Assembly (NCBI RefSeq): GCF_020667835.1
Contig: NZ_JAFMPR010000002.1
Coordinates: 1-64,000 of the forward strand
DNA from: Roseibaca sp. Y0-43
GTDB lineage: Bacteria > Pseudomonadota > Alphaproteobacteria > Rhodobacterales > Rhodobacteraceae
Reading direction: 5' to 3'
DNA: 64,000 nt
Shown here: piece by piece, positions 1 to 64,000 of the stretch
How the letters are laid out: each line of letters opens with the position of its first letter
Position numbering within the stretch: position 1 is the stretch's first letter
The notes under the pieces: generated by a model
Seen by the model: the letters and a program-made list of their open reading frames with translations, nothing else
What the model was told of the DNA's origin: nothing
The model's database searches: none
Made by a program: the position numbers and the translations under genes

Positions 1-193
1 AATCATACGAAACCCTGCAATCAAAGGCGACAGAAAACACCCATTTCCTACATAAAATCAGAATGTTGGGAGTTGTTCAGGACGAACTAATTATGTCGAA
101 TAGGCTCACTTCCATTGCAGACCTTTCGCTACTGTGCGTGCAGTTATACTTTCATATTCACTTAAGCATAGTCAGGAAACGATATATATCTTC
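1..193. other. AT-rich window edge, no gene seen
   Basis: A hand count of bases 1-180 gives about 41% G+C, against roughly 65% in the genes that follow. No convincing open frame, tRNA or repeat is visible. The stretch lies just downstream of the stop codon of the minus-strand ABC exporter gene. It could be the end of a horizontally acquired segment extending to the left, or simply an AT-rich intergenic region. Confidence 0.5.
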
Positions 194-1984
194 TCACGCC
201 GCCTGATCCGCCGTGAACTGCAACCTCGCCAGTCGCGCATATAGCCCCCCCTGCGCCACCAGCTCGTCATGCCGCCCTTGGGCCACGATCTGCCCGTCCT
301 CGAACACCACGATCCGGTCGGCTTGCTTTACCGTCGCCAAGCGGTGCGCGATGACGATGGTGGTGCGGCCTTGTGACAGGCGGTCGACCGCGCGTTGCAC
401 CAGTGCTTCCGACTCGGCGTCCAGTGCCGAGGTGGCCTCGTCCAACAGCAGGATCGGCGCATCGCGCAGGATGGCGCGGGCGATGGCGATGCGTTGGCGT
501 TGGCCCCCTGACAGCATCACGCCGCGCTCGCCCAGTTCGGTGGCGTAGCCCTTGGGCAGCTTCTCGATGAACTCATCGGCGGCGGCGGCGCGGGCGGCGG
601 CTTTCACCTCGTCATCCGTGGCACCGGGCCGCCCGAAGCGGATGTTCTCCAGCGCGGAGGTGGCGAAGATCATCGGGTCTTGCGGCACCAGCGCCATGAC
701 CTGCCGGAAATCGGTGCGCGCCATGTCGCGCAGGTCGATCCCGTCGATCATCACCGCGCCTTGCGCGGGGTCATAGAAGCGCATCAGCATTTGCAGGATG
801 GTCGTCTTCCCCGCGCCAGAGGGGCCGACCAGCGCCACCGTCTCGCCCGGTTGCACGTCGAGCGTGACGCCGTTCAGCGCGCGCTCGTCGGGGCGGGTGG
901 GGTAGGTGAAGGTCACATTCTCCAGCCGCACCGCGCCGCGCGCAGGGCGGGGCAGGGCGCGCGGGGCAGCGGGGTCCAGAACCGTGTCGATGGCGGTCAG
1001 AAGCTCGACCAGACGCTCGGTCGCACCCGCCGCGCGCTGCAATTCGGACCAGATTTCCGACAGCGCGCCCACCGACCCCGCAACGATCACGGCGTAGATG
1101 ACGAATTGCGCCAATTCGCCCGGTGTCATGGTGCCTGCCGACACGTCGCGCGCGCCGACCCAGAGCGTGCCAAGGATGCCGGCGAAGACAAGGAAGATGA
1201 CGACCACGGTCAGAAGCGCCCGGGTGAAGATACGTTTGCGCGCCACGTCGAAGCTGATCTCTGTCACGCGGTCGAATTCGGCGCGGCTGGCGGCCTCTGC
1301 GGTGTTGGCCTGCACGGTCTGCACGGCGCTGAGCGCTTCCGACGCGTTGCCGGAACTGGCCGCGATCCAGTCCTGGTTCTCGCGCGAGAGTTTGCGCAGC
1401 TTGCGGCCCATGACCACGATGGGCACGATGATGACCGGCACCATCAGCAGAACGAAGCCGGTCAGCTTGGCGCTGGTCAGCGCCAGCAGTGCCAGCCCGC
1501 CCAAGAGCATCAGTGCATTGCGCAGCGCGATGGATACCGAAGACCCGATCACCGACTGGATAAGCGTGGTGTCGGTGGTCAGGCGCGACAGCACCTCGCC
1601 CGTCATGATCTGCTCGTAGAAGGCGGGCGAGCGGTCGATAACGCGCGCGAAAAGCGCCTTGCGGATGTCGGCCACGATACGTTCGCCCAGTCGCGTGACG
1701 AAATAGTAGCGCAGGCCCGTGCCCAGCGCCAAAAGCCCCGCCAATCCAAGCGCCGCGCCGAAATACTGGTTCAGCATGACCATTTCGCGCGCTTCGAACC
1801 CGTCGACCACGCGGCGCACGGCCAAGGGCAGGGTCAGCGTGATCGCAGCCGTGGCCACCAGCGCCACGATCGCCACGACCAACAACCCGCGATAGGGGCG
1901 GATGAAGGGCCAAAGCCCGCGCAGGGCCGAAAGGTTCTTCGATTTGGCGCGCGCGTCGCGGGCGGCGGCGGTCGTATCTGTCAT
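194..1984 (-). CDS. ABC exporter, fused membrane and ATPase domains (MsbA/ABCB-like)
   Basis: A 596-residue half-transporter with six predicted membrane segments in residues ~30-330 followed by an ABC ATPase. Walker A GPSGAGKTT lies near residue 386, the signature LSGGQRQR near 488, and Walker B ILLLDEATSALD near 511, followed by a switch histidine in IAHRLAT. This is the type I exporter architecture that works as a homodimer in the inner membrane. The substrate cannot be read from sequence; lipids, lipid A or drugs are the usual cargo. The start is an ATG and most of the N-terminal 25 residues are cytoplasmic and polar. The gene stands alone, with pmtA upstream on the same strand across a GC-rich gap of about 100 bases. 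Confidence 0.9.
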   Translation of the reverse strand: MTDTTAAARDARAKSKNLSALRGLWPFIRPYRGLLVVAIVALVATAAITLTLPLAVRRVVDGFEAREMVMLNQYFGAALGLAGLLALGTGLRYYFVTRLGERIVADIRKALFARVIDRSPAFYEQIMTGEVLSRLTTDTTLIQSVIGSSVSIALRNALMLLGGLALLALTSAKLTGFVLLMVPVIIVPIVVMGRKLRKLSRENQDWIAASSGNASEALSAVQTVQANTAEAASRAEFDRVTEISFDVARKRIFTRALLTVVVIFLVFAGILGTLWVGARDVSAGTMTPGELAQFVIYAVIVAGSVGALSEIWSELQRAAGATERLVELLTAIDTVLDPAAPRALPRPARGAVRLENVTFTYPTRPDERALNGVTLDVQPGETVALVGPSGAGKTTILQMLMRFYDPAQGAVMIDGIDLRDMARTDFRQVMALVPQDPMIFATSALENIRFGRPGATDDEVKAAARAAAADEFIEKLPKGYATELGERGVMLSGGQRQRIAIARAILRDAPILLLDEATSALDAESEALVQRAVDRLSQGRTTIVIAHRLATVKQADRIVVFEDGQIVAQGRHDELVAQGGLYARLARLQFTADQAA

Positions 1985-2090
1985 GGTGGTCCGGCTTTGG
2001 CTTGCAATGCCACGGGTTTAGGCGAGCGGGGGCCACGGGGCAAGCCCCGGCCTGCGGGGCTGGGCCAGCATGGCCCGCGGCGTGGCCCGC

Positions 2091-2708
2091 TCAGGCGAGC
2101 TTTTGCATCCGCAGGAAGGTGAACAGGCCGAGCTTCGTGAGGTGTTTTTCCTCGACCAGCCGCAACGCGTCGACGCCCAGCACGCGGTCCTTGGGGAAGT
2201 TCGAATGCCAGCCAAGGTAGTCGGCGAAGGGCGCGAATTTGCGCTCGAACCACGCCAGCCAGCCTTCCTCGCGGGCGAAATGGTTGACCACCAGGATCTG
2301 CCCGCCCGGTTTGCAGACGCGCGCCATTTCGGCCATGACCTGCTCGGGGTCGGGCACCACCGAAATGAGGTGCATCGCGACGACCGTGTCGAAACTGTTA
2401 TCGGGAAAATCGAGATACCGCGCATCCATCTGGCGTAGCTCGCGCACATGCGTCAGGTTTTCCTCGGCGACCTTGGCGCGGGCGCGCTCGAGCATGTCCT
2501 CGGAAAAATCTATGCCGGTCACGGTGACATTCGCGCCGTAAAAAGGCAGCGCCAGCCCGGTGCCGACCCCCACTTCCAACACGTTGCCGCCGATCTGGTT
2601 GGCGACCTTGGTGGCATGATGGCGCCCGGCATGGGTGATCTTGCCAAAGGTCGCGTCATAAATCGGCGCCCAACGACGGTAGCTGGAGGTGATGGCTTCC
2701 GGTTTCAT
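2091..2708 (-). CDS. pmtA: Phosphatidylethanolamine N-methyltransferase, Rhodobacter-type PmtA
   Basis: A 205-residue SAM-dependent methyltransferase. The opening segment YRRWAPIYDATFG and motif I VLEVGVGTGLALPFY fit the Rhodobacter PmtA family, which converts phosphatidylethanolamine to phosphatidylcholine by successive methylation at the membrane surface. Motif II-like DNSFDTVVAMHLISVVPDP and the late motif PGGQILVVNHF are present. I place the start at the ATG preceded by GGGAGAG rather than at an in-frame codon 17 triplets upstream, because the longer form adds a proline-rich leader unlike the family. General class I methyltransferase is certain; the lipid substrate is inferred from family resemblance. 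Confidence 0.82.
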   Translation of the reverse strand: MKPEAITSSYRRWAPIYDATFGKITHAGRHHATKVANQIGGNVLEVGVGTGLALPFYGANVTVTGIDFSEDMLERARAKVAEENLTHVRELRQMDARYLDFPDNSFDTVVAMHLISVVPDPEQVMAEMARVCKPGGQILVVNHFAREEGWLAWFERKFAPFADYLGWHSNFPKDRVLGVDALRLVEEKHLTKLGLFTFLRMQKLA

Positions 2709-2791
2709 GCTCTCTCCCTTTGATTGTCCCAAAGTTGGGGGCAATGGCGGAAGATGCAAGAAACAATCGTATCAGATGGATGATTTCCGCG

Positions 2792-3124
2792 TCACATCGA
2801 GAAACTGATGCCGCAGCCGCAACTGGAAGAGGCATTGGGGTTGTCGATCACGAAACGCGCGCCGATCAGGTCTTCGGAGAAGTCGATCAGCGCGTTTTCA
2901 AGAAACGGCAGCGACACGGGATCGACCAGCACCTTATGGCCGTTCTTTTCCAGCACCAGATCATCCTGCGCCGGGTCGTCGAAGCGGATATCATATTGAA
3001 AGCCAGAGCAGCCGCCGCCATTGACGGCCACCCGCAAGGCCTTGACCTCGCCCGTGTCTTCGGCAATCTCGGCCAAGCGGGCGAAGGCCCGGTCACTCAC
3101 ACGCGGGGGGATGGCGAAGGACAT
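2792..3124 (-). CDS. erpA: Iron-sulfur cluster insertion protein (HesB/IscA A-type carrier, ErpA-like)
   Basis: A 110-residue A-type carrier. The three cluster-binding cysteines of the family are present: one in VNGGGCSGFQY near residue 39 and two in the C-terminal SSCGCGISF. Such proteins receive 2Fe-2S or 4Fe-4S clusters from the scaffold and pass them to apo-enzymes in the cytoplasm; aconitase and succinate dehydrogenase encoded in this window are typical clients. The gene is divergent from the dGTPase gene with only 84 bases between the starts, so the two probably share a promoter region. ErpA versus IscA assignment within the family is less sure than the family itself. Confidence 0.88.
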   Translation of the reverse strand: MSFAIPPRVSDRAFARLAEIAEDTGEVKALRVAVNGGGCSGFQYDIRFDDPAQDDLVLEKNGHKVLVDPVSLPFLENALIDFSEDLIGARFVIDNPNASSSCGCGISFSM

Positions 3125-3208
3125 GGAATGCGCCTTTTCCTATGGTATTCCCGATAACTCCACTCTGATATAAGCGCGGGCGCCGCGCGGGGCAAGACGA
3201 CCGGAGAG

Positions 3209-4381
3209 ATGATGCTCAAACCCTATGCCACCCAGCCCGAACACTCGCGCGGGCGCGCCTTTGCCGAGGCGATGAGCACCTTTCGCTCGCCCTTTCAGCG
3301 CGACCGCGACCGGATCATTCATTCGAGCGCCTTCCGGCGGCTGAAGCACAAAACGCAGGTCTTCATAGAGCATGAGGGCGATTACTACCGCACGCGCCTG
3401 ACCCATTCGATAGAGGTCGCGCAGGTCGCGCGCACGCTGGCGGCAGCATTGGGGTTGAACACCGATCTGGCAGAGGCGATAGCGCTGGCGCATGACCTTG
3501 GCCACCCGCCTTTCGGGCATACGGGCGAGGATGCGCTTTGCGCGCTGATGGCGCCCTATGGCGGGTTCGATCACAACGCCCAGGCGCTGCGCATCGTGAC
3601 CAAGCTGGAACGCCATTACGCCGATTTCGACGGGCTGAACCTGACATGGGAAACCTTGGAAGGGATCGCCAAGCATAATGGCCCGGTGACGGATGCGGCG
3701 GGCAAGCCCCTGAAAGGCGACGCGCTGCCCTATGCGCTGGTTGAATGCAACGCGGGGTTCGATCTGGAATTGTCGGGCTATGCCAGCGCCGAGGCGCAGG
3801 TCGCGGCGATTGCCGATGACATCGCCTATAACCACCATGACCTGCATGACGGGTTGCGCTCTGGCCTGTTCACCGAGGCCGATTTGATGGAATTGCCGAT
3901 CACCGGGCCGGCATTCGCCGAGGTGGACAAGCTCTATCCCGGACTGGAGCCGATGCGCCGCCGTCACGAGGCGCTGCGCCGCGTCTTTGGCGTGATGGTG
4001 GAGGATGTGCTGCTGGTCGCGGGCACGCGGTTGGGGCCGGCGGATCTGAAATCGGCGCAGGATATCCGCGATCTGGGACTGACGATCATTCGCTTCTCGG
4101 ACCGGCTTTTCCGCGAGCTGAAGGTGATCCGGCAGTTCCTGTTCACGCGCATGTATCGTGCGCCGAGCGTGGTCGAGATGCGGGCCAAGGTGACGGCGAT
4201 GGTGGAAGACCTGTTCCCGCTGTTCATGGCGCGGCCGGAGCTGTTGCCAGAAGAATGGCGCCGCGACGTGGACGCTGCGCGCGGCGAGACCGAACTCGCG
4301 CGGATCGTGGCGGATTACGTGTCGGGGATGACCGACCGTTTCGCCATTCAGGAACATGCGCGTCTGGTGAAGGGCGTCTGA
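3209..4381 (+). CDS. dgt: Deoxyguanosinetriphosphate triphosphohydrolase-like HD protein
   Basis: A 390-residue HD-domain phosphohydrolase. The family signatures are visible: the N-terminal HSSAFRRLKHKTQVF, the metal-binding series RLTHSIEVAQVAR, then ALAHDLGHPPFGHTGEDAL, and a downstream DDIAYNHHDLHDG that supplies the last aspartate. Members hydrolyse dNTPs to nucleoside and triphosphate. The shorter alphaproteobacterial type, as here, is normally annotated as dGTPase-like with unproven nucleotide preference. Two adjacent ATGs (3209 and 3212) follow GGAGAG; the second gives slightly better spacing. The gene is followed by a structured repeat element and metC on the same strand. Confidence 0.9.
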   Translation: MMLKPYATQPEHSRGRAFAEAMSTFRSPFQRDRDRIIHSSAFRRLKHKTQVFIEHEGDYYRTRLTHSIEVAQVARTLAAALGLNTDLAEAIALAHDLGHPPFGHTGEDALCALMAPYGGFDHNAQALRIVTKLERHYADFDGLNLTWETLEGIAKHNGPVTDAAGKPLKGDALPYALVECNAGFDLELSGYASAEAQVAAIADDIAYNHHDLHDGLRSGLFTEADLMELPITGPAFAEVDKLYPGLEPMRRRHEALRRVFGVMVEDVLLVAGTRLGPADLKSAQDIRDLGLTIIRFSDRLFRELKVIRQFLFTRMYRAPSVVEMRAKVTAMVEDLFPLFMARPELLPEEWRRDVDAARGETELARIVADYVSGMTDRFAIQEHARLVKGV

Positions 4382-4383
4382 CC

Positions 4384-4516
4384 GGGAGAGGGGGCGCCGC
4401 TTGGCCCCCGTCGAGGGGGCCGCGCGGCGGCGCGCTGACGCGCGCGAGAGGGGGCGCTGCCCCCGCCGCACCTGCGGTGCGACTCCCCCGGGATATTTTT
4501 GCAAGGATGAAGAAGA
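4384..4516 (+). repeat. Rhodobacteraceae-type hairpin plus TATTTT/ATGAAG element, copy 1
   Basis: A GC-rich run directly after the dgt stop codon. It contains a perfect stem GGGGGC/GCCCCC at 4450-4464 and a second hairpin GCACC-TGC-GGTGC, then a tail CTCCCCC (4483-4489), a T-rich ATATTTTT ending at 4500 and GCAAGGATGAAG at 4501-4512. The same tail, on the other strand, recurs at 39075-39106 and 44623-44656. In each case it follows an upstream gene and leads into the start of the next gene on the same strand. It may act as a terminator for dgt while its purine-rich end supplies the ribosome-binding region of metC. Confidence 0.7.
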
Positions 4517-4527
4517 GGAAAAGCGAC

Positions 4528-5706
4528 ATGAGTGACGAATACAGCCTGGTGCGGCGGATGGCTTGGCCCGAGAGCGCCTCGCGCCCCGTGGGGACACCGA
4601 TCCAGCCATCGGTGGTTTACGCCTCGCCCGACCCCGATACGCTGGATGCGCAATACGAGGGGCGGCTGTCGGGCTATACCTATGCACGCGAGGGGCACCC
4701 GAATGCCGATGTGCTGGCGCGCAAGATCGACCTTTTGGAAGGGGCGCGCGGCGGGATCGTTCTGGGGTCCGGCATGGCTGCCGTGACGGCGGTGTTGATG
4801 GGGCTGACGCGCGCGGGCGATCATGTGCTGGGGGGCGACCAGCTATATGGACGGTCCTTGCGGCTGATGCGCGAGGATTTGCCGCGGTTTGGCGTGGCCA
4901 CGTCTTTGGCCGACCCGACCGATGCCGATGCGTTCCTGGCCGCGATCCGTCCCGAGACGAAGCTGATCCTGCTGGAAGTGGTGTCGAACCCGACGCTGCG
5001 CGTGGCCGATATTGAAGCAATCGTGGCGGGCGCAAAGGCGCGGCGCGTGTTGGTGGTGGTGGATAACACATTCACCACGCCGCGCGGGTTTCGGCCCTTC
5101 GATCATGGGGCGGATGTCGTGGTTCATTCCGTGACCAAGATATTGGCCGGGCATTCGGATGCGACCTTGGGCTATGTGGCGGCGAAAGACGCCGCGCATC
5201 GCAAGGCGATCTATGATTTCTCTGTCACAGTGGGCTTTACGCCCAGCCCATTTGATTGCTGGCTGGCCGAGCGGGGGCTTTATTCCTTCGAGCTGCGCTA
5301 TGACCGGGCCGAGGCGAATGCGCGCGCGCTGGCCGAGCATATCGCGGGGCTGCCGGGGGTGGTGCGCGTGCTTTATCCCACGCGGCCTGACCACCCTGAC
5401 CATAACCGCGCCGTGGCCCTGCTGGGCGCGCGCGGCGGCCATATGGTCAGCTTTGAAGTGGAAGGCGGGCGCGCGGCGGCGAACCGGTTGACACAGGCCG
5501 CGCCGAATATCGCTTTCGCGCCGACCTTGGGCGATATCGGCACGACGATTTCGCATCCGGCCAGTTCCTCGCACCGGGCCTTGGGCGCGGAGGGGCGCGC
5601 GGCGCTTGGGATTTCGGAGGGGTTTTTCCGGGTGTCGGTGGGCATTGAGGACATTGACCTGCTGAAACGCGAATTCGAGGCCGCGATCCGGGCCGCCACT
5701 GCGTAA
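4528..5706 (+). CDS. metC: Cystathionine beta-lyase (PLP, Cys/Met metabolism family)
   Basis: A 392-residue fold-type I PLP enzyme of the Cys/Met metabolism family. The PLP-lysine segment VHSVTKILAGHSDATLG, the cofactor-contacting SGYTYAREGHPN and the phosphate-binding GSGMAAV are all present, as is the late SSSHRALG motif. The family cleaves cystathionine to homocysteine, pyruvate and ammonia, the penultimate step in methionine synthesis. The start is the ATG 7 bases after GAGGAAA; the open frame continues upstream through the repeat element but that part is not protein-like. Cystathionine gamma-synthase or gamma-lyase relatives are similar, so the exact reaction is family-level inference. 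Confidence 0.85.
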   Translation: MSDEYSLVRRMAWPESASRPVGTPIQPSVVYASPDPDTLDAQYEGRLSGYTYAREGHPNADVLARKIDLLEGARGGIVLGSGMAAVTAVLMGLTRAGDHVLGGDQLYGRSLRLMREDLPRFGVATSLADPTDADAFLAAIRPETKLILLEVVSNPTLRVADIEAIVAGAKARRVLVVVDNTFTTPRGFRPFDHGADVVVHSVTKILAGHSDATLGYVAAKDAAHRKAIYDFSVTVGFTPSPFDCWLAERGLYSFELRYDRAEANARALAEHIAGLPGVVRVLYPTRPDHPDHNRAVALLGARGGHMVSFEVEGGRAAANRLTQAAPNIAFAPTLGDIGTTISHPASSSHRALGAEGRAALGISEGFFRVSVGIEDIDLLKREFEAAIRAATA

Positions 5707-5788
5707 CGCTTGACAGATGGGTCTATGGTGGCGGAAGCTGTGACAAGGTGTCGCACCTTGTCGCGGCACCCTATCAGGGAGGACGCCC

Positions 5789-6223
5789 ATGCTTGTCAGT
5801 CAGATCGTGCGCAACAAGGCCGAGGGGGGTGTGGTCACGCTGCCACCCGGCACAACGCTGGGGAATGCCGCGAGCTTGCTGGCTGAGCACCGGATCGGGG
5901 CGGTGGTCGTCTCGGATGACGGGGGCGCTGTCTTGGGCATCTTGTCGGAACGTGACATCGTGCGGGAAATCGCACGGTCCGGGGCCGAGAGTTTCGCCCG
6001 CCCGGTCGAGGATGTGATGACGCGCAATGTCTATGGCTGCAAGCCCGAGGATAATGCCGATGTCGTGCTGCAAACCATGACCACCAAGCGCTTTCGGCAC
6101 CTGCCTGTCATGGAAGGCGGGCGCATGATTGCGCTGATTTCCATCGGCGATGTGGTGGCCGCGCGCCTGTCGGAATTGCAACTGGAAAAAGACGCGCTGA
6201 CGGGAATGATTGCCGGATACTGA
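5789..6223 (+). CDS. Twin CBS-domain protein
   Basis: A 144-residue protein made almost entirely of two CBS domains. The first covers residues ~8-65 with GILSERDIVREIA; the second, ~75-130, contains EDVMTRNVYGCKPEDNADVVLQTM and ends in IGDVVAARL. A Bateman module of this kind binds adenosine nucleotides or NAD and acts as a sensor, usually for a partner enzyme. No partner is fused here. The start ATG is preceded by CAGGGAGGA. It sits between metC and coaD on the same strand, but neither neighbour is a known CBS client. Confidence 0.85.
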   Translation: MLVSQIVRNKAEGGVVTLPPGTTLGNAASLLAEHRIGAVVVSDDGGAVLGILSERDIVREIARSGAESFARPVEDVMTRNVYGCKPEDNADVVLQTMTTKRFRHLPVMEGGRMIALISIGDVVAARLSELQLEKDALTGMIAGY

Positions 6224-6283
6224 TCCCGAGGGTTGCGTTTTGCCGCGCAATATTGTTGCGTGGCGAAAAACGCGAGGGACATT

Positions 6284-6784
6284 ATGCGTATCGGACTTTA
6301 CCCCGGCACTTTCGACCCGCTGACGCTGGGCCATGTCGATATCATCACGCGGGCCGCGCAATTGGTGGACCGTCTGGTGATCGGCGTGGCGATCAATCGT
6401 GACAAGGGGCCGCTGTTCAGCCTTGAGGAGCGGGTGGCGATGATCGAGGCCGAGGTTGCGGTGCTGTCAGAGCGCACGGGTGTCGAGATCGTGGCGCACC
6501 CGTTCGAGAACCTGCTGATCGATTGCGCGCATGACGTGGGCGCGACGATCATCATACGCGGGCTGCGCGCGGTCACAGATTTCGAATACGAGTTCCAGAT
6601 GGTCGGCATGAACCGCGCGATGGATGACAGCGTAGAGACGGTCTTTCTGATGGCAGAGGCCCGCCATCAGGCGATTGCGTCGAAGCTGGTCAAGGAAATC
6701 GCGCGGCTGGGCGGGGATGTCACGAAATTCGTGCCCCCCGCGATCCGCGTGGCGCTGCTGGAAAAGCTGGGTCAGCGCCCGTAA
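6284..6784 (+). CDS. coaD: Pantetheine-phosphate adenylyltransferase
   Basis: A 166-residue nucleotidyltransferase of coenzyme A synthesis, joining 4'-phosphopantetheine and ATP to form dephospho-CoA in the cytoplasm. The nucleotide-binding motif GTFDPLTLGH at the N-terminus (the T/H-x-G-H type) and the conserved IIRGLRAVTDFEYEFQM are both present, and the length is normal. I choose the ATG after GAGGGAC; an upstream in-frame start would add a 17-residue leader that the family lacks. Its last 13 bases overlap the 3' end of the convergent DUF1127 gene. Confidence 0.95.
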   Translation: MRIGLYPGTFDPLTLGHVDIITRAAQLVDRLVIGVAINRDKGPLFSLEERVAMIEAEVAVLSERTGVEIVAHPFENLLIDCAHDVGATIIIRGLRAVTDFEYEFQMVGMNRAMDDSVETVFLMAEARHQAIASKLVKEIARLGGDVTKFVPPAIRVALLEKLGQRP

Positions 6785-6936
6785 ACCGCTTGCGCCGCGA
6801 TCTTGGCGGCGTCGGGTTTGTAGATGTCCAGATCAATCGCCACGTCGAGCGGCATGGCTTCGAGTTCCGCCTTGGTGCGCGCATAGGCGGCGCGTTGCTT
6901 CAGGCGGGTTTGCAGCGTTTCGAGAAGCGCGGTCAT
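6772..6936 (-). CDS. DUF1127-type small protein
   Basis: A 54-residue protein beginning MTALLETLQTRLKQRAAY with ATG preceded by AAAGGAG. The arginine/lysine-rich amphipathic start followed by ELEAMPLDVAIDLDIYKPDAAKIAAQAVYG matches the Rhodobacteraceae form of DUF1127. A DUF1127 relative in Rhodobacter (CcaF1) has been linked to RNA metabolism under stress; whether this copy does the same is unknown. It is encoded convergently with coaD, overlapping it by 13 bases. A direct repeat that may be an operator lies upstream. Confidence 0.78.
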   Translation of the reverse strand: MTALLETLQTRLKQRAAYARTKAELEAMPLDVAIDLDIYKPDAAKIAAQAVYGR

Positions 6937-7009
6937 ATCAGGCTCCTTTCGGTGTTTGCGGTAACTTGACCCGAAGATGGGCCATGCTGCGGCGCAGAAC
7001 AACCGACAG

Positions 7010-7041
7010 GGGTGCAAGGCCGCGTTGCATAGGGTGCAAGG
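7010..7041 (-). promoter_or_regulatory. Direct repeat GGGTGCAAGG, possible operator of the DUF1127 gene
   Basis: Two exact copies of GGGTGCAAGG start 22 bases apart (7010 and 7032), about two helical turns, 74-105 bases upstream of the DUF1127 start. Same-face spacing of identical decamers suggests a dimeric regulator. On the coding strand the repeats read CCTTGCACCC, so a CTTG-type minus 35 element of an alternative sigma factor is another possibility. Confidence 0.35.
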
Positions 7042-7071
7042 GTTTGGGGGATGGGGTCATAACAGAGCGCT

Positions 7072-7200
7072 AGCGGCGGGCCGGGGACTGCCGATCTACT
7101 CGTCGAGCGGCAGCGCTTTATGGCCGCCAAATCCGTAAGACATGCGAGCGTCGAGCCTGTGGTAACCAATCGGCAGGCCGCGGGACGGCCCGCCGATGGC
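7072..7200 (+). repeat. Dispersed intergenic repeat, copy 1
   Basis: About 130 bases that align with 48218-48350 in the same orientation. Shared blocks are AGCGGCGGGCCG at the left end, CTTTATGG followed by CCAA and TCCG in the middle, and CGGCAGGCC followed by a CGGCCC/CCG block at the right. Both copies sit downstream of a gene in an intergenic space. Neither encodes a credible protein. Copy 1 is adjacent to the sodB terminator. Confidence 0.6.
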
Positions 7201-7243
7201 GCGGCGGGCTGCGCCCTTGTCCCGCGCCGAAGGGCAACGCATG

Positions 7244-7269
7244 AAAAAGGGCGCCCCTTTGGGACGCCC
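7244..7269 (-). terminator. Rho-independent terminator of sodB
   Basis: Read on the minus strand, a 9-base-pair stem GGGCGTCCC / GGGGCGCCC (one G-U pair) with an AAA loop is followed by TTTTT. It lies 24 bases after the sodB stop codon. Confidence 0.8.
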
Positions 7270-7293
7270 CTCGCAAACTGCCAACGCGCCGGA

Positions 7294-7893
7294 TTACATC
7301 CGCGACGCGACATTTTCCCAGTTCACCAGCTTTTCCAGGAAGTTCGACAGGTAAGCCGGGCGCTTGTTGCGGAAGTCGATGTAGTAGCTGTGCTCCCACA
7401 CGTCGCAGCCCAGAAGCGCGGTCTGGCCGAAGCAGAGCGGGTTGACGCCGTTCTCGGTCTTGGTCACGCGCAGCGAGCCGTCCTTGTCCTTGACCAGCCA
7501 GCACCAGCCCGACCCGAACTGGCCCGCACCTGCGGCGGCGAATTCTTCCTTGAACTTGTCGACAGAGCCGAAGCTTTCGACCAGCGCCTTTTCCAGCTCG
7601 CCCGGCATACCGGAGGTGCCCGGACCCATCATCTCCCAGAACTGGACATGGTTCCAGTGCTGGCTGGCATTGTTGAAGATGCCCGACTGTGCCACCGCGC
7701 CCGACTGGTAGGTGCCGGTGATGATGTCCTCCAGCGATTTGTCTTCCCATTCGGTGCCGGCAATCAGCTTGTTGCCGTTATCGACATAGGCCTTGTGGTG
7801 AATGTCGTGGTGGAATTCCAGCGTTTCGGCGCTCATGCCCAGATCGGCCAGCGCGTCATGTGCATAGGGAAGGTCGGGAAGTTCGAATGCCAT
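7294..7893 (-). CDS. sodB: Superoxide dismutase, Fe/Mn family
   Basis: A 199-residue superoxide dismutase, dismuting superoxide to peroxide and oxygen. The four metal ligands are visible: His in TLEFHHDIHHKAYV (near residue 27), His in NNASQHWNHVQFWEMM (near 79), and Asp and His in CDVWEHSYYIDFRN. The signature DVWEHSYY is intact. GAGQFGSGWCWL carries Q in the position typical of iron-dependent enzymes, so Fe is the likelier metal; family members can be cambialistic. ATG is preceded by GAGGAAAG. A good promoter lies upstream and a hairpin terminator downstream, so it is a single-gene unit. Confidence 0.95.
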   Translation of the reverse strand: MAFELPDLPYAHDALADLGMSAETLEFHHDIHHKAYVDNGNKLIAGTEWEDKSLEDIITGTYQSGAVAQSGIFNNASQHWNHVQFWEMMGPGTSGMPGELEKALVESFGSVDKFKEEFAAAGAGQFGSGWCWLVKDKDGSLRVTKTENGVNPLCFGQTALLGCDVWEHSYYIDFRNKRPAYLSNFLEKLVNWENVASRM

Positions 7894-7930
7894 GTCTTTC
7901 CTCGTCTTTCGTTATGGGTTTGGCTGCCTT

Positions 7931-7960
7931 GTATAAGAGACCTTGATCGCCATGCGTCAA
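7931..7960 (-). promoter_or_regulatory. Probable sigma-70 promoter of sodB
   Basis: On the minus strand TTGACG (7960-7955) and TTATAC (7936-7931) are separated by 18 bases, 38 bases upstream of the sodB start. Both hexamers are close to consensus. Confidence 0.5.
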
Positions 7961-8000
7961 GGGGTGGCGCGGAAAAAGCCCCCGCGCGCACCCCGCTGGA

Positions 8001-9425
8001 TCAGCCCTTGCGGTCGGCCGGATCAAGCCCCGCGCCGCCCCCGTGCATCCCGCCATTCACCTCTTCCGTGGCCTCTCCGGCCAGCTCTTGCGGCAGGATC
8101 AGGTTCAGCACGATGGCGATGAAGGCGGCGGGCAGAATGCCAGAGGTCAGCAGCACGCGTGGCGTGTCGGGCAGGTGTTGCAAGGCAGACGGCTCCAGTT
8201 GCAGCCCCAAGCCCAGCGACAGCGCGATGGCGAAGATCACCATGTTGCGGCGGTTCCAATGCACGTCCGACAGCATCGAGATACCGGCGGCCACCACCAT
8301 GCCGAACATCACGATCACGCCGCCGCCCAGAACCTCGATCGGGACGGTCGAGATGATGGCGCCGACCTTCGGGAACAGACCCGCTATCAGCAGCAGAACC
8401 GCGCCGATGGTCACGACATGGCGCGACATGACGCCGGTCATGGCGATCAGGCCCACATTCTGGCTGAAGCTGGTATTGGGCAGCGCCCCGAACAGGCCCG
8501 ACACGGCGGTGCCCAGACCGTCGGCATAGGTGGCCCCGGCGATTTCACGGTCACTCGCCTCGCGCCCCGCGCCGCCCTTGGCAATGCCCGACACATCGCC
8601 CACGGTTTCGACCGCCGAGACAAACGCCATGGCACAAAAGCCGATGATGGCGGCAGCGGTGAATTCCATGCCGAAATGAAGCGGGTTCGGAAGCGCGAAG
8701 GCGGCCGCGCGGCCCACATTGGCGAAACTGACCATGCCGAGCGAGAAGGCCACCGCATAGCCCGCCAGCAACCCCAGCAGCACGGCGGAAATGGCCAGCA
8801 TTCCGCGGGTGAAGAATTTCAGCCCCAGCGTGACGAAGATCACGACCAGCGCGACCGACCAGCTTTGCAGGTTGCCGAATTTCTCTGTGCCCATGGCGGG
8901 CACGCCGCCGGCGGCATATTGCACACCCACGCGCACCAGTGCGAGGCCGATCATGGTCACGACCAGACCCGTCACCAAGGGCGGCAGCGCGAAACGGATG
9001 CGCCCGATCACGGTGCCAAGGGCCGCGTGAAACAGCCCGCCCACCAAGATGCCGCCCATCACGGCCGCCATCGCATCGACGCCCTTGCCCGCCACAAGCG
9101 GAATCATGATCGGGATAAACGCGAAAGAGGTGCCCTGCACGATAGGCATTTTCGCGCCCACGGGGCCGAAGGTGATGGTCTGGAACAGCGTGGCCACGCC
9201 TGCGAAGAACATCGACATCTGGATCATGTAGATCAGGTTCGGGAAATCGGGCGAGTTCGACCCGAAGCCGAAGCCAGCAGCCCCCGCCACGATGATCGCG
9301 GGTGTCACGTTCGATACGAACATCGCCATCACATGCTGCACGCCCAAAGGGATCGCCTTGTGCAGGGGCGGCATGTAATCCACGTCGCGCAGTTGCTCGG
9401 GCGTGCCGAGGGATTGGTCTGCCAT
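8001..9425 (-). CDS. NCS2 purine permease (xanthine/uric acid:H+ symporter)
   Basis: A 474-residue membrane protein of the nucleobase-cation symporter 2 family with about 14 predicted helices. Family-specific segments include IVQGTSFAFIPIM near residue 105, and SAVETVGDVSGIAKG near 270, where the acidic residue of this region contacts substrate in characterised members. It is the first gene of a purine block with allA and puuE-uraD upstream on the same strand and uraH and puuD close by. Uric acid or xanthine is therefore the likely substrate, imported with protons; uracil is less likely. The hydrophilic C-terminal tail is glycine-rich. Confidence 0.87.
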   Translation of the reverse strand: MADQSLGTPEQLRDVDYMPPLHKAIPLGVQHVMAMFVSNVTPAIIVAGAAGFGFGSNSPDFPNLIYMIQMSMFFAGVATLFQTITFGPVGAKMPIVQGTSFAFIPIMIPLVAGKGVDAMAAVMGGILVGGLFHAALGTVIGRIRFALPPLVTGLVVTMIGLALVRVGVQYAAGGVPAMGTEKFGNLQSWSVALVVIFVTLGLKFFTRGMLAISAVLLGLLAGYAVAFSLGMVSFANVGRAAAFALPNPLHFGMEFTAAAIIGFCAMAFVSAVETVGDVSGIAKGGAGREASDREIAGATYADGLGTAVSGLFGALPNTSFSQNVGLIAMTGVMSRHVVTIGAVLLLIAGLFPKVGAIISTVPIEVLGGGVIVMFGMVVAAGISMLSDVHWNRRNMVIFAIALSLGLGLQLEPSALQHLPDTPRVLLTSGILPAAFIAIVLNLILPQELAGEATEEVNGGMHGGGAGLDPADRKG

Positions 9426-9497
9426 TGTCTGTCCTCCTCCAAAGACATGCGCGGTCGGTCCGCCAAGGCGGGTGCTGTCGCGCGGGGTGTGATGTGG

Positions 9498-9989
9498 TCA
9501 GGCGGAACGCACCTCCCACGGGGTGGTGAACCAGTGCTCTTCAAGGTTCGGGGTAGGGCCGATACGGTCAATCACCGCGAACAGCCCCGGCGCGGCCAGA
9601 GGTGTCAGCACCCCGTGCCATGTGTTGCGGTGCAGGTTGATCGCCTGCGCGCCGTTGGTAACAAAGGCCAAGGGCGTGCCGGGGGTGCCGCCCTTGTCAG
9701 GGGCGACGATGACCAGAAACGGGTGCTGGTGCAGGGGGATGAAGGCCTGAGAGCCGTCGGGATGCCGCTCGACCATGTCCAGCATATAGGGCAGGGCGCG
9801 CGGCTGGGCGTTGAAGATAGAGAGGCCCGCGCGGCCATCCGCCCCGAAATCGAGCTTTGCCCGGTCATGGAAACGCCCGCACAGCCCTTGATTAATCAGC
9901 TTGTCGGGCGCGCCTGTCGCGTCCAGCACATCGCCATAGGGGGCGAAGGCTTGGGCGGTCAGGGCTAGGGTGCGCAAGATCTGCGTCAT
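9498..9989 (-). CDS. allA: Ureidoglycolate lyase
   Basis: A 163-residue member of the ureidoglycolate lyase family, which cleaves ureidoglycolate to glyoxylate and urea at the end of allantoin breakdown. The cupin-like core PLHQHPFLVIVAPD and the active-site region AINLHRNTWHGVLTPL are typical. The start is the ATG giving MTQILRTLALTAQAF; an upstream in-frame start adds an arginine-rich stretch unlikely to be real. It lies between the purine permease and puuE-uraD on the same strand, 49 bases after the latter, so the three are probably co-transcribed. No allantoicase, which would supply its substrate, is encoded in the window. Confidence 0.9.
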   Translation of the reverse strand: MTQILRTLALTAQAFAPYGDVLDATGAPDKLINQGLCGRFHDRAKLDFGADGRAGLSIFNAQPRALPYMLDMVERHPDGSQAFIPLHQHPFLVIVAPDKGGTPGTPLAFVTNGAQAINLHRNTWHGVLTPLAAPGLFAVIDRIGPTPNLEEHWFTTPWEVRSA

Positions 9990-10038
9990 GCCCGGCCCCC
10001 GTCGTGCCGCCGAACGTATGCGCCGCAAGATGACGCCA

Positions 10039-11454
10039 TCATGGCAGCATATCCATCAACCGCAGCGCGCCGATCCGTTCGACCTGCGCGCAGGCGGTGG
10101 CGAATTCGGTCGCGCTGTCATTGTCGATCCGGGTGTGAAACGCCGCCAGAATGCTGTCCTTCGTGTTGTCGCGCACCGCGATGATGAAGGGAAAGCCGTG
10201 CTTTTCGACATAGGCGGTGTTCAAGCGCTGGAAGGTCGCGCGCTCGTCATCTGTCAGCGCATCGAGCCCCGCGCTCGACTGCTCGGCGGTCGATTCCGGC
10301 GTCAGGCGCTTGGCGGCGGCCAGTTTGCCCGCAAGGTCAGGGTGCGCGCGCAGAACCTGCATCCGCGCGTCATCGCTGCCCGACCGGAAGGCCCGCGCCA
10401 TGGCATGGGCCAACCCCACGGCGCTGTCATGCGCGGGGCCAAGTTCCAAGCCGTGCGCGGCTTCGGCCACCCAAGGCGAGTGTTCATAGATGCCGCCGAA
10501 CCGGGCCACGAACGCGTCGCGGTCCATCTGGCTTGGGCGTTCGAACCGCTTATGCGGGTGATGCGTGGCCCAATGGCGCGCAATCTGCCCCCGCGTGGCG
10601 AACCAGACCCCATCATGCGACATCGCGTGATCGAGGAAGCGCATCAGCCCCGCGATCTTGCCCGGACGCCCCACAAGGCGGCAATGCAGCCCGATCGACA
10701 GCATCTTGGGTGCGCCTGCGGTGCCTTCGTCATAAAGCGTGTCGAACGCGTCGGTCAGATAATCCTCAAAATCGCGGCCCGTGACCCAGCCGGGCGCGGT
10801 CGCAAAGCGCATGTCATTGGCTTCCAGCGTATAGGGCAGGATCAACTGGTCGCGCGACCCGAATTCCATCCAATGCGGCAGGTCATCGTCGTAAGTATCT
10901 GAAATCCAGTCGAATTGCCCAGTTTCCGCGACAAGCCGCACGGTGTTCGCGGAACAGCGCCCGGTATACCAGCCGCGCGGGGGCGCGCCCGTCACTTCGG
11001 TGTGCAGGCGGATCGCTTCGGCAATCGCCGCGCGTTCCTCTTCCTCGGGCATGTCGCGGTGTTCGACCCATTTCAGCCCGTGGCTGGCAATCTCCCACCC
11101 CGCCGATTGCATGGCGGCGACCTGTTCGGGGCTGCGGGCAAGGGCGCTGGCCACGCCGAAAATGGTGACGGGCACGCCACGGCCCGTGAACAACCGGTGC
11201 AGACGCCAGAACCCGGCGCGCGCGCCGTAATCGTAAATCGATTCCATGTTCCAATGGCGCATCCCCGGCCATGGGGCCGCGCCCGGAATGTCGGACAGGA
11301 ACGCCTCTGACGCGGCATCGCCGTGCAAAAGGCAGTTTTCGCCGCCTTCCTCGTAGTTGAGCACAAGGGAAATCGCGATTTTCGCCCCGTTCGGCCAATC
11401 GGCAGCGGGGGGCGTGGCGCCATATCCGGTCATGTTGCGTGGGTAGCGTTGCAC
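10039..11454 (-). CDS. puuE-uraD: Fused allantoinase PuuE - OHCU decarboxylase UraD
   Basis: A 471-residue two-domain enzyme. Residues ~1-300 are a polysaccharide-deacetylase-type, cofactor-independent allantoinase (PuuE): GYGATPP, LVLNYEEGGEN and SHGLKWVEHRDM are family hallmarks. Residues ~310-471 are OHCU decarboxylase (UraD), with LRAHPDLAGKLA and the EKHGFPFIIAVR segment. UraD turns 2-oxo-4-hydroxy-4-carboxy-5-ureidoimidazoline into S-allantoin and PuuE opens allantoin to allantoate, so the fusion catalyses consecutive steps. The start is most likely the GTG at 11454, four bases after GGAGGG and giving the family's QRYPRNMTGYG beginning. An ATG seven codons later is the alternative. Divergent from uraH. 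Confidence 0.92.
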   Translation of the reverse strand: MQRYPRNMTGYGATPPAADWPNGAKIAISLVLNYEEGGENCLLHGDAASEAFLSDIPGAAPWPGMRHWNMESIYDYGARAGFWRLHRLFTGRGVPVTIFGVASALARSPEQVAAMQSAGWEIASHGLKWVEHRDMPEEEERAAIAEAIRLHTEVTGAPPRGWYTGRCSANTVRLVAETGQFDWISDTYDDDLPHWMEFGSRDQLILPYTLEANDMRFATAPGWVTGRDFEDYLTDAFDTLYDEGTAGAPKMLSIGLHCRLVGRPGKIAGLMRFLDHAMSHDGVWFATRGQIARHWATHHPHKRFERPSQMDRDAFVARFGGIYEHSPWVAEAAHGLELGPAHDSAVGLAHAMARAFRSGSDDARMQVLRAHPDLAGKLAAAKRLTPESTAEQSSAGLDALTDDERATFQRLNTAYVEKHGFPFIIAVRDNTKDSILAAFHTRIDNDSATEFATACAQVERIGALRLMDMLP

Positions 11455-11471
11455 TTTGCCCTCCGAAATCG

Positions 11472-11498
11472 TGATTATGTGATAAACCGGAATAATCA
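11472..11498. promoter_or_regulatory. Dyad TGATTAT-N13-ATAATCA between puuE-uraD and uraH
   Basis: A perfect 7-base inverted repeat, TGATTAT at 11472-11478 and ATAATCA at 11492-11498, sits in the 158-base divergent intergenic region, starting 18 bases upstream of puuE-uraD. The position and symmetry suit an operator for a dimeric regulator controlling both purine transcripts. The LysR protein encoded at 14469 is one candidate. Confidence 0.4.
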
Positions 11499-11612
11499 TT
11501 TCCGCTTTCTGGAATTTCTTGAAAGACCTGCGCGCGCGGCGCAAGCCCCGGCGCTGGTGTTTTGCGCGCGCTTGGGCCTAGATGCGAAGGATCACAGCAA
11601 ATGGAGGGCGCA

Positions 11613-11969
11613 ATGGCCGGATTTCTGACCACCCATGTTCTGGACACCGCGCGCGGGCTGCCCGCCGCCGGGCTGGAGGTTGTGCTGTATCATCTGGAGG
11701 GCGCTTCGCGCACCGAACTGGCGCGCATGATCACCAATGACGACGGGCGCACCGACAGCCCAATCTTGCCGCAGGATCGCTTCGCCACGGGCCGGTATGA
11801 GCTGGTTTTCGCGGCTGGCGACTACCTGCGCGCAACCGGGCAGGCGGGCGCGGACCCGTTGTTTCTGGACGAGGTGCCGATCCGCTTCGGCATCAATGAC
11901 CCGGACAGCCATTATCATGTGCCGCTGCTGTTGTCGCCCTACGGCTTTTCCACCTATCGCGGCAGTTGA
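11613..11969 (+). CDS. uraH: 5-hydroxyisourate hydrolase (transthyretin-like)
   Basis: A 118-residue transthyretin-like protein that hydrolyses 5-hydroxyisourate to OHCU, the step between PuuD and UraD. The family's N-terminal TTHVLDTARGLPA with its catalytic His, the mid-chain TNDDGRTDSP containing the catalytic Arg, and the C-terminal YRGS are all present. SHYHVPLLLSPYGFSTYRGS is diagnostic. The start is the ATG after GGAGGG; an upstream in-frame ATG would add 17 residues absent from the family. Divergent from puuE-uraD and only 24 bases ahead of the glycosyltransferase gene. Confidence 0.95.
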   Translation: MAGFLTTHVLDTARGLPAAGLEVVLYHLEGASRTELARMITNDDGRTDSPILPQDRFATGRYELVFAAGDYLRATGQAGADPLFLDEVPIRFGINDPDSHYHVPLLLSPYGFSTYRGS

Positions 11970-11993
11970 CAGCCTTTTGGCCTTGTGCGCTTC

Positions 11994-13241
11994 ATGCAGC
12001 GCATGACGCTTCCGCAAGACACGCTTCTCATGCACCTGCCGGCATCGCTCTATCGGCGGGGCGACGTGTTGCTGCTGGACGATCAGGCGTGCAACGGCTT
12101 GCGGCTTTGGGCCGAGCATTTCGGACGTCTGATCGTGCTGGTCGCGGTCGAGGACGGGGCTGCGCCGGGGTCTTGGGTGCCGCTGGAGCATATCGGCCCC
12201 TCGGCCAGCCGCATCGAGTTTGTCCATCTGCCGAGCGCGTGGCGGCCCGACCGGTTCCTGCGCGCGCTGGGACCAACGCGAAAACGCATCCGCCACGCGC
12301 TGGCGCAGGCCGATTTCATCGGCACCACGCTGGGTGGTGCGTCTTTCGGTGACTGGGGCGCGGTCATCGCGCGCGAGGCTGTGAAGCTGGGTTTGCCCTT
12401 CTACATCTGGACCGACCGGGTAGAGCCGGACGTCGCGCGGCGTCTGGTCAAGACCGCACCCTTGCGGCGCAAGCTGCGGCTGGCGGTGGAATATCCGATC
12501 ATGCAGCGGATGGAGCAGGGCTTGATCGCCAAGGCCGCGCTGGGCCTGTTTCACGGGCGCGAAACCTATGACGCCTACGCCCCACACAGCCCCAACCCGC
12601 AGCATGTGCATGACATCCATATCCGCAAATTGGACCATATCACGGCGGATGCGCTTGCGCAGAAGCAGGCGCGGCAAGGGACGCTGCGCATTGTCTATGC
12701 GGGCCGCGCCGACCCGATGAAGGGCACGGGCGACTGGTTGTCTGTGCTGGAGCAACTGACGCAGGCAGGCGTCGATTTTCACGCCGAATGGCTGGGCGAC
12801 GGGCCGGATTTGACCGCCATGCGCGCGCGGGTCGAGGCCGGGCCATTGAAGGGCCGGGTGGCGCTGCCTGGTTTCGTCGCGGACCGGGGGCGCTTGCTGG
12901 AAGCGTTGCGCGACGCGGATGTTCTGATGTTCTGCCACCTGACCCCGGAATCGCCGCGCGTGCTGATCGAGGCCTTGGCCTCTGGCTGCCCGCTTCTGGG
13001 CTATGACAGCGCCTATCCGGCGGATCTGATCGCGGGCCATGGCGGGGGCGTGTTGACCCCCTTGGGACAGCCGCAACATTTGGCCACGGCGCTGGCGGCA
13101 CTTGCCAGGGACCGCGCGCGGCTGGCCGCGCTGATCGGGCGCGCGGCGCAGGACGGCGCGCAATTCGATGACGAGACGGTCTTCGCCCATCGCGCCGGGT
13201 TGATCCGCCAGCACTTGCCGCGCGCCCGGCCCGTGGCGTGA
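11994..13241 (+). CDS. Group 1 glycosyltransferase (GT4-like)
   Basis: A 415-residue GT-B glycosyltransferase. The C-terminal half shows the family's YAGRADPMKGTGDWL, LGDGPDL and the E-x7-E element in PESPRVLIEALASGCPLLGYDS, which binds the nucleotide-sugar donor. Donor and acceptor cannot be read from sequence; export or cell-surface polysaccharide work is usual. No signal peptide or membrane helix is evident. The start is unclear: GTG at 11985, ATG at 11994 and ATG at 12003 are in frame with no strong ribosome-binding site. It follows uraH by 24 bases, so it may be co-transcribed with a purine gene although the function is unrelated. Confidence 0.85.
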   Translation: MQRMTLPQDTLLMHLPASLYRRGDVLLLDDQACNGLRLWAEHFGRLIVLVAVEDGAAPGSWVPLEHIGPSASRIEFVHLPSAWRPDRFLRALGPTRKRIRHALAQADFIGTTLGGASFGDWGAVIAREAVKLGLPFYIWTDRVEPDVARRLVKTAPLRRKLRLAVEYPIMQRMEQGLIAKAALGLFHGRETYDAYAPHSPNPQHVHDIHIRKLDHITADALAQKQARQGTLRIVYAGRADPMKGTGDWLSVLEQLTQAGVDFHAEWLGDGPDLTAMRARVEAGPLKGRVALPGFVADRGRLLEALRDADVLMFCHLTPESPRVLIEALASGCPLLGYDSAYPADLIAGHGGGVLTPLGQPQHLATALAALARDRARLAALIGRAAQDGAQFDDETVFAHRAGLIRQHLPRARPVA

Positions 13242-13323
13242 TGCGGCCCGCCACAAGGCTTGTCCCGCATCTGGGCCAGCGGTAAAACCCTGTCCAGACC
13301 GGATATGACGGAGACCGCCGCCC

Positions 13324-14463
13324 ATGTGGAAAACGCTTGGCCCCGCCATGGCGCGCGTCACCGTCAAAGAGGCGGTGCGCGCGGGGCTTGGTGCGCTTCT
13401 GGCCGTGGGGCTGATCGCGGCCTTCCTGCTCTCGCCAGAGGTGGACACGCGCTTCGGTCTGTATCTGGTGGCCCCGTTCGGCGCGTCTGCGGTCATGGTC
13501 TTTGCCGTGCCCAACAGCCCGCTGGCCCAGCCTTGGTCGGTCATCATCGGCAACAGCCTTGGCGCGGCCATCGGGGTGGCGATGTGCTACCTTGTGCCCG
13601 ACGCGACCTTGCGCGTGGCGCTGGCGGTGTCGGTCACGATCCTTGCCATGGCGCAGCTGCGCGCAGTGCACCCGCCGGCGGGCGGCGTTGCCATGGCAGC
13701 AGCGCTTCACCCCGAAGAGATCTTTCCCCTTGGCTTCTGGTTCGTGCTGACGCCCATCGGCCTTGGGGCCGTGTCGCTGGTGGCCATCGGGGCGGTCTAT
13801 GCGCGCATGACGGGGCGCAAATACCCGTTCCGGCAATATGACGGGCCGGGCCGCGCGGGCACGCAGGACCGCGACCCCAGCGACCGCGTGGGCCTGTCCG
13901 AAGAGCAGTTGACCAGCATTCTGGAGCGTTACCGCCAGTCCTTCAACCTTGGCACCGAAGACCTCGCGCGCCTGATCGGTGCCGCCCAGATGGAGGCGGT
14001 CGCCCAAAGCACCGGCCCGCTGACGGCGGCGGACATCATGTCGCGCGATCTGGTCACGGTTGCGCCCGAAACGCCCTTGGGCAAGGTCGCGGCGCTGTTT
14101 CGCCATCACCGTTTCACGACCCTGCCTGTGGTGGGGGCGGATGGGCTGTTTCAGGGCATCATCTTTCAGCTGGACCTTATCAGCCGCGCCAGCGAAGACG
14201 CGCGGCTGCTGCGTGGGCAGTTCGAAATTTCCATGCGGCGGCTGACGGGGCAAGGCGCGCAACCGATGGGCACGGCGGCGGATGTGATGTGCGCCAAGGG
14301 ACCGCGCGTCGCCCCCACAACGCCGTTGGGCGCGCTGCTGCCGATGATGGCGGATGGCGAGACCGAAGCCGTGCCAGTGGTAGAAGACAAACGCATTGTC
14401 GGGGTCGTTACCCGCGCCGACATGCTGGCGGTGCTGGCGCGCCGGGCGCGCTACACCAAGTAA
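13324..14463 (+). CDS. HPP-family membrane protein with two C-terminal CBS domains
   Basis: A 379-residue protein. The first ~165 residues form four or five membrane helices of the HPP family, including the naming motif in RAVHPPAGGVAMAAALHP. Residues ~235-375 are two CBS domains, starting TAADIMSRDLVTVAPETPLGKVAALFRHH and ADVMCAKGPRVAPTTPLGALLP. Some HPP proteins of plastids and cyanobacteria have been reported as nitrite transporters; in proteobacteria the role is unknown. The CBS pair probably gates the membrane part in response to a nucleotide. It sits inside the urate gene block, 82 bases after the glycosyltransferase and convergent with the LysR gene. Confidence 0.87.
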   Translation: MWKTLGPAMARVTVKEAVRAGLGALLAVGLIAAFLLSPEVDTRFGLYLVAPFGASAVMVFAVPNSPLAQPWSVIIGNSLGAAIGVAMCYLVPDATLRVALAVSVTILAMAQLRAVHPPAGGVAMAAALHPEEIFPLGFWFVLTPIGLGAVSLVAIGAVYARMTGRKYPFRQYDGPGRAGTQDRDPSDRVGLSEEQLTSILERYRQSFNLGTEDLARLIGAAQMEAVAQSTGPLTAADIMSRDLVTVAPETPLGKVAALFRHHRFTTLPVVGADGLFQGIIFQLDLISRASEDARLLRGQFEISMRRLTGQGAQPMGTAADVMCAKGPRVAPTTPLGALLPMMADGETEAVPVVEDKRIVGVVTRADMLAVLARRARYTK

Positions 14464-14468
14464 CGTGG

Positions 14469-15383
14469 TCAGCCTGGGGTTTGGGCCAGCGCGTCGCGAA
14501 TGCGATCTGCGATAAAGTCGATGAACAGCGTCACTTTCGGGTCGCGCAAGCGGCGATGCGGTGTCAGGGCGGCCAAGGTCACGGGCAGGGGCGGGGTTTC
14601 GGTCGCCACGGGCACCAGCGCGCCGCTGGCCAGATGCTCGGCCACCTCGAACACAGGCTTCAGGATAATCCCCCGCCCATCGAGCGCCCAGCCGGTCAGC
14701 ACATCGCCGTCATCCGATTCGAACGGCCCGCTGATCTTGAAGCGTTTCGGCCCCTCGGGCGTTTGCAGCGCCCATTGAAATTCGGTGGCCCCCGGATAGC
14801 GCAGCGTCAGGCAATCGTGTTTCTCGGCCACAAGTGCCGCGCCGTCGCGGGGCAGGCCGCGCCGCGCGATATAGTCGGGCGCTGCGCACAGCACCCGCGC
14901 GCATTCCGACAGCATCCGCATCTTCAGCCCCGAATCCTCCAGCGTGCCAAGGTGGAACGCCAGGTCCAGCCCTTCGGCGGTCACATCCACCTTGCGGTCC
15001 GACAGGCGCAGGCGCAGGTCGATCTGGGGGTGGGCGTCCTTGAACGCGGGCACATGCGGCGCGATCAACCGCCGCCCCAGCCCCAAGGGCGCGGCCACGA
15101 AGAGCGTGCCGCGCGGCTGCGCGCTGGCATGGGTCAGCGCGGCTTCGGCATCTGCCACGGCATCGAGCACGCGCTGCGCGCCCTCGTAGAACAGCCGTCC
15201 GTTCGAAGTGGGTTGCAGCGACCGCGTGGTGCGGTTGAACAGCCGCACGCCCAGATGCTTTTCCAACTCCGCCACCCGCGCCGAGGCGACGGCGGGCGAG
15301 GTGCGCTGATCGCGCGCCGCCGCCGACATGCTGCCCAATTCATAGACACGCACGAACATCTGGAGATTGCTCAGATAGGCCAT
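14469..15383 (-). CDS. LysR-family transcriptional regulator
   Basis: A 304-residue LysR-type regulator. The N-terminal winged helix-turn-helix covers residues ~1-60 (FVRVYELGSMSAAARDQRTSPAVASARVAELEKHLGVRLFNRTTRSLQPT), followed by a periplasmic-binding-protein-like effector domain. It is divergent from puuD with 106 bases between starts, the usual arrangement for a LysR protein and its target. It therefore probably controls puuD and perhaps the other urate genes, with urate or a degradation product as effector. That link is positional inference. Confidence 0.9.
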   Translation of the reverse strand: MAYLSNLQMFVRVYELGSMSAAARDQRTSPAVASARVAELEKHLGVRLFNRTTRSLQPTSNGRLFYEGAQRVLDAVADAEAALTHASAQPRGTLFVAAPLGLGRRLIAPHVPAFKDAHPQIDLRLRLSDRKVDVTAEGLDLAFHLGTLEDSGLKMRMLSECARVLCAAPDYIARRGLPRDGAALVAEKHDCLTLRYPGATEFQWALQTPEGPKRFKISGPFESDDGDVLTGWALDGRGIILKPVFEVAEHLASGALVPVATETPPLPVTLAALTPHRRLRDPKVTLFIDFIADRIRDALAQTPG

Positions 15384-15389
15384 GTTGAT

Positions 15390-15408
15390 TTTCAGGCTGT
15401 ATTTGAAA
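15390..15408. promoter_or_regulatory. TTTCA-N9-TGAAA dyad in the lysR-puuD intergenic region
   Basis: An inverted repeat with arms TTTCA (15390-15394) and TGAAA (15404-15408) lies immediately upstream of the LysR gene. It fits the T-N11-A style of LysR sites and could serve autoregulation as well as puuD control. Short arms make chance occurrence possible. Confidence 0.3.
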
Positions 15409-15489
15409 GTGATGGGTGTTTTATGGAATTAACAGAAAGCGCCGCGCCGGTATAGCCTGCCGAGAACCACAAATACGAAAGGGCCAACC

Positions 15490-16722
15490 ATGTTCGAGCT
15501 TGCCGTCATCGGTGCATGGGCTGAATTTGCCGTGCGCTGGCTGCATGTCATCACCGCGATAGCCTGGATCGGGTCCAGCTTTTATTTCATCGCGCTGGAT
15601 CTGGGCCTGCGCAAATCGCCCAGCCTTGCGCCGGGGGCGCATGGCGAAGAATGGCAGGTCCATGGTGGCGGCTTTTACCACATCCAGAAATATCTGGTCG
15701 CGCCCGACAAGCTGCCCGACCACCTGATCTGGCATAAATGGCAAAGCTACTGGACATGGATTTCCGGCTTCACGCTGCTCGTTCTGGTCTATTACGTGGG
15801 TGCGGAATTCTACCTGATCGACCTAGAGAAGATGGAGTTGCAGACATGGCAGGCGGTGGCGATCTCGGTCGCGTCGCTGGGTCTGGGCTGGGTCATCTAT
15901 GACCAGCTGTGCAAATCCCGCTTCGGAGAGGACAACACCCGCCTGATGGTGTTCCTGTTCGTGCTGCTGGTCATCATGGCATGGGGCTACACGCAGGTCT
16001 TCACCGGTCGCGCGGCGCTGCTGCACCTAGGCGCGTTCACCGCCACCATCATGTCGGGCAATGTGTTCTTCATCATCATCCCGAACCAGAAAATCGTCGT
16101 GGCCGACCTGAAAGCGGGGCGCACGCCGGATGCAAAGTATGGCAAGATCGCCAAGCAACGCTCGACCCATAACAATTACCTGACGCTGCCGGTCCTGTTC
16201 CTGATGCTGTCCAACCACTACCCGCTGGCCTTTGCGTCCGACTATAACTGGCTGATCGCGGGGCTGGTGTTCCTGATGGGGGTCACGATCCGGCATTTCT
16301 TCAACTCCATGCATATGGGGCAGGGGTATAAGTGGTGGACATGGGTCGCGACCGTCCTGCTGTTCGCGGGTGTCGTGATGCTGTCGGTCATGGGCCAGCC
16401 CAAGGATGTCGCCGAGGAAGAGGTGGCAAGCCTGTCGCCCGCCGCCGCGCGCTTCATGAATGACCCGGCCTTCGAGGATGTCTATTGGACAGTGCAGGGC
16501 CATTGTTCGATGTGCCATTCGGAAGAACCGCTCTGGCCGGGGCTGCATTGGGCGCCCAAGGCCGTGGTCTTGCAAACCGAAGCGCAGGTCGCGCGCGCGG
16601 CGCAAGCCATCTACCTGCAAGCGGGCGTCAGCCACGCGATGCCGCCGGGCAGCACCGTGCTGATGGACGATTACGCCCGCCAGGACATCCGTGACTGGTT
16701 CGAGCGCAACGCGGGGTCGTAA
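15490..16722 (+). CDS. puuD: Urate hydroxylase PuuD with C-terminal cytochrome c domain
   Basis: A 410-residue membrane-bound urate oxidase of the PuuD type. It has eight or so membrane helices in residues ~10-300, starting FAVRWLHVITAIAWIGSSF, and ends in a periplasmic cytochrome c domain with the haem motif CSMCH near residue 341 and a methionine ligand in SHAMPPGS. It oxidises urate to 5-hydroxyisourate and passes electrons to the respiratory chain. The haem domain requires the Ccm system, encoded at 55-58 kb. The ATG follows AAAGGGCC and is divergent from the LysR gene. Confidence 0.93.
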   Translation: MFELAVIGAWAEFAVRWLHVITAIAWIGSSFYFIALDLGLRKSPSLAPGAHGEEWQVHGGGFYHIQKYLVAPDKLPDHLIWHKWQSYWTWISGFTLLVLVYYVGAEFYLIDLEKMELQTWQAVAISVASLGLGWVIYDQLCKSRFGEDNTRLMVFLFVLLVIMAWGYTQVFTGRAALLHLGAFTATIMSGNVFFIIIPNQKIVVADLKAGRTPDAKYGKIAKQRSTHNNYLTLPVLFLMLSNHYPLAFASDYNWLIAGLVFLMGVTIRHFFNSMHMGQGYKWWTWVATVLLFAGVVMLSVMGQPKDVAEEEVASLSPAAARFMNDPAFEDVYWTVQGHCSMCHSEEPLWPGLHWAPKAVVLQTEAQVARAAQAIYLQAGVSHAMPPGSTVLMDDYARQDIRDWFERNAGS

Positions 16723-16785
16723 GCTGCGCTTGCAGCGTTAGTGATCCGGTGTAAGCTACTTTTGGGTTGGGTAGCGGGGGCGATC

Positions 16786-17517
16786 ATGCGACAGCGCGCG
16801 ATCTTTGTGGCGGTGCTGGCTGGCAGCATGGCACTGGCTAATGTGGCGCAGGCGGATGAAGACGCCTTTGTCGAAGCCAATATCCTAGGCATCTTCTACC
16901 ACGAATTGGGCCACGCGATCATCGACATCGAAGGGCTGCCGATTTTTGGGCAGGAAGAAGATGCGGCGGACGTGTTTTCCATCCTCATGATCGACGCCTA
17001 TTTCGACCCCGATACCGCGCTGGACCTTGCCTACAGTGTCGCGCTGGGCTTCTGGGGCGAGAAGGTCATGCGCGAGGCCGAGGGCAATGAGAACGCCTAT
17101 TGGGGTGTGCACGGCCCTGACGAGCAGCGCTTTTACAATACGGTCTGCCTGTTCTACGGCGCGGACCCCGACCTGCGCGATGATTTCGCCGAGGAAATGG
17201 ACCTGCCTGACGAACGCGCCGAGCTTTGCCCCGACGAGTTCACGCTGGCCAATGACAGTTGGGGTCCGGTGCTGGACGAACTAGAGGCGCTGGAAGACGG
17301 CTGGCCCTTGGTCTTTACTGAAGGCACGGGCTTCGCTTCCGAGATTGCCGCGGAAGTGGAAGTGCTGAATGAACAATTGCAACTTTCGCACGAATTGCTC
17401 GTCTCGGTGCAGGAGTGTGACGAGCCGAACGCCTTCTACGAACTCGACACCGTCGAGATTGTCTTTTGCTCCGAATTCGAACCCTATTTGCGCGACATGT
17501 ATCAGCGCTTGAACTAG
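16786..17517 (+). CDS. Secreted DUF4344-type metallopeptidase
   Basis: A 243-residue predicted exported zinc peptidase. The start giving MRQRAIFVAVLAGSMALANVAQA supplies a clean signal peptide cut after AQA; the frame stays open 15 codons further upstream. The zinc motif HELGH lies at about residue 39 in the family setting GIFYHELGHAIIDIEGLPIFGQEEDAADVF. WGVHGPDEQRFYNTVCLFYG and the conserved cysteines are also family-like. The chain is unusually acidic, with many Asp and Glu. Substrate is unknown. It follows puuD by 63 bases but has no obvious role in urate breakdown. Confidence 0.8.
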   Translation: MRQRAIFVAVLAGSMALANVAQADEDAFVEANILGIFYHELGHAIIDIEGLPIFGQEEDAADVFSILMIDAYFDPDTALDLAYSVALGFWGEKVMREAEGNENAYWGVHGPDEQRFYNTVCLFYGADPDLRDDFAEEMDLPDERAELCPDEFTLANDSWGPVLDELEALEDGWPLVFTEGTGFASEIAAEVEVLNEQLQLSHELLVSVQECDEPNAFYELDTVEIVFCSEFEPYLRDMYQRLN

Positions 17518-17520
17518 GCG

Positions 17521-18495
17521 CTACTCTTCACCATGCGCGCCGCGCTCGCGGTAGGGCGTTGTATCATATTGCGCGCGGTAGCATTTCGAGAAATGCGAGG
17601 GCGAGGTGAACCCCGCCGCCAGTGCTACGTTGATGACGCTCATATCCGTCTGCATGAGCAGGTTGCGCGCGCGTTCCAGCCGCAGCTCCATGTAATATCG
17701 CTTGGGGCTGCGGTTCAGGTAGCGGCGGAACAGGCGTTCCAGCTGGCGGGTGGACATGTCGACCGCCTCGGCCAGGTCGGACGGGCTTATCGGGTCTTCG
17801 ATATGGCTTTCCATGATCTCTATCACCCGCGCCAGCTTGGGGTGGCGCACGCCAATGCGCGCCGGGATCGACAGGCGCTGGGTGTCGCGGTTGGTGCGGA
17901 TCGCGGAATAGACAAGCTGGTCGGCCACGGAATTGGCCAGGTCGCTGCCATGGCTCGACGCGATCAAAGCAAGGATCATGTCGAGCGACGCGATCCCCCC
18001 CGCCGCCGTGATGCGCGCGCCATCGACCACGAAGACGGTGCGCGCCAGATCGACCTCGGTGAATTCCTCTGCCATGGCATTGAAGTTTTCCCAATGGATG
18101 GTCGCGCGTTTGCCATCCAGCAGCCCCGCCTTGGCCAAGGCCCAGGACGCGGTGCAAATACCGCCGATGCGGTTGCCATGCCGCGCGCGCTTGCGCAGCC
18201 ATGACAGCACACCCGCACTGGTCGCGCGCTGCACATCGACGCCGCCGCAGACCACGATCAGCGCGTCATTCGGCAGGTCGTCCATCTTGGTCGTTCCCGC
18301 GATCTCCGTTCCGTTCGAGCATTTGACCGACCCGCCATGCTCGCTGACCAACTGCCATGTATAGAGCGTGCGCCCGGCCACGCGGTTGGCCAGACGCAAC
18401 GGCTCTATCGCAGAAGAAAAGGCGATCAGGGTGAACCGGTCCAGCAGCAAAAACGCCACATGCGCTGGGCTGGACTGACTGGCGGGTTTCGTCAT
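17521..18495 (-). CDS. GlxA-type AraC-family regulator with DJ-1/PfpI domain
   Basis: A 324-residue regulator. Residues ~12-180 form a DJ-1/PfpI-like sensor domain ([27 protein letters not shown], then [19 protein letters not shown]), in which the cysteine of the nucleophile elbow is retained. Residues ~215-320 are two AraC helix-turn-helix motifs, ending in [29 protein letters not shown]. Relatives govern glycine betaine, carnitine, choline or arginine breakdown; the ligand here is unknown. ATG at 18495 is preferred over an in-frame GTG two codons earlier. Divergent from the DAHP synthase gene and convergent with the peptidase gene, only 3 bases apart. Confidence 0.88.
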
Positions 18496-18570
18496 TGGCA
18501 CGGGCTATCGGCTGCGCGGAAGTTGATCGACACAAACAGGTTTCATTTTCCCACGCAAGAGCAAACGCAT

Positions 18571-18599
18571 TTGCAAGCGCCGGACGCCTTTTGTATAGG
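18571..18599 (+). promoter_or_regulatory. Probable promoter of the DAHP synthase gene
   Basis: TTGCAA at 18571-18576 and TATAGG at 18594-18599 are separated by 17 bases. The predicted transcript starts about 40 bases ahead of the start codon. Confidence 0.45.
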
Positions 18600-18647
18600 G
18601 TGGCGCACGCGCACCATGGTGGCGCAACCAGACACCCGGAGGGCATG

Positions 18648-20015
18648 ATGACACAAAACTGGACCAAATCGTCGTGGCGGCAAAAGCCGCGCATCCAGAT
18701 GCCCGACTATCCCGACCAGGACGCGCTGCACCGGGTCGAGGCGAAACTCTCCAGCTACCCGCCGCTGGTTTTTGCCGGTGAAGCCCGCGCGCTCAAGCGC
18801 AAGCTGGGCGCGGCTGCCCGTGGCGAGGCGTTCCTGCTGCAAGGCGGGGACTGCGCTGAAAGCTTTGCCGAGTTCAACGCCGACAGCATCCGCGACACGT
18901 TCAAGGTGCTGTTGCAAATGGCGATCGTGCTGACCTATGGCGCCAAAGTGCCGGTGGTGAAGGTGGGCCGGATGGCGGGCCAATTCGCCAAGCCGCGCTC
19001 GTCGGCCATGGAAACCATGGGCGGGGTGGAACTGCCCAGCTACCGGGGCGACATCATCAACGGGTTCGATTTCACGCCAGAGGCGCGCATCCCGGACCCC
19101 GACCGCATGTTGCAGGCCTATACGCAGGCGGCGGCCAGCCTGAACCTGCTGCGCGCCTTCTCGACGGGGGGCTATGCCGACATGCACCGCGTGCATTCCT
19201 GGACGCTGGGCTTTTCCGAGGGCGAAAAGGCCGAACGCTACCGCGAGATGACGAACCGCATTTCCGACACGCTCGACTTCCTGACGGCGGCGGGTATCAC
19301 CTCGGAGACCAGCCGCGACCTGGCGACGGTCGATTTCTACACCAGCCATGAAGCGCTGTTGCTGGAATACGAAGAAGCGCTCTGCCGGGTCGACTCGACC
19401 TCTGGCCAGCCGATTGCCGGTTCCGGCCACCTGATCTGGATCGGCGACCGCACCCGCCAGCCCGATGGCGCGCATGTCGAATTCTGCCGGGGCGTGCAAA
19501 ACCCCATCGGCCTGAAATGCGGCCCGTCGCTGACGGCGGATGACCTGAAAGTGCTGCTGGCCAAGCTGAACCCGACCAACGAAGCGGGCCGCCTGACGCT
19601 GATCGCGCGTTTCGGGGCCGGGCAGGTCGGCGATCACCTGCCGCGCCTGATTAAAGCAGTGCAGGAAGAGGGCGCGAATGTGCTTTGGACCTGCGACCCG
19701 ATGCACGGCAATGTCATCAAATCCTCGACCGGCTACAAGACCCGGCCGTTTGAATCGATCCTGCGCGAAGTGCGCGAATTCTTCGCCGTGCACAATGCCG
19801 AGGGCACCATCCCCGGCGGCGTGCATTTCGAGATGACGGGCAAGGATGTAACCGAATGCACCGGCGGTCTGCACGCGGTGAGCGACGAAGATCTGTCACA
19901 GCGCTATCACACCGCCTGTGACCCGCGCCTGAATGCCAGCCAATCGCTGGAACTGGCCTTCTTGGTGGCAGAAGAACTGGACGGGCGGCGCGAGAAACTG
20001 GCCGCCGCCAGCTAA
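18648..20015 (+). CDS. Class II 3-deoxy-7-phosphoheptulonate (DAHP) synthase
   Basis: A 455-residue class II (plant-like) DAHP synthase, condensing phosphoenolpyruvate and erythrose 4-phosphate in the first step of the shikimate pathway. Family-specific stretches include [14 protein letters not shown] near residue 62, [14 protein letters not shown] near 100, and [13 protein letters not shown] near 345. The metal- and substrate-binding Cys, His, Glu and Asp of the family are retained. Of two adjacent ATGs (18645 and 18648) the second has better spacing from GGAGGG. Transcribed alone and closed by a hairpin terminator. aroG, aroF and aroH have all been used as names for this class, so I leave the symbol blank. 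Confidence 0.94.
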
Positions 20016-20036
20016 AGCGTAGCGACATGCAAAATC

Positions 20037-20071
20037 GGGGCCGGAGCGTGACAGCGCTTCGGCCCTTTTTT
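20037..20071 (+). terminator. Rho-independent terminator of the DAHP synthase gene
   Basis: An 11-base-pair stem (GGGCCGGAGCG / CGCTTCGGCCC with one G-T pair) is followed by six T residues, 22 bases after the stop codon. The downstream PAS gene is convergent and its stop lies right behind the T-tract. Confidence 0.85.
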
Positions 20072-20073
20072 CA

Positions 20074-20634
20074 TCAGGCTTTGCCGCCGGTGATAACCCG
20101 CAGCATGGGCGCCGTGTCCTGCGCGACAGGGGCGGCTTTGGCCGTTGCAAAACGGCGCGGGCGGCGACCGATCCGGCCCTGACGTTCCAGCACGCCCAGA
20201 ACATGGGTGATCCGCCCATTCGCGTCGCAAAGCGGCATCAGCGCCAGCTGCGCGCTCATCTCGGGCTGGCCAAAGCCACGTTCTGCCTGCAAGGCCAGCG
20301 TCGCGCGCGCGCCATGGCCAACGATTTCAAGGGCCGACATGATGTCCTCGCGCGCGTCGGGGCCAAAAAGGGCGGTCAGCGGCATTCCCCGCAGGTCCAT
20401 GCCCAGCACGTCCTCTATCTGGTGGCCGCACAGGCGAATGCGGGCCACGCGCGGGGTGACGAATTCGGCCAGGAACACATGCGGCAACGCATCGGCCAGC
20501 GCGGCGGGGTCGAGGGCGGCGCGGGCGGGCAGGGCGGTGCGGCTGCGCAGGCTGGCCCAATGCGCGCAGACCTGTGCGACCAGCGGATAGTCCGTCTGCG
20601 TCTCGGGGCGGTTGAAGCGGGTCATGTCACTCAT
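20074..20634 (-). CDS. PAS-domain protein (PAS_5 type)
   Basis: A 186-residue soluble protein dominated by a PAS_5-like domain, residues ~15-150. Typical features are YPLVAQVCAHWASLRS, FLAEFVTPRVARIRLCGHQIEDVLGMDLRGMPLTALF and the closing ALMPLCDANGRITHVLGVLE. There is no kinase, GGDEF or HTH output domain, so any signalling must be through a partner. Homologues are abundant in alphaproteobacteria and uncharacterised as far as I know. It is divergent from yicC; a TTAA-N7-TTAA sequence that fits the CtrA consensus lies between them. Confidence 0.8.
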   Translation of the reverse strand: MSDMTRFNRPETQTDYPLVAQVCAHWASLRSRTALPARAALDPAALADALPHVFLAEFVTPRVARIRLCGHQIEDVLGMDLRGMPLTALFGPDAREDIMSALEIVGHGARATLALQAERGFGQPEMSAQLALMPLCDANGRITHVLGVLERQGRIGRRPRRFATAKAAPVAQDTAPMLRVITGGKA

Positions 20635-20723
20635 CTGGCAGGTCTCTCTTACGCGAAGGGCGCGCCGGGCACCGGGATTACAGGCTCGGGGCTGCTCTGA
20701 CTTTCATCTTTGGGCAAGCTCCG

Positions 20724-20738
20724 TTAACACCCCCTTAA
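20724..20738. promoter_or_regulatory. CtrA-like site TTAA-N7-TTAA
   Basis: TTAA at 20724-20727 and TTAA at 20735-20738 are exactly 7 bases apart, the alphaproteobacterial CtrA consensus. The site is 90 bases upstream of the PAS gene and 74 bases upstream of yicC. A third TTAA occurs at 20783-20786. Confidence 0.4.
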
Positions 20739-20811
20739 TAGACCAGATTGTGACAGATTTCTGCCACATTCTGGGCAAATGGTTAACCGCTTGGCCAGAT
20801 GCGGAGGGGAC

Positions 20812-21717
20812 ATGCTGCATTCCATGACCGGCTATGCCAGCCGACAGGGCGCTGCCGATCTGGCAGGCCAACGCATGACATGGGATTGGGAGCTGCGCGC
20901 GGTCAACGGGCGCGGGCTGGACCTGCGCCTGCGCCTGCCAGATGGTTTCGGGTTTCTGGAAAAACCCTTGCGCGACAAGCTTTCCGCCCAAATCTCGCGC
21001 GGCAATGTGGCGCTGTCCCTGCGGCTGCGCGCAGTCCGGCCAGAGGGGCGCGCGCCCATTGATGAGGCGGCCCTGCAAGACCTGTTCCAGACCCTTGCGC
21101 AGATGCACGCGCAGGCCGCGGCCAAGGGTCTGGACCTGCGCGCGCCCACTACGCTCGACGTGCTGTCATGGCGCGGCCTGAACCCCGACGGCCATGATGC
21201 TGCCACAATCGACACGGCAGAATTGGGCAAGCTGCTGCTGGCGGATATGGAGGGGTTGCTCGCCGCCTTCAACGCCGCGCGCCAAGGCGAGGGGCAGGCG
21301 CTGCACGCCATCCTGTCGGGCCAGATCGACCAGATCGCGGCGCTTGTGCTGGATGCCCGCGCGCGCGTGCCCGAACGCGCCGCCGCGCTGCGCACGCTGT
21401 TCCAAGGTGTGATCGCGCAATTCACCGATGGTACGCAGGCCGACCCTGCCCGGCTGGAGCAAGAACTGGCGCTACAAGCCGTCAAATCCGACCTGTCCGA
21501 GGAACTGGACCGTCTGGACGCCCATTGCGCCGCCGCCCGTGCGCTTTTGTCCGAAGGCGGCGCGATCGGTCGGCGTCTGGATTTCCTGACGCAGGAATTC
21601 AACCGCGAGGCCAACACGCTCTGTTCCAAGGCGCAGCATATAGAGTTGACGCGCATCGGTCTGGAGATGAAAAGCGTCATCGACCAGATGCGCGAGCAAG
21701 TTCAGAACCTGGAGTAG
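20812..21717 (+). CDS. yicC: YicC family endoribonuclease
   Basis: A 301-residue YicC protein. The invariant N-terminus [13 protein letters not shown], the [15 protein letters not shown] segment and the C-terminal [44 protein letters not shown] are all family signatures. E. coli YicC has been described as an endoribonuclease affecting small RNA RyhB. I use the ATG after GGAGGGG; an upstream in-frame codon is not conserved-looking. It is four bases ahead of gmk and forms the usual yicC-gmk pair. Confidence 0.92.
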
Positions 21718-21721
21718 ACAC

Positions 21722-22363
21722 ATGACCCGTCGCGGGCTTCTCATCATCCTGTCATCGCCGTCTGGCGCGGGCAAATCGACCTTGGCCAAGCGGCTGATGG
21801 CATGGGACGATACGCTGCGCTTCTCGGTCTCTGCCACCACGCGAGCGCCGCGCGCGGGCGAGGTGGACGGGCGCGAATACTATTTCCGCAGCCACGAGGA
21901 ATTCGCCGCCATGATCGCGGCGGGCGAGATGCTGGAACATGCCGAGGTGTTCGGCAATTTCTACGGCTCGCCCAAGGGTCCGGTGGTCGAGGCGATGGAC
22001 GCCGGGCGCGACACGCTTTTCGACATCGACTGGCAGGGCGGGCAGCAGGTGCGCAATTCCAGTCTTGGCAAGGACGTGATTTCCATCTTCATCCTGCCGC
22101 CCTCGATTGCCGAACTGGAACGCCGCCTGCATGGGCGCGCGCAAGACAGCGCCGAGGTGATAGAAGGCAGGATGCGCAAATCCCGCGACGAGATAAGCCA
22201 TTGGGCGGAATACGATTATGTTCTGGTCAATGACGATCTGGACGCGACAGAGTCCCGCCTGCGCGCCATCATCGAAGGCGAGCGCCTGCGCCGCGACCGC
22301 CAGCCGGGGCTGAACGATTTCGTGCGCGGGCTGAATGCAGAGTTCGAAGCGCGGCGTGGCTGA
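21722..22363 (+). CDS. gmk: Guanylate kinase
   Basis: A 213-residue guanylate kinase that phosphorylates GMP to GDP with ATP. The P-loop [12 protein letters not shown] at residues ~11-22, the GMP-binding [21 protein letters not shown], the [11 protein letters not shown] region and the lid [17 protein letters not shown] are standard. Length and start are normal, with ATG four bases after the yicC stop codon, so the pair is co-transcribed. Confidence 0.96.
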
Positions 22364-22446
22364 GGCGCGCGCGGGACGAAGTGATTAACTTTTTGGTCAG
22401 ACCTTGCTACTATGCTGGAAAAACAAAACAGCGAGTGGGCAGCGAC

Positions 22447-22635
22447 ATGGTTATCGGGCACGTTCTATTCGGCATGGTTTTCGGCGCTTTCGGCGGGGCA
22501 TTGGCCCTTGGGCTGAACGCGCCTTTCCCGGCGGGGCTGGTCGCCTACAGCGCCTCGGGGGCGATGGGGTTTCTGGTGTCGGTCCTGTGTGCCGACATCC
22601 TGCGCGCGCGTCTGGTGCTGGCCCGCACGCGCTAG
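22447..22635 (+). CDS. Small two-helix membrane protein, unknown function
   Basis: A 62-residue hydrophobic protein, MVIGHVLFGMVFGAFGGALALG followed by a second helix SGAMGFLVSVLCADILRARLVLARTR, so two membrane segments with a positively charged tail. Not recognised. The frame is open from a GTG 22 codons upstream, but the ATG preceded by GAGTGGGCAGC gives a cleaner membrane protein. It lies between gmk and the probable 6S RNA, the next feature on the strand. Confidence 0.6.
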   Translation: MVIGHVLFGMVFGAFGGALALGLNAPFPAGLVAYSASGAMGFLVSVLCADILRARLVLARTR

Positions 22636-22639
22636 GGCC

Positions 22640-22790
22640 GGGTTTCACGGCACTGGGGTTGCTATCCGGTGCGTGTCGGTTGCGCGCCGCGCTGCGTCGG
22701 TGCTGGCTTTGACTGCGTATTGGCGCCGTGCAAGCTTTGCCATGGACCGCGCCTGGCCGTATGGCCAGCCGCAGATGACGGGGCAGGGAC
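22640..22790 (+). ncRNA. ssrS: Probable 6S RNA upstream of 5-formyl-THF cyclo-ligase
   Basis: The ~155 bases before the cyclo-ligase gene carry no protein gene and fold into a long interrupted hairpin. Pairings I can trace are CACTG (22651-22655) with CAGATG (22772-22777), GGTTG (22657-22661) with CAGCC (22766-22770), GGTGCG (22668-22673) with CGCGCC (22748-22753), and TTGCGCG (22680-22686) with CGTGCAA (22727-22733). A local hairpin CTGGCC-GTAT-GGCCAG (22753-22768) lies on the 3' side of the central bubble, and competes with two of those stems. Size, closing stem, bubble and the fau/ygfA synteny fit 6S RNA, which binds sigma-70 RNA polymerase. Confidence 0.6.
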
Positions 22791-22793
22791 CGG

Positions 22794-23369
22794 ATGAGCG
22801 AAGACAAATCTGCCAGCCGCGCCGCCGCCGCCAAACGCCGCGCCGAGGCGCATGAGGGCAATGCCCAAGCGGCAGCGCAGGCCGCCTGTGACCGGCTGAC
22901 ACAGGTCTTGCAGGCGCGGTTCGGCGCGTCGCTTGGTGGTCGCATATTGGCCGGCTACATGCCCATGCGCAGCGAGATCAGCCCGCTGCCGGCCATGCAC
23001 GCGCATCCCGGCCCGGTCTGCGTGCCCGTCATCCCGGCGTTGCACAGCCCGCTGATCTTTCATCGCTGGACCCCTGACATGCCGATGGTGCCGGGCCGCT
23101 TCGGTGCGCGTGTGCCTGAACAGGCAGAGGCGCTTGTGCCGCAAATCCTGATCGTGCCGCTTCTGGCCTATGACGCGCGCGGCTACCGGCTGGGCTATGG
23201 CGGCGGCTTTTACGACCGCACGCTTGCGCAATTGCGCGCGCAGGGCAGGGTGCTGGCCGTGGGGCTGGCCTATGTCGCTCAGGAACAGCCCGAGGTGCCG
23301 ACAGAATCCACCGATGAGAAATTGGACCTGATCGTCACGGAAACGGGCGTGCTGGAAATTCCGCGCTGA
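22794..23369 (+). CDS. ygfA: 5-formyltetrahydrofolate cyclo-ligase
   Basis: A 191-residue enzyme that converts 5-formyl-THF to 5,10-methenyl-THF with ATP, clearing a folate storage form. The C-terminal ATP- and folate-binding segment LLAYDARGYRLGYGGGFYDRTLAQL is diagnostic, and the N-terminal basic helix AAKRRAEAHEG is where the substrate-binding Lys/Arg usually lie. In many proteobacteria this gene is co-transcribed with 6S RNA, which matches the structure just upstream. Confidence 0.92.
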   Translation: MSEDKSASRAAAAKRRAEAHEGNAQAAAQAACDRLTQVLQARFGASLGGRILAGYMPMRSEISPLPAMHAHPGPVCVPVIPALHSPLIFHRWTPDMPMVPGRFGARVPEQAEALVPQILIVPLLAYDARGYRLGYGGGFYDRTLAQLRAQGRVLAVGLAYVAQEQPEVPTESTDEKLDLIVTETGVLEIPR

Positions 23370-23644
23370 TACGCGCGCCGGGGGGGGCACGCACGCGCAA
23401 GCGGGTCATAAAGCCGGGGTATCTGGCGGCATTTGCGCGCGGGCCAGGTTCGAACGCTCGTGCCGCTGTCCTACAGCCTTTGCAGCCTCCGAAGTCTTGG
23501 CCTGCCCGCCCGAAAGCAGAGTGCCGCCGCGTCGTCATCGGCTCAATCCGTCCGCACCCGCATCCTTGCCCTTCGCGCGACGGAGCGCGCGGGCGACGGA
23601 CGTGGCAAGCCAATTCCCGCGCCCCGGTTGCAATCGCGCCGTGC
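23370..23644. other. 275-base gap between ygfA and imuA, no gene recognised
   Basis: The two flanking genes converge on this region. Several frames are open on the minus strand but give arginine-rich, unstructured translations. I looked for the start of imuB, which would normally follow imuA, and could not recognise it. A GGTTCGAA string near 23450 is not part of a foldable tRNA. Confidence 0.5.
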
Positions 23645-24289
23645 CTAGCCGCTGGCCCCCGTCCTAGCCGCTGCCCCCGTCGCGGGCTCGTCCAAGCCTT
23701 CCAGCCACAGATGCCCGCCATCGCGCTGCACATGCCAGCTTGCGGGCGGGGCCATGCGGGCGCGGGCGCGTGTCAGCCGCCATGCCATGCCCACCGGGTC
23801 GGCGGGCGTGGTGCCGCGCGCGGGGCACGCGGCCATGTGCCAGCGGCTTTCCACCCCCGGCGTGCCGCCATCCCCCGGTGTCAACACCAGCGCGCGCAGA
23901 TTGGCCGCCGGGTTGCGTGCGCGCCGCCTTGCCAGCCCCGACTCTGCCGCCAGATGCAGGCGGCGCAGGGGCGTCATGGCCACCGGCTCTGCCAGGTCGA
24001 CCACCACCAGCGCGCAAGCCCCGCTGCGCAAGCCATCCTCGGCGCAGGCCAGTAATTCCGAAGGGCGCGGGCTTTCGGCCCAGATCACCCCGCCGGGGTC
24101 CGCCCAGTCCGCCAGCCCTTGCGGGCTGATCCGGTCGGGATTGTGCGACAGGCGCAGCCACAACACGGGCGCAGCCCCCGGCATGGCCCAGACCGCCAGC
24201 ACGCGCCGCGCCGGCCCGCAAAACTCATGCGCGCGCCCTGGTGCAAGCGTCAGCACCTGGTCCAGCGCAAAGCCCTGATCGTCCAGCAT
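23645..24289 (-). CDS. imuA: ImuA-like RecA-related protein (SOS mutagenesis), orphan
   Basis: A 214-residue protein resembling alphaproteobacterial ImuA, a RecA-fold protein that works with ImuB and DnaE2 in error-prone repair. Family-like features are GRAHEFCGPARRVLAVWAM, the LLACAEDGLRSGACALVVVDL helix-strand and LVLTPGDGGTPGVESRWHMA. There is no intact Walker A motif, as is usual for ImuA. A perfect GTTC-N7-GTTC LexA box lies 13 bases upstream. imuB and dnaE2, normally downstream, are absent: the next gene converges from the other strand. The assignment rests on pattern resemblance. Confidence 0.65.
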   Translation of the reverse strand: MLDDQGFALDQVLTLAPGRAHEFCGPARRVLAVWAMPGAAPVLWLRLSHNPDRISPQGLADWADPGGVIWAESPRPSELLACAEDGLRSGACALVVVDLAEPVAMTPLRRLHLAAESGLARRRARNPAANLRALVLTPGDGGTPGVESRWHMAACPARGTTPADPVGMAWRLTRARARMAPPASWHVQRDGGHLWLEGLDEPATGAAARTGASG

Positions 24290-24302
24290 GGCAGCTCCAA
24301 AT

Positions 24303-24317
24303 GTTCATATAATGTTC
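24303..24317. promoter_or_regulatory. Alphaproteobacterial LexA (SOS) box
   Basis: GTTC (24303-24306), seven bases, GTTC (24314-24317): an exact match to the GTTC-N7-GTTC direct repeat bound by LexA in Rhodobacter and other alphaproteobacteria. It starts 13 bases upstream of the imuA start codon, where it would block RNA polymerase. The aldo-keto reductase gene starts 103 bases away on the other side. Confidence 0.8.
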
Positions 24318-24420
24318 CATTTTGGCGCGCCCCGCCCGAAAAAGCAAGAAAAACGGTTTAACTTACCCGCGCAGCCGCTAAGTTGCGCCGCAAGCACGAC
24401 ACACAGGAAGGATGCCCTTG

Positions 24421-25461
24421 ATGCGCAAAGTGAAACTTGGCCGAAGCGAGTTGATGGTGTCGGAATATTGCCTTGGCACCATGACCTATGGCAGCCAGAC
24501 CGACGAGGCCGACGCCCACCGCCAGCTGGACATGGCATGGGAGGCGGGGATCAATTTCCTCGATGCCGCAGAGATGTATCCGGTCAACCCGGTCACGCTG
24601 GAAACCGCGGGCCGGACCGAGGAAATCATCGGCCGCTGGCTGGCCAGCCGCAAACCCGCGGATGCCGTGATCGCCACCAAGATCACCGGGGCCGGGTCGA
24701 ACGCGGTCCCCGGCGGGGTCGAGATTTCGCCCGAGCGGATGCGCGCGGCGGTCGATGCGTCGCTTGCCCGCTTGCAGAGCGATTGCATCGACATCTACCA
24801 GCTGCACTGGCCCAATCGCGGCTCGTATCACTTCCGCAAAAGCTGGAGCTTCGACCCCTCTGGCCAGAACCGCACCGAGACGGTCGCCCATATGCGCGAG
24901 ATCCTGCATGTCGCGGCAGAGCTGGTTGCGGCGGGCAAGATCCGGCATATCGCGCTGTCGAATGAAACCGCCTGGGGCACCGCCATGTGGTTGCGGATCG
25001 CCGAGGAAGAGGGGCTTCCCCGCGTTCTGACCATGCAGAACGAATATTCGCTGCTGTGCCGCTATTTCGACCTGGACATGGCAGAGCTGTGCTTCAACGA
25101 GGAGATCCCGCTTCTGGCCTACACCCCCTTGGCGGCGGGGCTGCTGACGGGCAAATACGCCGGTAATGTCACGCCTGACGGCTCTCGCCGCTCACGCAAT
25201 GACGATCTGGGCGGGCGCATCACGGGCCGCGTGTTCGAGGCGGTCTCTGGCTATCTGGCGATTGCCAACGAGCATGGCATCGACGCGGTGCATATGGCCA
25301 TCAACTGGACCTTGACGCGGCCCGCGCCGACCTTGCCCATCATCGGTGCAACCACGTCTGACCAGCTTGCGCATCTGCTGAAAGGGGTGGATGTCGCGAT
25401 CACCCCAGAGATGCGCGCCGCCATCGACCAGATGAACCGCGCCATGCCGATGGTGTTCTGA
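24421..25461 (+). CDS. Aldo/keto reductase (Tas-like)
   Basis: A 346-residue NADPH-dependent aldo/keto reductase. The barrel signatures are present: GLGTMT-like YCLGTMTYGSQTDE, the catalytic Asp/Tyr in FLDAAEMYPVNPVT, the Lys in VIATKITG, and the His in DIYQLHWPNRG. NPVTLETAGRTEEIIGRWL and NRTETVAHMREILHVAAELVAAGKIRHIALSNETAWG place it close to Tas of E. coli. The physiological substrate is unknown. ATG at 24421 lies nine bases after AGGAAGG; an ATG at 24412 directly abuts that site and is less likely. The HAD gene follows by three bases. Confidence 0.9.
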   Translation: MRKVKLGRSELMVSEYCLGTMTYGSQTDEADAHRQLDMAWEAGINFLDAAEMYPVNPVTLETAGRTEEIIGRWLASRKPADAVIATKITGAGSNAVPGGVEISPERMRAAVDASLARLQSDCIDIYQLHWPNRGSYHFRKSWSFDPSGQNRTETVAHMREILHVAAELVAAGKIRHIALSNETAWGTAMWLRIAEEEGLPRVLTMQNEYSLLCRYFDLDMAELCFNEEIPLLAYTPLAAGLLTGKYAGNVTPDGSRRSRNDDLGGRITGRVFEAVSGYLAIANEHGIDAVHMAINWTLTRPAPTLPIIGATTSDQLAHLLKGVDVAITPEMRAAIDQMNRAMPMVF

Positions 25462-25464
25462 TCC

Positions 25465-26160
25465 ATGCCTTTGCCCGCCTTGCGCGCGGTGCTGTTCGAC
25501 AAGGACGGCACGCTCTTTGACTTTGCCGCAAGCTGGGCGGGCTGGATCGCGGAGGTGATCGACACGCTGTCAGAGGGCGACGCGGCGCGCGCCAATACCA
25601 TCGCGCAGGCGGTGGAATTCGACCGCGCCGCCCGCGCCTTTGCCCCCACATCGCCACTGATCGCGGGCACGTTGGCCGAAGCCGCCGACCTGATCCGCCC
25701 GCATCTGCCGCCCGCGCGGGCGGCGGGGCTGGATGGCTTCCTTCTGGACAGTGCAACAACCGCCGATATGGTCCCGCCCGTGCCGCTTGCGCCCTTGTTG
25801 GGGGGCTTGCGCGCGCGGGGGCTGGTGCTGGGTGTGGCCACGAATGACGCCGAAGCGGCGGCGCGCGCGCATCTGGACCGTGCCGGGATCGCGAACCAGT
25901 TCGCCCACGTTCTGGGCTATGACAGCGGCTATACGCCCAAGCCCGCGCCCGACATGTTGCTGGGCTTTGCCGCCCGCGCAGGGCTGCCACCGCAGAGCGT
26001 GGCCATGGTGGGCGACAGCACGCATGATCTGCATGCCGGGCGCGCTGCTGGGATGGTCTGCATCGGCGTGCTGACGGGGCTGGCGGATGAAGCGACCCTT
26101 GCGCCCCATGCCGATCTGGTGCTGCCCGATATCGGGCATCTGCCGCATCATCTGGGATGA
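25465..26160 (+). CDS. HAD-superfamily phosphatase (phosphoglycolate phosphatase-like)
   Basis: A 231-residue haloacid dehalogenase-type hydrolase. Motif I VLFDKDGTLFDF is at residues ~9-20, motif II is GVATND, motif III is the lysine in YTPKPAPDML, and motif IV is MVGDSTHDLHAG. The helical cap between motifs I and II suggests subclass IA, as in phosphoglycolate phosphatase. The substrate is not certain. It starts three bases after the aldo-keto reductase stop codon, so the two are co-transcribed. Confidence 0.87.
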   Translation: MPLPALRAVLFDKDGTLFDFAASWAGWIAEVIDTLSEGDAARANTIAQAVEFDRAARAFAPTSPLIAGTLAEAADLIRPHLPPARAAGLDGFLLDSATTADMVPPVPLAPLLGGLRARGLVLGVATNDAEAAARAHLDRAGIANQFAHVLGYDSGYTPKPAPDMLLGFAARAGLPPQSVAMVGDSTHDLHAGRAAGMVCIGVLTGLADEATLAPHADLVLPDIGHLPHHLG

Positions 26161-26208
26161 CGGGATGGCGGGCTATCCCCGCCTATAGGCGTTGCGACAC
26201 GGCAAAGT

Positions 26209-26616
26209 TCAGTCGAGGATTTCAATCTCGGGATTAGTCTTTGCGTAATGCGCCAGCCGAGAGGCAAGCGTTCCGACATGCAGCTCCAGCTTATGCCCGT
26301 CCGGGTCTTGCAAATAAAGCGACGCGCCTTCCGAGCGGTTCGCTTTCCAGCGCGGCGCATCGCTCAGCCGCGCGGTTAGCCGCGCGAACCCCTCTGGCGT
26401 GACCGAAAACGCGATATGGCTGTCATCTTGCGCGGGCTGTGGCTGGCCCAGTTCCAGACACAGCCACAGCGCGCCCCCTTCAAGGTAGGCCAAGCGCGGG
26501 CCGCGTGCGCGCGAGCGAAGGCCCAAGCGTTCGCAGTAAAACCCAAGCGCGCGGTCCAGATCGGCCACGACCAGCGTGACATGGTTCACGCCGGTGATGT
26601 CAGAACCGGTCGCCAT
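26209..26616 (-). CDS. VOC-superfamily protein, FosA-like metallothiol transferase
   Basis: A 135-residue glyoxalase/VOC-fold protein. The metal ligands of the FosA group are in place: His in GVNHVTLVVADLDRALGFY, His in DDSHIAFSV and Glu in the final HKLELHVGTL. FYCERLGL and LYLQDPDGHKLELH are family hallmarks. FosA-type enzymes add glutathione to fosfomycin, but many chromosomal homologues have other roles, so resistance should not be assumed. The ATG lies within the 3' end of dnaB (17-base overlap, other frame), implying translation coupled to dnaB. Confidence 0.75.
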   Translation of the reverse strand: MATGSDITGVNHVTLVVADLDRALGFYCERLGLRSRARGPRLAYLEGGALWLCLELGQPQPAQDDSHIAFSVTPEGFARLTARLSDAPRWKANRSEGASLYLQDPDGHKLELHVGTLASRLAHYAKTNPEIEILD

Positions 26617-28084
26617 CCTGCTGCCATTCTTTGGCAAGGTTGCCGAAGCGGGTGAACTGGCCTTCGAATTTCAGCTCTACCGTGCCAATCGGCCCGTGAC
26701 GCTGCTTGCCGATGATGACCTCGGCCTTGCCATGGACTTGCTCCATCTTGGCCTTCCACGCGGCCATCTTGTCCAACTCATCCTCGCCCGGTTTTTCGCG
26801 CTCGCGGTAATATTCGTCGCGATAGACGAACATCACCACATCGGCATCCTGCTCGATAGAGCCGGATTCGCGGAGGTCCGACAGTTGGGGCCGCTTGTCC
26901 TCGCGCGATTCCACGTTCCGCGACAACTGCGACAGCGCGATGACGGGGATGTTCAGTTCCTTGGCGATGGCTTTCAGCCCTTGGGTGATTTCCGACACCT
27001 CTTGCACGCGGCTTTCCTTGGATGACCCGCGCAGCAGCTGCAAATAGTCCACCATCAGCACGTCCAGCCCATGTGTGCGTTTCAGGCGGCGGGCGCGGGC
27101 GGCGACCTGGCTAATGGGCAGGGCGGGCGTGTCGTCAATGTAAAGCGGGCAGGATTCGAGCGCCTTGGCGGCTTCGACAAAGCGGCGGAACTCGGCCTCT
27201 GACATGTCGCCCCGGCGGATTTGTTCGCTGGGCACCTCGGCGGCCTCAGAAAGGATCCGCGCGGCCAATTGCTCGGCGCTCATTTCAAGCGAGAAGAACC
27301 CCACCGCGCCGCCCTCGATCGCGCCCTCGGTCCCGTCGGGCTTGCGGCCTACGCGGTAGGCCTTGGCGATGTTGAAGGCGATGTTGGTGGCAAGCGAGGT
27401 TTTGCCCATCGACGGACGCCCCGCCAAGATCAGCAAATCCGACGGGTGCAGCCCGCCCAGCTTCTTGTCGAGGTCGATCAACCCGGTCGAGATACCCGCC
27501 AGCCCGCCGTCACGCTGATAGGCGGCATTGGCCATCTGCACGGCGTCCGTCACGGCTTTCAGGAAACTTTGAAAGCCGCGCTCGGCAACCCCTTGCTCGG
27601 CCAGTTTATACAGGCGCTGCTCGGCCTCGACGATCTGCTCTTTCGGCTCTGACGCCACGTCCATCTTTTGCGCCTGCGCGGCAATATCCTGTCCCAGCCG
27701 GATCAGGTCGCGCCGCACGGCAAGGTCGTAGATCATCTGCGCATAGTCGCGCGCCGCATAGGCCGAGATCGCCGCCGCCGCCAGGCGCGCCAGATAGGCC
27801 GCACCGCCCAGTTCCTTCAGCCCCTCGTCATCTTCCATGAAGGCTTTGAGCGTGACCGGCGAGGCCAGAGCATTCTTTGCGATCCGCGCGCTTGCAATGT
27901 CGAAAATGCGCTGATGGACGGGTTCATAGAAATGATCCGCCTTCACCAGCGACGAAATCCGGTCGTAAATATCGTTATTGACCAGAATCGCCCCCAGAAG
28001 CTGCTGCTCTGCTTCGATGTTATGCGGCAGCGTTTCTGCCGGACCCTCGGGGCGGATCGTGCTGATTTCGTTCATTTGGGCCAT
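26600..28084 (-). CDS. dnaB: Replicative DNA helicase
   Basis: A 494-residue hexameric helicase of the replisome. The N-terminal domain covers residues ~20-125 (LPHNIEAEQQLLGAILVNN), then a RecA-type ATPase with Walker A GRPSMGKTSLA near 221, the DnaB motif VMVDYLQLL and SQLSRNVESREDKRPQLSDLRESGSIEQDAD. DnaB unwinds the duplex ahead of the polymerase. The length is normal. A start at the second ATG, three codons in, is possible. Its 3' end overlaps the FosA-like gene; it is divergent from hisS. Confidence 0.96.
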   Translation of the reverse strand: MAQMNEISTIRPEGPAETLPHNIEAEQQLLGAILVNNDIYDRISSLVKADHFYEPVHQRIFDIASARIAKNALASPVTLKAFMEDDEGLKELGGAAYLARLAAAAISAYAARDYAQMIYDLAVRRDLIRLGQDIAAQAQKMDVASEPKEQIVEAEQRLYKLAEQGVAERGFQSFLKAVTDAVQMANAAYQRDGGLAGISTGLIDLDKKLGGLHPSDLLILAGRPSMGKTSLATNIAFNIAKAYRVGRKPDGTEGAIEGGAVGFFSLEMSAEQLAARILSEAAEVPSEQIRRGDMSEAEFRRFVEAAKALESCPLYIDDTPALPISQVAARARRLKRTHGLDVLMVDYLQLLRGSSKESRVQEVSEITQGLKAIAKELNIPVIALSQLSRNVESREDKRPQLSDLRESGSIEQDADVVMFVYRDEYYREREKPGEDELDKMAAWKAKMEQVHGKAEVIIGKQRHGPIGTVELKFEGQFTRFGNLAKEWQQDGDRF

Positions 28085-28258
28085 GCCACCGCTATATCTG
28101 GTAAGGCCAGAGTCTTAACGGATTCGGGCGGAAATCGCAAAATGTATAACTCTGTGGAAAACCGGGGGAGAAGCCGCGCGGGCCTTGCCCTTGCCCCGCG
28201 CAAGCCCTTGGGCTAAGGCCATTTGCGACAAGCACACCCCGAAACAGGAGCCCCGCAG

Positions 28259-29902
28259 ATGGCCAAATCCAAAGGCCCGAGCCGTCCGAAAGCGCAGACC
28301 CCGAAAGGGTTCCGTGATTATTTCGGCAGCGATGTGACCGCGCGCAAGGCAATGTTGGACAAGATCGCAGAGGTCTACCATCGCTACGGGTTCGACGCCT
28401 TGGAAACCTCGGCGGTGGAAACGGTCGAAGCCTTGGGCAAGTTCCTGCCCGATGTGGACCGCCCGAACGAGGGCGTCTTCGCATGGCAGGAAGACGACGA
28501 TTGGCTGGCTTTGCGCTACGACCTGACCGCCCCCTTGGCCCGCGTGGCGGCGCAATACCGGCAGGATTTGCCGACGCCCTACCGCCGCTTTGCCATGGGG
28601 CCGGTCTGGCGCAATGAAAAGCCGGGGCCGGGGCGGTTTCGGCAGTTTTATCAATGCGATGCGGATACGGTCGGGGCCGCGTCGGTGGCGGCTGACGCCG
28701 AGATTTGCGCCATGCTGGCGGATGCGTTGGAAGCCGTGGGGATTGCACGCGGCGATTACGTGATCCGGGTGAATAACCGCAAGGTGCTGAATGGCGTGAT
28801 GGAGGTTGCGGGGATACTGGACCCGGCGGACCCTTCGAAATTCGAGCATGAACGCGGGATCGTGCTGCGCGCCATCGACAAGCTGGACCGTCTAGGTGTC
28901 GATGGCGTGCGCGCGCTGCTCGGTGAGGGGCGCAAGGATGAGAGCGGGGACTTCACGAAGGGGGCAGGGCTGAACGATGCTGAGGCATACGTTGTATTAC
29001 AATTCTTCGACTTTGAAGCCCAAAGAGAACGCAGACTTCTGAACCTAGCAGATTTGGAAAGCCGTTCGGGCGGAAAGTTAGAAGAAAAGTCTCGCGAGGC
29101 TATACTCGCGGGCGACTATAGCAACACAGCCATTCCATATGAATGGCGTCAACGCCTTAACGATTTCACAATTTCGATCCTTCGCGGTCTCGTCGATGGT
29201 TCTGTTCCGGGTATTCCCGCGTCAGACGTGGGCCTAGAGGGTGTTGAAGAACTCGAACAAATCGCCTCTCTCCTCGCCGCCCAAGGCTACGGCCCCGACC
29301 GCATCCTGATCGACCCCTCGGTCGTCCGTGGCCTTGGCTATTATACCGGCCCGGTGTTCGAGGCGGAACTGACCTTTGAAATCCTCGACGAAAAAGGCCG
29401 TCCGCGTCAGTTCGGCTCTGTCGCAGGTGGTGGGCGCTATGACGATCTGGTCAAGCGCTTCACCGGCCAGACGGTGCCCGCGACCGGGGTCAGCATCGGG
29501 GTGGATCGCTTGCTGGCGGCGCTCGACGCCAAAGGTAAAGGGCCGGCAAAGGCGCAAGGCCCGGTGGTCGTGACCGTCATGGACCGCACCCGCATGGCCG
29601 ATTACATGGCGCTGGTGAACGAGTTGCGCCAAGCGGGCATCCGCGCCGAGATGTATCTGGGCAACCCCAAGAATTTCGGCAACCAGTTGAAATATGCCGA
29701 TAAGCGCGAAAGCCCCGTCGCCATCATCATGGGCGAGGATGAGGCGACAAAGGGCGTTGTGCAGGTGAAAGACCTGATCCTTGGCGCGAAGATCGCGGCG
29801 GAAGCCTCTGTCGAGGAATGGAAATCACAGGTTCAACAAGTCGAAGTGCCGCGCGCGCAGATGGTCGCCACCGTGCGCGAGATATTGGCCCGCTACGCAT
29901 GA
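28259..29902 (+). CDS. hisS: Histidine-tRNA ligase with enlarged low-GC internal segment
   Basis: A 547-residue class II aminoacyl-tRNA synthetase of the divergent alphaproteobacterial HisRS kind. Motif 2 region [21 protein letters not shown] lies near residues 115-135, the histidine-binding [15 protein letters not shown] near 358, and motif 3 [10 protein letters not shown] near 409. Between KGAGL (near 240) and GVEELEQIA (near 330) the chain is about 45 residues longer than relatives I remember. The DNA there falls to about 49% G+C with codons such as AGA, CTA, TTA and ATA. The frame is intact. ATG follows CAGGAG, and the stop overlaps the hisZ start (ATGA). Confidence 0.95.
28975..29270 (+). 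other. Low-GC patch inside hisS
   Basis: By hand count bases 28981-29220 are about 49% G+C (42, 52, 48 and 53% in successive 60-base lines), whereas the lines at 28861 and 29281 are both 68%. The patch remains in frame with hisS and encodes residues ~240-335. Inside it is a perfect hairpin, GCCATTC (29129-29135) and GAATGGC (29141-29147) with a five-base loop. Insertion or recombination with a foreign hisS are both possible. Confidence 0.8.
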
Positions 29903-30975
29903 GCCGCGCCGAGGACATAGCCCAAGACCTGCTGGCGCGGATGCTGGATGCAGGTGCTGCGCGCGTGACGCCCGACATTCTGCAACCGGCGGAAACGCTC
30001 TTGGACCTGTATGGCGAGGATATCCGCGCGCGTGCCTATGTCACCCATGACCCCGCGATGGGCGAGATGATGCTGCGCCCCGATTTCACCGTGCCGGTGG
30101 TGCAGGCGCATATGGCAGAGGGGGCTGAACCCGCACGCTACGCCTATGCCGGGCCGGTGTTTCGCAAGCAATCCAGCCTGCGCGCGCGGGAATATCTGCA
30201 AGTGGGTTACGAGGTTTTCGCCCGCGATATCGAAGCGCAGGCCGATGCCGAGGTCTTCGCATTGTTCGCGCGGCTGCTGGACGGCTACAACCTGCGCCCC
30301 GTGACGGGCGATATGGGCCTGATTACCGCCGCCGTGGCGGGGCTGTCCACGTCGGATCGGCGGCGCGCGGCGCTGTTGCGCCATGTCTGGCGGCCCAAGC
30401 GCTTTCGGGCGCTGCTTGAGAGGATGCGCGGGCAGGGCGCGCTTGCCACTGAGCGCGCGGCGCTGATCGCGCGGTTGCGCACGGCCCCGCCGGCTGTTCT
30501 GATCGAACAGGCCGGCCCCCATCTGGGCCTGCGGTCAGAGGACGAGATCGCCGAGCGCGTCGCCTCGCTTCTGGAGGACGCGGACGCAGCCCCCATTCCC
30601 GAGGGGCAGGCGCAAGCGCTGGAGGCGCTTTTGTCGCTCGCCGCACCCGCGCGCGCGGCGCTGAAGCAGATGCGCGCCATGGGCTGGGACGCGCTTGCGC
30701 CCGCGCTCGACCGGCTGGAGGCGCGGCTCGATGCGCTGGACGCGGCGGGGATCGACACCGAAACCTTGCCGTTCGAGGCAAGCTTCGGCCGCACCACGAT
30801 GGAATATTACGACGGCTTCGTCTTTGGCTTTACCGCGCGCGACGACCTGCCGCCCGTGGCCTCTGGCGGGCGCTATGACGCGCTGACGGCGGTTCTGGGC
30901 CAAGGCCGCGCCATCCCGGCGGTGGGCGGCGTCATCCGGCCCGACCTGTTGGCCAGTCTGGAGGGCGGGCAATGA
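29899..30975 (+). CDS. hisZ: ATP phosphoribosyltransferase regulatory subunit
   Basis: A 358-residue catalytically inactive HisRS paralogue that forms a complex with short-form HisG and makes it responsive to histidine. The class II synthetase-like fold is evident from [42 protein letters not shown] and the late [20 protein letters not shown]. Motif 3 is replaced by the non-catalytic [14 protein letters not shown] overlaps the hisS stop by four bases and its own stop overlaps hisG by four, so hisS-hisZ-hisG is one translationally coupled unit. Confidence 0.93.
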
Positions 30976-31685
30976 CCATCAAGCTGGGCGTGCCGTCCAA
31001 GGGGCGGTTGATGGAGCAGACATTCGAGTGGTTCGCCGACCGCGGGCTGACCTTGTCGCGCTCCGGGTCGGCGCGCGAATATGCGGGCGTTGTCGAAGGG
31101 GTCGACGGGGTGGAACTGGTGCTCTTGTCGGCCAGTGAAATCCCGCGCGAACTGGCGGCTGGGCGCATTCATCTGGGCGTGACCGGGTCCGACCTTGTGC
31201 GCGAAACCTTGCCGGACTGGCGTGCGTCAGTGGTCGAGGTCGCGCAAATGGGCTTTGGCCATGCCGACCTGATCTTGGCGGTGCCGGTCACATGGGTTGA
31301 TGTCGACACGCTCGACGATCTGGATGCGGCGGCGGCGGCCTTTCGCGCGCGTCACGGCTTTCGGCTGCGGATTGCCACGAAATACCACCGCCTTGTGCGC
31401 GACCATCTGCGCGCGCATGGCGTGGCCGATTACCAACTGGTCGACAGCCAGGGCGCGACCGAGGGCACGATCCGCAACCTGACGGCCGAGGCGGTGGCCG
31501 ACATCACCTCTACCGGCGAGACCTTGCGCGCGAACCACCTGAAAATCCTGCAAGGCCCGCCCATCCATAGCTCGCAAGCCACGCTGTTTGCCGCCAAAGC
31601 TGCATCATGGCGCGGGTCAGAGGACGCCTTGGGCTTGCTTTCAGCGCGTCTAGGCGTGATCTTGTCGTCAGAGGCCTTTGCCTAA
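30972..31685 (+). CDS. hisG: ATP phosphoribosyltransferase, short catalytic form
   Basis: A 237-residue short-form HisG, the first enzyme of histidine synthesis, joining ATP and PRPP. It lacks the C-terminal regulatory domain and depends on HisZ, encoded just upstream. Signature segments are LGVPSKGRLMEQTFEWF, GVTGSDLVRETLP and the PRPP loop DITSTGETLRANHLKIL. The length is slightly above the usual 210-230. The product is soluble and forms a hetero-octamer with HisZ in characterised systems. Confidence 0.95.
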   Translation: MTIKLGVPSKGRLMEQTFEWFADRGLTLSRSGSAREYAGVVEGVDGVELVLLSASEIPRELAAGRIHLGVTGSDLVRETLPDWRASVVEVAQMGFGHADLILAVPVTWVDVDTLDDLDAAAAAFRARHGFRLRIATKYHRLVRDHLRAHGVADYQLVDSQGATEGTIRNLTAEAVADITSTGETLRANHLKILQGPPIHSSQATLFAAKAASWRGSEDALGLLSARLGVILSSEAFA

Positions 31686-31731
31686 CCGCGCGTCGCGGCC
31701 CGGCAAATGGCAGGAGTGACGGGGTTTACGA

Positions 31732-32349
31732 GTGGTGTTGGACGGCCAAGCTGCAAATTCGACACGCGCCAAGGCGGCGCCCTTGCCCGATGGCAGCCGG
31801 AACATGAACCCCGCCGGTATCGGGTTCTGGTCGCTTGTGGCCGAAGATCTGGCCACGCATCGCGGCGACTGGCTGGCCCAAGGCTTCTGGTGCCTGTTCT
31901 GGCACCGTTTCGGCAATTGGCGCATGTCGATCCGCTTCAAGCCCGCGCGCATGGTGCTGACGGCGATCTACCGCTTCATGTTCAAGCTGTGCCAATGGAT
32001 GGGCGGGATAGAGCTGCCCTATACCGTGGAGGTCGGCCGCCGCGTCCGGCTGGAGCATTTCGGCGGCATGGTGCTGGTCGCGCGCACGATCGGCAATGAC
32101 GTGGTCCTGCGCCAGAACACCACCCTTGGCATTCCGCGCGATGACGACATCGCTGCCCGCCCCGTGCTCGAGGATCATGTCGATGTGGGCGCGGGTGCCG
32201 TCATCCTTGGCGATATCGTCATCGGGCGCGGCGCGATCATCGGGGCGAATGCGGTTGTCACGCGCGATGTGCCGCCCGGTGCGGTCATGCTGGGCGTGCC
32301 CGCGCGCTGTGTGCGGCTGCGCGACCCGGCAGAGATCGGGGCCGCGTGA
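31732..32349 (+). CDS. Hexapeptide acyltransferase related to serine acetyltransferase
   Basis: A 205-residue left-handed beta-helix acyltransferase. Hexapeptide repeats run from about residue 100 to 190 (VARTIGNDVVLRQNTTLGIP, VDVGAGAVILGDIVIGRGAIIGANAVVTRDVPPGAVMLGVPAR). The family's catalytic His is probably that in LEHFGGMV. The N-terminal domain is shorter than in CysE, so O-acetylation of a sugar, lipid head group or small metabolite is as likely as serine. Start is uncertain: GTG at 31732 or 31735 without a good ribosome-binding site, or ATG at 31804. The next gene starts at its stop codon (TGATG). Confidence 0.8.
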   Translation: MVLDGQAANSTRAKAAPLPDGSRNMNPAGIGFWSLVAEDLATHRGDWLAQGFWCLFWHRFGNWRMSIRFKPARMVLTAIYRFMFKLCQWMGGIELPYTVEVGRRVRLEHFGGMVLVARTIGNDVVLRQNTTLGIPRDDDIAARPVLEDHVDVGAGAVILGDIVIGRGAIIGANAVVTRDVPPGAVMLGVPARCVRLRDPAEIGAA

Positions 32350-33542
32350 TGGCCGGGGCGGGGCAGCCGTTTCGGCGGCAGGTGTTCTACATCCCCGGCT
32401 ATGACCCTTTCCCGCCGCGCCGCTACCGCGAGCTTTACCGCACCGAAGGGGCCGCCCAAGCGGCTATTTCCGGCTACAAGCTGCGCCAAAGGCCGTTCAA
32501 GGGCGATGGCCCCTATGGCTGGGTGGTCAGCGCCGAGATGGAGGGCAGCGCCGCCGAGAGCCGCATCCAGATCCTCGAATGGTCGGACATCGTGCGTTCG
32601 TCAATGGCGGCGGGGATATGGGCCACCTATGCGCTGCTACTGCGCACGGCGTGGATCTATATCTCGACCGGGGCGCTGTTTCGGCTGTTTCGGTTGCGCG
32701 CGGGGCCGGGGATCGCGGCCATGTATCCGGTGGTCATGCTGCTGGGCCAGCTTTTGGTCGCTTGTTTGGCGGCCTTGGCGCTTGGCTGGGGGCTGTCTTT
32801 CGTCTTGCCCGGATGGCTGGCCTATCCTCTGGGCCTTGGCGTGGTCTGGCCCATATTGGAAGGGTTTCGCCGCATAGACGGCAAGTTCTTCGTGCATTAC
32901 CTGCTGCTGGATTTCGCCTTTACCGCCAAGCACAAGGGCCGCAACCCGCCAGAGCTGGAGGCGCGTCTGGACGAATTCGCCGCCCTCATTCGCGCGGCCC
33001 TCGCCGATCCCGATCTGGACGAGGTGCTGGTCGTCGGCCATTCCTCTGGCGTTCATCTGGGCGTGTCGGTTCTGGCGCGCGTGGTGGCGGGGGATGTGGC
33101 TGCGGGAAAACTGGCTTTCTTGTCCTTGGGCCATGCGGTGCCGATGCAATCCTACCTGCCGCAAGCGCAGGGCTTGCGCGCCGATCTGGCGGCGCTTTCG
33201 CAATCCGACAAGCTGTTCTGGCTGGATGTGACCGCGCCGGGCGACGGCTGTTGCTATGCGCTCTGCGACCCGGTGGCCTGCTCTGGCGCGGGCAGCGAGG
33301 GGCAGAAATGGCCGCTGGTGATTTCGGCGGCCTTCACCCAAAGCCTGCGGCCAGAAACCTATGCCAAGTTCAAGCGCCGCTATTTCCGGCTGCATTTTCA
33401 ATACCTTTGCGCTTTCGATGCGCCGAAGGATTACGATTATTTCCAGATCACGGCGGGGCCGGTTTCCTTGGCCGAACGGTTCGCGGGCCGCAAACCCTCT
33501 GCCAGCGTTTCGCGCGCCTGCTACTTGCCGGGGGCTGCGTGA
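32349..33542 (+). CDS. Membrane-associated alpha/beta hydrolase-like protein
   Basis: A 397-residue protein of unknown function. Near residue 225 there is a classical nucleophile elbow, VVGHSSGVHLG, preceded by a strand, and the N-terminus FRRQVFYIPGYDPFPPRRYRELY suggests the first strand of an alpha/beta hydrolase. Two membrane helices at residues ~120-175 (YPVVMLLGQLLVACLAALALGW and LAYPLGLGVVWPIL) split the fold, which is unusual. It starts at TGATG with the acyltransferase gene and ends at GTGA with the P450 gene, so all three are translationally coupled. I know no characterised homologue. Confidence 0.75.
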   Translation: MAGAGQPFRRQVFYIPGYDPFPPRRYRELYRTEGAAQAAISGYKLRQRPFKGDGPYGWVVSAEMEGSAAESRIQILEWSDIVRSSMAAGIWATYALLLRTAWIYISTGALFRLFRLRAGPGIAAMYPVVMLLGQLLVACLAALALGWGLSFVLPGWLAYPLGLGVVWPILEGFRRIDGKFFVHYLLLDFAFTAKHKGRNPPELEARLDEFAALIRAALADPDLDEVLVVGHSSGVHLGVSVLARVVAGDVAAGKLAFLSLGHAVPMQSYLPQAQGLRADLAALSQSDKLFWLDVTAPGDGCCYALCDPVACSGAGSEGQKWPLVISAAFTQSLRPETYAKFKRRYFRLHFQYLCAFDAPKDYDYFQITAGPVSLAERFAGRKPSASVSRACYLPGAA

Positions 33543-34918
33543 CACGCCCGCCCATGCCCGATCACCGCGCCGACCGGGTGGCGTTTTGGCGGCATGTGCT
33601 GATGTTCCGGCGCGATATTCTGTCGGCGCAGCCTGCGAAACTCTACCGCGCCAAGATGGCCGAGATGCGGCTGCCCTTCCTGCACTCTGTCATGGTCAAC
33701 ACGCCCGATTTGGTGCGGCTGGTGCTGCAAGAGCGGGCGGGCGATTTCCCGAAATCGGGCCGCGTGGCCGAGGGGTTGCGCCCGCTCTTGGGCAAGTCTG
33801 TCTTTGTCACCAATGGCGCGACATGGGCGCGCCAGCGCCGCATGATCGACCCGGCGTTCGAAGGGGGCCGCCTGCGCGACACGTTTCCAGCCATGTGGGA
33901 CGCGACCCAAGCCATGGCCGCGCGCCTGACCCAAGGCTGGGCAGAGGTCGAGGCGCTGACCAGCCACGCCGCCGCCGATGTCATCTTCCGCACGCTCTTT
34001 TCCGTGCCCATAGAGGACGCGACCGCGTCCGAGGTCTATCAAAGCTTCCGCGCCCATCAGCGTGCCGCCCCCATCCTGAACTTGGCCGCGATCGTGCCCT
34101 TGCCGCGCTGGGTGCCGCGCCCCATGCCGCGCGCGGCCCGCCTGACCGCCAAACGCATCCGCGCGCTCATCACCGGTATGACAGAGGCGCGTGCGGTTGC
34201 CATCGCCGCAGGCACCGCGCCAGACGATCTGGCCACCAAGATCATGACCACAAGCGACCCCGACACCGGCGCGGTGTTCGAGACGGATGAAATGGTCGAT
34301 CAGGTGGCGATCTTCTTTTTGGCAGGGCATGAGACCAGCGCCTCGGCGCTGGCTTGGGCGCTTTATCTGATCGCAACCCATCCCGACTGGCAGGACAGGC
34401 TCGCGGCAGAGGCGCAGGCGCTCGCCCCCCATCTGGACGGCCCCGCGCCGGACTTCGGTATCTTGCGGCAATTCCCCCTGATCCGCGACACGTTCCGCGA
34501 GGCGCTGCGCCTTTACCCGCCCGTGCCGATGATGGTGCGCGAGGCGGCCAAGCCGGAAAGCTTCCGCAACCGCCCCATCGCCCCCGGCGCGCAGGTCATC
34601 GTCAGCCCGTGGCATATGGGGCGCAACGAAACCATCTGGCCCGATCCGCACGCATTTCGCCCCGAACGCTGGCAAGAGGACGAGAGCCGCGCGCGGGCCC
34701 GCGACGGCTATATCCCGTTTTCAGCAGGCCCGCGCGTCTGTCCCGGCGCGGGCTTTGCCATGGCCGAAGGCGTGCTGATGCTGGCGCGCATTCTGGCGCA
34801 GTGGCGCCTGCGCGCCGACCCCGCCCGCGTGCCGGTGCCGCAAGCGCATATGACCGTGCGCGCCCGCGATGGCATCTGGCTGGAGTTTGCCTTGCGCGAC
34901 ACGCAGGGCGCAGCATAA
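33539..34918 (+). CDS. Cytochrome P450
   Basis: A 459-residue P450 mono-oxygenase. The I-helix oxygen-activation motif FFLAGHETSASAL is near residue 260, the K-helix EALR in FREALRLYPPVPMMVREA near 320, and the haem loop FSAGPRVCPG near 394 with Cys near 401. No membrane anchor is evident and no fused reductase; a ferredoxin partner is not encoded nearby. The start is GTG at 33539, overlapping the previous stop, or ATG at 33554. Sequence resembles the eukaryote-like fatty-acid or terpenoid-oxidising bacterial families. Co-transcription with the acyltransferase and hydrolase suggests a tailoring step. Confidence 0.93.
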   Translation: MTRPPMPDHRADRVAFWRHVLMFRRDILSAQPAKLYRAKMAEMRLPFLHSVMVNTPDLVRLVLQERAGDFPKSGRVAEGLRPLLGKSVFVTNGATWARQRRMIDPAFEGGRLRDTFPAMWDATQAMAARLTQGWAEVEALTSHAAADVIFRTLFSVPIEDATASEVYQSFRAHQRAAPILNLAAIVPLPRWVPRPMPRAARLTAKRIRALITGMTEARAVAIAAGTAPDDLATKIMTTSDPDTGAVFETDEMVDQVAIFFLAGHETSASALAWALYLIATHPDWQDRLAAEAQALAPHLDGPAPDFGILRQFPLIRDTFREALRLYPPVPMMVREAAKPESFRNRPIAPGAQVIVSPWHMGRNETIWPDPHAFRPERWQEDESRARARDGYIPFSAGPRVCPGAGFAMAEGVLMLARILAQWRLRADPARVPVPQAHMTVRARDGIWLEFALRDTQGAA

Positions 34919-34984
34919 ACAAACATATGCGCATCGCTGAATTCGTGGCATCCCGCCGCGGTGCCGTGCCCGAGGAGATCTGCC

Positions 34985-35902
34985 ATGAAACCCGCCGCCC
35001 TCATCTGCGCCGCCATGTTGGCCTTGCCGTTGCCCGCTTTGGCCGATGTGCTGACCATCCAGCCCGTGACCGAGAATGTCTGGGCCATCGTCGGCCCGCT
35101 GGAACAGCGCAACCCCGAAAACCTTGGCAATAACGCCACGTTCGGGCTGGTCGTGACAGAGGCGGGCGCGGTGCTGATGGACCCCGGCGGTTCGTGGAAG
35201 GGGGCCGCGATGCTGCATGACGCCATCCGCCAGATCACCGACACGCCCGTGACCCATGTCATCAACACGGGCGGGCAGGACCATCGCTGGCTGGGCAATG
35301 GCTATTGGCAGGCGCAGGGGGCAACCGTCATCGCCTCTGACGCGGCGGTGGCGGATCAGGCAGCGCGCGGGTCCATGCAGCTGACGGGGCTGTCGCAACT
35401 GATCGGGGCAGACGGGCTGGAGGGCACCGAGCCGAGCTATGCCGACATCACATTCGCCAGCGATTACGCGCTGGAGCTGGGCGGCCAAACCCTGCACATC
35501 CTGCACCGGGGGCAGGCGCATACTCCGGGCGACAGTTTTGTCTGGCTGGAAAGCGCCGATACGATGTTCACCGGTGATATTGTCTATGTCGACCGTATCT
35601 TGGGCAATGGCGCGCAATCCAATGTCAAAAGCTGGATCGCCGCGTTCGATGCGATGGCCGCATATGAGCCCGCCCATATCGTGCCCGGTCACGGCCCGGC
35701 TACGGATCTGCCTAAGGCCCGCGCGGAAACCTATGACTACCTTGTCAACCTGCGCACCCGGATCGGGGCGCTTCTGGACGAGGGCGGCACGATCCTTGAT
35801 GCGCCCGGCATTGACCAGTCGGCATGGTCCTATCTGGTCGAGTTCGACAGCCTTGCAGGCCGCAACGCCCAGACCGCCTTTGAACAGATGGAATGGGAAT
35901 AG
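34985..35902 (+). CDS. Secreted MBL-fold protein with degraded metal site
   Basis: A 305-residue protein with signal peptide MKPAALICAAMLALPLPALA and a metallo-beta-lactamase fold of the SoxH-like group. The ATG follows GAGGAGATCTGCC. In place of the usual HxHxDH motif it has NTGGQDH: both first histidines are missing and one residue is deleted, while the Asp-His pair remains. Later ligands are kept: His in GQAHTPGDS, Asp in FTGDIVYVD and His in IVPGHGPA. One of the two metals may therefore be lost. It follows the P450 gene by 66 bases. Confidence 0.82.
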   Translation: MKPAALICAAMLALPLPALADVLTIQPVTENVWAIVGPLEQRNPENLGNNATFGLVVTEAGAVLMDPGGSWKGAAMLHDAIRQITDTPVTHVINTGGQDHRWLGNGYWQAQGATVIASDAAVADQAARGSMQLTGLSQLIGADGLEGTEPSYADITFASDYALELGGQTLHILHRGQAHTPGDSFVWLESADTMFTGDIVYVDRILGNGAQSNVKSWIAAFDAMAAYEPAHIVPGHGPATDLPKARAETYDYLVNLRTRIGALLDEGGTILDAPGIDQSAWSYLVEFDSLAGRNAQTAFEQMEWE

Positions 35903-36016
35903 CGCGAACCCGCCGATGTGATCGCCCACGCGCGGGGTTCGGCGCATGGCACGATTGCGCGCGTGCCGCCCGCCCGTTACTCTTGCCCCATGTTGCTTGC
36001 AATCCGGAGGGGCACC

Positions 36017-37663
36017 ATGCGCAAACTGGTTCTGGCGGTTCTGTTCGGCCTTGCTGCGCTGCCCTTGCGGGCCGAAAACGTGGCCCTGCTGCTGGAATCG
36101 CGCGACTACCGCAACCTGCCGGAATTGACCGACCGGGCGCTTCTGGATCAGGCGCAAGGGCTGCTGACCCGGCGCGGCTTTGACGTGATCGTCGCGCGCG
36201 ATCTGCCCATGGGCGATCTGCGCGCCGAACTGGCAGCCGTGCAGGCGCAACTGGCCGAAGGGCAGATCGCGCGGCTGATCGTGCTGGCCTCTGGTTGGTT
36301 CGCAAGCTCTGACAGCGGCGCGTGGGTTCTGGCCAGCGATGCCGATGTGCCAAGCCTTGCCACGGCCGATGGCGCGGGGCTGCGGCTGGATACGATCATG
36401 GAAATCGCGGCCCAAGCCCGCGATGCCGCGCATCTGTGGCTGGTCGTCCCCGATGCCGATGATCTGGACGGCAGCCTTGGCGCGGGCCTGCGTGCGGGCC
36501 TGCCCGACCGTCTGGCGGTGCCGCGCGGTGTGGCGGTCCTGCGCGGCGAAGGCGGGGCGGTCATCTCGGGGCTGGATGTCGTCTTGCAGCCGGGCACGAC
36601 CCTGTCCGAAGCCCTCGCCGCCAATCGCGCGCTGCGCGCCGAAGGCACCGTTCCCACCTTGGTGCCCTTCCTGCCCGAGGGTTTCGCGCCCATCGCCCGC
36701 GCCGACCGCGAGGCATGGGAAGACGCCCGCGCCACCGACACCGAAGAGGCTTATCGCGCCTATCTGGGCCAATATCCCAACGGGTTGAACGCACAGGCCG
36801 CGCGCGACCGGATAGAGGCGCTGCGCAACGCGCCCGAACGCATAGAGGCCGATCTGGCGCTGAGCCGCGACGAACGCCGCGCCATCCAGCGCGACCTGAC
36901 CACGCTGGGCTATGACACGCGCGGTATCGACGGCTTGTTCGGGCCGGGCACGCGTGGCGCCATTGCCGCGTGGCAAGACCGCTACCAGTTCGACCAGACC
37001 GGCTATCTGACCCGCGACCAGATTTTCCAACTGGCGGGCCAAGCCGCGCGCCGCGCCGCAGAGCTGGAAGCCGAGGAACGCGAACGCCGATTGGCCGAAG
37101 AACGCGCCGACCGCGCCTTTTGGGAAGGCACTGGCGCAGGCCGTGACGAGGCGGGGCTGCGCGCCTATCTCGAGCGCTACCCGAACGGCATCTTCGCCAG
37201 CCTCGCCCGCGAGCGTCTGGCGCAGATAGAGGCCGAGGCCCGCGCGCAAGCCGATCGCGACGCATGGGCGCGCGCTCAAGCTGCTGACACGGTGCGCGCT
37301 TATCGGCGCTATCTGGCTGATTTTCCCGAAGGCGAATTCGCATCCCTCGCTCGACAGCGTCTAAACGCCATGGCCCCGGTCGCCCCTGTTCCGGAAGTGC
37401 CGCCTCTGACCCCGCCCGACCCCGGCGCGGCAGAGGCCGAAGAGGCGCGGCTGAACCTGCCCTTGGCGGTGCGCCTGCTGGTGGAGCGGCGGCTTCAATC
37501 GCTCGGTCATGCGCCCGGCCCGGTCGATGGCAACTTGGACCAGGACAGCCGCCGCGCCATTTCCGCCGCGCAAGCGCAGTTCGACCTGCCGGTGACGGGC
37601 TATCTCAGCCAGCCGCTGCTGGACGCGATGCTGCAAGATGCGCTGGACGGGCTCTTGCGCTAG
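36017..37663 (+). CDS. Secreted pseudo-caspase with peptidoglycan-binding and TPR-like repeats
   Basis: A 548-residue exported protein, signal peptide MRKLVLAVLFGLAALPLRA, ATG after GGAGGGG. Residues ~20-225 resemble a caspase-like (C14) fold: VALLLESRDYRNLPELTDRA at the first strand. Where active relatives have SGHG there is LASGWFASS, and where they have DACR there is LWLVVPDADD, so both catalytic residues appear lost. Then come a peptidoglycan-binding domain (RRAIQRDLTTLGYDTRGIDGLFGPGTRGAIAAW, ~285-325), three repeats of the AYxxYLxxYPxG type (~238, ~385, ~430) and a second peptidoglycan-binding domain (~480-545). Probably periplasmic; function unknown. Confidence 0.8.
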   Translation: MRKLVLAVLFGLAALPLRAENVALLLESRDYRNLPELTDRALLDQAQGLLTRRGFDVIVARDLPMGDLRAELAAVQAQLAEGQIARLIVLASGWFASSDSGAWVLASDADVPSLATADGAGLRLDTIMEIAAQARDAAHLWLVVPDADDLDGSLGAGLRAGLPDRLAVPRGVAVLRGEGGAVISGLDVVLQPGTTLSEALAANRALRAEGTVPTLVPFLPEGFAPIARADREAWEDARATDTEEAYRAYLGQYPNGLNAQAARDRIEALRNAPERIEADLALSRDERRAIQRDLTTLGYDTRGIDGLFGPGTRGAIAAWQDRYQFDQTGYLTRDQIFQLAGQAARRAAELEAEERERRLAEERADRAFWEGTGAGRDEAGLRAYLERYPNGIFASLARERLAQIEAEARAQADRDAWARAQAADTVRAYRRYLADFPEGEFASLARQRLNAMAPVAPVPEVPPLTPPDPGAAEAEEARLNLPLAVRLLVERRLQSLGHAPGPVDGNLDQDSRRAISAAQAQFDLPVTGYLSQPLLDAMLQDALDGLLR

Positions 37664-37729
37664 GCTTGCCATGCCGGTGCCGGTGGGGTAGCGCAGGGCC
37701 AGCATTTCCCCCGAACCCGGAGCGCCCCC

Positions 37730-38425
37730 ATGTCCGATGACCGCCTGATCGTTGCCCTTGACGTGCCCAATGCCGTAGCGGGGCTGGAAGTGGCCGCGCG
37801 CTTGGGCGACGCGGTCTCGTTCTACAAGATCGGCCTTGGCATGTTAACCGGGGGCGGGTTGGCGCTGGCCAACGAGCTGAAACAGGAACATGGCAAGCGC
37901 ATCTTCCTTGATATGAAGTTCTTCGACATCCCCGCGACCGTGGAAAATGCCGTGCGGGGGATTGCGGCTTATGATCTCGATTTCCTGACCGTGCATGGCG
38001 ATCCATCCGTGGTCGCGGCGGCGCGCGCGGGCGCTGCGGGGACGGACCTGAAAATCCTCGCCGTCACGGTGCTGACCTCGTCCGACCGCAGCGATCTGGA
38101 TGCCGCCCAGATCCGCCCCGGCGCGGTGCCAGAGATCGTGCTCGCCCGCGCCAGCGCGGCATTCGACGCGGGCGCGCATGGGGTCATCGCCAGCCCGCAG
38201 GAAGCCGCCGCCATCCGGGCCTTGCCCAATGCGGCTGGGCGGCTGATCGTCACCCCCGGCGTGCGGCCCGCTGGCAGCGCGAGCGATGACCAGAAACGCA
38301 TCGCCACACCCGCGCAGGCGCTTGCGGACGGGGCCGATCACATCGTGGTGGGCCGCCCGATCTGGCGCGCGGATGACCCCCGCGCGGCGGCGCAGGCGGT
38401 GCTGGCCGAGTTGCCCAAACGCTAA
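37730..38425 (+). CDS. pyrF: Orotidine 5'-phosphate decarboxylase
   Basis: A 231-residue decarboxylase producing UMP. The catalytic Asp-Lys-x-x-Asp array appears in IFLDMKFFDIPATV near residue 60, and the phosphate-binding PGVRPAG and VVGRPIW are in place. Length and ATG start are normal. The last four bases overlap the 3' end of the convergent ClpP-like gene. Confidence 0.96.
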   Translation: MSDDRLIVALDVPNAVAGLEVAARLGDAVSFYKIGLGMLTGGGLALANELKQEHGKRIFLDMKFFDIPATVENAVRGIAAYDLDFLTVHGDPSVVAAARAGAAGTDLKILAVTVLTSSDRSDLDAAQIRPGAVPEIVLARASAAFDAGAHGVIASPQEAAAIRALPNAAGRLIVTPGVRPAGSASDDQKRIATPAQALADGADHIVVGRPIWRADDPRAAAQAVLAELPKR

Positions 38426-39045
38426 GGAATGGTCACGAACCCCGCCGCGCGCAGTTCCTCATGGGCCGGATACCACATCGGCGCTTGCGGCAGGATTGAC
38501 AATTTGCGCACGAAGGGCTCGGCCACTTTTTGCGCGCGGTAGATCGCCATGTCGCGCGCCATCTCTGCACGCGGGTCGATCATGCCGAAATACATGTTGC
38601 CGGGGCGCAGCGCATAGCCATGCAGCCCGATCCGCGCCTCTGGTGCCAGCGACCGCGCGGCCCCGCCCGCGAAGATCAACGCGCAGGCAGAGGCGCAATG
38701 CCCCTCGACATGGGTGGCAATCCCTTCGGCCTGCAACACCGTGACCGCGCCGCGCGCCTCTGCGATATAGCCGCCATGGCTGTCCAGCACCAAACGCTTC
38801 ACCTGCGGATGCGCCGCAGCCAAGGCGCGCAAATCCCGCGTCAGCCCGAAATCGACAAGGCCCGAGAAGTGGAAGCTCGTCCCATCCTCTGACAGACCCA
38901 GCGCATAATCGGGCGGCGGCATGGTGCGCAAGACGCGGGTGCTGTCCGTCATCGCCATGCCGATGCCGACCAATGCCAGCCCGGCAAGGGCCATCGCCAA
39001 CAGGCCGCGCAACACGATCACGTCGATAGGGGCTTTGTCGTCCAT
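38422..39045 (-). CDS. Membrane-anchored ClpP-like protein (COG3904 type)
   Basis: A 207-residue protein with an N-terminal membrane helix, residues ~10-32 (VLRGLLAMALAGLALVGIGMA). The rest is a ClpP/crotonase-like fold: LVLDSHGGYIAEARGAV corresponds to the ClpP substrate loop, GHCASACALIFAGG to the serine elbow and ARIGLHGYALRP to the catalytic-histidine strand. A serine protease activity outside the membrane is possible but unproven; relatives are annotated as conserved periplasmic proteins. It lies downstream of sdhB and is separated from it by a repeat element. Convergent with pyrF, overlapping by four bases. Confidence 0.78.
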   Translation of the reverse strand: MDDKAPIDVIVLRGLLAMALAGLALVGIGMAMTDSTRVLRTMPPPDYALGLSEDGTSFHFSGLVDFGLTRDLRALAAAHPQVKRLVLDSHGGYIAEARGAVTVLQAEGIATHVEGHCASACALIFAGGAARSLAPEARIGLHGYALRPGNMYFGMIDPRAEMARDMAIYRAQKVAEPFVRKLSILPQAPMWYPAHEELRAAGFVTIP

Positions 39046-39074
39046 AAGGCAGGTATAGCACGAACCCGTGCCAT

Positions 39075-39147
39075 TTCATCCTTGCCCAAATATCCTCAGG
39101 GGGGTGAATGGGCCGATCAGGCCCAGAGGGGGGCGCGAGCGCCCCCC
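39075..39147 (-). repeat. Rhodobacteraceae-type hairpin plus TATTT/ATGAA element, copy 2
   Basis: Read on the minus strand, sdhB is followed by a perfect stem GGGGGGCG / CGCCCCCC (39128-39147), then CACCCCCC, TATTT and GCAAGGATGAA (39106-39075), and 29 bases later the next gene starts. Same order and spacing as the copies at 4384-4516 and 44623-44691. The plus strand of the same hairpin is followed by TTTT. Confidence 0.65.
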
Positions 39148-39157
39148 TTTTCAGCGG

Positions 39158-39937
39158 TCAGAGAACGCGCTCGACCATCATCTTCTTGATCTCGGCAATC
39201 GCCTTGGCCGGGTTCAGACCCTTGGGGCAGGTCTTGGCGCAGTTCATGATCGTGTGGCACCGGTAGAGCTTGAACGGATCGTGCAGGTCGTCCAGACGCT
39301 CGCCCGTGGCCTCGTCGCGGGAATCGATCAGCCAGCGATAGGCGTGCAGCAGCGCGGCCGGCCCAAGGTAGCGGTCGCCATTCCACCAATAGCTGGGGCA
39401 GGATGTGGAACAGCAGGCGCACATCACGCATTCATAAAGCCCGTCCAGCTTCTCGCGGTCCTCGATCGACTGTTTCCACTCTTTCGCGGGCGTGTTCGAC
39501 TTGGTTTCCAGCCACGGCTTGATGCTGGCGTGCTGCGCGTAGAAATGCGTCAGGTCCGGGATCAGGTCCTTGATGACCGGCATATGGGGCAGGGGGTAGA
39601 TTTTCACATCGCCCTTCACCTCGTCCATGCCGAAGATACAAGCCAGACGGTTCTGCCCGTCGATATTCATCGCGCAAGACCCGCAAATACCTTCGCGGCA
39701 GGACCGGCGGAAGGTCAGCGTCGGGTCGATCTTGGTCTTGATATAGATCAGCGCGTCCAGCACCATCGGCCCGCAATCGTCAAGGTCCACGAAATAGGTG
39801 TCGACGCGCGGGTTCTCGCCATCTTCGGGCGACCAGCGATAGATCTGGAACTTGCGCAGCGTGCCGCCGGTTTCGGGCTTGGGCCAGGTTTTGCCGGTGC
39901 GCATCTGGCTGTTCTTCGGCAGGGTCAGTTGGACCAT
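39158..39937 (-). CDS. sdhB: Succinate dehydrogenase iron-sulfur subunit
   Basis: A 259-residue Fe-S subunit of complex II, linking the flavoprotein to quinone. The 2Fe-2S cysteines are in [21 protein letters not shown], and the 4Fe-4S and 3Fe-4S cysteines in [19 protein letters not shown] and [17 protein letters not shown]. The start is the ATG after AAGGAGGC, giving [18 protein letters not shown]; a longer in-frame version adds an unlikely leader. Last gene of the sdh operon. Confidence 0.96.
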
Positions 39938-39948
39938 GGATTGCCTCC

Positions 39949-40263
39949 TTACATCAGGAACGGGGCAAGCCCGTCCGTGGCTAGACATCTAATCGTTTCG
40001 GGCCGCGTGGCGATCTCGACCACCAGCGCGCTGGTTTCCGGGCTGACTGTCGGCTGGGCTGCGGCCAGCGCCAGGCGGGTGATTTCGCCCGCGCTGGCAT
40101 TGTCGATCACGCAGTCGCTTGCGGGTTCCAGCGGCACGCCGGGAAAGCGCTCGGCCAGCACGGGGTTGACGCTGCGCTTGGCCGCGTCGCGCGCAAGCTG
40201 GTCCTGCACACCCGCGCAGGCCGACAGCGCCAAGGGCGCCGCAAGAAGCGCCGCGCGGATCAA
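39949..40263 (-). CDS. Small lipoprotein inside the sdh operon
   Basis: A 104-residue predicted lipoprotein: [18 protein letters not shown] contains the lipobox LSAC with cysteine near residue 16. The mature part has two further cysteines, in SDCVIDN and TIRCLATDG, which could form a disulfide. Function unknown; related small proteins occur at this position in other Rhodobacteraceae sdh operons as I remember them. It overlaps the end of sdhA by four bases and ends 11 bases before sdhB, so it is made together with complex II. Confidence 0.75.
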
Positions 40264-42065
40264 TAGACCCGCGCTTTCGGCGCGATCTTCTTCAGGTCGA
40301 TCCCGCCTTCGTTATGGCCGGTCAGCGGGTTCAGGTGGACGGGGCGGTAATCCAGCGCCACCTTGTCGCCATTCACCCATGCCAGCGTGTGCTTGCGCCA
40401 GTTCTCGTCGTCGCGGTCGGGATAGTCCTCGTGTGCATGGGCACCGCGGCTTTCCTTGCGCGCCTCTGCGCCGACGATGGTTGCCATGGCGCAGGGCATC
40501 AGGTTGTCCAGCTCCAGCGTTTCCATCAGGTCGGTGTTCCAGATGAGCGAGCGGTCGGTCACTTTCAGATCGTCCATCTTCGAGGCGACGACCTTCATCT
40601 TCTCGACCCCTTCGGCCAGCGTCTTGTCGGTGCGGAAGACGGCGGCATCGGCCTGCATGGTCTTTTGCATCTCCAGCCGCAGCTCTGCCGTGGGTGTGCC
40701 GCCGTTGAAGTTGCGGAACCGGTCGAAGCGGTCCAGAGCGCGCTCGACACTGGCCTTGTTCAGCTCGGGGTTCGGGGTTTTTGGGTTCACGATCTGCCCC
40801 GCGCGGATCGCGGCGGCACGGCCAAAGACCACAAGGTCGATCAGGCTGTTCGACCCCAGGCGGTTCGCGCCGTGCACGCTTGCACAGGCCGCTTCGCCCA
40901 CCGCCATCAGGCCGGGCGCGATGCGGTCGGGGTTCTCGGCATCGGCATTCAGCACCTCGCCCCAGTAATTCGTGGGAATGCCGCCCATGTTGTAATGCAC
41001 GGTCGGCAGCACCGGGATGGGTTCCTTGGTCACGTCCACACCGGCAAAGACGCGGGCGGATTCGGAAATGCCGGGCAGACGCAGATGCAGCGCCTCTTTC
41101 GGCAGGTGCGACAGGTTCAGGTGGATATGGTCCTTGTTCGGCCCAACCCCGCGCCCTTCGCGGATTTCAATGGTCATGCAGCGCGACACCACATCGCGGC
41201 TTGCCAGATCCTTGTAGGTCGGCGCGTAGCGTTCCATGAAGCGCTCGCCCTCGGAATTCGTCAGATAGCCGCCTTCGCCGCGCGCGCCTTCGGTAATCAG
41301 GCAGCCCGCGCCGAAAATGCCGGTGGGGTGGAACTGCACGAATTCCATGTCTTGCAGCGGCAGGCCCGCGCGCGCGACCATGCCGTTGCCGTCACCGGTG
41401 CAGGTATGCGCGGATGTTGCGCTGAAATAGGCGCGCCCGTAGCCGCCCGTGGCCAGAACGACCATCTTGGCGTTGAACACATGCAGCGTGCCGTCATCCA
41501 GCTTCCACGCCATCACGCCCTGGCATTGGCCATCTTCGGACATGATAAGGTCGGTTGCGAAATACTCGATGAAGAACTCTGCCTTTTGCTTCACCGACTG
41601 ACCATAAAGCGTGTGCAGCATGGCATGGCCGGTGCGGTCGGCGGCGGCACAGGTGCGCTGCACGGGCGGGCCTTCGCCGAATTCGGTGGTGTGGCCGCCA
41701 AACGGGCGCTGGTAGATCTTGCCGTCCTCGGTGCGCGAAAACGGCACGCCGTAATGTTCCAGCTCATACACCGCCTTGGGCGCTTCGCGGGCAAGGTATT
41801 CCATCGCGTCCGTGTCGCCCAGCCAGTCAGAGCCCTTGACCGTGTCATACATGTGCCACTGCCAGCTATCGGGGCCCATATTGCCAAGGCTTGCAGCAAT
41901 GCCGCCCTGAGCGGCCACGGTATGCGAGCGGGTCGGGAAAACCTTGGTCACGCAGGCGGTTTTCAGCCCCTGCTCGGCCATGCCAAGCGTTGCGCGCAAC
42001 CCCGCGCCGCCCGCGCCCACCACGACCACGTCATAGGTATGTTCTTCGATCTTATATGCAGACAT
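40260..42065 (-). CDS. sdhA: Succinate dehydrogenase flavoprotein subunit
   Basis: A 601-residue flavoprotein that oxidises succinate to fumarate. FAD-binding [12 protein letters not shown] is near residue 16, the covalent FAD histidine in [16 protein letters not shown] near 45, and [11 protein letters not shown] and the catalytic Arg/His segments ([29 protein letters not shown]) are intact. Length is normal. Second-to-last enzymatic gene of the operon; the lipoprotein gene overlaps its stop. Confidence 0.97.
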
Positions 42066-42074
42066 CTTTCTTCC

Positions 42075-42455
42075 TCAGGCGCTGAACAGGACGGTGGCAA
42101 CCGACAGAACGCCAGCCGCGCCAAGCGCCCAGCACAGCAGCATGTTGACCAGCAGCGCGGCGGTGCGCTGCGCCTTGTTGGGAACGTAGTCCTCGATCAC
42201 GGTCTGCAAACCCTGTTGCAGATGCGCGAAGGCCGCGATGATGAACAGCACCGCCACAAGCGCGTGCCACAGGTTCGAATAGGTGGCGACGAACGCTTCA
42301 TGCCCGCCGCCCAGCGTGCGCCCGAACGGGAAGATGAACAGCAGCGTCAGCGGGATAAGCGCGATCGAGGTGACGCGCTGGCTCCACCAATGGTGCAGGC
42401 CTTCACCGGCGGCGCCGTGGCCATGCGCGCGGGAATAGTCGGATTTGAAGCTCAT
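42075..42455 (-). CDS. sdhD: Succinate dehydrogenase membrane anchor subunit D
   Basis: A 126-residue anchor with three membrane helices. The entry GEGLHHWWSQRVTSIALIPLTLLF and the helix containing AAFAHLQQGLQTVIEDYV are typical, the latter carrying the haem-b/quinone-side histidine region. Together with SdhC it fixes SdhAB to the inner membrane and forms the quinone site. It starts 12 bases after sdhC and ends 9 bases before sdhA. Confidence 0.93.
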   Translation of the reverse strand: MSFKSDYSRAHGHGAAGEGLHHWWSQRVTSIALIPLTLLFIFPFGRTLGGGHEAFVATYSNLWHALVAVLFIIAAFAHLQQGLQTVIEDYVPNKAQRTAALLVNMLLCWALGAAGVLSVATVLFSA

Positions 42456-42467
42456 GGTATCCCCCTT

Positions 42468-42851
42468 TTACACGGCCAGAATGGTCAGAACGGTCAGCAC
42501 GGCGGTGCCGCCGAACACAAGGTAGCTGGTCTTTTCCACGGTCGCGACATCCATCATGCGGCCCGTGTCCCAGATCAGGTGGCGGATGGAATTGAGCATG
42601 TGATACCACAGCGCCGCCAGCGATCCGATCAGCACCAATTCGCCAAGGATCGAGGTCAGCAACCCATCGACGAAATCGAAATAGCCCGCGCTGAAGGCCC
42701 CCGCCGCGAACCACCACACGATCAGCACCGAGGCCAGCGTCATGCCCACGCCGGTGATGCGGTTCAGGATGGAGGTGATCGCCGCCAGCGGCAGCTTGTA
42801 GACTTGAAGATGCGGGGAAAGCGGGCGATTGCCCCGGTTCACATCGGCCAT
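42468..42851 (-). CDS. sdhC: Succinate dehydrogenase cytochrome b subunit C
   Basis: A 127-residue cytochrome b556 subunit with three membrane helices. The signature RPLSPHLQVYKLPLAAITSILNRITGV and the haem-ligand region WYHMLNSIRHLIWDTGRM are present. ATG after GGAGCCAGCC is the start; two upstream in-frame codons give non-conserved leaders. First gene of the sdhC-sdhD-sdhA-lipoprotein-sdhB unit; the promoter region lies in the 220 bases upstream, which carry several TGTGATC palindromes. Confidence 0.93.
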   Translation of the reverse strand: MADVNRGNRPLSPHLQVYKLPLAAITSILNRITGVGMTLASVLIVWWFAAGAFSAGYFDFVDGLLTSILGELVLIGSLAALWYHMLNSIRHLIWDTGRMMDVATVEKTSYLVFGGTAVLTVLTILAV

Positions 42852-42999
42852 GGCTGGCTCCTCTCTCATGTGGCTTGGTCGCAAGCGACCCGGCTCTTGC
42901 CCCTGTGCATACCGAATTTCACACGAATGTCACGCGTCGCGCGCGGGGTTGCGCGCAAAAACCACGCTGTTTCCGCTAAAAAAACCCGGCTGGATGGCC

Positions 43000-43055
43000 T
43001 TTGTGATCGCAAATTGCCAGCTTGAGATCACAAATCCGCAGATATGTGATCACGA
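43000..43055. promoter_or_regulatory. TGTGATC palindrome cluster upstream of sdhC
   Basis: TTTGTGATCGCAA (43000-43012) and TTGAGATCACAAA (43022-43034) form a 13-base inverted repeat with one mismatch and nine bases between. A third near-palindrome, TGTGATCACGA, lies at 43045-43055. The cluster is 149-204 bases ahead of sdhC and just after the stop of the secreted-protein gene. It looks like an operator for a dimeric regulator; a hairpin role cannot be excluded, but no T-tract follows. Confidence 0.45.
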
Positions 43056-43071
43056 TCTGGCCGCCCGCGCG

Positions 43072-43506
43072 TCAGCGCAACTGTTCAAGAATGGCGGTCG
43101 CGCTTGAATTGAAGTTGAAATACAGCAGTTCCTCTCGGCCATTCACGACCACCGAGGTCAGAAACAACGATATCGGACCGCTGATCGCGTCGGCTTCGTA
43201 AAGCACGATTTCCTGACGAAAGCCGGGCTCCTCTTGGCGGACGAGAACGGTTTGACACAGGTCAAACCCGTTTGGGAAAATCTCGTCCATACGCGCGAAA
43301 TAACTGTCGTAATTCGCCACCTCGCCAGCCAGGTAGCGACCGGATTTCTCCAGGAAGGCGCGGAAATTCCCGTCGCGGAATTCACCTTTCAACGTCTCCA
43401 TCAAGGATGACGGGCGCTCACTTGCCCCGCAACTCAGAACAGATTGCCCATGTGCCAGCGTTGGCACAAGCAACAGAACCATCGCACTGACCACGTGACA
43501 CCGCAT
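43072..43506 (-). CDS. Secreted protein of unknown function
   Basis: A 144-residue exported protein. The ATG after GAGGAGAG gives signal peptide MRCHVVSAMVLLLVPTLAHGQ; the frame is open far upstream but that part is the shadow of mch. The mature chain has two cysteines (VLSCGASE and DLCQTVL). No family recognised. It lies between mch and the sdh operon on the same strand. Confidence 0.65.
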   Translation of the reverse strand: MRCHVVSAMVLLLVPTLAHGQSVLSCGASERPSSLMETLKGEFRDGNFRAFLEKSGRYLAGEVANYDSYFARMDEIFPNGFDLCQTVLVRQEEPGFRQEIVLYEADAISGPISLFLTSVVVNGREELLYFNFNSSATAILEQLR

Positions 43507-43571
43507 TTGCTCTCTCCTCGTGCAGCTGATCGGGGGAAAGCTTAGCATGATTCGGGCTTGGCCCGGCGCAT

Positions 43572-44609
43572 TCACATCGGCATCAGCACCCAATAGTCGA
43601 AATCCAGCAGCACATCGCGGTGGTATTTGCCCTCGGCCCCACGCAGCACGAACGGGTCGCCCTTGGTGGCCACGGTGCGCAGCCGCAGCGCGCCCACGCC
43701 GGGGGTCGCGGTTTCGGCGCGGTCCAGAACTTCGGACCAAGCGCGGATCGTGTCGCCCGCGAAACAGGGGTTCGCATGGCTGCCCGCGTTGATCGCAACG
43801 ATCATCTGCGCATTGGCAAGCCCGTTGAAGGACAGCGCGCGCGCTACCGAGATCACATGCCCGCCATAGGCCAAAAGCTTGCCATCCACCCGCTGCGTGC
43901 GGTCGAAATGCACTTTCGACGTGTTTTGCCACAGCCGCGTGGCCAGCATATGCTCGGCCTCTTCCATGGTCATGCCATCGACATGGTCGATCTGCTCGCC
44001 CACGGCATAATCGCCCCAACGGTGCGGGGCACCGGCGAGCGCGCAATCATAGCCGTCGAAGCGCAGCCCCTCGGGCACCACCAGATCGGCGGCGCTGACG
44101 GCATCGGCCAGCTCTGGCAGCACCGTCTCGGGCGCGGGGGCGTCCAGATTGCCCTTGCGGACCATCACCCAGCGCACATAGTCGATGACCAATTCGTCGC
44201 GCTGGTTCATGCCGGTGGTGCGCACATAGACCACACCGGATTTGCCGTTCGAGTTCTGCTTCAGCCCGATCACCTTCGACTGCGCACGCAACGTGTCGCC
44301 GGGGTAGACGGGGCGCAGGAAGCGGCCTTGGGCATAGCCCAGATTCGCCACCGCGTTCACGCTGATATCGGGCACGGATTTGCCAAATACGATGTGAAAC
44401 GCCATCAGGTCATCGACCGGGCTTTCGGGCAGGCCGCAGGCGCGCGCGAATTCATCCGACGAATAAAGTGCGCCCCGCGACGGGTAAAGCGCGTGGTAGA
44501 GCGCGCGCTCGCCGCCCGACACGGTGCGCGGCACGGCATGGGCAATCTCGTCGCCAATGCGGTAGTCTTCGAAGAAGCGGCCCTTGGTGGTTTTGGGAAG
44601 TGTAGTCAT
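43572..44609 (-). CDS. mch: Mesaconyl-CoA hydratase (MaoC-type, ethylmalonyl-CoA pathway)
   Basis: A 345-residue protein of two MaoC/hot-dog domains: residues ~10-165 (GRFFEDYRIGDEIAHAVPRTVSGGE) and ~185-345 (APHRWGDYAVGEQIDHVDGMTMEEAEH). It matches the Rhodobacter enzyme that hydrates mesaconyl-C1-CoA to beta-methylmalyl-CoA in acetate assimilation by the ethylmalonyl-CoA pathway. The gene is near mcl2, as in Rhodobacter sphaeroides to my knowledge. A copy of the hairpin/ATGAAG element ends 13 bases before the start. Confidence 0.9.
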   Translation of the reverse strand: MTTLPKTTKGRFFEDYRIGDEIAHAVPRTVSGGERALYHALYPSRGALYSSDEFARACGLPESPVDDLMAFHIVFGKSVPDISVNAVANLGYAQGRFLRPVYPGDTLRAQSKVIGLKQNSNGKSGVVYVRTTGMNQRDELVIDYVRWVMVRKGNLDAPAPETVLPELADAVSAADLVVPEGLRFDGYDCALAGAPHRWGDYAVGEQIDHVDGMTMEEAEHMLATRLWQNTSKVHFDRTQRVDGKLLAYGGHVISVARALSFNGLANAQMIVAINAGSHANPCFAGDTIRAWSEVLDRAETATPGVGALRLRTVATKGDPFVLRGAEGKYHRDVLLDFDYWVLMPM

Positions 44610-44622
44610 ACGCTTGGGGCCT

Positions 44623-44691
44623 TTTCTTCATCTTGCCGAAAATACGTGCGGGGGAGGCAGGGCCGCTTGCCCCCGATGGGGCGGCAGCCCC
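44623..44691 (-). repeat. Rhodobacteraceae-type hairpin plus TATTTT/ATGAAG element, copy 3
   Basis: On the minus strand, the DUF1737 stop is followed by hairpin GGGGC-TGCC-GCCCC (44691-44678), then CTCCCCC, TATTTT and GCAAGATGAAGAA (44656-44623), then the mch start 13 bases on. Same plan as the copies at 4384-4516 and 39075-39147. Confidence 0.7.
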
Positions 44692-44698
44692 TCTTAGC

Positions 44699-44902
44699 TC
44701 AGAGACTGCCGAGCTTCACCTCGGGCGAATAGGTTGCATCCACCTCTTTGACCACGGCCTGCGCGCAGCGCATCACGCCCGTGGCGGGGTCCGCGGCATA
44801 GGCGGGGCTGCCATGCAGCACCCAGCCCTTGCTCAGCGCCTCTGTCACCTTGTGGCAAAAGGCCGATGTGTCCTCTGCCGTCAGCAAGCGGTAAGCCAGC
44901 AT
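44699..44902 (-). CDS. DUF1737-type small protein
   Basis: A 67-residue cytoplasmic protein, MLAYRLLTAEDTSAFCHKVTEALSKGWVLHGSP, which fits the DUF1737 pattern (short domain with a conserved GW-hydrophobic-GSP turn). Function unknown. The ATG shares its A with the TGA of the preceding nnrU gene, so the pair is translationally coupled. Located between nnrU and mch. Confidence 0.75.
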   Translation of the reverse strand: MLAYRLLTAEDTSAFCHKVTEALSKGWVLHGSPAYAADPATGVMRCAQAVVKEVDATYSPEVKLGSL

Positions 44903-45462
44903 CACGCACCCCCGCCAAAGGGCCATGGGCCAAGCCAGCCATGGATGATGCCAACAACCAGCATCAGGAACACGGCAGACACCAGCGCCACGCCTTCGCG
45001 CCACATGGGCGCTTCGGGCGGGCGGGTCCAGTCGCGGTTCGCGCGGTTGATGACGATAACCGACACCACCGCCCATGCCAGCAGACCGCCAAACAGGATC
45101 ACGCCTTGAACGCTGCCCACAACCAGCAAATGCGCCGTCGCCCATGCCTTGAACCCGGTCAGCTGCGGATGGCGGATCTTGCGAGCGAGGTTGGTTTTCA
45201 TCCCCGACACGGCGAACATGTAAAAGGCGATGAATACCAACAGGTTGTTCAGGTGGATCATCCAGCTTGGCCGCGTCCACAGCCAGATTGGATCGGCCCA
45301 TTTATAGCCGATGACCATCAGAATAACCGACAGTACGATCGCGCCCGTCGCGGCCAGCCGCCCCTGATCGCCCATTGCCGCCCGCTTTTCGGGCATCACG
45401 CGTTTGAACAGATGCGCTGCCCACCACAGCGCCACGCCCAGGATCAGCACCAAGGTGCCCAT
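44902..45462 (-). CDS. NnrU-family membrane protein
   Basis: A 186-residue integral membrane protein with five or six helices. LGVALWWAAHLFKRVMPEKR, NNLLVFIAFYMFAVSGMK and the conserved RHPQLTGFKAWATAHLLVVG are characteristic of NnrU. The family was named from denitrification gene clusters, but homologues are widespread; other MAPEG/isoprenylcysteine-methyltransferase-like proteins share the fold. Here it is 14 bases after mcl2, with no nitrate or nitric-oxide genes around. ATG is preceded by GGGGAGTGAG. Confidence 0.85.
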   Translation of the reverse strand: MGTLVLILGVALWWAAHLFKRVMPEKRAAMGDQGRLAATGAIVLSVILMVIGYKWADPIWLWTRPSWMIHLNNLLVFIAFYMFAVSGMKTNLARKIRHPQLTGFKAWATAHLLVVGSVQGVILFGGLLAWAVVSVIVINRANRDWTRPPEAPMWREGVALVSAVFLMLVVGIIHGWLGPWPFGGGA

Positions 45463-45476
45463 ATCGCTCACTCCCC

Positions 45477-46334
45477 TCAAGAGGCGAGGGCTTCCGCCTT
45501 CGCCAGGATTTGTTTCGCGGTGACTATGTGCAGATTCTCGACGATCTTTCCATCCAGAACCGCCACGCCCTCGCCGCGCGCGGTGGCGGCGTTATAGGCT
45601 TCGATCTGGCGGCGCGCGGTGTCGATCTCGTCTGACGAGGGCGCGAAGATGCGGTTGGCGATTTCCAGCTGCGCAGGGTGGATCAGGCTTTTGCCGTCAA
45701 AGCCCATGTCGCGGCCCTGCTCGCATTCGGCCTTCAGGCCCGCGCCGTCGCGGAACGCGTTATAGACCCCATCGACCACGACCAGCCCGCGCGCTTTGGC
45801 GGCCAGAACCCCCATTTGCAGACTGGCCAAGAGCGGCATCCGGTCGGCGCGGTAGCGCAGGCCCATGTCCTTGGCCAGATCGTTGGTGCCCATGATAAAG
45901 CCTGCCATGCGCGGCGCGCCGGCAATTTCCAGCGCGTTCAGAATGCCAAGGGGCGATTCCATCATGGCCCAGATGCGGGTCTCGGCGGTCTCGGGGCGGG
46001 CATCCAGACGGCGGGCCAGATCCTCGATATGAGCGGCACAATCGACCTTGGGCAGCAGGATCGCCTCGGGGCGGGCGGCGGCGATCACGTCCAGATCATC
46101 CGCACCCCATTCGCTGCTCAGCGCGTTGATGCGCACCAGCTTCGCGCGGTTGCCATAATCCAGCGTTTGAAGCGTCTCTGCCAGCAGCTTGCGCGCGCGG
46201 GGTTTTTCGTCGATGGCGACGGCATCTTCCAGATCGAAGATGATCGCATCGGTGGGCAGGTCGGTTGCCTTGTGCAACGCGCGTTCTTTCGAGCCGGGAA
46301 TATACAGCACGGACCGGAAGGGGCGGGTGTCCAT
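45477..46334 (-). CDS. mcl2: (3S)-malyl-CoA thioesterase, Mcl2 type
   Basis: A 285-residue member of the CitE/malyl-CoA lyase family. The N-terminus FRSVLYIPGSKERALHKA, the metal-binding DLEDAVAIDEK and ILLPKVDCAAHIEDL, WAMMESPLGILNALEIA and SLIHPAQLEIANRIFAPS agree with Rhodobacter Mcl2 rather than the longer Mcl1. Mcl2 hydrolyses (3S)-malyl-CoA to malate and CoA, completing acetate assimilation. ATG follows GGAGGTCAC; an upstream frame extension is not protein-like. A motif shared with the acnA upstream region is found 90 bases ahead. Confidence 0.88.
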   Translation of the reverse strand: MDTRPFRSVLYIPGSKERALHKATDLPTDAIIFDLEDAVAIDEKPRARKLLAETLQTLDYGNRAKLVRINALSSEWGADDLDVIAAARPEAILLPKVDCAAHIEDLARRLDARPETAETRIWAMMESPLGILNALEIAGAPRMAGFIMGTNDLAKDMGLRYRADRMPLLASLQMGVLAAKARGLVVVDGVYNAFRDGAGLKAECEQGRDMGFDGKSLIHPAQLEIANRIFAPSSDEIDTARRQIEAYNAATARGEGVAVLDGKIVENLHIVTAKQILAKAEALAS

Positions 46335-46423
46335 CGTGACCTCCGAAAGCAAGAATCTTGCGCCGGTTCCACCAGTTTCGCAAAGAAATGGCAAGGGGTA
46401 ATATGCTGCAATGCGGCAAATCG

Positions 46424-46442
46424 GTATACTTTTGTGCGCAAA
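46424..46442 (-). promoter_or_regulatory. GTATAC-N2-TTGTGCRCAAA motif upstream of mcl2
   Basis: GTATACTTTTGTGCGCAAA lies 90-108 bases upstream of the mcl2 start. With identical internal spacing and strand relation, a near copy sits 93-111 bases upstream of acnA. The core TTGTGCGCAA is an almost perfect palindrome. A regulator of carbon assimilation is the natural explanation. The divergent small-protein gene at 46529 could share the site. Confidence 0.55.
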
Positions 46443-46528
46443 CATGGCGCGTGCGCCACATTAACCAAGCTTTTGCACCTGTCGGGCAGGCTGTGCGACG
46501 TGGGGTCATCCTGTGACGGAGCACCGAT

Positions 46529-46816
46529 ATGCGTCTTTTCCTTGCCCTTTGTTTCGCCGTCTGCGCCAGCACCGCCCAGGCGCAGACCATGCCCTGCGCC
46601 GCCCGCGCCAAGGTTTTGGACATGCTGGCCAAGGCGGAACAAACCCGTCGCGCGGTGGGCCATGCGGGCCAGTCGATCATGGAAACCTTCGCCTCTGAGG
46701 CGGGCGCGTGGACCATCACCGTCAGCCTGCCCGACGGGCGCATGTGCCTGTTGGCCAATGGGCAGGATTACACCGCACGGGACGAGCTTTTCCCGGCCTC
46801 TGGCACCGCGCTCTAG
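46529..46816 (+). CDS. Small secreted protein of unknown function
   Basis: A 95-residue exported protein, signal peptide MRLFLALCFAVCASTAQA. The mature part has paired cysteines (TMPCAARAKV and GRMCLLANG) and ends with DELFPASG. No family recognised, though the WTITVSLPDGRMCLLANG stretch resembles small periplasmic proteins common in Rhodobacteraceae. Divergent from mcl2. Confidence 0.6.
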   Translation: MRLFLALCFAVCASTAQAQTMPCAARAKVLDMLAKAEQTRRAVGHAGQSIMETFASEAGAWTITVSLPDGRMCLLANGQDYTARDELFPASGTAL

Positions 46817-46882
46817 CCGGTTTTCATTGATCCATGGGCGGCGCATGGGGTATGCCGGGGCCAGCATCCAAAAGGCCGCGCC

Positions 46883-48208
46883 ATGACCCATCTTCTGCAC
46901 CGCTCCATCCATTCCGCCCCGCGCGTGGCCCGTTCCGCGCAGGGGATCCGCTTTACCGACACAGAGGGGCGCACCTATATCGACGCCTCTGGCGGCGCGG
47001 CGGTGTCCTGCCTTGGGCATGGGCACCCGGATGTTCTGGCGGCACTGCATGAACAACTCGACAAGCTGGCCTATGCGCATACCGGCTTTTTCACCACCGA
47101 TGTGGCAGAGGAACTGGCCGACCGGCTTGTGGCCGATGCGCCCGAGGGGCTGGACCACGTCTACCTCGTGTCAGGCGGGTCCGAGGCGGTCGAGGCGGCG
47201 CTGAAGATGGCGCGCCAGTATTTCACCGAAACCGGCCAGCCCCAGCGCCGCCACATCATCGCGCGCCGCCAAAGCTATCACGGCAACACGTTGGGTGCAC
47301 TGGCGGCGGGCGGCAACGAATGGCGGCGCGCGCAGTTCAAACCGCTTCTGATGGACGCGCATCACATCGCGCCCTGTTTCGCCTATCGCGAACAGCAGGC
47401 GGGCGAAACCGATGCCGCTTATGCCACCCGCGCGGCGGGCGAGCTGGAAGCGAAGATACTGGAGCTTGGCCCCGACACGGTCTGTGCCTTTATCGCCGAA
47501 CCCGTGGTGGGTGCGACGGCGGGCGCGGTCCCGTCGGTGGGCGATTATTTCAAGCAGATCCGCGCGATTTGCGACAAGTACGGCGTTTTGCTGATCCTTG
47601 ATGAAGTCATGTGCGGCATGGGGCGCACCGGCAGCCTCTATGCCTGCGAACAGGATGGCGTGGTGCCTGACCTTCTGACCATCGCCAAGGGCTTGGGCGG
47701 CGGCTATCAGCCGGTGGGGGCGACGCTGCTCAGCGACCGCATCTATCAGGCCTTTGCCAAGGGGACCGGGTTTTTCCAGCACGGGCATACCTATATGGGC
47801 CACCCGATGGCGGCGGCGGCGGCTTTGGCGGTGCAAAAGGTCATTGCGCGCGACAATCTGTTGGGCAATGTGCAGGCCATGGGCGCGCATCTGCGCGACC
47901 AATTGCAAGCGGCCTTTGGCCAGCACGCGCATGTGGGCGATATTCGCGGGCGCGGGCTGTTTCAGGCGATCGAACTGGTGGCTGATCGTGACACGAAAGC
48001 GCCCTTCGACCCCGCGCGCAAACTGCACGCGCGGATCAAGACCGAAGCGATGGCGCGGGGGCTTATGGTCTACCCGATGGGAGGGACCATTGACGGGGTG
48101 CGCGGCGATCATGTGCTGCTGGCACCGCCCTTCATCGTAACGAAAGACGATGTCGACCAGATCGTCGGGCGGCTGGCACAGGCGGTGGACGCGGCGCTGG
48201 CGGCGTAG
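46883..48208 (+). CDS. Class III PLP-dependent aminotransferase
   Basis: A 441-residue fold-type I aminotransferase. The PLP-binding lysine is in LLTIAKGLGGGYQPVGA near residue 275, preceded by LLILDEVMCGMGRTG, and the cofactor phosphate site GGSEAVEAALKMAR is near 100. Related enzymes use omega-amino acids, beta-alanine, taurine or polyamines with pyruvate; the specificity here cannot be fixed. Transcribed alone, with a structured repeat after the stop codon. Confidence 0.87.
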   Translation: MTHLLHRSIHSAPRVARSAQGIRFTDTEGRTYIDASGGAAVSCLGHGHPDVLAALHEQLDKLAYAHTGFFTTDVAEELADRLVADAPEGLDHVYLVSGGSEAVEAALKMARQYFTETGQPQRRHIIARRQSYHGNTLGALAAGGNEWRRAQFKPLLMDAHHIAPCFAYREQQAGETDAAYATRAAGELEAKILELGPDTVCAFIAEPVVGATAGAVPSVGDYFKQIRAICDKYGVLLILDEVMCGMGRTGSLYACEQDGVVPDLLTIAKGLGGGYQPVGATLLSDRIYQAFAKGTGFFQHGHTYMGHPMAAAAALAVQKVIARDNLLGNVQAMGAHLRDQLQAAFGQHAHVGDIRGRGLFQAIELVADRDTKAPFDPARKLHARIKTEAMARGLMVYPMGGTIDGVRGDHVLLAPPFIVTKDDVDQIVGRLAQAVDAALAA

Positions 48209-48217
48209 GGGCAGGGC

Positions 48218-48350
48218 AGCGGCGGGCCGCGGTCTGCCGCTGCCGCGCGTGGATTTGGGCACTTTATGGCGACCAAGTCCGCATAACCCGTGAGCGGAGC
48301 ACTTGCGGTTTCCAAAGCGGCAGGCCTCTGGGGCGGCCCACCGCTGCCCG
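48218..48350 (+). repeat. Dispersed intergenic repeat, copy 2
   Basis: Aligns with 7072-7200 in the same orientation. The left end carries a perfect 9-base inverted repeat, GGCAGCGGC (48215-48223) and GCCGCTGCC (48236-48244), directly after the aminotransferase stop, and the right end contains CGGCAGGCC and a CGGCCC/CCGCTG block. No credible protein is encoded. Confidence 0.6.
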
Positions 48351-48388
48351 TGGGGCGCGTTCCGCGCCTGTTAACCACGGGCTTCGGT

Positions 48389-48955
48389 TTAAAATTTCAG
48401 CGCATGGTGCAGGATCGTCGGCACCACCAGCTCTTCCTCGTCGACCAGATGGCGGTCCAGAAAGCGCTCAAAACCTTCCAACTGCGCCAACATCGCCCCC
48501 GCGCTGGCCTTTTGGTCGGCGCCCTTGTCCTGCAACGCGCGCAGATGGCCATTCGCCGCATCCGTCAGCGCGGAAAGCTGCGCATCCAGCGCGTGGTGGT
48601 CGGCATCCAGCAACTCGAACCCCTGCGCCAGCCGCGCCTCTGCCTGTGCCAGAACCGGGAAGTAATGCGCGTCTTCTATGTGATGATGCCCGTGCAACTC
48701 GTTTATCAGGAAGCCCCCCAAACGCGCCGTCATCTGCCCATGCGCCGGCGCATCGCGCCCGGCATCCAGAAAGCCGCGCGTGTCGTCCTGCCATTGCGCC
48801 AGGGCGCGGCGGAACATCAGGTGCCGCTCCAGCCAGAAGCGGGTCAGCCCGTCGAAATTATGATGGCTTTCCCACATGTTGCGCGGATATTGTTCCAGCA
48901 ACACGCGAAGCGCGTCGGGCAGGCGGGTGCGATGGGCAAGGTCGATCTGTGTCAT
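48389..48955 (-). CDS. Hemerythrin-like domain protein
   Basis: A 188-residue four-helix protein with a hemerythrin-type set of ligands: WESHHNFDGL, HGHHHIEDAHYFP, DADHHALD and RHLVDEEELVVP. Such proteins hold a di-iron site and sense or store oxygen, nitric oxide or iron. ATG follows GCGCGCC with no strong ribosome-binding site; a TTG lies three codons upstream. Convergent with the aminotransferase gene across the repeat, and 31 bases downstream of the ASKHA gene on the same strand. Confidence 0.82.
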   Translation of the reverse strand: MTQIDLAHRTRLPDALRVLLEQYPRNMWESHHNFDGLTRFWLERHLMFRRALAQWQDDTRGFLDAGRDAPAHGQMTARLGGFLINELHGHHHIEDAHYFPVLAQAEARLAQGFELLDADHHALDAQLSALTDAANGHLRALQDKGADQKASAGAMLAQLEGFERFLDRHLVDEEELVVPTILHHALKF

Positions 48956-48986
48956 GGCGCGCAAGCTAACCTGCCGCCGCCCCGCT

Positions 48987-50999
48987 TCAACCCCGTTTGC
49001 GCCGCCGCCCTTCGCTGCCGCCGCTGTTGAAGCTGACCTGCGGCAGCGTCACCACCTGCGACAGGTGCGGGAAGGGGGCGGTTGCATGGGGCAGGGCATT
49101 GGCGGCCACGAAATGTTCCTGGAAGCGCGGCTCTATCGCGGTTTCGACCTTGTGAATGCGGGTCACGGTCCGCTCGATCGCCGCGCGCTCGGATTTCGAG
49201 CAGAGCGCCATGCGCGCGCCCGTGCCCGCCGCGTTCCCGGCACTTGTGACACGGTCCAAGGGCGCGTCGGGGATCATGCCCAGCACCATCGCGTGTTTGG
49301 GGCTGATATGCGCGCCGAACGCGCCCGCCAGAACGATGCGGTCGACCGTGTCGGTGCCGATTTCATCCATCAACAGCCGCGCCCCCGCATAAAGCGCCGA
49401 TTTCGCAAGCTGGATCGCGCGGATGTCGCCTTGGGTGACGGTAATGCGCGGCCCACCGGTGGCGGTGGCGTCATGGATGACATAGGCGTGCGTGCGCCCC
49501 TCTGGCACGCAGCGCTCTGTCCCGGTTTGCGCCGACGACCCGATCAGCCCAGAGGCATCGACCAGCCCTGCCATGCGCATTTCTGCCACGGCCTCGATAA
49601 TGCCCGAACCGCATATGCCGGTGACATTGGCGGCGAATTCGGGGTCATCCGACCATAGGTCCGACCCGATGACGCGGAAGCGCGGCTCCTTTGTGAAGGG
49701 GTCGATTTCGATGCGTTCGATGGCGCCGGGCGCGGCGCGCTGACCAGAGGAGATTTGTGCGCCCTCGAAGGCCGGTCCGGTGGGCGAGGAACAGGCCAGC
49801 ACGCGGCGCGTGTCGCCCAAGAGGATCTCGGCATTCGTGCCGACATCGACGATCAGCACAAGGTCATCCGATTGCTCTGGCGCTTCCGACAGCGCCACGG
49901 CGGCGGCATCCGCCCCCACATGCCCCGCGATGCAGGGCAGAAGATAGGCGCGCGCGGCGGGGTTCAGCGCGGTCAGGTCCAAGTCGCGCGCCCCAAGCGA
50001 CAGCGCGCCCGATGTGGCCAGTGCAAAGGGGGCTTGACCCAGTTCCACCGGGTCCACGCCCAACAACAGATGGTGCATGACTGGGTTGCACACGATCACC
50101 ACTTCCATGATCTGGCGCGCGTTGCAGCCCGCGTCTGATGCCAGCGCGGCGATCAGCGTATCAAGACTGTCGCGCACCGCGCGCGTCATCTCTGCATCGC
50201 CGCCGGGGTTCATCATGGCGTAGCTGACACGGCTCATCAGGTCTTCGCCGAAGCGGATTTGCGGGTTCATGATGCCAGAGGACGCCACGACCTGCCCATC
50301 GCGCAGATCGCACAAATGCGCGGCGATGGTGGTTGATCCCAGATCAATCGCCAGCCCGTAAAGCGCGCCGTCATACAGCCCCGGCCAGATGTCGAGCACC
50401 TGCGCCGGCCCGCCCGAGTGGTCGGCAAACAGCGCGACCGTGACCTGCCAATTGCCGGCGCGCAAGGTGGGTTGCAGCTTGCGCAGCACGTCCAACCCCA
50501 TCGAAATCTCGGCCACGTCCCATTGCGTGCGCAAGGCCGCCCCAAGCCGTTCCAGATCGCCCGAAGGCTCGTGCATGTCGGGTTGGGCCACCTCGACAAA
50601 GAACAGGCGCGTCGCCGGGTCCATGACCATGGGCCGGGCGCTGGCATCCTTGCGCACGACCTGTTTGTGAAGCTGGCTTTCCGCTGGCACGTCGATGACC
50701 ACATCGCCCATGATCTGCGCCTGACAGCCCAGACGCCGCCCGTCGATCAGCCCGCGCTTGTCCTTGTAGCGCTGCTCGACCGCGTTCCACGCGGACAGCG
50801 CGTCGGCGGCGACATTCACGCCATGTTTGGGAAAATCGCCATAGCCCGGCGTGATCTGGCACTTGGAACAAATGCCGCGCCCGCCGCAGACCGAATCGAG
50901 GTCCACCCCCAATTTCCGCGCCGCCGTCAGCACGGGCGTGCCAAGGGCGAACCGCCCCCGTTTGCCAGAGGGCGTGAAGATCACCAATGCGTCGGACAT
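48987..50999 (-). CDS. ASKHA/ferredoxin-domain corrinoid activation protein (RamA/RACo-like)
   Basis: A 670-residue protein. An N-terminal 2Fe-2S ferredoxin domain has cysteines in DSVCGGRGICSKCQI and RRLGCQAQ (residues ~38-95). A middle linker is followed by an actin-like ASKHA ATPase (DUF4445 type) with GLAIDLGSTTIAAHLCDL near 215, VDVGTNAEILLG near 395 and GAFGAHISPKHAM near 590. Such proteins use ATP to drive reductive reactivation of cob(II)alamin in corrinoid methyltransferase systems. No methyltransferase or corrinoid protein is encoded in the window. Confidence 0.87.
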   Translation of the reverse strand: MSDALVIFTPSGKRGRFALGTPVLTAARKLGVDLDSVCGGRGICSKCQITPGYGDFPKHGVNVAADALSAWNAVEQRYKDKRGLIDGRRLGCQAQIMGDVVIDVPAESQLHKQVVRKDASARPMVMDPATRLFFVEVAQPDMHEPSGDLERLGAALRTQWDVAEISMGLDVLRKLQPTLRAGNWQVTVALFADHSGGPAQVLDIWPGLYDGALYGLAIDLGSTTIAAHLCDLRDGQVVASSGIMNPQIRFGEDLMSRVSYAMMNPGGDAEMTRAVRDSLDTLIAALASDAGCNARQIMEVVIVCNPVMHHLLLGVDPVELGQAPFALATSGALSLGARDLDLTALNPAARAYLLPCIAGHVGADAAAVALSEAPEQSDDLVLIVDVGTNAEILLGDTRRVLACSSPTGPAFEGAQISSGQRAAPGAIERIEIDPFTKEPRFRVIGSDLWSDDPEFAANVTGICGSGIIEAVAEMRMAGLVDASGLIGSSAQTGTERCVPEGRTHAYVIHDATATGGPRITVTQGDIRAIQLAKSALYAGARLLMDEIGTDTVDRIVLAGAFGAHISPKHAMVLGMIPDAPLDRVTSAGNAAGTGARMALCSKSERAAIERTVTRIHKVETAIEPRFQEHFVAANALPHATAPFPHLSQVVTLPQVSFNSGGSEGRRRKRG

Positions 51000-51081
51000 G
51001 CTGTGCCTACCTGCCAATCAACAGGGTTCCAGATACCCTTTTGCACGGCGCGGGAAAGGCTTGTTCGCGTCACATGGCGCG

Positions 51082-51102
51082 AAAAAAGCGTCAGCGGCTG
51101 AC
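51082..51102 (-). terminator. Terminator overlapping the stop of the first usp gene
   Basis: On the minus strand GTCAG-CCG-CTGAC is followed by GC and six T. The stem includes the last codons and the TGA of the universal stress gene, an economical arrangement. The stem is short (five pairs), so strength is uncertain. Confidence 0.5.
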
Positions 51103-51507
51103 CAGAACCGACACTTGGCTGTGGCGCACCACCCGCGACGCGGTCGAGCCGATGAAATAATCGCCCATGCCCGGCTTGTGGCTGGCGATCATGATAAGGT
51201 CGGCATGGCATTCCTCGGCGCAGGCGAGGATATTCTCGGACGGACGCCCGCCGCGAATATCGACATCGACGCGTTTCGCCTTGGCGGTGGCGGCGAGCGA
51301 GTCGAGCTGCTCGCGGATGGCCTTGCGGTGTTCCAGCAATTGCTCTTTCGCGACGGCGGCGGCCAGATAGGCGGGCACCTCGTCCAGCACATGAACAAGG
51401 GTGATCGTGCCGTCTGGGCCGATCAGTCTGTTGGCCTTTTCGATCAACGCGCGGCTGGTGGCCCCTTGGTTGAACAAGGCGACGGCCACGACGATGGAAT
51501 TATACAT
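51091..51507 (-). CDS. Universal stress protein (UspF/G-like), downstream copy
   Basis: A 138-residue universal stress protein, ATG after GGAGGACAGC. MYNSIVVAVALFNQGATSRALIEKA and the C-terminal DLIMIASHKPGMGDYFIGSTASRVVRHSQVSVLVSR fit the UspF/UspG branch, which bind ATP or related nucleotides. Role is inferred as survival under starvation or low oxygen. It is a paralogue, same length, of the gene 84 bases upstream on the same strand. Confidence 0.85.
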   Translation of the reverse strand: MYNSIVVAVALFNQGATSRALIEKANRLIGPDGTITLVHVLDEVPAYLAAAVAKEQLLEHRKAIREQLDSLAATAKAKRVDVDIRGGRPSENILACAEECHADLIMIASHKPGMGDYFIGSTASRVVRHSQVSVLVSR

Positions 51508-51552
51508 GCTGTCCTCCGGGCGGTGAGTGTGATGCCCTCTCAGACTGGCACA

Positions 51553-51582
51553 GGGCCGCGCGCTTGGCAAACCGCGCGGCCC
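51553..51582 (-). other. Strong hairpin between the two usp genes
   Basis: GGGCCGCGCG (51553-51562) and CGCGCGGCCC (51573-51582) form a perfect 10-base-pair stem with a 10-base loop, between the upstream usp stop (51592) and the downstream usp start (51507). No T-tract follows on the coding strand, so it may stabilise or process a bicistronic message rather than end it. Confidence 0.55.
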
Positions 51583-51591
51583 CTTATGGTG

Positions 51592-52008
51592 TCAGCGCGT
51601 GACCAGCACCGAGCATTGTGCATGGCGCACGATGCGCGCGGCGGTCGAGCCGATGAAATAATCGCTCAGCCCCGGCTTGTGGCTGGCGATCATGATAAGA
51701 TCGGCCCCTGCTTCTTTGGCGGCCCCCAGAATTGAGGCAGAGGGCTGACCATGCCGGATGGTGGATTTCACGGTCATCTCGCCAGCCGCCTTGGCCATCT
51801 CGTCCAGTTGTTCCTGCACCTCGCGCTGGCGTGCGCCCATATGCTCTTTCGGGATAGAGGCCGCGACATAGCCCGGCACCTCTTCGATGACATGGACCAG
51901 CGTGACCGTGCCGCCGGGATTGAGCAGCGTTTTGGCCTTTTCCAACGCGGCGCGCGTGGTCGCGCCCTCGTTGAACAGGGCCGCGGCGATGATGATCGAG
52001 TTATACAT
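51592..52008 (-). CDS. Universal stress protein (UspF/G-like), upstream copy
   Basis: A 138-residue paralogue of the gene at 51091. MYNSIIIAAALFNEGATTRAALEKA and DLIMIASHKPGLSDYFIGSTAARIVRHAQCSVLVTR are nearly the same at both ends; the middles differ more. The pair most likely arose by tandem duplication. Start chosen at the ATG matching its partner; nine codons upstream in frame lies another start that breaks the alignment. Confidence 0.85.
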   Translation of the reverse strand: MYNSIIIAAALFNEGATTRAALEKAKTLLNPGGTVTLVHVIEEVPGYVAASIPKEHMGARQREVQEQLDEMAKAAGEMTVKSTIRHGQPSASILGAAKEAGADLIMIASHKPGLSDYFIGSTAARIVRHAQCSVLVTR

Positions 52009-52220
52009 GGGTGCGTGTCCTTTGCCTTGGGCCATCGCGGGCTTTGCGGCGGCCTGTGTGGTGCCAAGATCGCAGCATTCTAAAAAGATACATTGATATC
52101 GGTCAAATCGGCGGGTTCTTGCGCCTGTTTCATGCTGAAATCAGGCGTGATGGGCCGCCCACTTGCGTCTGAGCGCCAATCCGCGCATTCAGGCGAAATC
52201 CAGAACCGTATCGAGGGGCC

Positions 52221-53570
52221 ATGAGTATCTCGCTTGTCATTCTTGCCGCCGGGCAAGGCAGCCGTATGCAATCCGACCTGCCGAAAGTGCTGCACAAGCT
52301 GGCGTCCTGCCCCTTGGTCGTTCATGCCATGCGCGCGGGCCGCGCGCTCGATCCCGAGCGCGTGGTCGTCGTCGTGGGCCACGGGGCCGAGCAGGTGGCA
52401 GCAGTCGTGGCCGACGAAGACCCGCAGGCGCAGATCGTCACCCAGCCCGAACAGCTTGGCACTGCCCATGCGGTCGATCAGGCGCGGGGTGCGCTGGTGG
52501 GGCAGGCGGGCGATGTGGTTGTTCTGTATGGCGACACGCCCTTTATCCGGCCCGAAACGCTGGAAGCGCTGCAAGCCGCGCGCGCGGCGCATGACGTGGT
52601 CGTGCTGGGCTTTCACGCGGCCGATCCGGGGCGCTATGGGCGGCTGGTGGCGAATGGCGACCGGCTGGAGCGGATTGTCGAATTCAAGGACGCAACCGAG
52701 GACGAGCGCGCGATCACCCTGTGCAACAGCGGGGTTCTGTGCGCCGACCGCGCGGTTCTGTTCGACCTGATCGCAGAGGTCGGAAATAACAACGCCTCTG
52801 GCGAGTATTACCTGACCGACGTGGTGGCGCTGGCCCGCGCGAAGGGCCTGAGCGCAGGCATCGTGACCTGCCCAGAGGCAGAGACACTGGGCATCAACAC
52901 CCGCGCCGAACTCGCCGCCGCCGAAGCAGCCTTTCAGGCGCAGGCGCGGCGGGACGCGATGGAAAACGGGGTGACCCTGCAAGCGCCCGACACGGTCATC
53001 TTCGCGCAGGACACATTCCTTGGCCGCGACAGCGTGATCGAGCCTTATGTCGTCTTTGGCCCCGATGTAACCGTCGAATCGGGCGCGACCATCCGCGCCT
53101 TCAGCCATCTGGAAGGGGCCCATGTCAGCCGGGGCGCGGTGGTCGGCCCCTATGCCCGCCTGCGCCCCGGTGCGGAACTGGCCGAAGACGTGCGCATCGG
53201 CAATTTCGTCGAGGTGAAGAATGCCCAACTGGGCGAGGGCGCAAAGGTCAACCACCTGTCCTATGTGGGCGATGCCGATGTGGGCGCGCGCGCCAATCTG
53301 GGCGCGGGCACGGTGACGTGCAATTACGACGGCGTCTTCAAGCACCGCACCACGATCGGCGAGGGGGCGTTCATCGGTTCGTCCACCATGCTGGTGGCAC
53401 CCGTCACGGTGGGCGCGGGCGCGCTGACCGGGTCGGGGTCGGTGATTACCCGCGATGTGCCTGCGGGCGATCTGGCCTTGGCCCGCGCCGAGCAGGTGAA
53501 CAAACCCGGCCTTGGCGCGAAGCTGATGGACATGCTGCGCGCGCGCAAGGCACAGAAGAACAAGGGCTAA
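52221..53570 (+). CDS. glmU: Bifunctional UDP-GlcNAc pyrophosphorylase/GlcN-1-P acetyltransferase
   Basis: A 449-residue bifunctional enzyme making UDP-N-acetylglucosamine for peptidoglycan and lipopolysaccharide. The uridylyltransferase half begins LVILAAGQGSRMQSDLPKVLHKLA (residues ~5-28); the left-handed beta-helix acetyltransferase half runs from ~245 with NHLSYVGDADVGARANLGAGTVTCNYDGVFKHRT. Length and start are normal. It is followed five bases later by glmS, the enzyme that feeds the same pathway. Confidence 0.96.
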   Translation: MSISLVILAAGQGSRMQSDLPKVLHKLASCPLVVHAMRAGRALDPERVVVVVGHGAEQVAAVVADEDPQAQIVTQPEQLGTAHAVDQARGALVGQAGDVVVLYGDTPFIRPETLEALQAARAAHDVVVLGFHAADPGRYGRLVANGDRLERIVEFKDATEDERAITLCNSGVLCADRAVLFDLIAEVGNNNASGEYYLTDVVALARAKGLSAGIVTCPEAETLGINTRAELAAAEAAFQAQARRDAMENGVTLQAPDTVIFAQDTFLGRDSVIEPYVVFGPDVTVESGATIRAFSHLEGAHVSRGAVVGPYARLRPGAELAEDVRIGNFVEVKNAQLGEGAKVNHLSYVGDADVGARANLGAGTVTCNYDGVFKHRTTIGEGAFIGSSTMLVAPVTVGAGALTGSGSVITRDVPAGDLALARAEQVNKPGLGAKLMDMLRARKAQKNKG

Positions 53571-53575
53571 AGCAG

Positions 53576-55393
53576 ATGTGCGGTATTGTCGGAATCCTTG
53601 GCCAGCACGAAGTGTCGCCCGCAATCCTGTCGGCGCTGAAACGGCTGGAATATCGCGGCTATGACAGCGCGGGCATTGCCACCGTGAACAAGGGCGTGCT
53701 GGACCGCCGCCGCGCGGTGGGCAAGCTGGTGAACCTGTCGGACGAATTGGTGCATCACCCTCTGCCGGGCCGGGTGGGCATTGGCCATACCCGCTGGGCC
53801 ACGCATGGCGGCCCGACGGTCGCGAACGCCCACCCGCACCGCGCGGGGCGCGTGGCGGTGGTGCATAACGGCATTATCGAGAATTTCCGCACGCTGCGCG
53901 AGGAACTGACCGCCGCGGGTGCCGAATTCCAAAGCCAGACCGATACCGAAACCATCGTGCAACTGACCTCGCGCCTGCTGGACGAAGGCCGCAGCCCGGT
54001 GCAGGCCGCGCGCGAAACGCTTTCGCGGCTGGAAGGGGCTTTCGCCGTGGCCTTCGTCTTCGATGGCGAGGATGATCTGATTATCTGCGCGCGCCGCGGC
54101 TCGCCCTTGTGCCTCGGGCATGGTAAGGGCGAGATGTTCCTTGGATCCGACGCGATTGCGCTGTCCGAGATGACCGACCGCATCACCTATCTGGAAGAAG
54201 GCGACATGGCGGTGCTGACGCGCGCAGGCGCGCAGATCTACGACGCCGACGGCCAGCAGACCAACCGGCCCATCACGCGCATCAACCTGGAAACCACGCG
54301 GGTAGACAAATCCGGCCACCGCCATTTCATGGCCAAGGAAATGGCCGAACAGCCCGCGATCCTGAAAGCGGCGCTCGGGTTCTATTCGGGGCTGGACGGC
54401 AACGCGCTGGAACTGCCCGCCGCTGTCGATTTCGCGCGCACCGACCGGCTTATCATGGTTGCCTGCGGCACGGCCTATTACGCCTGCCAAGTGGCGAAAT
54501 ACTGGTTCGAGAAATACGCGGGCCTGCCGGTGGAACTGGATATCGCCAGCGAATACCGCTACCGCGAGCCGGTTCTGGGCGCGAATAACATGGCGCTCTT
54601 CGTCAGCCAGTCGGGCGAAACCGCTGATACACTGGCCGCGCTGCGCCATGTGAAGCCGCATGTCGCACAGGTCATCTCGGTTGTGAATGTGCCGACCTCG
54701 TCCATCGCGCGGGAAAGCGACGTGGCGCTGCCGATCCATGCCGGTCCCGAAATCGGCGTGGCCTCGACCAAGGCGTTCACCGCGCAGCTTCTGGTGCTGG
54801 CGGTTCTGGCGCTGGAAGCGGGTCGCGCGCGCGGGTATCTGAGCGCAGAGCGCTACGCGCGGCTGCTCGAAGAACTGCACAGCCTGCCGGGCTTTGTGGC
54901 GCAAGCGCTGGACCGCGAGGGCGAGATTGAACGCCTGACCAAGATGCTGGCCCAAGCGCGCGACGTGCTGTTTCTTGGGCGCGGCACGATGTATCCACTG
55001 GCGTTGGAGGGCGCGCTGAAACTGAAGGAAATCAGCTACATCCATGCCGAAGCTTATGCAGCGGGTGAGCTGAAACACGGGCCGATCGCGCTGATCGACT
55101 CGGAATTCCCGGTCATTGTCTTCGCCCCGCATGACGGGCTGTATGACAAGACCGTCTCGAACATGCAGGAGGTGATGGCGCGGCAGGGTCAGGTGCTGCT
55201 GGTGTCGGACCCGGCGGGGCTGGCGGCGGCGGGCGAGGTGCCCCACCGGCTGCAAATGCCGCCCGTGCCCGACCTGATCGCGCCCATCGTCTATGCCGTG
55301 CCTGCGCAGCTGATCGCCTACCATACCGCGCTGCACCGTGGCACCGATGTGGACCAGCCGCGCAACCTGGCGAAATCCGTGACGGTGGAATAG
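53576..55393 (+). CDS. glmS: Glutamine-fructose-6-phosphate aminotransferase
   Basis: A 605-residue enzyme that forms glucosamine 6-phosphate. [15 protein letters not shown] has the nucleophilic cysteine as residue 2 of the class II amidotransferase domain; GNRNR-like [17 protein letters not shown] follows. Two SIS domains cover ~285-420 ([28 protein letters not shown]) and ~455-590 ([43 protein letters not shown]). The frame is open upstream, but the start must be this ATG to expose Cys2. Follows glmU by five bases. Confidence 0.97.
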
Positions 55394-55427
55394 CGCCGCG
55401 CCCTTCCCTTGGGGCGCAAAGCGGGCT

Positions 55428-56060
55428 ATGCGGACATTCATGTCTTTGAAGGTAACAGATCTGGCCTGCGCCCGTGGCGGTTTGCCCATTCTGGAAGGGG
55501 TCAGCTTCGCGCTGGCACCCGGTCAGGCGCTGGTGCTGCGCGGCCCGAATGGCTGCGGCAAAACCACCGCCTTGCGCACGATTGCCGGGCTGCAACCGGC
55601 GCTGGACGGCCATATCGACTGCGCACCCGATGCGATTGCCTATGCCGGTCATGCCGATGGGCTGAAAGCCACGCTGAGCGTGACCGAGAACCTTGGCTTT
55701 TGGGCCGCGATCTACGGCACCAAGGGCATCGACCATGCGCTGGACCGCATGAACCTGCGCAGCTTGGCCGACCGCGCGGCACAGAACCTGTCGGCAGGGC
55801 AAAAGCGGCGGTTGGGGCTGGCGCGGCTGATGGTGACGGGGCGGCCCGTCTGGGTGCTGGATGAACCGACCGTGTCGCTGGATGCGGCGTCGGTCGCGCT
55901 CTTTGCCGATGTGGTGCGCGGGCATCTAGCCAGTGGCGGCATGGCGCTGATGGCCACGCATATCGACCTTGGCTTGCCAGAGGCGCAGGTCTTGGACCTT
56001 GCCCCCTTCAAGGCAAAGCTGCCAGAGCCGTCGGGCGGGTTTGACGAGGCGTTTCTATGA
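55428..56060 (+). CDS. ccmA: Haem exporter ATP-binding protein CcmA
   Basis: A 210-residue ABC ATPase of the cytochrome c maturation system I. Walker [13 protein letters not shown] near residue 39, signature [16 protein letters not shown] near 118 and Walker [14 protein letters not shown] near 140 are intact. It works with CcmB and CcmC to release haem-loaded CcmE. A start at 55440 ([14 protein letters not shown]) is also plausible. The stop overlaps the ccmB start by four bases. Confidence 0.94.
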
Positions 56061-56713
56061 TCGCGCTCTTGCTTCGAGATTTGCGTCTGGCGTTTCGCGC
56101 GGGCGGGGGCTTTGGCCTCGGGTTGGCATTCTTCCTGATCCTTGCGGTGCTTGTGCCCTTGGGCGTCGGCCCAGACCGCCCCACGCTGGCGCTGATCGCG
56201 CCGGGTATTCTGTGGGTGGGCGCTTTGCTGGCATGCCTTTTGTCGCTCGACCGGATTTTCGCGCTCGACTACGAAGACGGCTCGCTCGATCTGCTGGCCA
56301 CCGCGCCCGTGCCGCTGGAAGGGGTCGTCACGATCAAGGCGCTCGCGCATTGGCTGACCACGGGGGTGCCGCTTGTGCTGGTCTCGCCGGTGTTGGGCCT
56401 GCTGCTCAGCCTGCCGGTGCCCGCCTATGGCTGGCTTTTGCTGTCGCTTGCGCTTGGCACGCCCGCGCTGTCGGTGATCGGCACCTTTGGCGCGGCCCTG
56501 ACCGTGGGGCTGAAGCGGGGCGGGCTTTTGCTGTCGCTCTTGGTGCTGCCGCTTTATATCCCGACGCTCGTGTTCGGGGCAGAGGTCGTCTCGCGCGGGG
56601 CGCAAGGGCTGGCCGTGGGCACGCCGCTCGCGCTGCTCGCCGGGATCACGGCGGGGGCTGTGGCATTATTGCCCTTTGCCTCTGCCCATGTCATCCGGAT
56701 AAACCTTCGGTGA
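56057..56713 (+). CDS. ccmB: Haem exporter permease CcmB
   Basis: A 218-residue membrane protein with six helices. The N-terminus [20 protein letters not shown] and [28 protein letters not shown] are family signatures. It forms the ABC complex with CcmA in the inner membrane during cytochrome c assembly. ATGA overlap with ccmA shows translational coupling. Confidence 0.95.
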
Positions 56714-56758
56714 TCCGCATCTGTTTCGCTTGAGAGCCACCCCACCCAAAGATAGGTA

Positions 56759-57496
56759 ATGCTCATGTCGTCGCTCTGGGAATATGCCAACCCTTTGAAA
56801 TTCATGCGCACCACGGATTGGCTGCTGCCTATCGTGGCGGTTGCCGCCGTGGTTGTCACGGCCACCGGGTTGATCTGGGGGTTCTTCTTCACGCCCGATG
56901 ATTTTCGTCAGGGGTCGACCGTGAAAATCGTCTTCATCCATGTGCCCGCCGCGATGATGGCGATCAATGCTTGGGTCATGATGCTGGTGGCCAGCCTGAT
57001 CTGGCTGATCCGCCGCCACCATGTCAGCGCGCTGGCCGCCCGTGCAGCCGCCCCCATCGGGGCCACGATGACCGTGATAGGGCTGATTACAGGTGCAGTC
57101 TGGGGCCAGCCCATGTGGGGCACATGGTGGGCGTGGGATCCGCGGCTGACCTCGTTCCTCATCCTGTTCCTGTTCTACTTGGGCTATATCGCCATGTGGG
57201 CCGCGATTGACGACCCCGACACGGGCGCGGACCTGACCGCCGTGCTGTGCCTTGTCGGGTCTGTTTTCGCGGTGCTGTCGCGCTACGCCGCAATGTTCTG
57301 GAACCAAGGGCTGCATCAGGGCGCGTCGCTGTCGGTCGCACCCGGCACGCGCATGGACTGGGCCTATAAAGCGCCGCTTTATACCTGCATGGTGGGCTTC
57401 GGGCTGATCTTTCTCGCGCTCGTGCTGGCGGGCACGCGCACCGAAATCCGCGCCCGCCGCATGAAAGCCCTTGTCGCACGGGAGCGCATGGCATGA
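56759..57496 (+). CDS. ccmC: Haem-handling protein CcmC
   Basis: A 245-residue six-helix membrane protein that presents haem to CcmE. The tryptophan-rich periplasmic motif GQPMWGTWWAWDPRLTSFLILFLFYLG lies near residue 120, flanked by the haem-ligand histidines in FIHVPAAMMAI and GLHQGASLS. ATG at 56759 or 56765. Its stop overlaps the ccmD start. Confidence 0.95.
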   Translation: MLMSSLWEYANPLKFMRTTDWLLPIVAVAAVVVTATGLIWGFFFTPDDFRQGSTVKIVFIHVPAAMMAINAWVMMLVASLIWLIRRHHVSALAARAAAPIGATMTVIGLITGAVWGQPMWGTWWAWDPRLTSFLILFLFYLGYIAMWAAIDDPDTGADLTAVLCLVGSVFAVLSRYAAMFWNQGLHQGASLSVAPGTRMDWAYKAPLYTCMVGFGLIFLALVLAGTRTEIRARRMKALVARERMA

Positions 57497-57651
57497 TGCC
57501 CGATCTTGGACGATACGCGGTCGAGGTGACGTCGGCCTATGTGGTGTCGCTTGCAATGCTGCTCGCGCTGGTCGGCTGGTATATCGCGCGCGGCCGCCGG
57601 GTGCGGCGCGAACTGGATGCGTTTGAAAAGAAACGAGGAAAACATGGGTAA
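57493..57651 (+). CDS. ccmD: Cytochrome c maturation protein CcmD
   Basis: A 52-residue single-helix protein, MMPDLGRYAVEVTSAYVVSLA followed by the helix and a positively charged tail RGRRVRRELDAFEKKRGKHG. CcmD joins CcmABC and aids release of CcmE. It overlaps ccmC by four bases and the start of ccmG by eight. The size, charge pattern and position leave little doubt, though the sequence is weakly conserved. ATG at 57493 or 57496. Confidence 0.85.
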   Translation: MMPDLGRYAVEVTSAYVVSLAMLLALVGWYIARGRRVRRELDAFEKKRGKHG

Positions 57652-58183
57652 AATCCGCCCCTTGATGTTCCTGCCGCCGCTGCTGTTTCTGGGCCTTGCG
57701 GCGCTGTTCCTGATCGGCAACTTCCGCGAGGGCCGCGACGAGCTGCCCTCTGCCCGCGCGGGCCAGCAAGCGCCTGCCTTGGGCGTGGAGCAACTGGGCG
57801 AGCGCACGCTCTTCACCGATGACATGCTGCGCGAGGGCGAGGTGACGCTGGTCAATTTCTGGGCCACATGGTGCCCGCCTTGCCGCGCCGAGCACCCGTT
57901 CTTGGAAGAGCTGTCGCAGGAAGGCACGGTCATCTACGGCGTGAACTACCGCGATCAGGCCGACAAGGCAGAGGATTTTCTGGACGAATTGGGCGATCCG
58001 TTCCGCGCCATCGGGTCCGACCCCGCCGCGCGCACCGGGCTGGATTGGGGCGTCGTGGGCCTGCCGGAAACCTTCGTGGTTGCGGGCGACGGCACCATCG
58101 AATTCCGCTATGCCGGGCCCATCACGCGCGAGATCATGGAAACCCGCATCCGCCCCGCGATGGAGGCGGCGGCGGCGCGTTAA
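57644..58183 (+). CDS. ccmG: Thiol:disulfide interchange protein CcmG/DsbE
   Basis: A 179-residue membrane-anchored thioredoxin. One N-terminal helix (PLMFLPPLLFLGLAALFLIG) is followed by a periplasmic thioredoxin fold with active site FWATWCPPCRAEHPF near residue 78 and the cis-proline loop GVVGLPETFVV. It reduces apocytochrome cysteines so that haem can attach. Start overlaps ccmD; the stop overlaps the convergent antiporter gene by four bases. Confidence 0.93.
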   Translation: MGKIRPLMFLPPLLFLGLAALFLIGNFREGRDELPSARAGQQAPALGVEQLGERTLFTDDMLREGEVTLVNFWATWCPPCRAEHPFLEELSQEGTVIYGVNYRDQADKAEDFLDELGDPFRAIGSDPAARTGLDWGVVGLPETFVVAGDGTIEFRYAGPITREIMETRIRPAMEAAAAR

Positions 58184-59742
58184 GCGCCATGCTCGCCCTC
58201 AACCTCTAGCACGGTCAGCGTGCGGTCGGCGAGGTTCACACCCGCCTGCGTCATCGTCAGATAGGTATAATCCGCACCCGCCTCGCGCAGAACGTGGCGG
58301 GTGTCTTCATGCATGACATGCGCAATCACCGGGCCGGTGAAGCCGCGCGCGCGCAGCGACCGCACGGCGATGACCTTGGCCTCCAGGTCGCCCAAGGCCA
58401 GCACGGCGGCCTTGATGCGGCCCAGATCGACCGAGCGCCAGAAATTGCTGTCCTCTGCATCGGCGAAAAGCGCGTTGCGCCCGGCCTCTTGGTGGCCCTC
58501 GACGCGGTAGGTGTCGGCATCCAGCCCCACGGGCGACAGGCCCGCATCCAGCAGGCGGTCATAGGCGGCGGTCCCGGTGCGCCCCATGCCAAAGACCAGA
58601 ACCGACGCATCGCCCAAGTCCTTGGGTTGCTCATCCGGGTGCATGGTCGCGCGCTCAAAGCGTTGCAGGCGCGATTCCAGCCGTTCATAGAGCGGGTGAG
58701 CCATGCGGTTCAGGGGGGCCGCGATCAGGAAGGACAGGGTGACGGCCAGCGCCAAGGGCACGAGGTAGTCAGGCAGCACGCCCGCCGCCACGATCAGCCC
58801 GAATTCGGAATAGGCGGTCAGGCTGAGCGCCGACAAAAATGCCGAGCGCGCGCGCAGCTTGAACGCGACCAGAAGCGCATAGAACAACACGCCCTTTAGC
58901 GGCAGCGCCAGCCCGACGACCAGCGCGAAAATCAGGGCAGGGCCATCGGGCAGGCCGGTCAGCCCGATTTCAAGGAAAAAGGCGACAAGGAATACTTCCT
59001 TCAGCGACCACAGCGCGCGCGACAGCTCGCCCGCGCGCGCGTGGTTCGACAAGAGAACCCCCATCGCCAGCGCGCCGATCTCGGACGATAGCCCCATCGC
59101 TTCGAACCCGTAGCCACCGATCACCAGCGCCAGAAGCATTCCCATCAGCACAAGGATTTCGTCATGGCCCGCAAGGTCCAGCAGCTTGTGCAGCACAGGG
59201 CGCAACAGTGGCAGGCCCAACACCAGAAGTGCGTAGATATTGGGGCTTTTGCCCGACCAGATGGCCAGCACCACAAGCGCGATAATGTCCTGCACGATCA
59301 GGATACCGATGGCGGTGCGCCCATGGAACGCGCCCAATTCGCGTTTGCCTTCCAGCAGTTTGGCCGCCAGCACGGTTGATGAGAACGCAAGCGCGATCCC
59401 TATCAATAATGCGGTTTCCCACGCCACGCCCATCAACAGCTTGGCGGCGGGGGCAAACAGGCCCACGCTGATCGCGAAATGCAGCACCGCGCCGCCAATG
59501 ACCTGCGGTTGCGCGATCTGGCCCAGTTTCAGCTTCAGCCCCACCGTGAACAGCAAGAGCAGCACACCCAGATGCGCGACATGGTGCAGGATCGGCCCGG
59601 TTTCCTGCGGCAGGCCCAAGGGCGCACCAAGCGCGTTTATGGCAAAGCCCGCGGCCAGAAAGCCCACCAGCGGGGGCAGGCCCACTTGGCGCACCGCAAG
59701 GCCAAAGGCGAAGGCAAAGCTGAGGATGATGGTTTCGAACAA
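58180..59742 (-). CDS. CPA2-family cation:proton antiporter with TrkA-N domain (KefB/YbaL-like)
   Basis: A ~520-residue antiporter. Twelve or so membrane helices in the first 385 residues include HLGVLLLLFTVGLKLKLGQ and AFSSTVLAAKLLEGK, followed by a cytosolic nucleotide-binding Rossmann domain beginning SVLVFGMGRTGTAAYDRLLDAG. It exchanges K+ or Na+ for protons. No ATG or GTG fits: the most family-like start is the TTG at 59742 giving MFETIILSFAFAFGLAVRQVG; a longer frame extends to 59895 but looks unlike protein. Convergent with ccmG. Confidence 0.85.
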   Translation of the reverse strand: MFETIILSFAFAFGLAVRQVGLPPLVGFLAAGFAINALGAPLGLPQETGPILHHVAHLGVLLLLFTVGLKLKLGQIAQPQVIGGAVLHFAISVGLFAPAAKLLMGVAWETALLIGIALAFSSTVLAAKLLEGKRELGAFHGRTAIGILIVQDIIALVVLAIWSGKSPNIYALLVLGLPLLRPVLHKLLDLAGHDEILVLMGMLLALVIGGYGFEAMGLSSEIGALAMGVLLSNHARAGELSRALWSLKEVFLVAFFLEIGLTGLPDGPALIFALVVGLALPLKGVLFYALLVAFKLRARSAFLSALSLTAYSEFGLIVAAGVLPDYLVPLALAVTLSFLIAAPLNRMAHPLYERLESRLQRFERATMHPDEQPKDLGDASVLVFGMGRTGTAAYDRLLDAGLSPVGLDADTYRVEGHQEAGRNALFADAEDSNFWRSVDLGRIKAAVLALGDLEAKVIAVRSLRARGFTGPVIAHVMHEDTRHVLREAGADYTYLTMTQAGVNLADRTLTVLEVEGEHGA

Positions 59743-59831
59743 GGGCGGCCCCGCATCTTTGGTTGCCGCCCATCCTAACCGCCTGAACAGGCTTGTGAAC
59801 AGCCTGCGCGCGCTTTCGCCGCGCGAAGCGC

Positions 59832-60209
59832 CTAGTCTCGCAGCACGAAGGCCAGCACTTCCTCTGTGCCGCCTGCGGTCAGCACCAGTTCCCACCGGCC
59901 GGTGCGGGTGAATTGCCCTTCGGCGGTGTTGCCATCCGCCAGAAGCGGGATGTCATCGGCGCCGGTGAAACGCAGGCGCACGCGGTCGACCTGCTCGATG
60001 GGGGTGACGGTGATCGTGGCCTCGTAATCGCCGCTGACCGCGATTTCGGCGCGCAGCGGCGGGGTGATTTGCGTGGTCTCCAGTCCAAGGCGCTGGTTCG
60101 GCCCGATGATGGGCAGAGGGTCACGCACGAACAGGGTGACAGAGGCCATGACGGCCACGAAGGCCAGAAACAGCCCAAGGAAAACAAGCGCAACGATACG
60201 GGTGGCCAT
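59832..60209 (-). CDS. Membrane-anchored protein of unknown function
   Basis: A 125-residue protein. An N-terminal helix (RIVALVFLGLFLAFVAVMASVTLFV) is followed by a beta-rich domain, DYEATITVTPIEQVDRVRLRFTGADDIPLLADGNTAEGQFTRTGRWELVLTAGG, which has the look of an Ig-like or FixH-type fold. No catalytic motif. ATG follows GGAGATCGC. It sits between acnA and the antiporter gene on the minus strand. Confidence 0.65.
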   Translation of the reverse strand: MATRIVALVFLGLFLAFVAVMASVTLFVRDPLPIIGPNQRLGLETTQITPPLRAEIAVSGDYEATITVTPIEQVDRVRLRFTGADDIPLLADGNTAEGQFTRTGRWELVLTAGGTEEVLAFVLRD

Positions 60210-60251
60210 GCGATCTCCGGGTTTTTGGACAGATAACCTCAAGCCCGCGCA

Positions 60252-60284
60252 AAGGAAAACCCCGGCGCGAGGGTCGCGCCGGGG
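60252..60284 (-). terminator. Rho-independent terminator of acnA
   Basis: A perfect 11-base-pair stem, CCCCGGCGCGA (60260-60270) and TCGCGCCGGGG (60274-60284) with a three-base loop. On the minus strand it is followed by TTTTCCTT. It lies 22 bases after the acnA stop codon. Confidence 0.8.
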
Positions 60285-60305
60285 GCTGTCGGGAATGTGA
60301 AGCGA

Positions 60306-63056
<2,751 letters not shown>

Positions 63057-63148
63057 GGGGCTGGGCCTCCGTAATATGTGGACAGGGGTCTTGGCCCTTT
63101 GCATTTGCCATTCTGCGGTGCCGCGATCAAGGGGGATTGCGCATTTTT

Positions 63149-63167
63149 GTATACCGTTGTGCACAAA
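63149..63167 (-). promoter_or_regulatory. GTATAC-N2-TTGTGCRCAAA motif upstream of acnA
   Basis: GTATACCGTTGTGCACAAA occurs 93-111 bases upstream of the acnA start, and contains the perfect palindrome TTGTGCACAA. It matches 46424-46442 upstream of mcl2 at 16 of 19 positions with the same orientation and distance from the gene. Confidence 0.55.
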
Positions 63168-63287
63168 AATCACCTCAAGCGCTGCCTGTGGCCTTTGTGC
63201 CGCGTGTGTCAGACCCTCGCAAAACCTTGATTGGCCGTGGCCGTCCGGGGTGGTTAGATCGCGAAGGGATCAAGAAACGAGCCGTTG

Positions 63288-64000
63288 ATGCAAGTTAACC
63301 TTACTGCTGCCATTGCCTTTGCTGCGACACTCGGACTGGCCGGGCCGGGACTGGCGCAGCAAAGCCCGATCGTGGTCGAACTTTACACCTCGCAAGGTTG
63401 CGCGGCCTGCCCGCCGGCGGATGAGTTGCTGAACCAGATGGCGCAGCACGAGGAAATCCTGCCACTGGCGCTGCATGTGGATTACTGGGATTACATCGGC
63501 TGGGCCGACACGTTCGGGCAAACGCAGTTCAGCGAGCGTCAGAAGTCTTACGCGCGGCGTATGGGCCGCAAATCCGTCTATACTCCGCAGATGGTGATCG
63601 GCGGCGTGCATGACGTGCAGGGCAATGCCGCGATGCAGGTCATGGGCCTGCTGGCAGAGCACCGGATGAACCCCATCGGCGCTGGCCGGGTTTCGGTGCG
63701 CATTGCAGAACGGGCGGGCGGCGGCGTGACCATCACCGCGCAATCCACCGGCGTGCTGGATTACGCGACCGATGTGCAGCTTGTCCGCTTTCTGGACCGC
63801 GCCACGGTCGAGATTGAATCCGGCGAGAATGCGGGCCGCGAGATCACCTATCGCAACATCGTCACAGATTGGAACGTGCTCGGCACATGGGACGGTGCGC
63901 AGGCCTTCAGCTACACTGTGACAGACGCGCTGCCCGATGGTACTGGTCTGGCGGTGGTGGTGCAAGAGCAGGGGCTTGGCCCGGTTCTGGGGGCGGCGCG
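63288..64000 (+). CDS. DUF1223 secreted thioredoxin-like protein, truncated by window end
   Basis: The first 237 codons of an exported protein whose frame runs off the right edge. ATG at 63288 gives signal peptide MQVNLTAAIAFAATLGLAGPGLAQ. The DUF1223 hallmark VVELYTSQGCAACPPADELL contains a CxxC pair near residue 41, and HVDYWDYIGWADTF and TPQMVIGGVHDVQG are typical. The family resembles thioredoxins and is probably periplasmic; function unproven. Divergent from acnA across 231 bases. Confidence 0.88.
   Translation, partial: MQVNLTAAIAFAATLGLAGPGLAQQSPIVVELYTSQGCAACPPADELLNQMAQHEEILPLALHVDYWDYIGWADTFGQTQFSERQKSYARRMGRKSVYTPQMVIGGVHDVQGNAAMQVMGLLAEHRMNPIGAGRVSVRIAERAGGGVTITAQSTGVLDYATDVQLVRFLDRATVEIESGENAGREITYRNIVTDWNVLGTWDGAQAFSYTVTDALPDGTGLAVVVQEQGLGPVLGAA

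What the first reader, a model, noticed from the sequence alone, without database searches (positions are those of the whole stretch)
28975..29270. Foreign-looking, in-frame segment inside the essential hisS gene
A hand count gives about 49% G+C for 28981-29220 against 68% in the flanking lines at 28861 and 29281. Codons rare elsewhere in the window (AGA, CTA, TTA, ATA) cluster here. It codes for residues ~240-335 between KGAGL and GVEELEQIA, and the protein is about 45 residues longer there than HisRS relatives I remember. A perfect 7-bp hairpin (29129-29147) lies within. HisRS of many alphaproteobacteria has changed how it recognises tRNA-His, so an altered insertion region could matter functionally. 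Options are an inserted mini-element (like in-frame palindromic elements of Rickettsia) or recombination with a distant hisS.
Basis: partly seen in the sequence, partly recalled or inferred. Interest (0 to 1): 0.72.

Follow-up and report, generated by a model that had tools for sequence, protein, structure and literature searches.

The report
Hypervariable swapped segment in histidyl-tRNA synthetase
An essential housekeeping enzyme of Rhodobacter-type bacteria carries a helical patch that can differ radically between close relatives and is exchanged between species, which suggests that something in nature attacks or recognises this enzyme.

Summary
The low-GC stretch is real: 28971-29210 is the lowest of 265 non-overlapping 240-bp windows (48.3%, mean 64.6%). 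It encodes the second half of the HisRS insertion domain, 113 residues where the usual form has 62. It is not a one-off. Of 83 usable hisS genes, 40 carry long forms (79-117 aa) in 32 families at 40% identity, mostly low in GC3. Some relatives with flanks 97-98% identical have quite different segments (L008/L010: 43%, flanks 98.3%). Two genomes share a 1,220-bp identical tract carrying the segment between diverged flanks. The window's segment matches a less related member of the genus (80%) and two other genera, while its nearest relatives by flanks have other segments. No pair shows dN/dS above 1. tRNA-His hardly varies, and tyrS shows nothing similar. So this is a hypervariable cassette exchanged by homologous recombination, not a mini-element. 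My best explanation is diversifying selection by an unknown HisRS-binding antagonist (phage, toxin or peptide): the exchange is shown, the selective agent is inferred. A phage contig with Rhodobacteraceae-type hisS and tyrS is a lead. I found no description in the open-licence papers searched.

The parts
28259..29902 (+). hisS, histidyl-tRNA synthetase, 547 aa
   Evidence: ORF; TIGR00442 hisS 376.9 bits, cut-off 286.75; PF13393, PF03129
28772..29311 (+). insertion domain (aa 172-351), nearly all helical; the region within which alleles differ
   Evidence: AlphaFold2 model of the domain, mean pLDDT 89.4; matches insertion domains of solved HisRS, Z 8.1-9.2, 110-118 of 188 residues
28772..28972 (+). 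first half of the insertion domain (ID1, aa 172-238): usual type here; altered and lower in GC3 in some relatives (L019, L022, L023, L026-L029)
28973..29311 (+). hypervariable second half (HV, aa 239-351), 113 aa against 62 in the usual form; GC3 0.50
29012..29194 (+). extra helical insert relative to the usual form (about aa 252-312; helices 252-270, 276-283, 294-312)
   Evidence: boundaries approximate
29129..29147 (+). perfect 7-bp hairpin, loop of 5; at chance frequency, no role assigned
29899..30975 (+). hisZ, downstream neighbour overlapping the hisS stop; context only
   Evidence: ORF; start inferred; named by position and sequence, not by a family search of its own
30972..31685 (+). 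hisG, context only; a match begins 1.03-1.28 kb after hisS in 74 of 76 named relatives
   Evidence: named by position and sequence

Best explanation
The segment is one allele of a hypervariable, folded helical insert in the insertion domain of alphaproteobacterial HisRS. Shown: many very different alleles exist in Rhodobacteraceae (and one was seen in Shinella); they are moved between species by homologous recombination in the conserved flanks; related alleles show dN/dS below 1; the substrate tRNA does not change with them. Inferred: the diversity is kept because rare alleles are favoured, most likely because a phage protein, a toxin or a peptide binds HisRS through this surface, so that a cell which swaps the patch escapes while tRNA charging continues. 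The low GC would then mark an allele pool that seldom recombines inside the segment, or that comes from AT-richer sources.
For: Pairs with near-identical flanks and different segments: L008/L010 flanks 98.3%, HV 43%; L011/L026 98.0%, 24%; L009/L017 97.5%, 25% (identity over the longer segment, so pairs of unequal length are lowered; over aligned residues L008/L010 48% and L009/L017 52%). Of 19 pairs with flanks >=93% and neither segment of 62 aa, 17 have HV under 50% identical; of 10 pairs both of 62 aa, none. This exceeds neutral divergence: L008/L010 dS 0.21 and 0.31 in the flanks, 1.66 in HV. Exchange: L004/L007 share 1,220 identical bp, with 88-89% identity in the 300 bp before and 73-89% in the 300 bp after. 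The window groups with L003 and L022 by flanks (support 99), but its HV is 80% identical to L002 (flanks 85%) against 41% and 27% (the 62-aa L022 is lowered by length), and its core has relatives in two other genera, 53% and 44% (3 of 394 genomes including itself; the L003 genome G025 was searched and has none at that cut-off). Long/short changes 23 times on the flank tree; shuffled labels 27.7 on average, 24-29 of 500 shuffles as low. dN/dS of related alleles about 0.07 (L001/L002) and 0.04 (L080/L086). GC3 of HV is below that of the flanks in 41 of 41 forms that are not 62 aa, means 0.54 and 0.79. Controls: tyrS in 19 genomes has no such interior region; hisS has the largest internal drop in three of four syntenic comparisons (78, 22 and 22 ORF pairs) and the third largest in the fourth (81). 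tRNA-His nearly invariant. A phage-like contig (41% GC) carries a Rhodobacteraceae-type hisS with a low-GC3 first half of the insertion domain, next to tyrS.
Against: No antagonist is identified, and no gene is inserted beside hisS: hisG follows at the same distance in long and short forms. No pair gave dN/dS above 1; several were saturated. Short forms are common (43 of 83 rows), so the insert is not required. The phage hisS was found in one contig only, and its HV has the usual 62-aa length. Other phage records have only distant HisRS (18 records, all under 60% identity). GC3 stays at about 0.50 in both L001 and L002 although their HV dS is about 1.8, so low GC is not simply recent foreign DNA.
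Confidence: 0.5

Rival explanations
1. Permissive site: the tip of the insertion domain tolerates many small helical folds, and alleles imported from many sources are exchanged without benefit or harm.
For: Both long and short forms occur across the family. Homologous recombination in hisS is evident.
Against: Replacement is concentrated here compared with other ORFs and tyrS; the 62-aa length is kept in 12 of 13 measurable loci of other families; related alleles are under constraint. Drift in place alone is excluded where HV divergence exceeds synonymous divergence of the flanks.
Confidence: 0.25
2. The insert is a docking surface for a variable cellular partner or RNA, and each allele co-evolves with its own partner.
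For: Confident helical fold and dN/dS below 1.
Against: Transfer of the segment between species would break such a match; tRNA-His, the obvious partner, hardly varies; no gene inserted beside hisS.
Confidence: 0.15
3. DNA-level escape: the stretch is changed to destroy the target of a site-specific element, homing nuclease or CRISPR spacer.
For: The change is local in hisS; a CRISPR spacer against hisS is discussed for Pelobacter (title and start of abstract in the listing, PMC2923632; not read further).
Against: Synonymous changes would be enough; instead length and amino acids change within a kept frame. No repeats of note and no RNA family.
Confidence: 0.06
4. In-frame mini-element (like Rickettsia palindromic elements) inserted in hisS.
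For: In-frame extra length, low GC, one hairpin.
Against: One copy in the genome; 32 families in 40 long forms; hairpin at chance frequency; neighbouring helices are replaced too in some relatives.
Confidence: 0.02

Closest known systems
Alphaproteobacterial (RRCH-clade) HisRS with tRNA-His lacking G-1
   Same: Same enzyme family; the genome's tRNA-His has A73 and no encoded G-1 (PMC3937112, passages seen)
   Different: The passages seen concern the motif-2 loop and tRNA identity; they say nothing on a hypervariable insertion domain
Loci under diversifying selection with allele swapping (surface antigens, restriction specificity subunits; recalled)
   Same: Very divergent alleles between conserved flanks, exchange by recombination, low GC, types shared across species
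   Different: Here the gene is an essential cytosolic aminoacyl-tRNA synthetase, no antagonist is known, and no dN/dS above 1 was seen
Rickettsia palindromic elements (recalled)
   Same: In-frame extra coding segment of about 150 bp in a housekeeping gene
   Different: No second copy, no palindromic core, no common sequence between alleles
Synthetases as targets of natural inhibitors (agrocin and LeuRS, albomycin and SerRS; recalled)
   Same: A synthetase as target of antagonism
   Different: Those are small molecules at the catalytic site (recalled); here a separate helical domain varies

Membership tests
Histidine--tRNA ligase (TIGR00442) | whole-protein match over the curated cut-off | tested here: met
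   376.9 bits, cut-off 286.75
Histidine--tRNA ligase (TIGR00442) | insertion domain with HisRS fold | tested here: met
   4phc, 5w6m, 4g84, 3net, 6nhi at Z 8.1-9.2, rmsd 2.6-3.2, 110-118 of 188 residues, above the first unrelated row at Z 4.4; Foldseek alone gave nothing at E <= 0.001
RRCH-clade HisRS/tRNA-His system | tRNA-His with A73 and no encoded G-1 | tested here: met
   L220:1498-1574(-): G1:U72, A73, base before G1 is T; definition from passages of PMC3937112
RRCH-clade HisRS/tRNA-His system | derived Gly123 (paper's numbering) in the motif-2 tRNA-binding loop | tested here: inconclusive
   the loop reads [12 protein letters not shown] with Gly at 123 and 125 of the window protein; not aligned to the paper's numbering
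Rickettsia-type palindromic element | related copies elsewhere in the genome | tested here: not met
   one match, hisS itself, at E up to 10 in a translated search
Rickettsia-type palindromic element | long palindromic core | tested here: not met
   a 15-nt imperfect palindrome, a 12-nt pair outside the core and the chance-level hairpin only
Intein | Hint/intein splicing domain | tested here: not met
   no such family among the matches of the whole protein in Pfam and NCBIfam or of 49 insertion domains in Pfam
Hypervariable locus under diversifying selection | allelic divergence above that of the flanks | tested here: met
Hypervariable locus under diversifying selection | allele exchange by recombination | tested here: met
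   1,220-bp identical tract; discordant flank and segment relationships
Hypervariable locus under diversifying selection | dN/dS above 1 in close comparisons | tested here: not met
   17 pairs: every ratio that could be computed for HV is below 1 (0.04 to about 0.45), 5 were saturated and 1 pair identical. It is therefore not filed as a proven member; it works like one through replacement of whole alleles
Hypervariable locus under diversifying selection | coexisting alleles in one population; known selective agent | not testable with these tools
   one genome per species was held

The most novel reading that the evidence does not exclude
HisRS is a battleground: an undescribed phage factor, toxin or peptide acting on Alphaproteobacteria works through the HisRS insertion domain, and bacteria (and perhaps a phage carrying its own Rhodobacteraceae-type HisRS and TyrRS) escape by exchanging this domain, so that an essential synthetase evolves like an antigen.
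Probability: 0.4. Interest if true: 0.9.

Novelty: new variant of a known kind. Interest (0 to 1): 0.72.

Why it matters
Core translation enzymes are expected to be conserved throughout. A domain of an essential synthetase that is replaced, between close relatives, by segments more diverged than synonymous sites of the same gene points to a strong, unrecognised selective force on HisRS. If that force is an antagonist, the alleles are a ready-made panel for finding it. It is also a warning that gene trees of hisS and low-GC 'foreign gene' calls can be misled by such cassettes.

Tried and rejected
Mini-element: rejected. Intein, RNA element, other known domain: not found. In Pfam 2 of 49 domains matched tRNA-synt_His and five other families had one weak hit each (best E 0.04); PHROGs and PADLOC gave single weak hits (best E 0.0058 and 0.027), not interpreted; Rfam none at gathering score in 28000-31700. 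Nested gene: the other ORFs of 30 aa or more that touch 28900-29300 have 66, 32 and 132 aa and none spans the segment. Foldseek with the domain model: nothing at E <= 0.001 in PDB or viral models. The whole-protein model is poor (mean pLDDT 63.9). tRNA-His change: rejected. Two tRNA pattern searches gave nothing usable. Gene inserted beside hisS: none (there my hisZ query was cut in the wrong frame and found nothing, so only the hisG spacing counts). In one search the units are mechanical ORFs of 150 aa or more in all frames. Large drops besides hisS: dnaB of G022 and the P450 ORF 32423-34915 lie in over-long ORFs whose domain starts late; the aldo/keto reductase ORF 24382-25458 is probably similar, not proven; others of low overall identity were not followed.

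Rows dropped: of 110 hisS loci (30) 104 were parsed (L018, L024, L038, L071, L094, L104 failed; of these L024 and L071 show long and L094 and L104 usual segments), 98 were distinct, and 83 with both ends intact were used for the tree and the GC test. Of 29 loci from the class search 14 could be measured (13 of other families: twelve with 62 aa, one with 66; one of the same family: 62), 12 did not parse and 3 are an older type; of two Shinella, 110 aa in L140 and 60 in L141. Three of 35 relatives in the genus gave no hisS match.

Literature: ten searches (one search was on GC-biased conversion and on phage counter-defence) listed no description of this; the library holds open-licence papers only. 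PMC3937112 and PMC3875453 were seen as passages; all others as search listings.

Full report
What was claimed and what is there. The window carries hisS at 28259-29902 (+), 547 aa, followed by hisZ and hisG and preceded by a divergent dnaB (hisZ and hisG named by position and sequence). The stretch 28971-29210 is the lowest of 265 non-overlapping 240-bp windows (48.3%; mean 64.6%, SD 4.0%). Third-position GC is 0.50 in the segment and 0.76-0.78 on either side. Rare codons are enriched (7 of 85 against 4 of 462). The hairpin is exact but at chance frequency.

Where it lies in the protein. The segment is the second half of the HisRS insertion domain, between the conserved KGAGL and DPSVVRGL. An AlphaFold2 model of the domain, made from 49 sequences, is confident (mean pLDDT 89.4) and all-helical apart from two short strands; the extra residues form helices at about aa 252-270, 276-283 and 294-312. 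The model matches the insertion domains of solved HisRS (human, Nostoc, Elizabethkingia) with Z 8.1-9.2 over 110-118 of 188 residues, so the window's domain is the ordinary one plus an insert.

It is hypervariable in the family. The nearest named relatives are Roseibaca ekhonensis and Roseinatronobacter species, and the hisS proteins of R. ekhonensis and R. thiooxidans are those of the same-genus genomes G025 and G010. Among 104 parsed hisS genes 98 are distinct. The usual form has 62 aa between the two landmarks, the same length as in 12 of 13 measurable loci of other alphaproteobacterial families. In the 83 rows with intact ends, 40 are long (79-117 aa) and fall into 32 families at 40% identity of their cores (single linkage). 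In the genus 17 of 23 rows are long. Some relatives have also changed the first half of the domain (L019, L022, L023, L026-L029), with lower GC3 there. Outside the family, Shinella zoogloeoides has a 110-aa form with GC3 0.36 in a gene whose flanks have 0.90, while another Shinella has 60 aa at GC3 0.88.

Low GC goes with the variable forms. All 41 rows that are not 62 aa have lower GC3 in the segment than in the flanks (means 0.54 and 0.79, Wilcoxon P = 9e-13); the 42 rows of 62 aa differ little (0.75 and 0.78, P = 0.07). Exceptions: four non-62 rows drop by 0.15 or less (L059, L063, L067, L106), and five 62-aa rows drop by more (L020, L021, L022, L028, L110).

It is replaced, not drifting. 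L008 and L010 have flanks 98.3% identical and an identical first half of the domain, yet segments 43% identical; synonymous divergence is 0.21 and 0.31 in the flanks and 1.66 in the segment. Neutral drift in place cannot do that. Of 19 pairs with flanks at least 93% identical and neither segment of 62 aa, 17 have segments under 50% identical; of 10 pairs of 62-aa forms none does. (In 31 further pairs one partner has 62 aa and the other not; all 31 are under 50%, but identity was taken over the longer segment, so this is largely forced by length.) Not every close pair differs: L080/L086 and L004/L007 share their segment. L004 and L007 share 1,220 identical bases covering the segment, with 88-89% identity in the 300 bp upstream and 73-89% in the 300 bp downstream (ungapped): a recombination tract between two genomes of the genus. 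The window's nearest relatives by flanks are L022 (96.9%) and L003 (95.2%), whose segments are 27% (a 62-aa form, lowered by length) and 41% identical to its own; L002, at 85% in the flanks, has an 80% identical segment. The same allele type occurs in two other genera, 53% and 44% identical over the core, there also low in GC3. On the flank tree the long/short state changes 23 times among 83 rows, against 27.7 for shuffled labels (24-29 of 500 shuffles as low, so a weak clustering remains), with at least 7 changes forced by well supported branches (quick tree).

The alleles are constrained. For related alleles dN and dS of the segment are 0.131 and 1.77 (L001/L002) and 0.023 and 0.53 (L080/L086); more distant pairs have ratios up to about 0.45 or are saturated, none above 1. 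Within L001/L002 the segment changes faster than the N-terminal part (dN 0.027) but no faster than the C-terminal part (0.130). Frame residues at both ends of the insert recur in the forms, so they are probably distant homologues rather than random insertions (inference).

Controls. tyrS in 19 genomes of the genus has no such interior region (lowest interior window 0.68; only its unaligned ORF starts fall lower), whereas average pairwise identity in hisS, gaps counted as differences, falls to 0.05-0.06 over several windows (25 rows). In four syntenic comparisons of mechanical ORFs (78, 81, 22 and 22 pairs) hisS has the largest internal drop in three and the third largest in one; three competitors were looked at and two are over-long ORF starts, the third probably so. 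tRNA-His is identical in 27 of 33 genomes with a match (36 searched) and 96-97% identical in six. hisG begins 1.03-1.28 kb after hisS in 74 of 76 named relatives, long and short forms alike; the other two lack the sequence.

A phage lead. The IMG/VR contig IMGVR_UViG_3300025759_000462 (17.5 kb held first, 41% GC; I read some ORFs as thyX-, PhoH- and exonuclease/polymerase-like from their letters, not from a family search) carries a hisS of the Rhodobacteraceae type and a tyrS next to it (TIGR00234 for tyrS). The phage hisS has GC3 0.79 in the N-terminal part, 0.54 in the first half of the insertion domain and 0.73 in the second, which has the usual 62 aa. The nearest relatives of its first half are the altered forms L027, L029, L026 and L028 (56-60%). 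Its tyrS is 100% identical over the matched part in two further viral contigs. Three pattern-based scans of viral contigs for hisS found only this contig, and the annotated phage collection has only distant HisRS (18 records, all under 60%). It shows that such a phage took up hisS; it does not show why.

How it most likely works. Shown: a folded, constrained, interchangeable patch on an essential enzyme, exchanged between species, with almost no change in the substrate tRNA. Inferred: exchange is favoured because something recognises HisRS by this patch. A phage protein, toxin or peptide fits best, because length and sequence of a protein-sized surface change, and because a phage carries its own copy of the enzyme. 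The lasting low GC3 (L001 and L002 both about 0.50 with dS about 1.8) argues against simple recent import; it could reflect little recombination inside the segment, hence less GC-biased conversion or codon selection, or repeated entry from AT-richer sources. I could not separate these.

Rivals. A merely permissive site remains possible (0.25): replacement without benefit. It explains tolerance, but not the concentration of replacement here nor the constancy of the 62-aa form elsewhere. Partner co-evolution (0.15) sits badly with transfer of the segment. A DNA-level target (0.06) and a mini-element (0.02) are unlikely.

Novelty. Ten searches of an open-licence library listed no description of a hypervariable HisRS insertion domain; two of them had other aims, and subscription papers are mostly not covered. 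Alleles swapped by recombination are a known kind of locus (recalled); finding this inside a cytosolic synthetase is the new variant.

Noticed in passing
L142:7923-10995 (IMGVR_UViG_3300025759_000462): A phage-like contig carries a Rhodobacteraceae-type hisS and a tyrS side by side; the tyrS is identical over the matched part in two more viral contigs (L246, L247).
   Followed up: partly
L140:3001-4608 (Shinella zoogloeoides p1_Teo12): Low-GC form of the whole HisRS insertion domain in Rhizobiaceae (GC3 0.36-0.41, flanks 0.90; 110 aa in the second half); another Shinella (L141) has a short, high-GC form.
   Followed up: partly
NZ_CP015293.1:14008-15486 (hit H21): A 21.9-kb Cereibacter sphaeroides plasmid record carries an annotated hisS; the match length (1,479 bp) fits the short form.
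   Followed up: no
G117:C24:209577-211061 and G117:C51:219897-221384: One alphaproteobacterial genome seems to hold two copies of this HisRS type.
   Followed up: no
window 1-280: The very start of the window is even lower in GC (44.6% in 1-240).
   Followed up: no
L004 and L007, hisS: 1,220 identical bp between two genomes that differ by about 11% just upstream: a recombination tract across species.
   Followed up: yes
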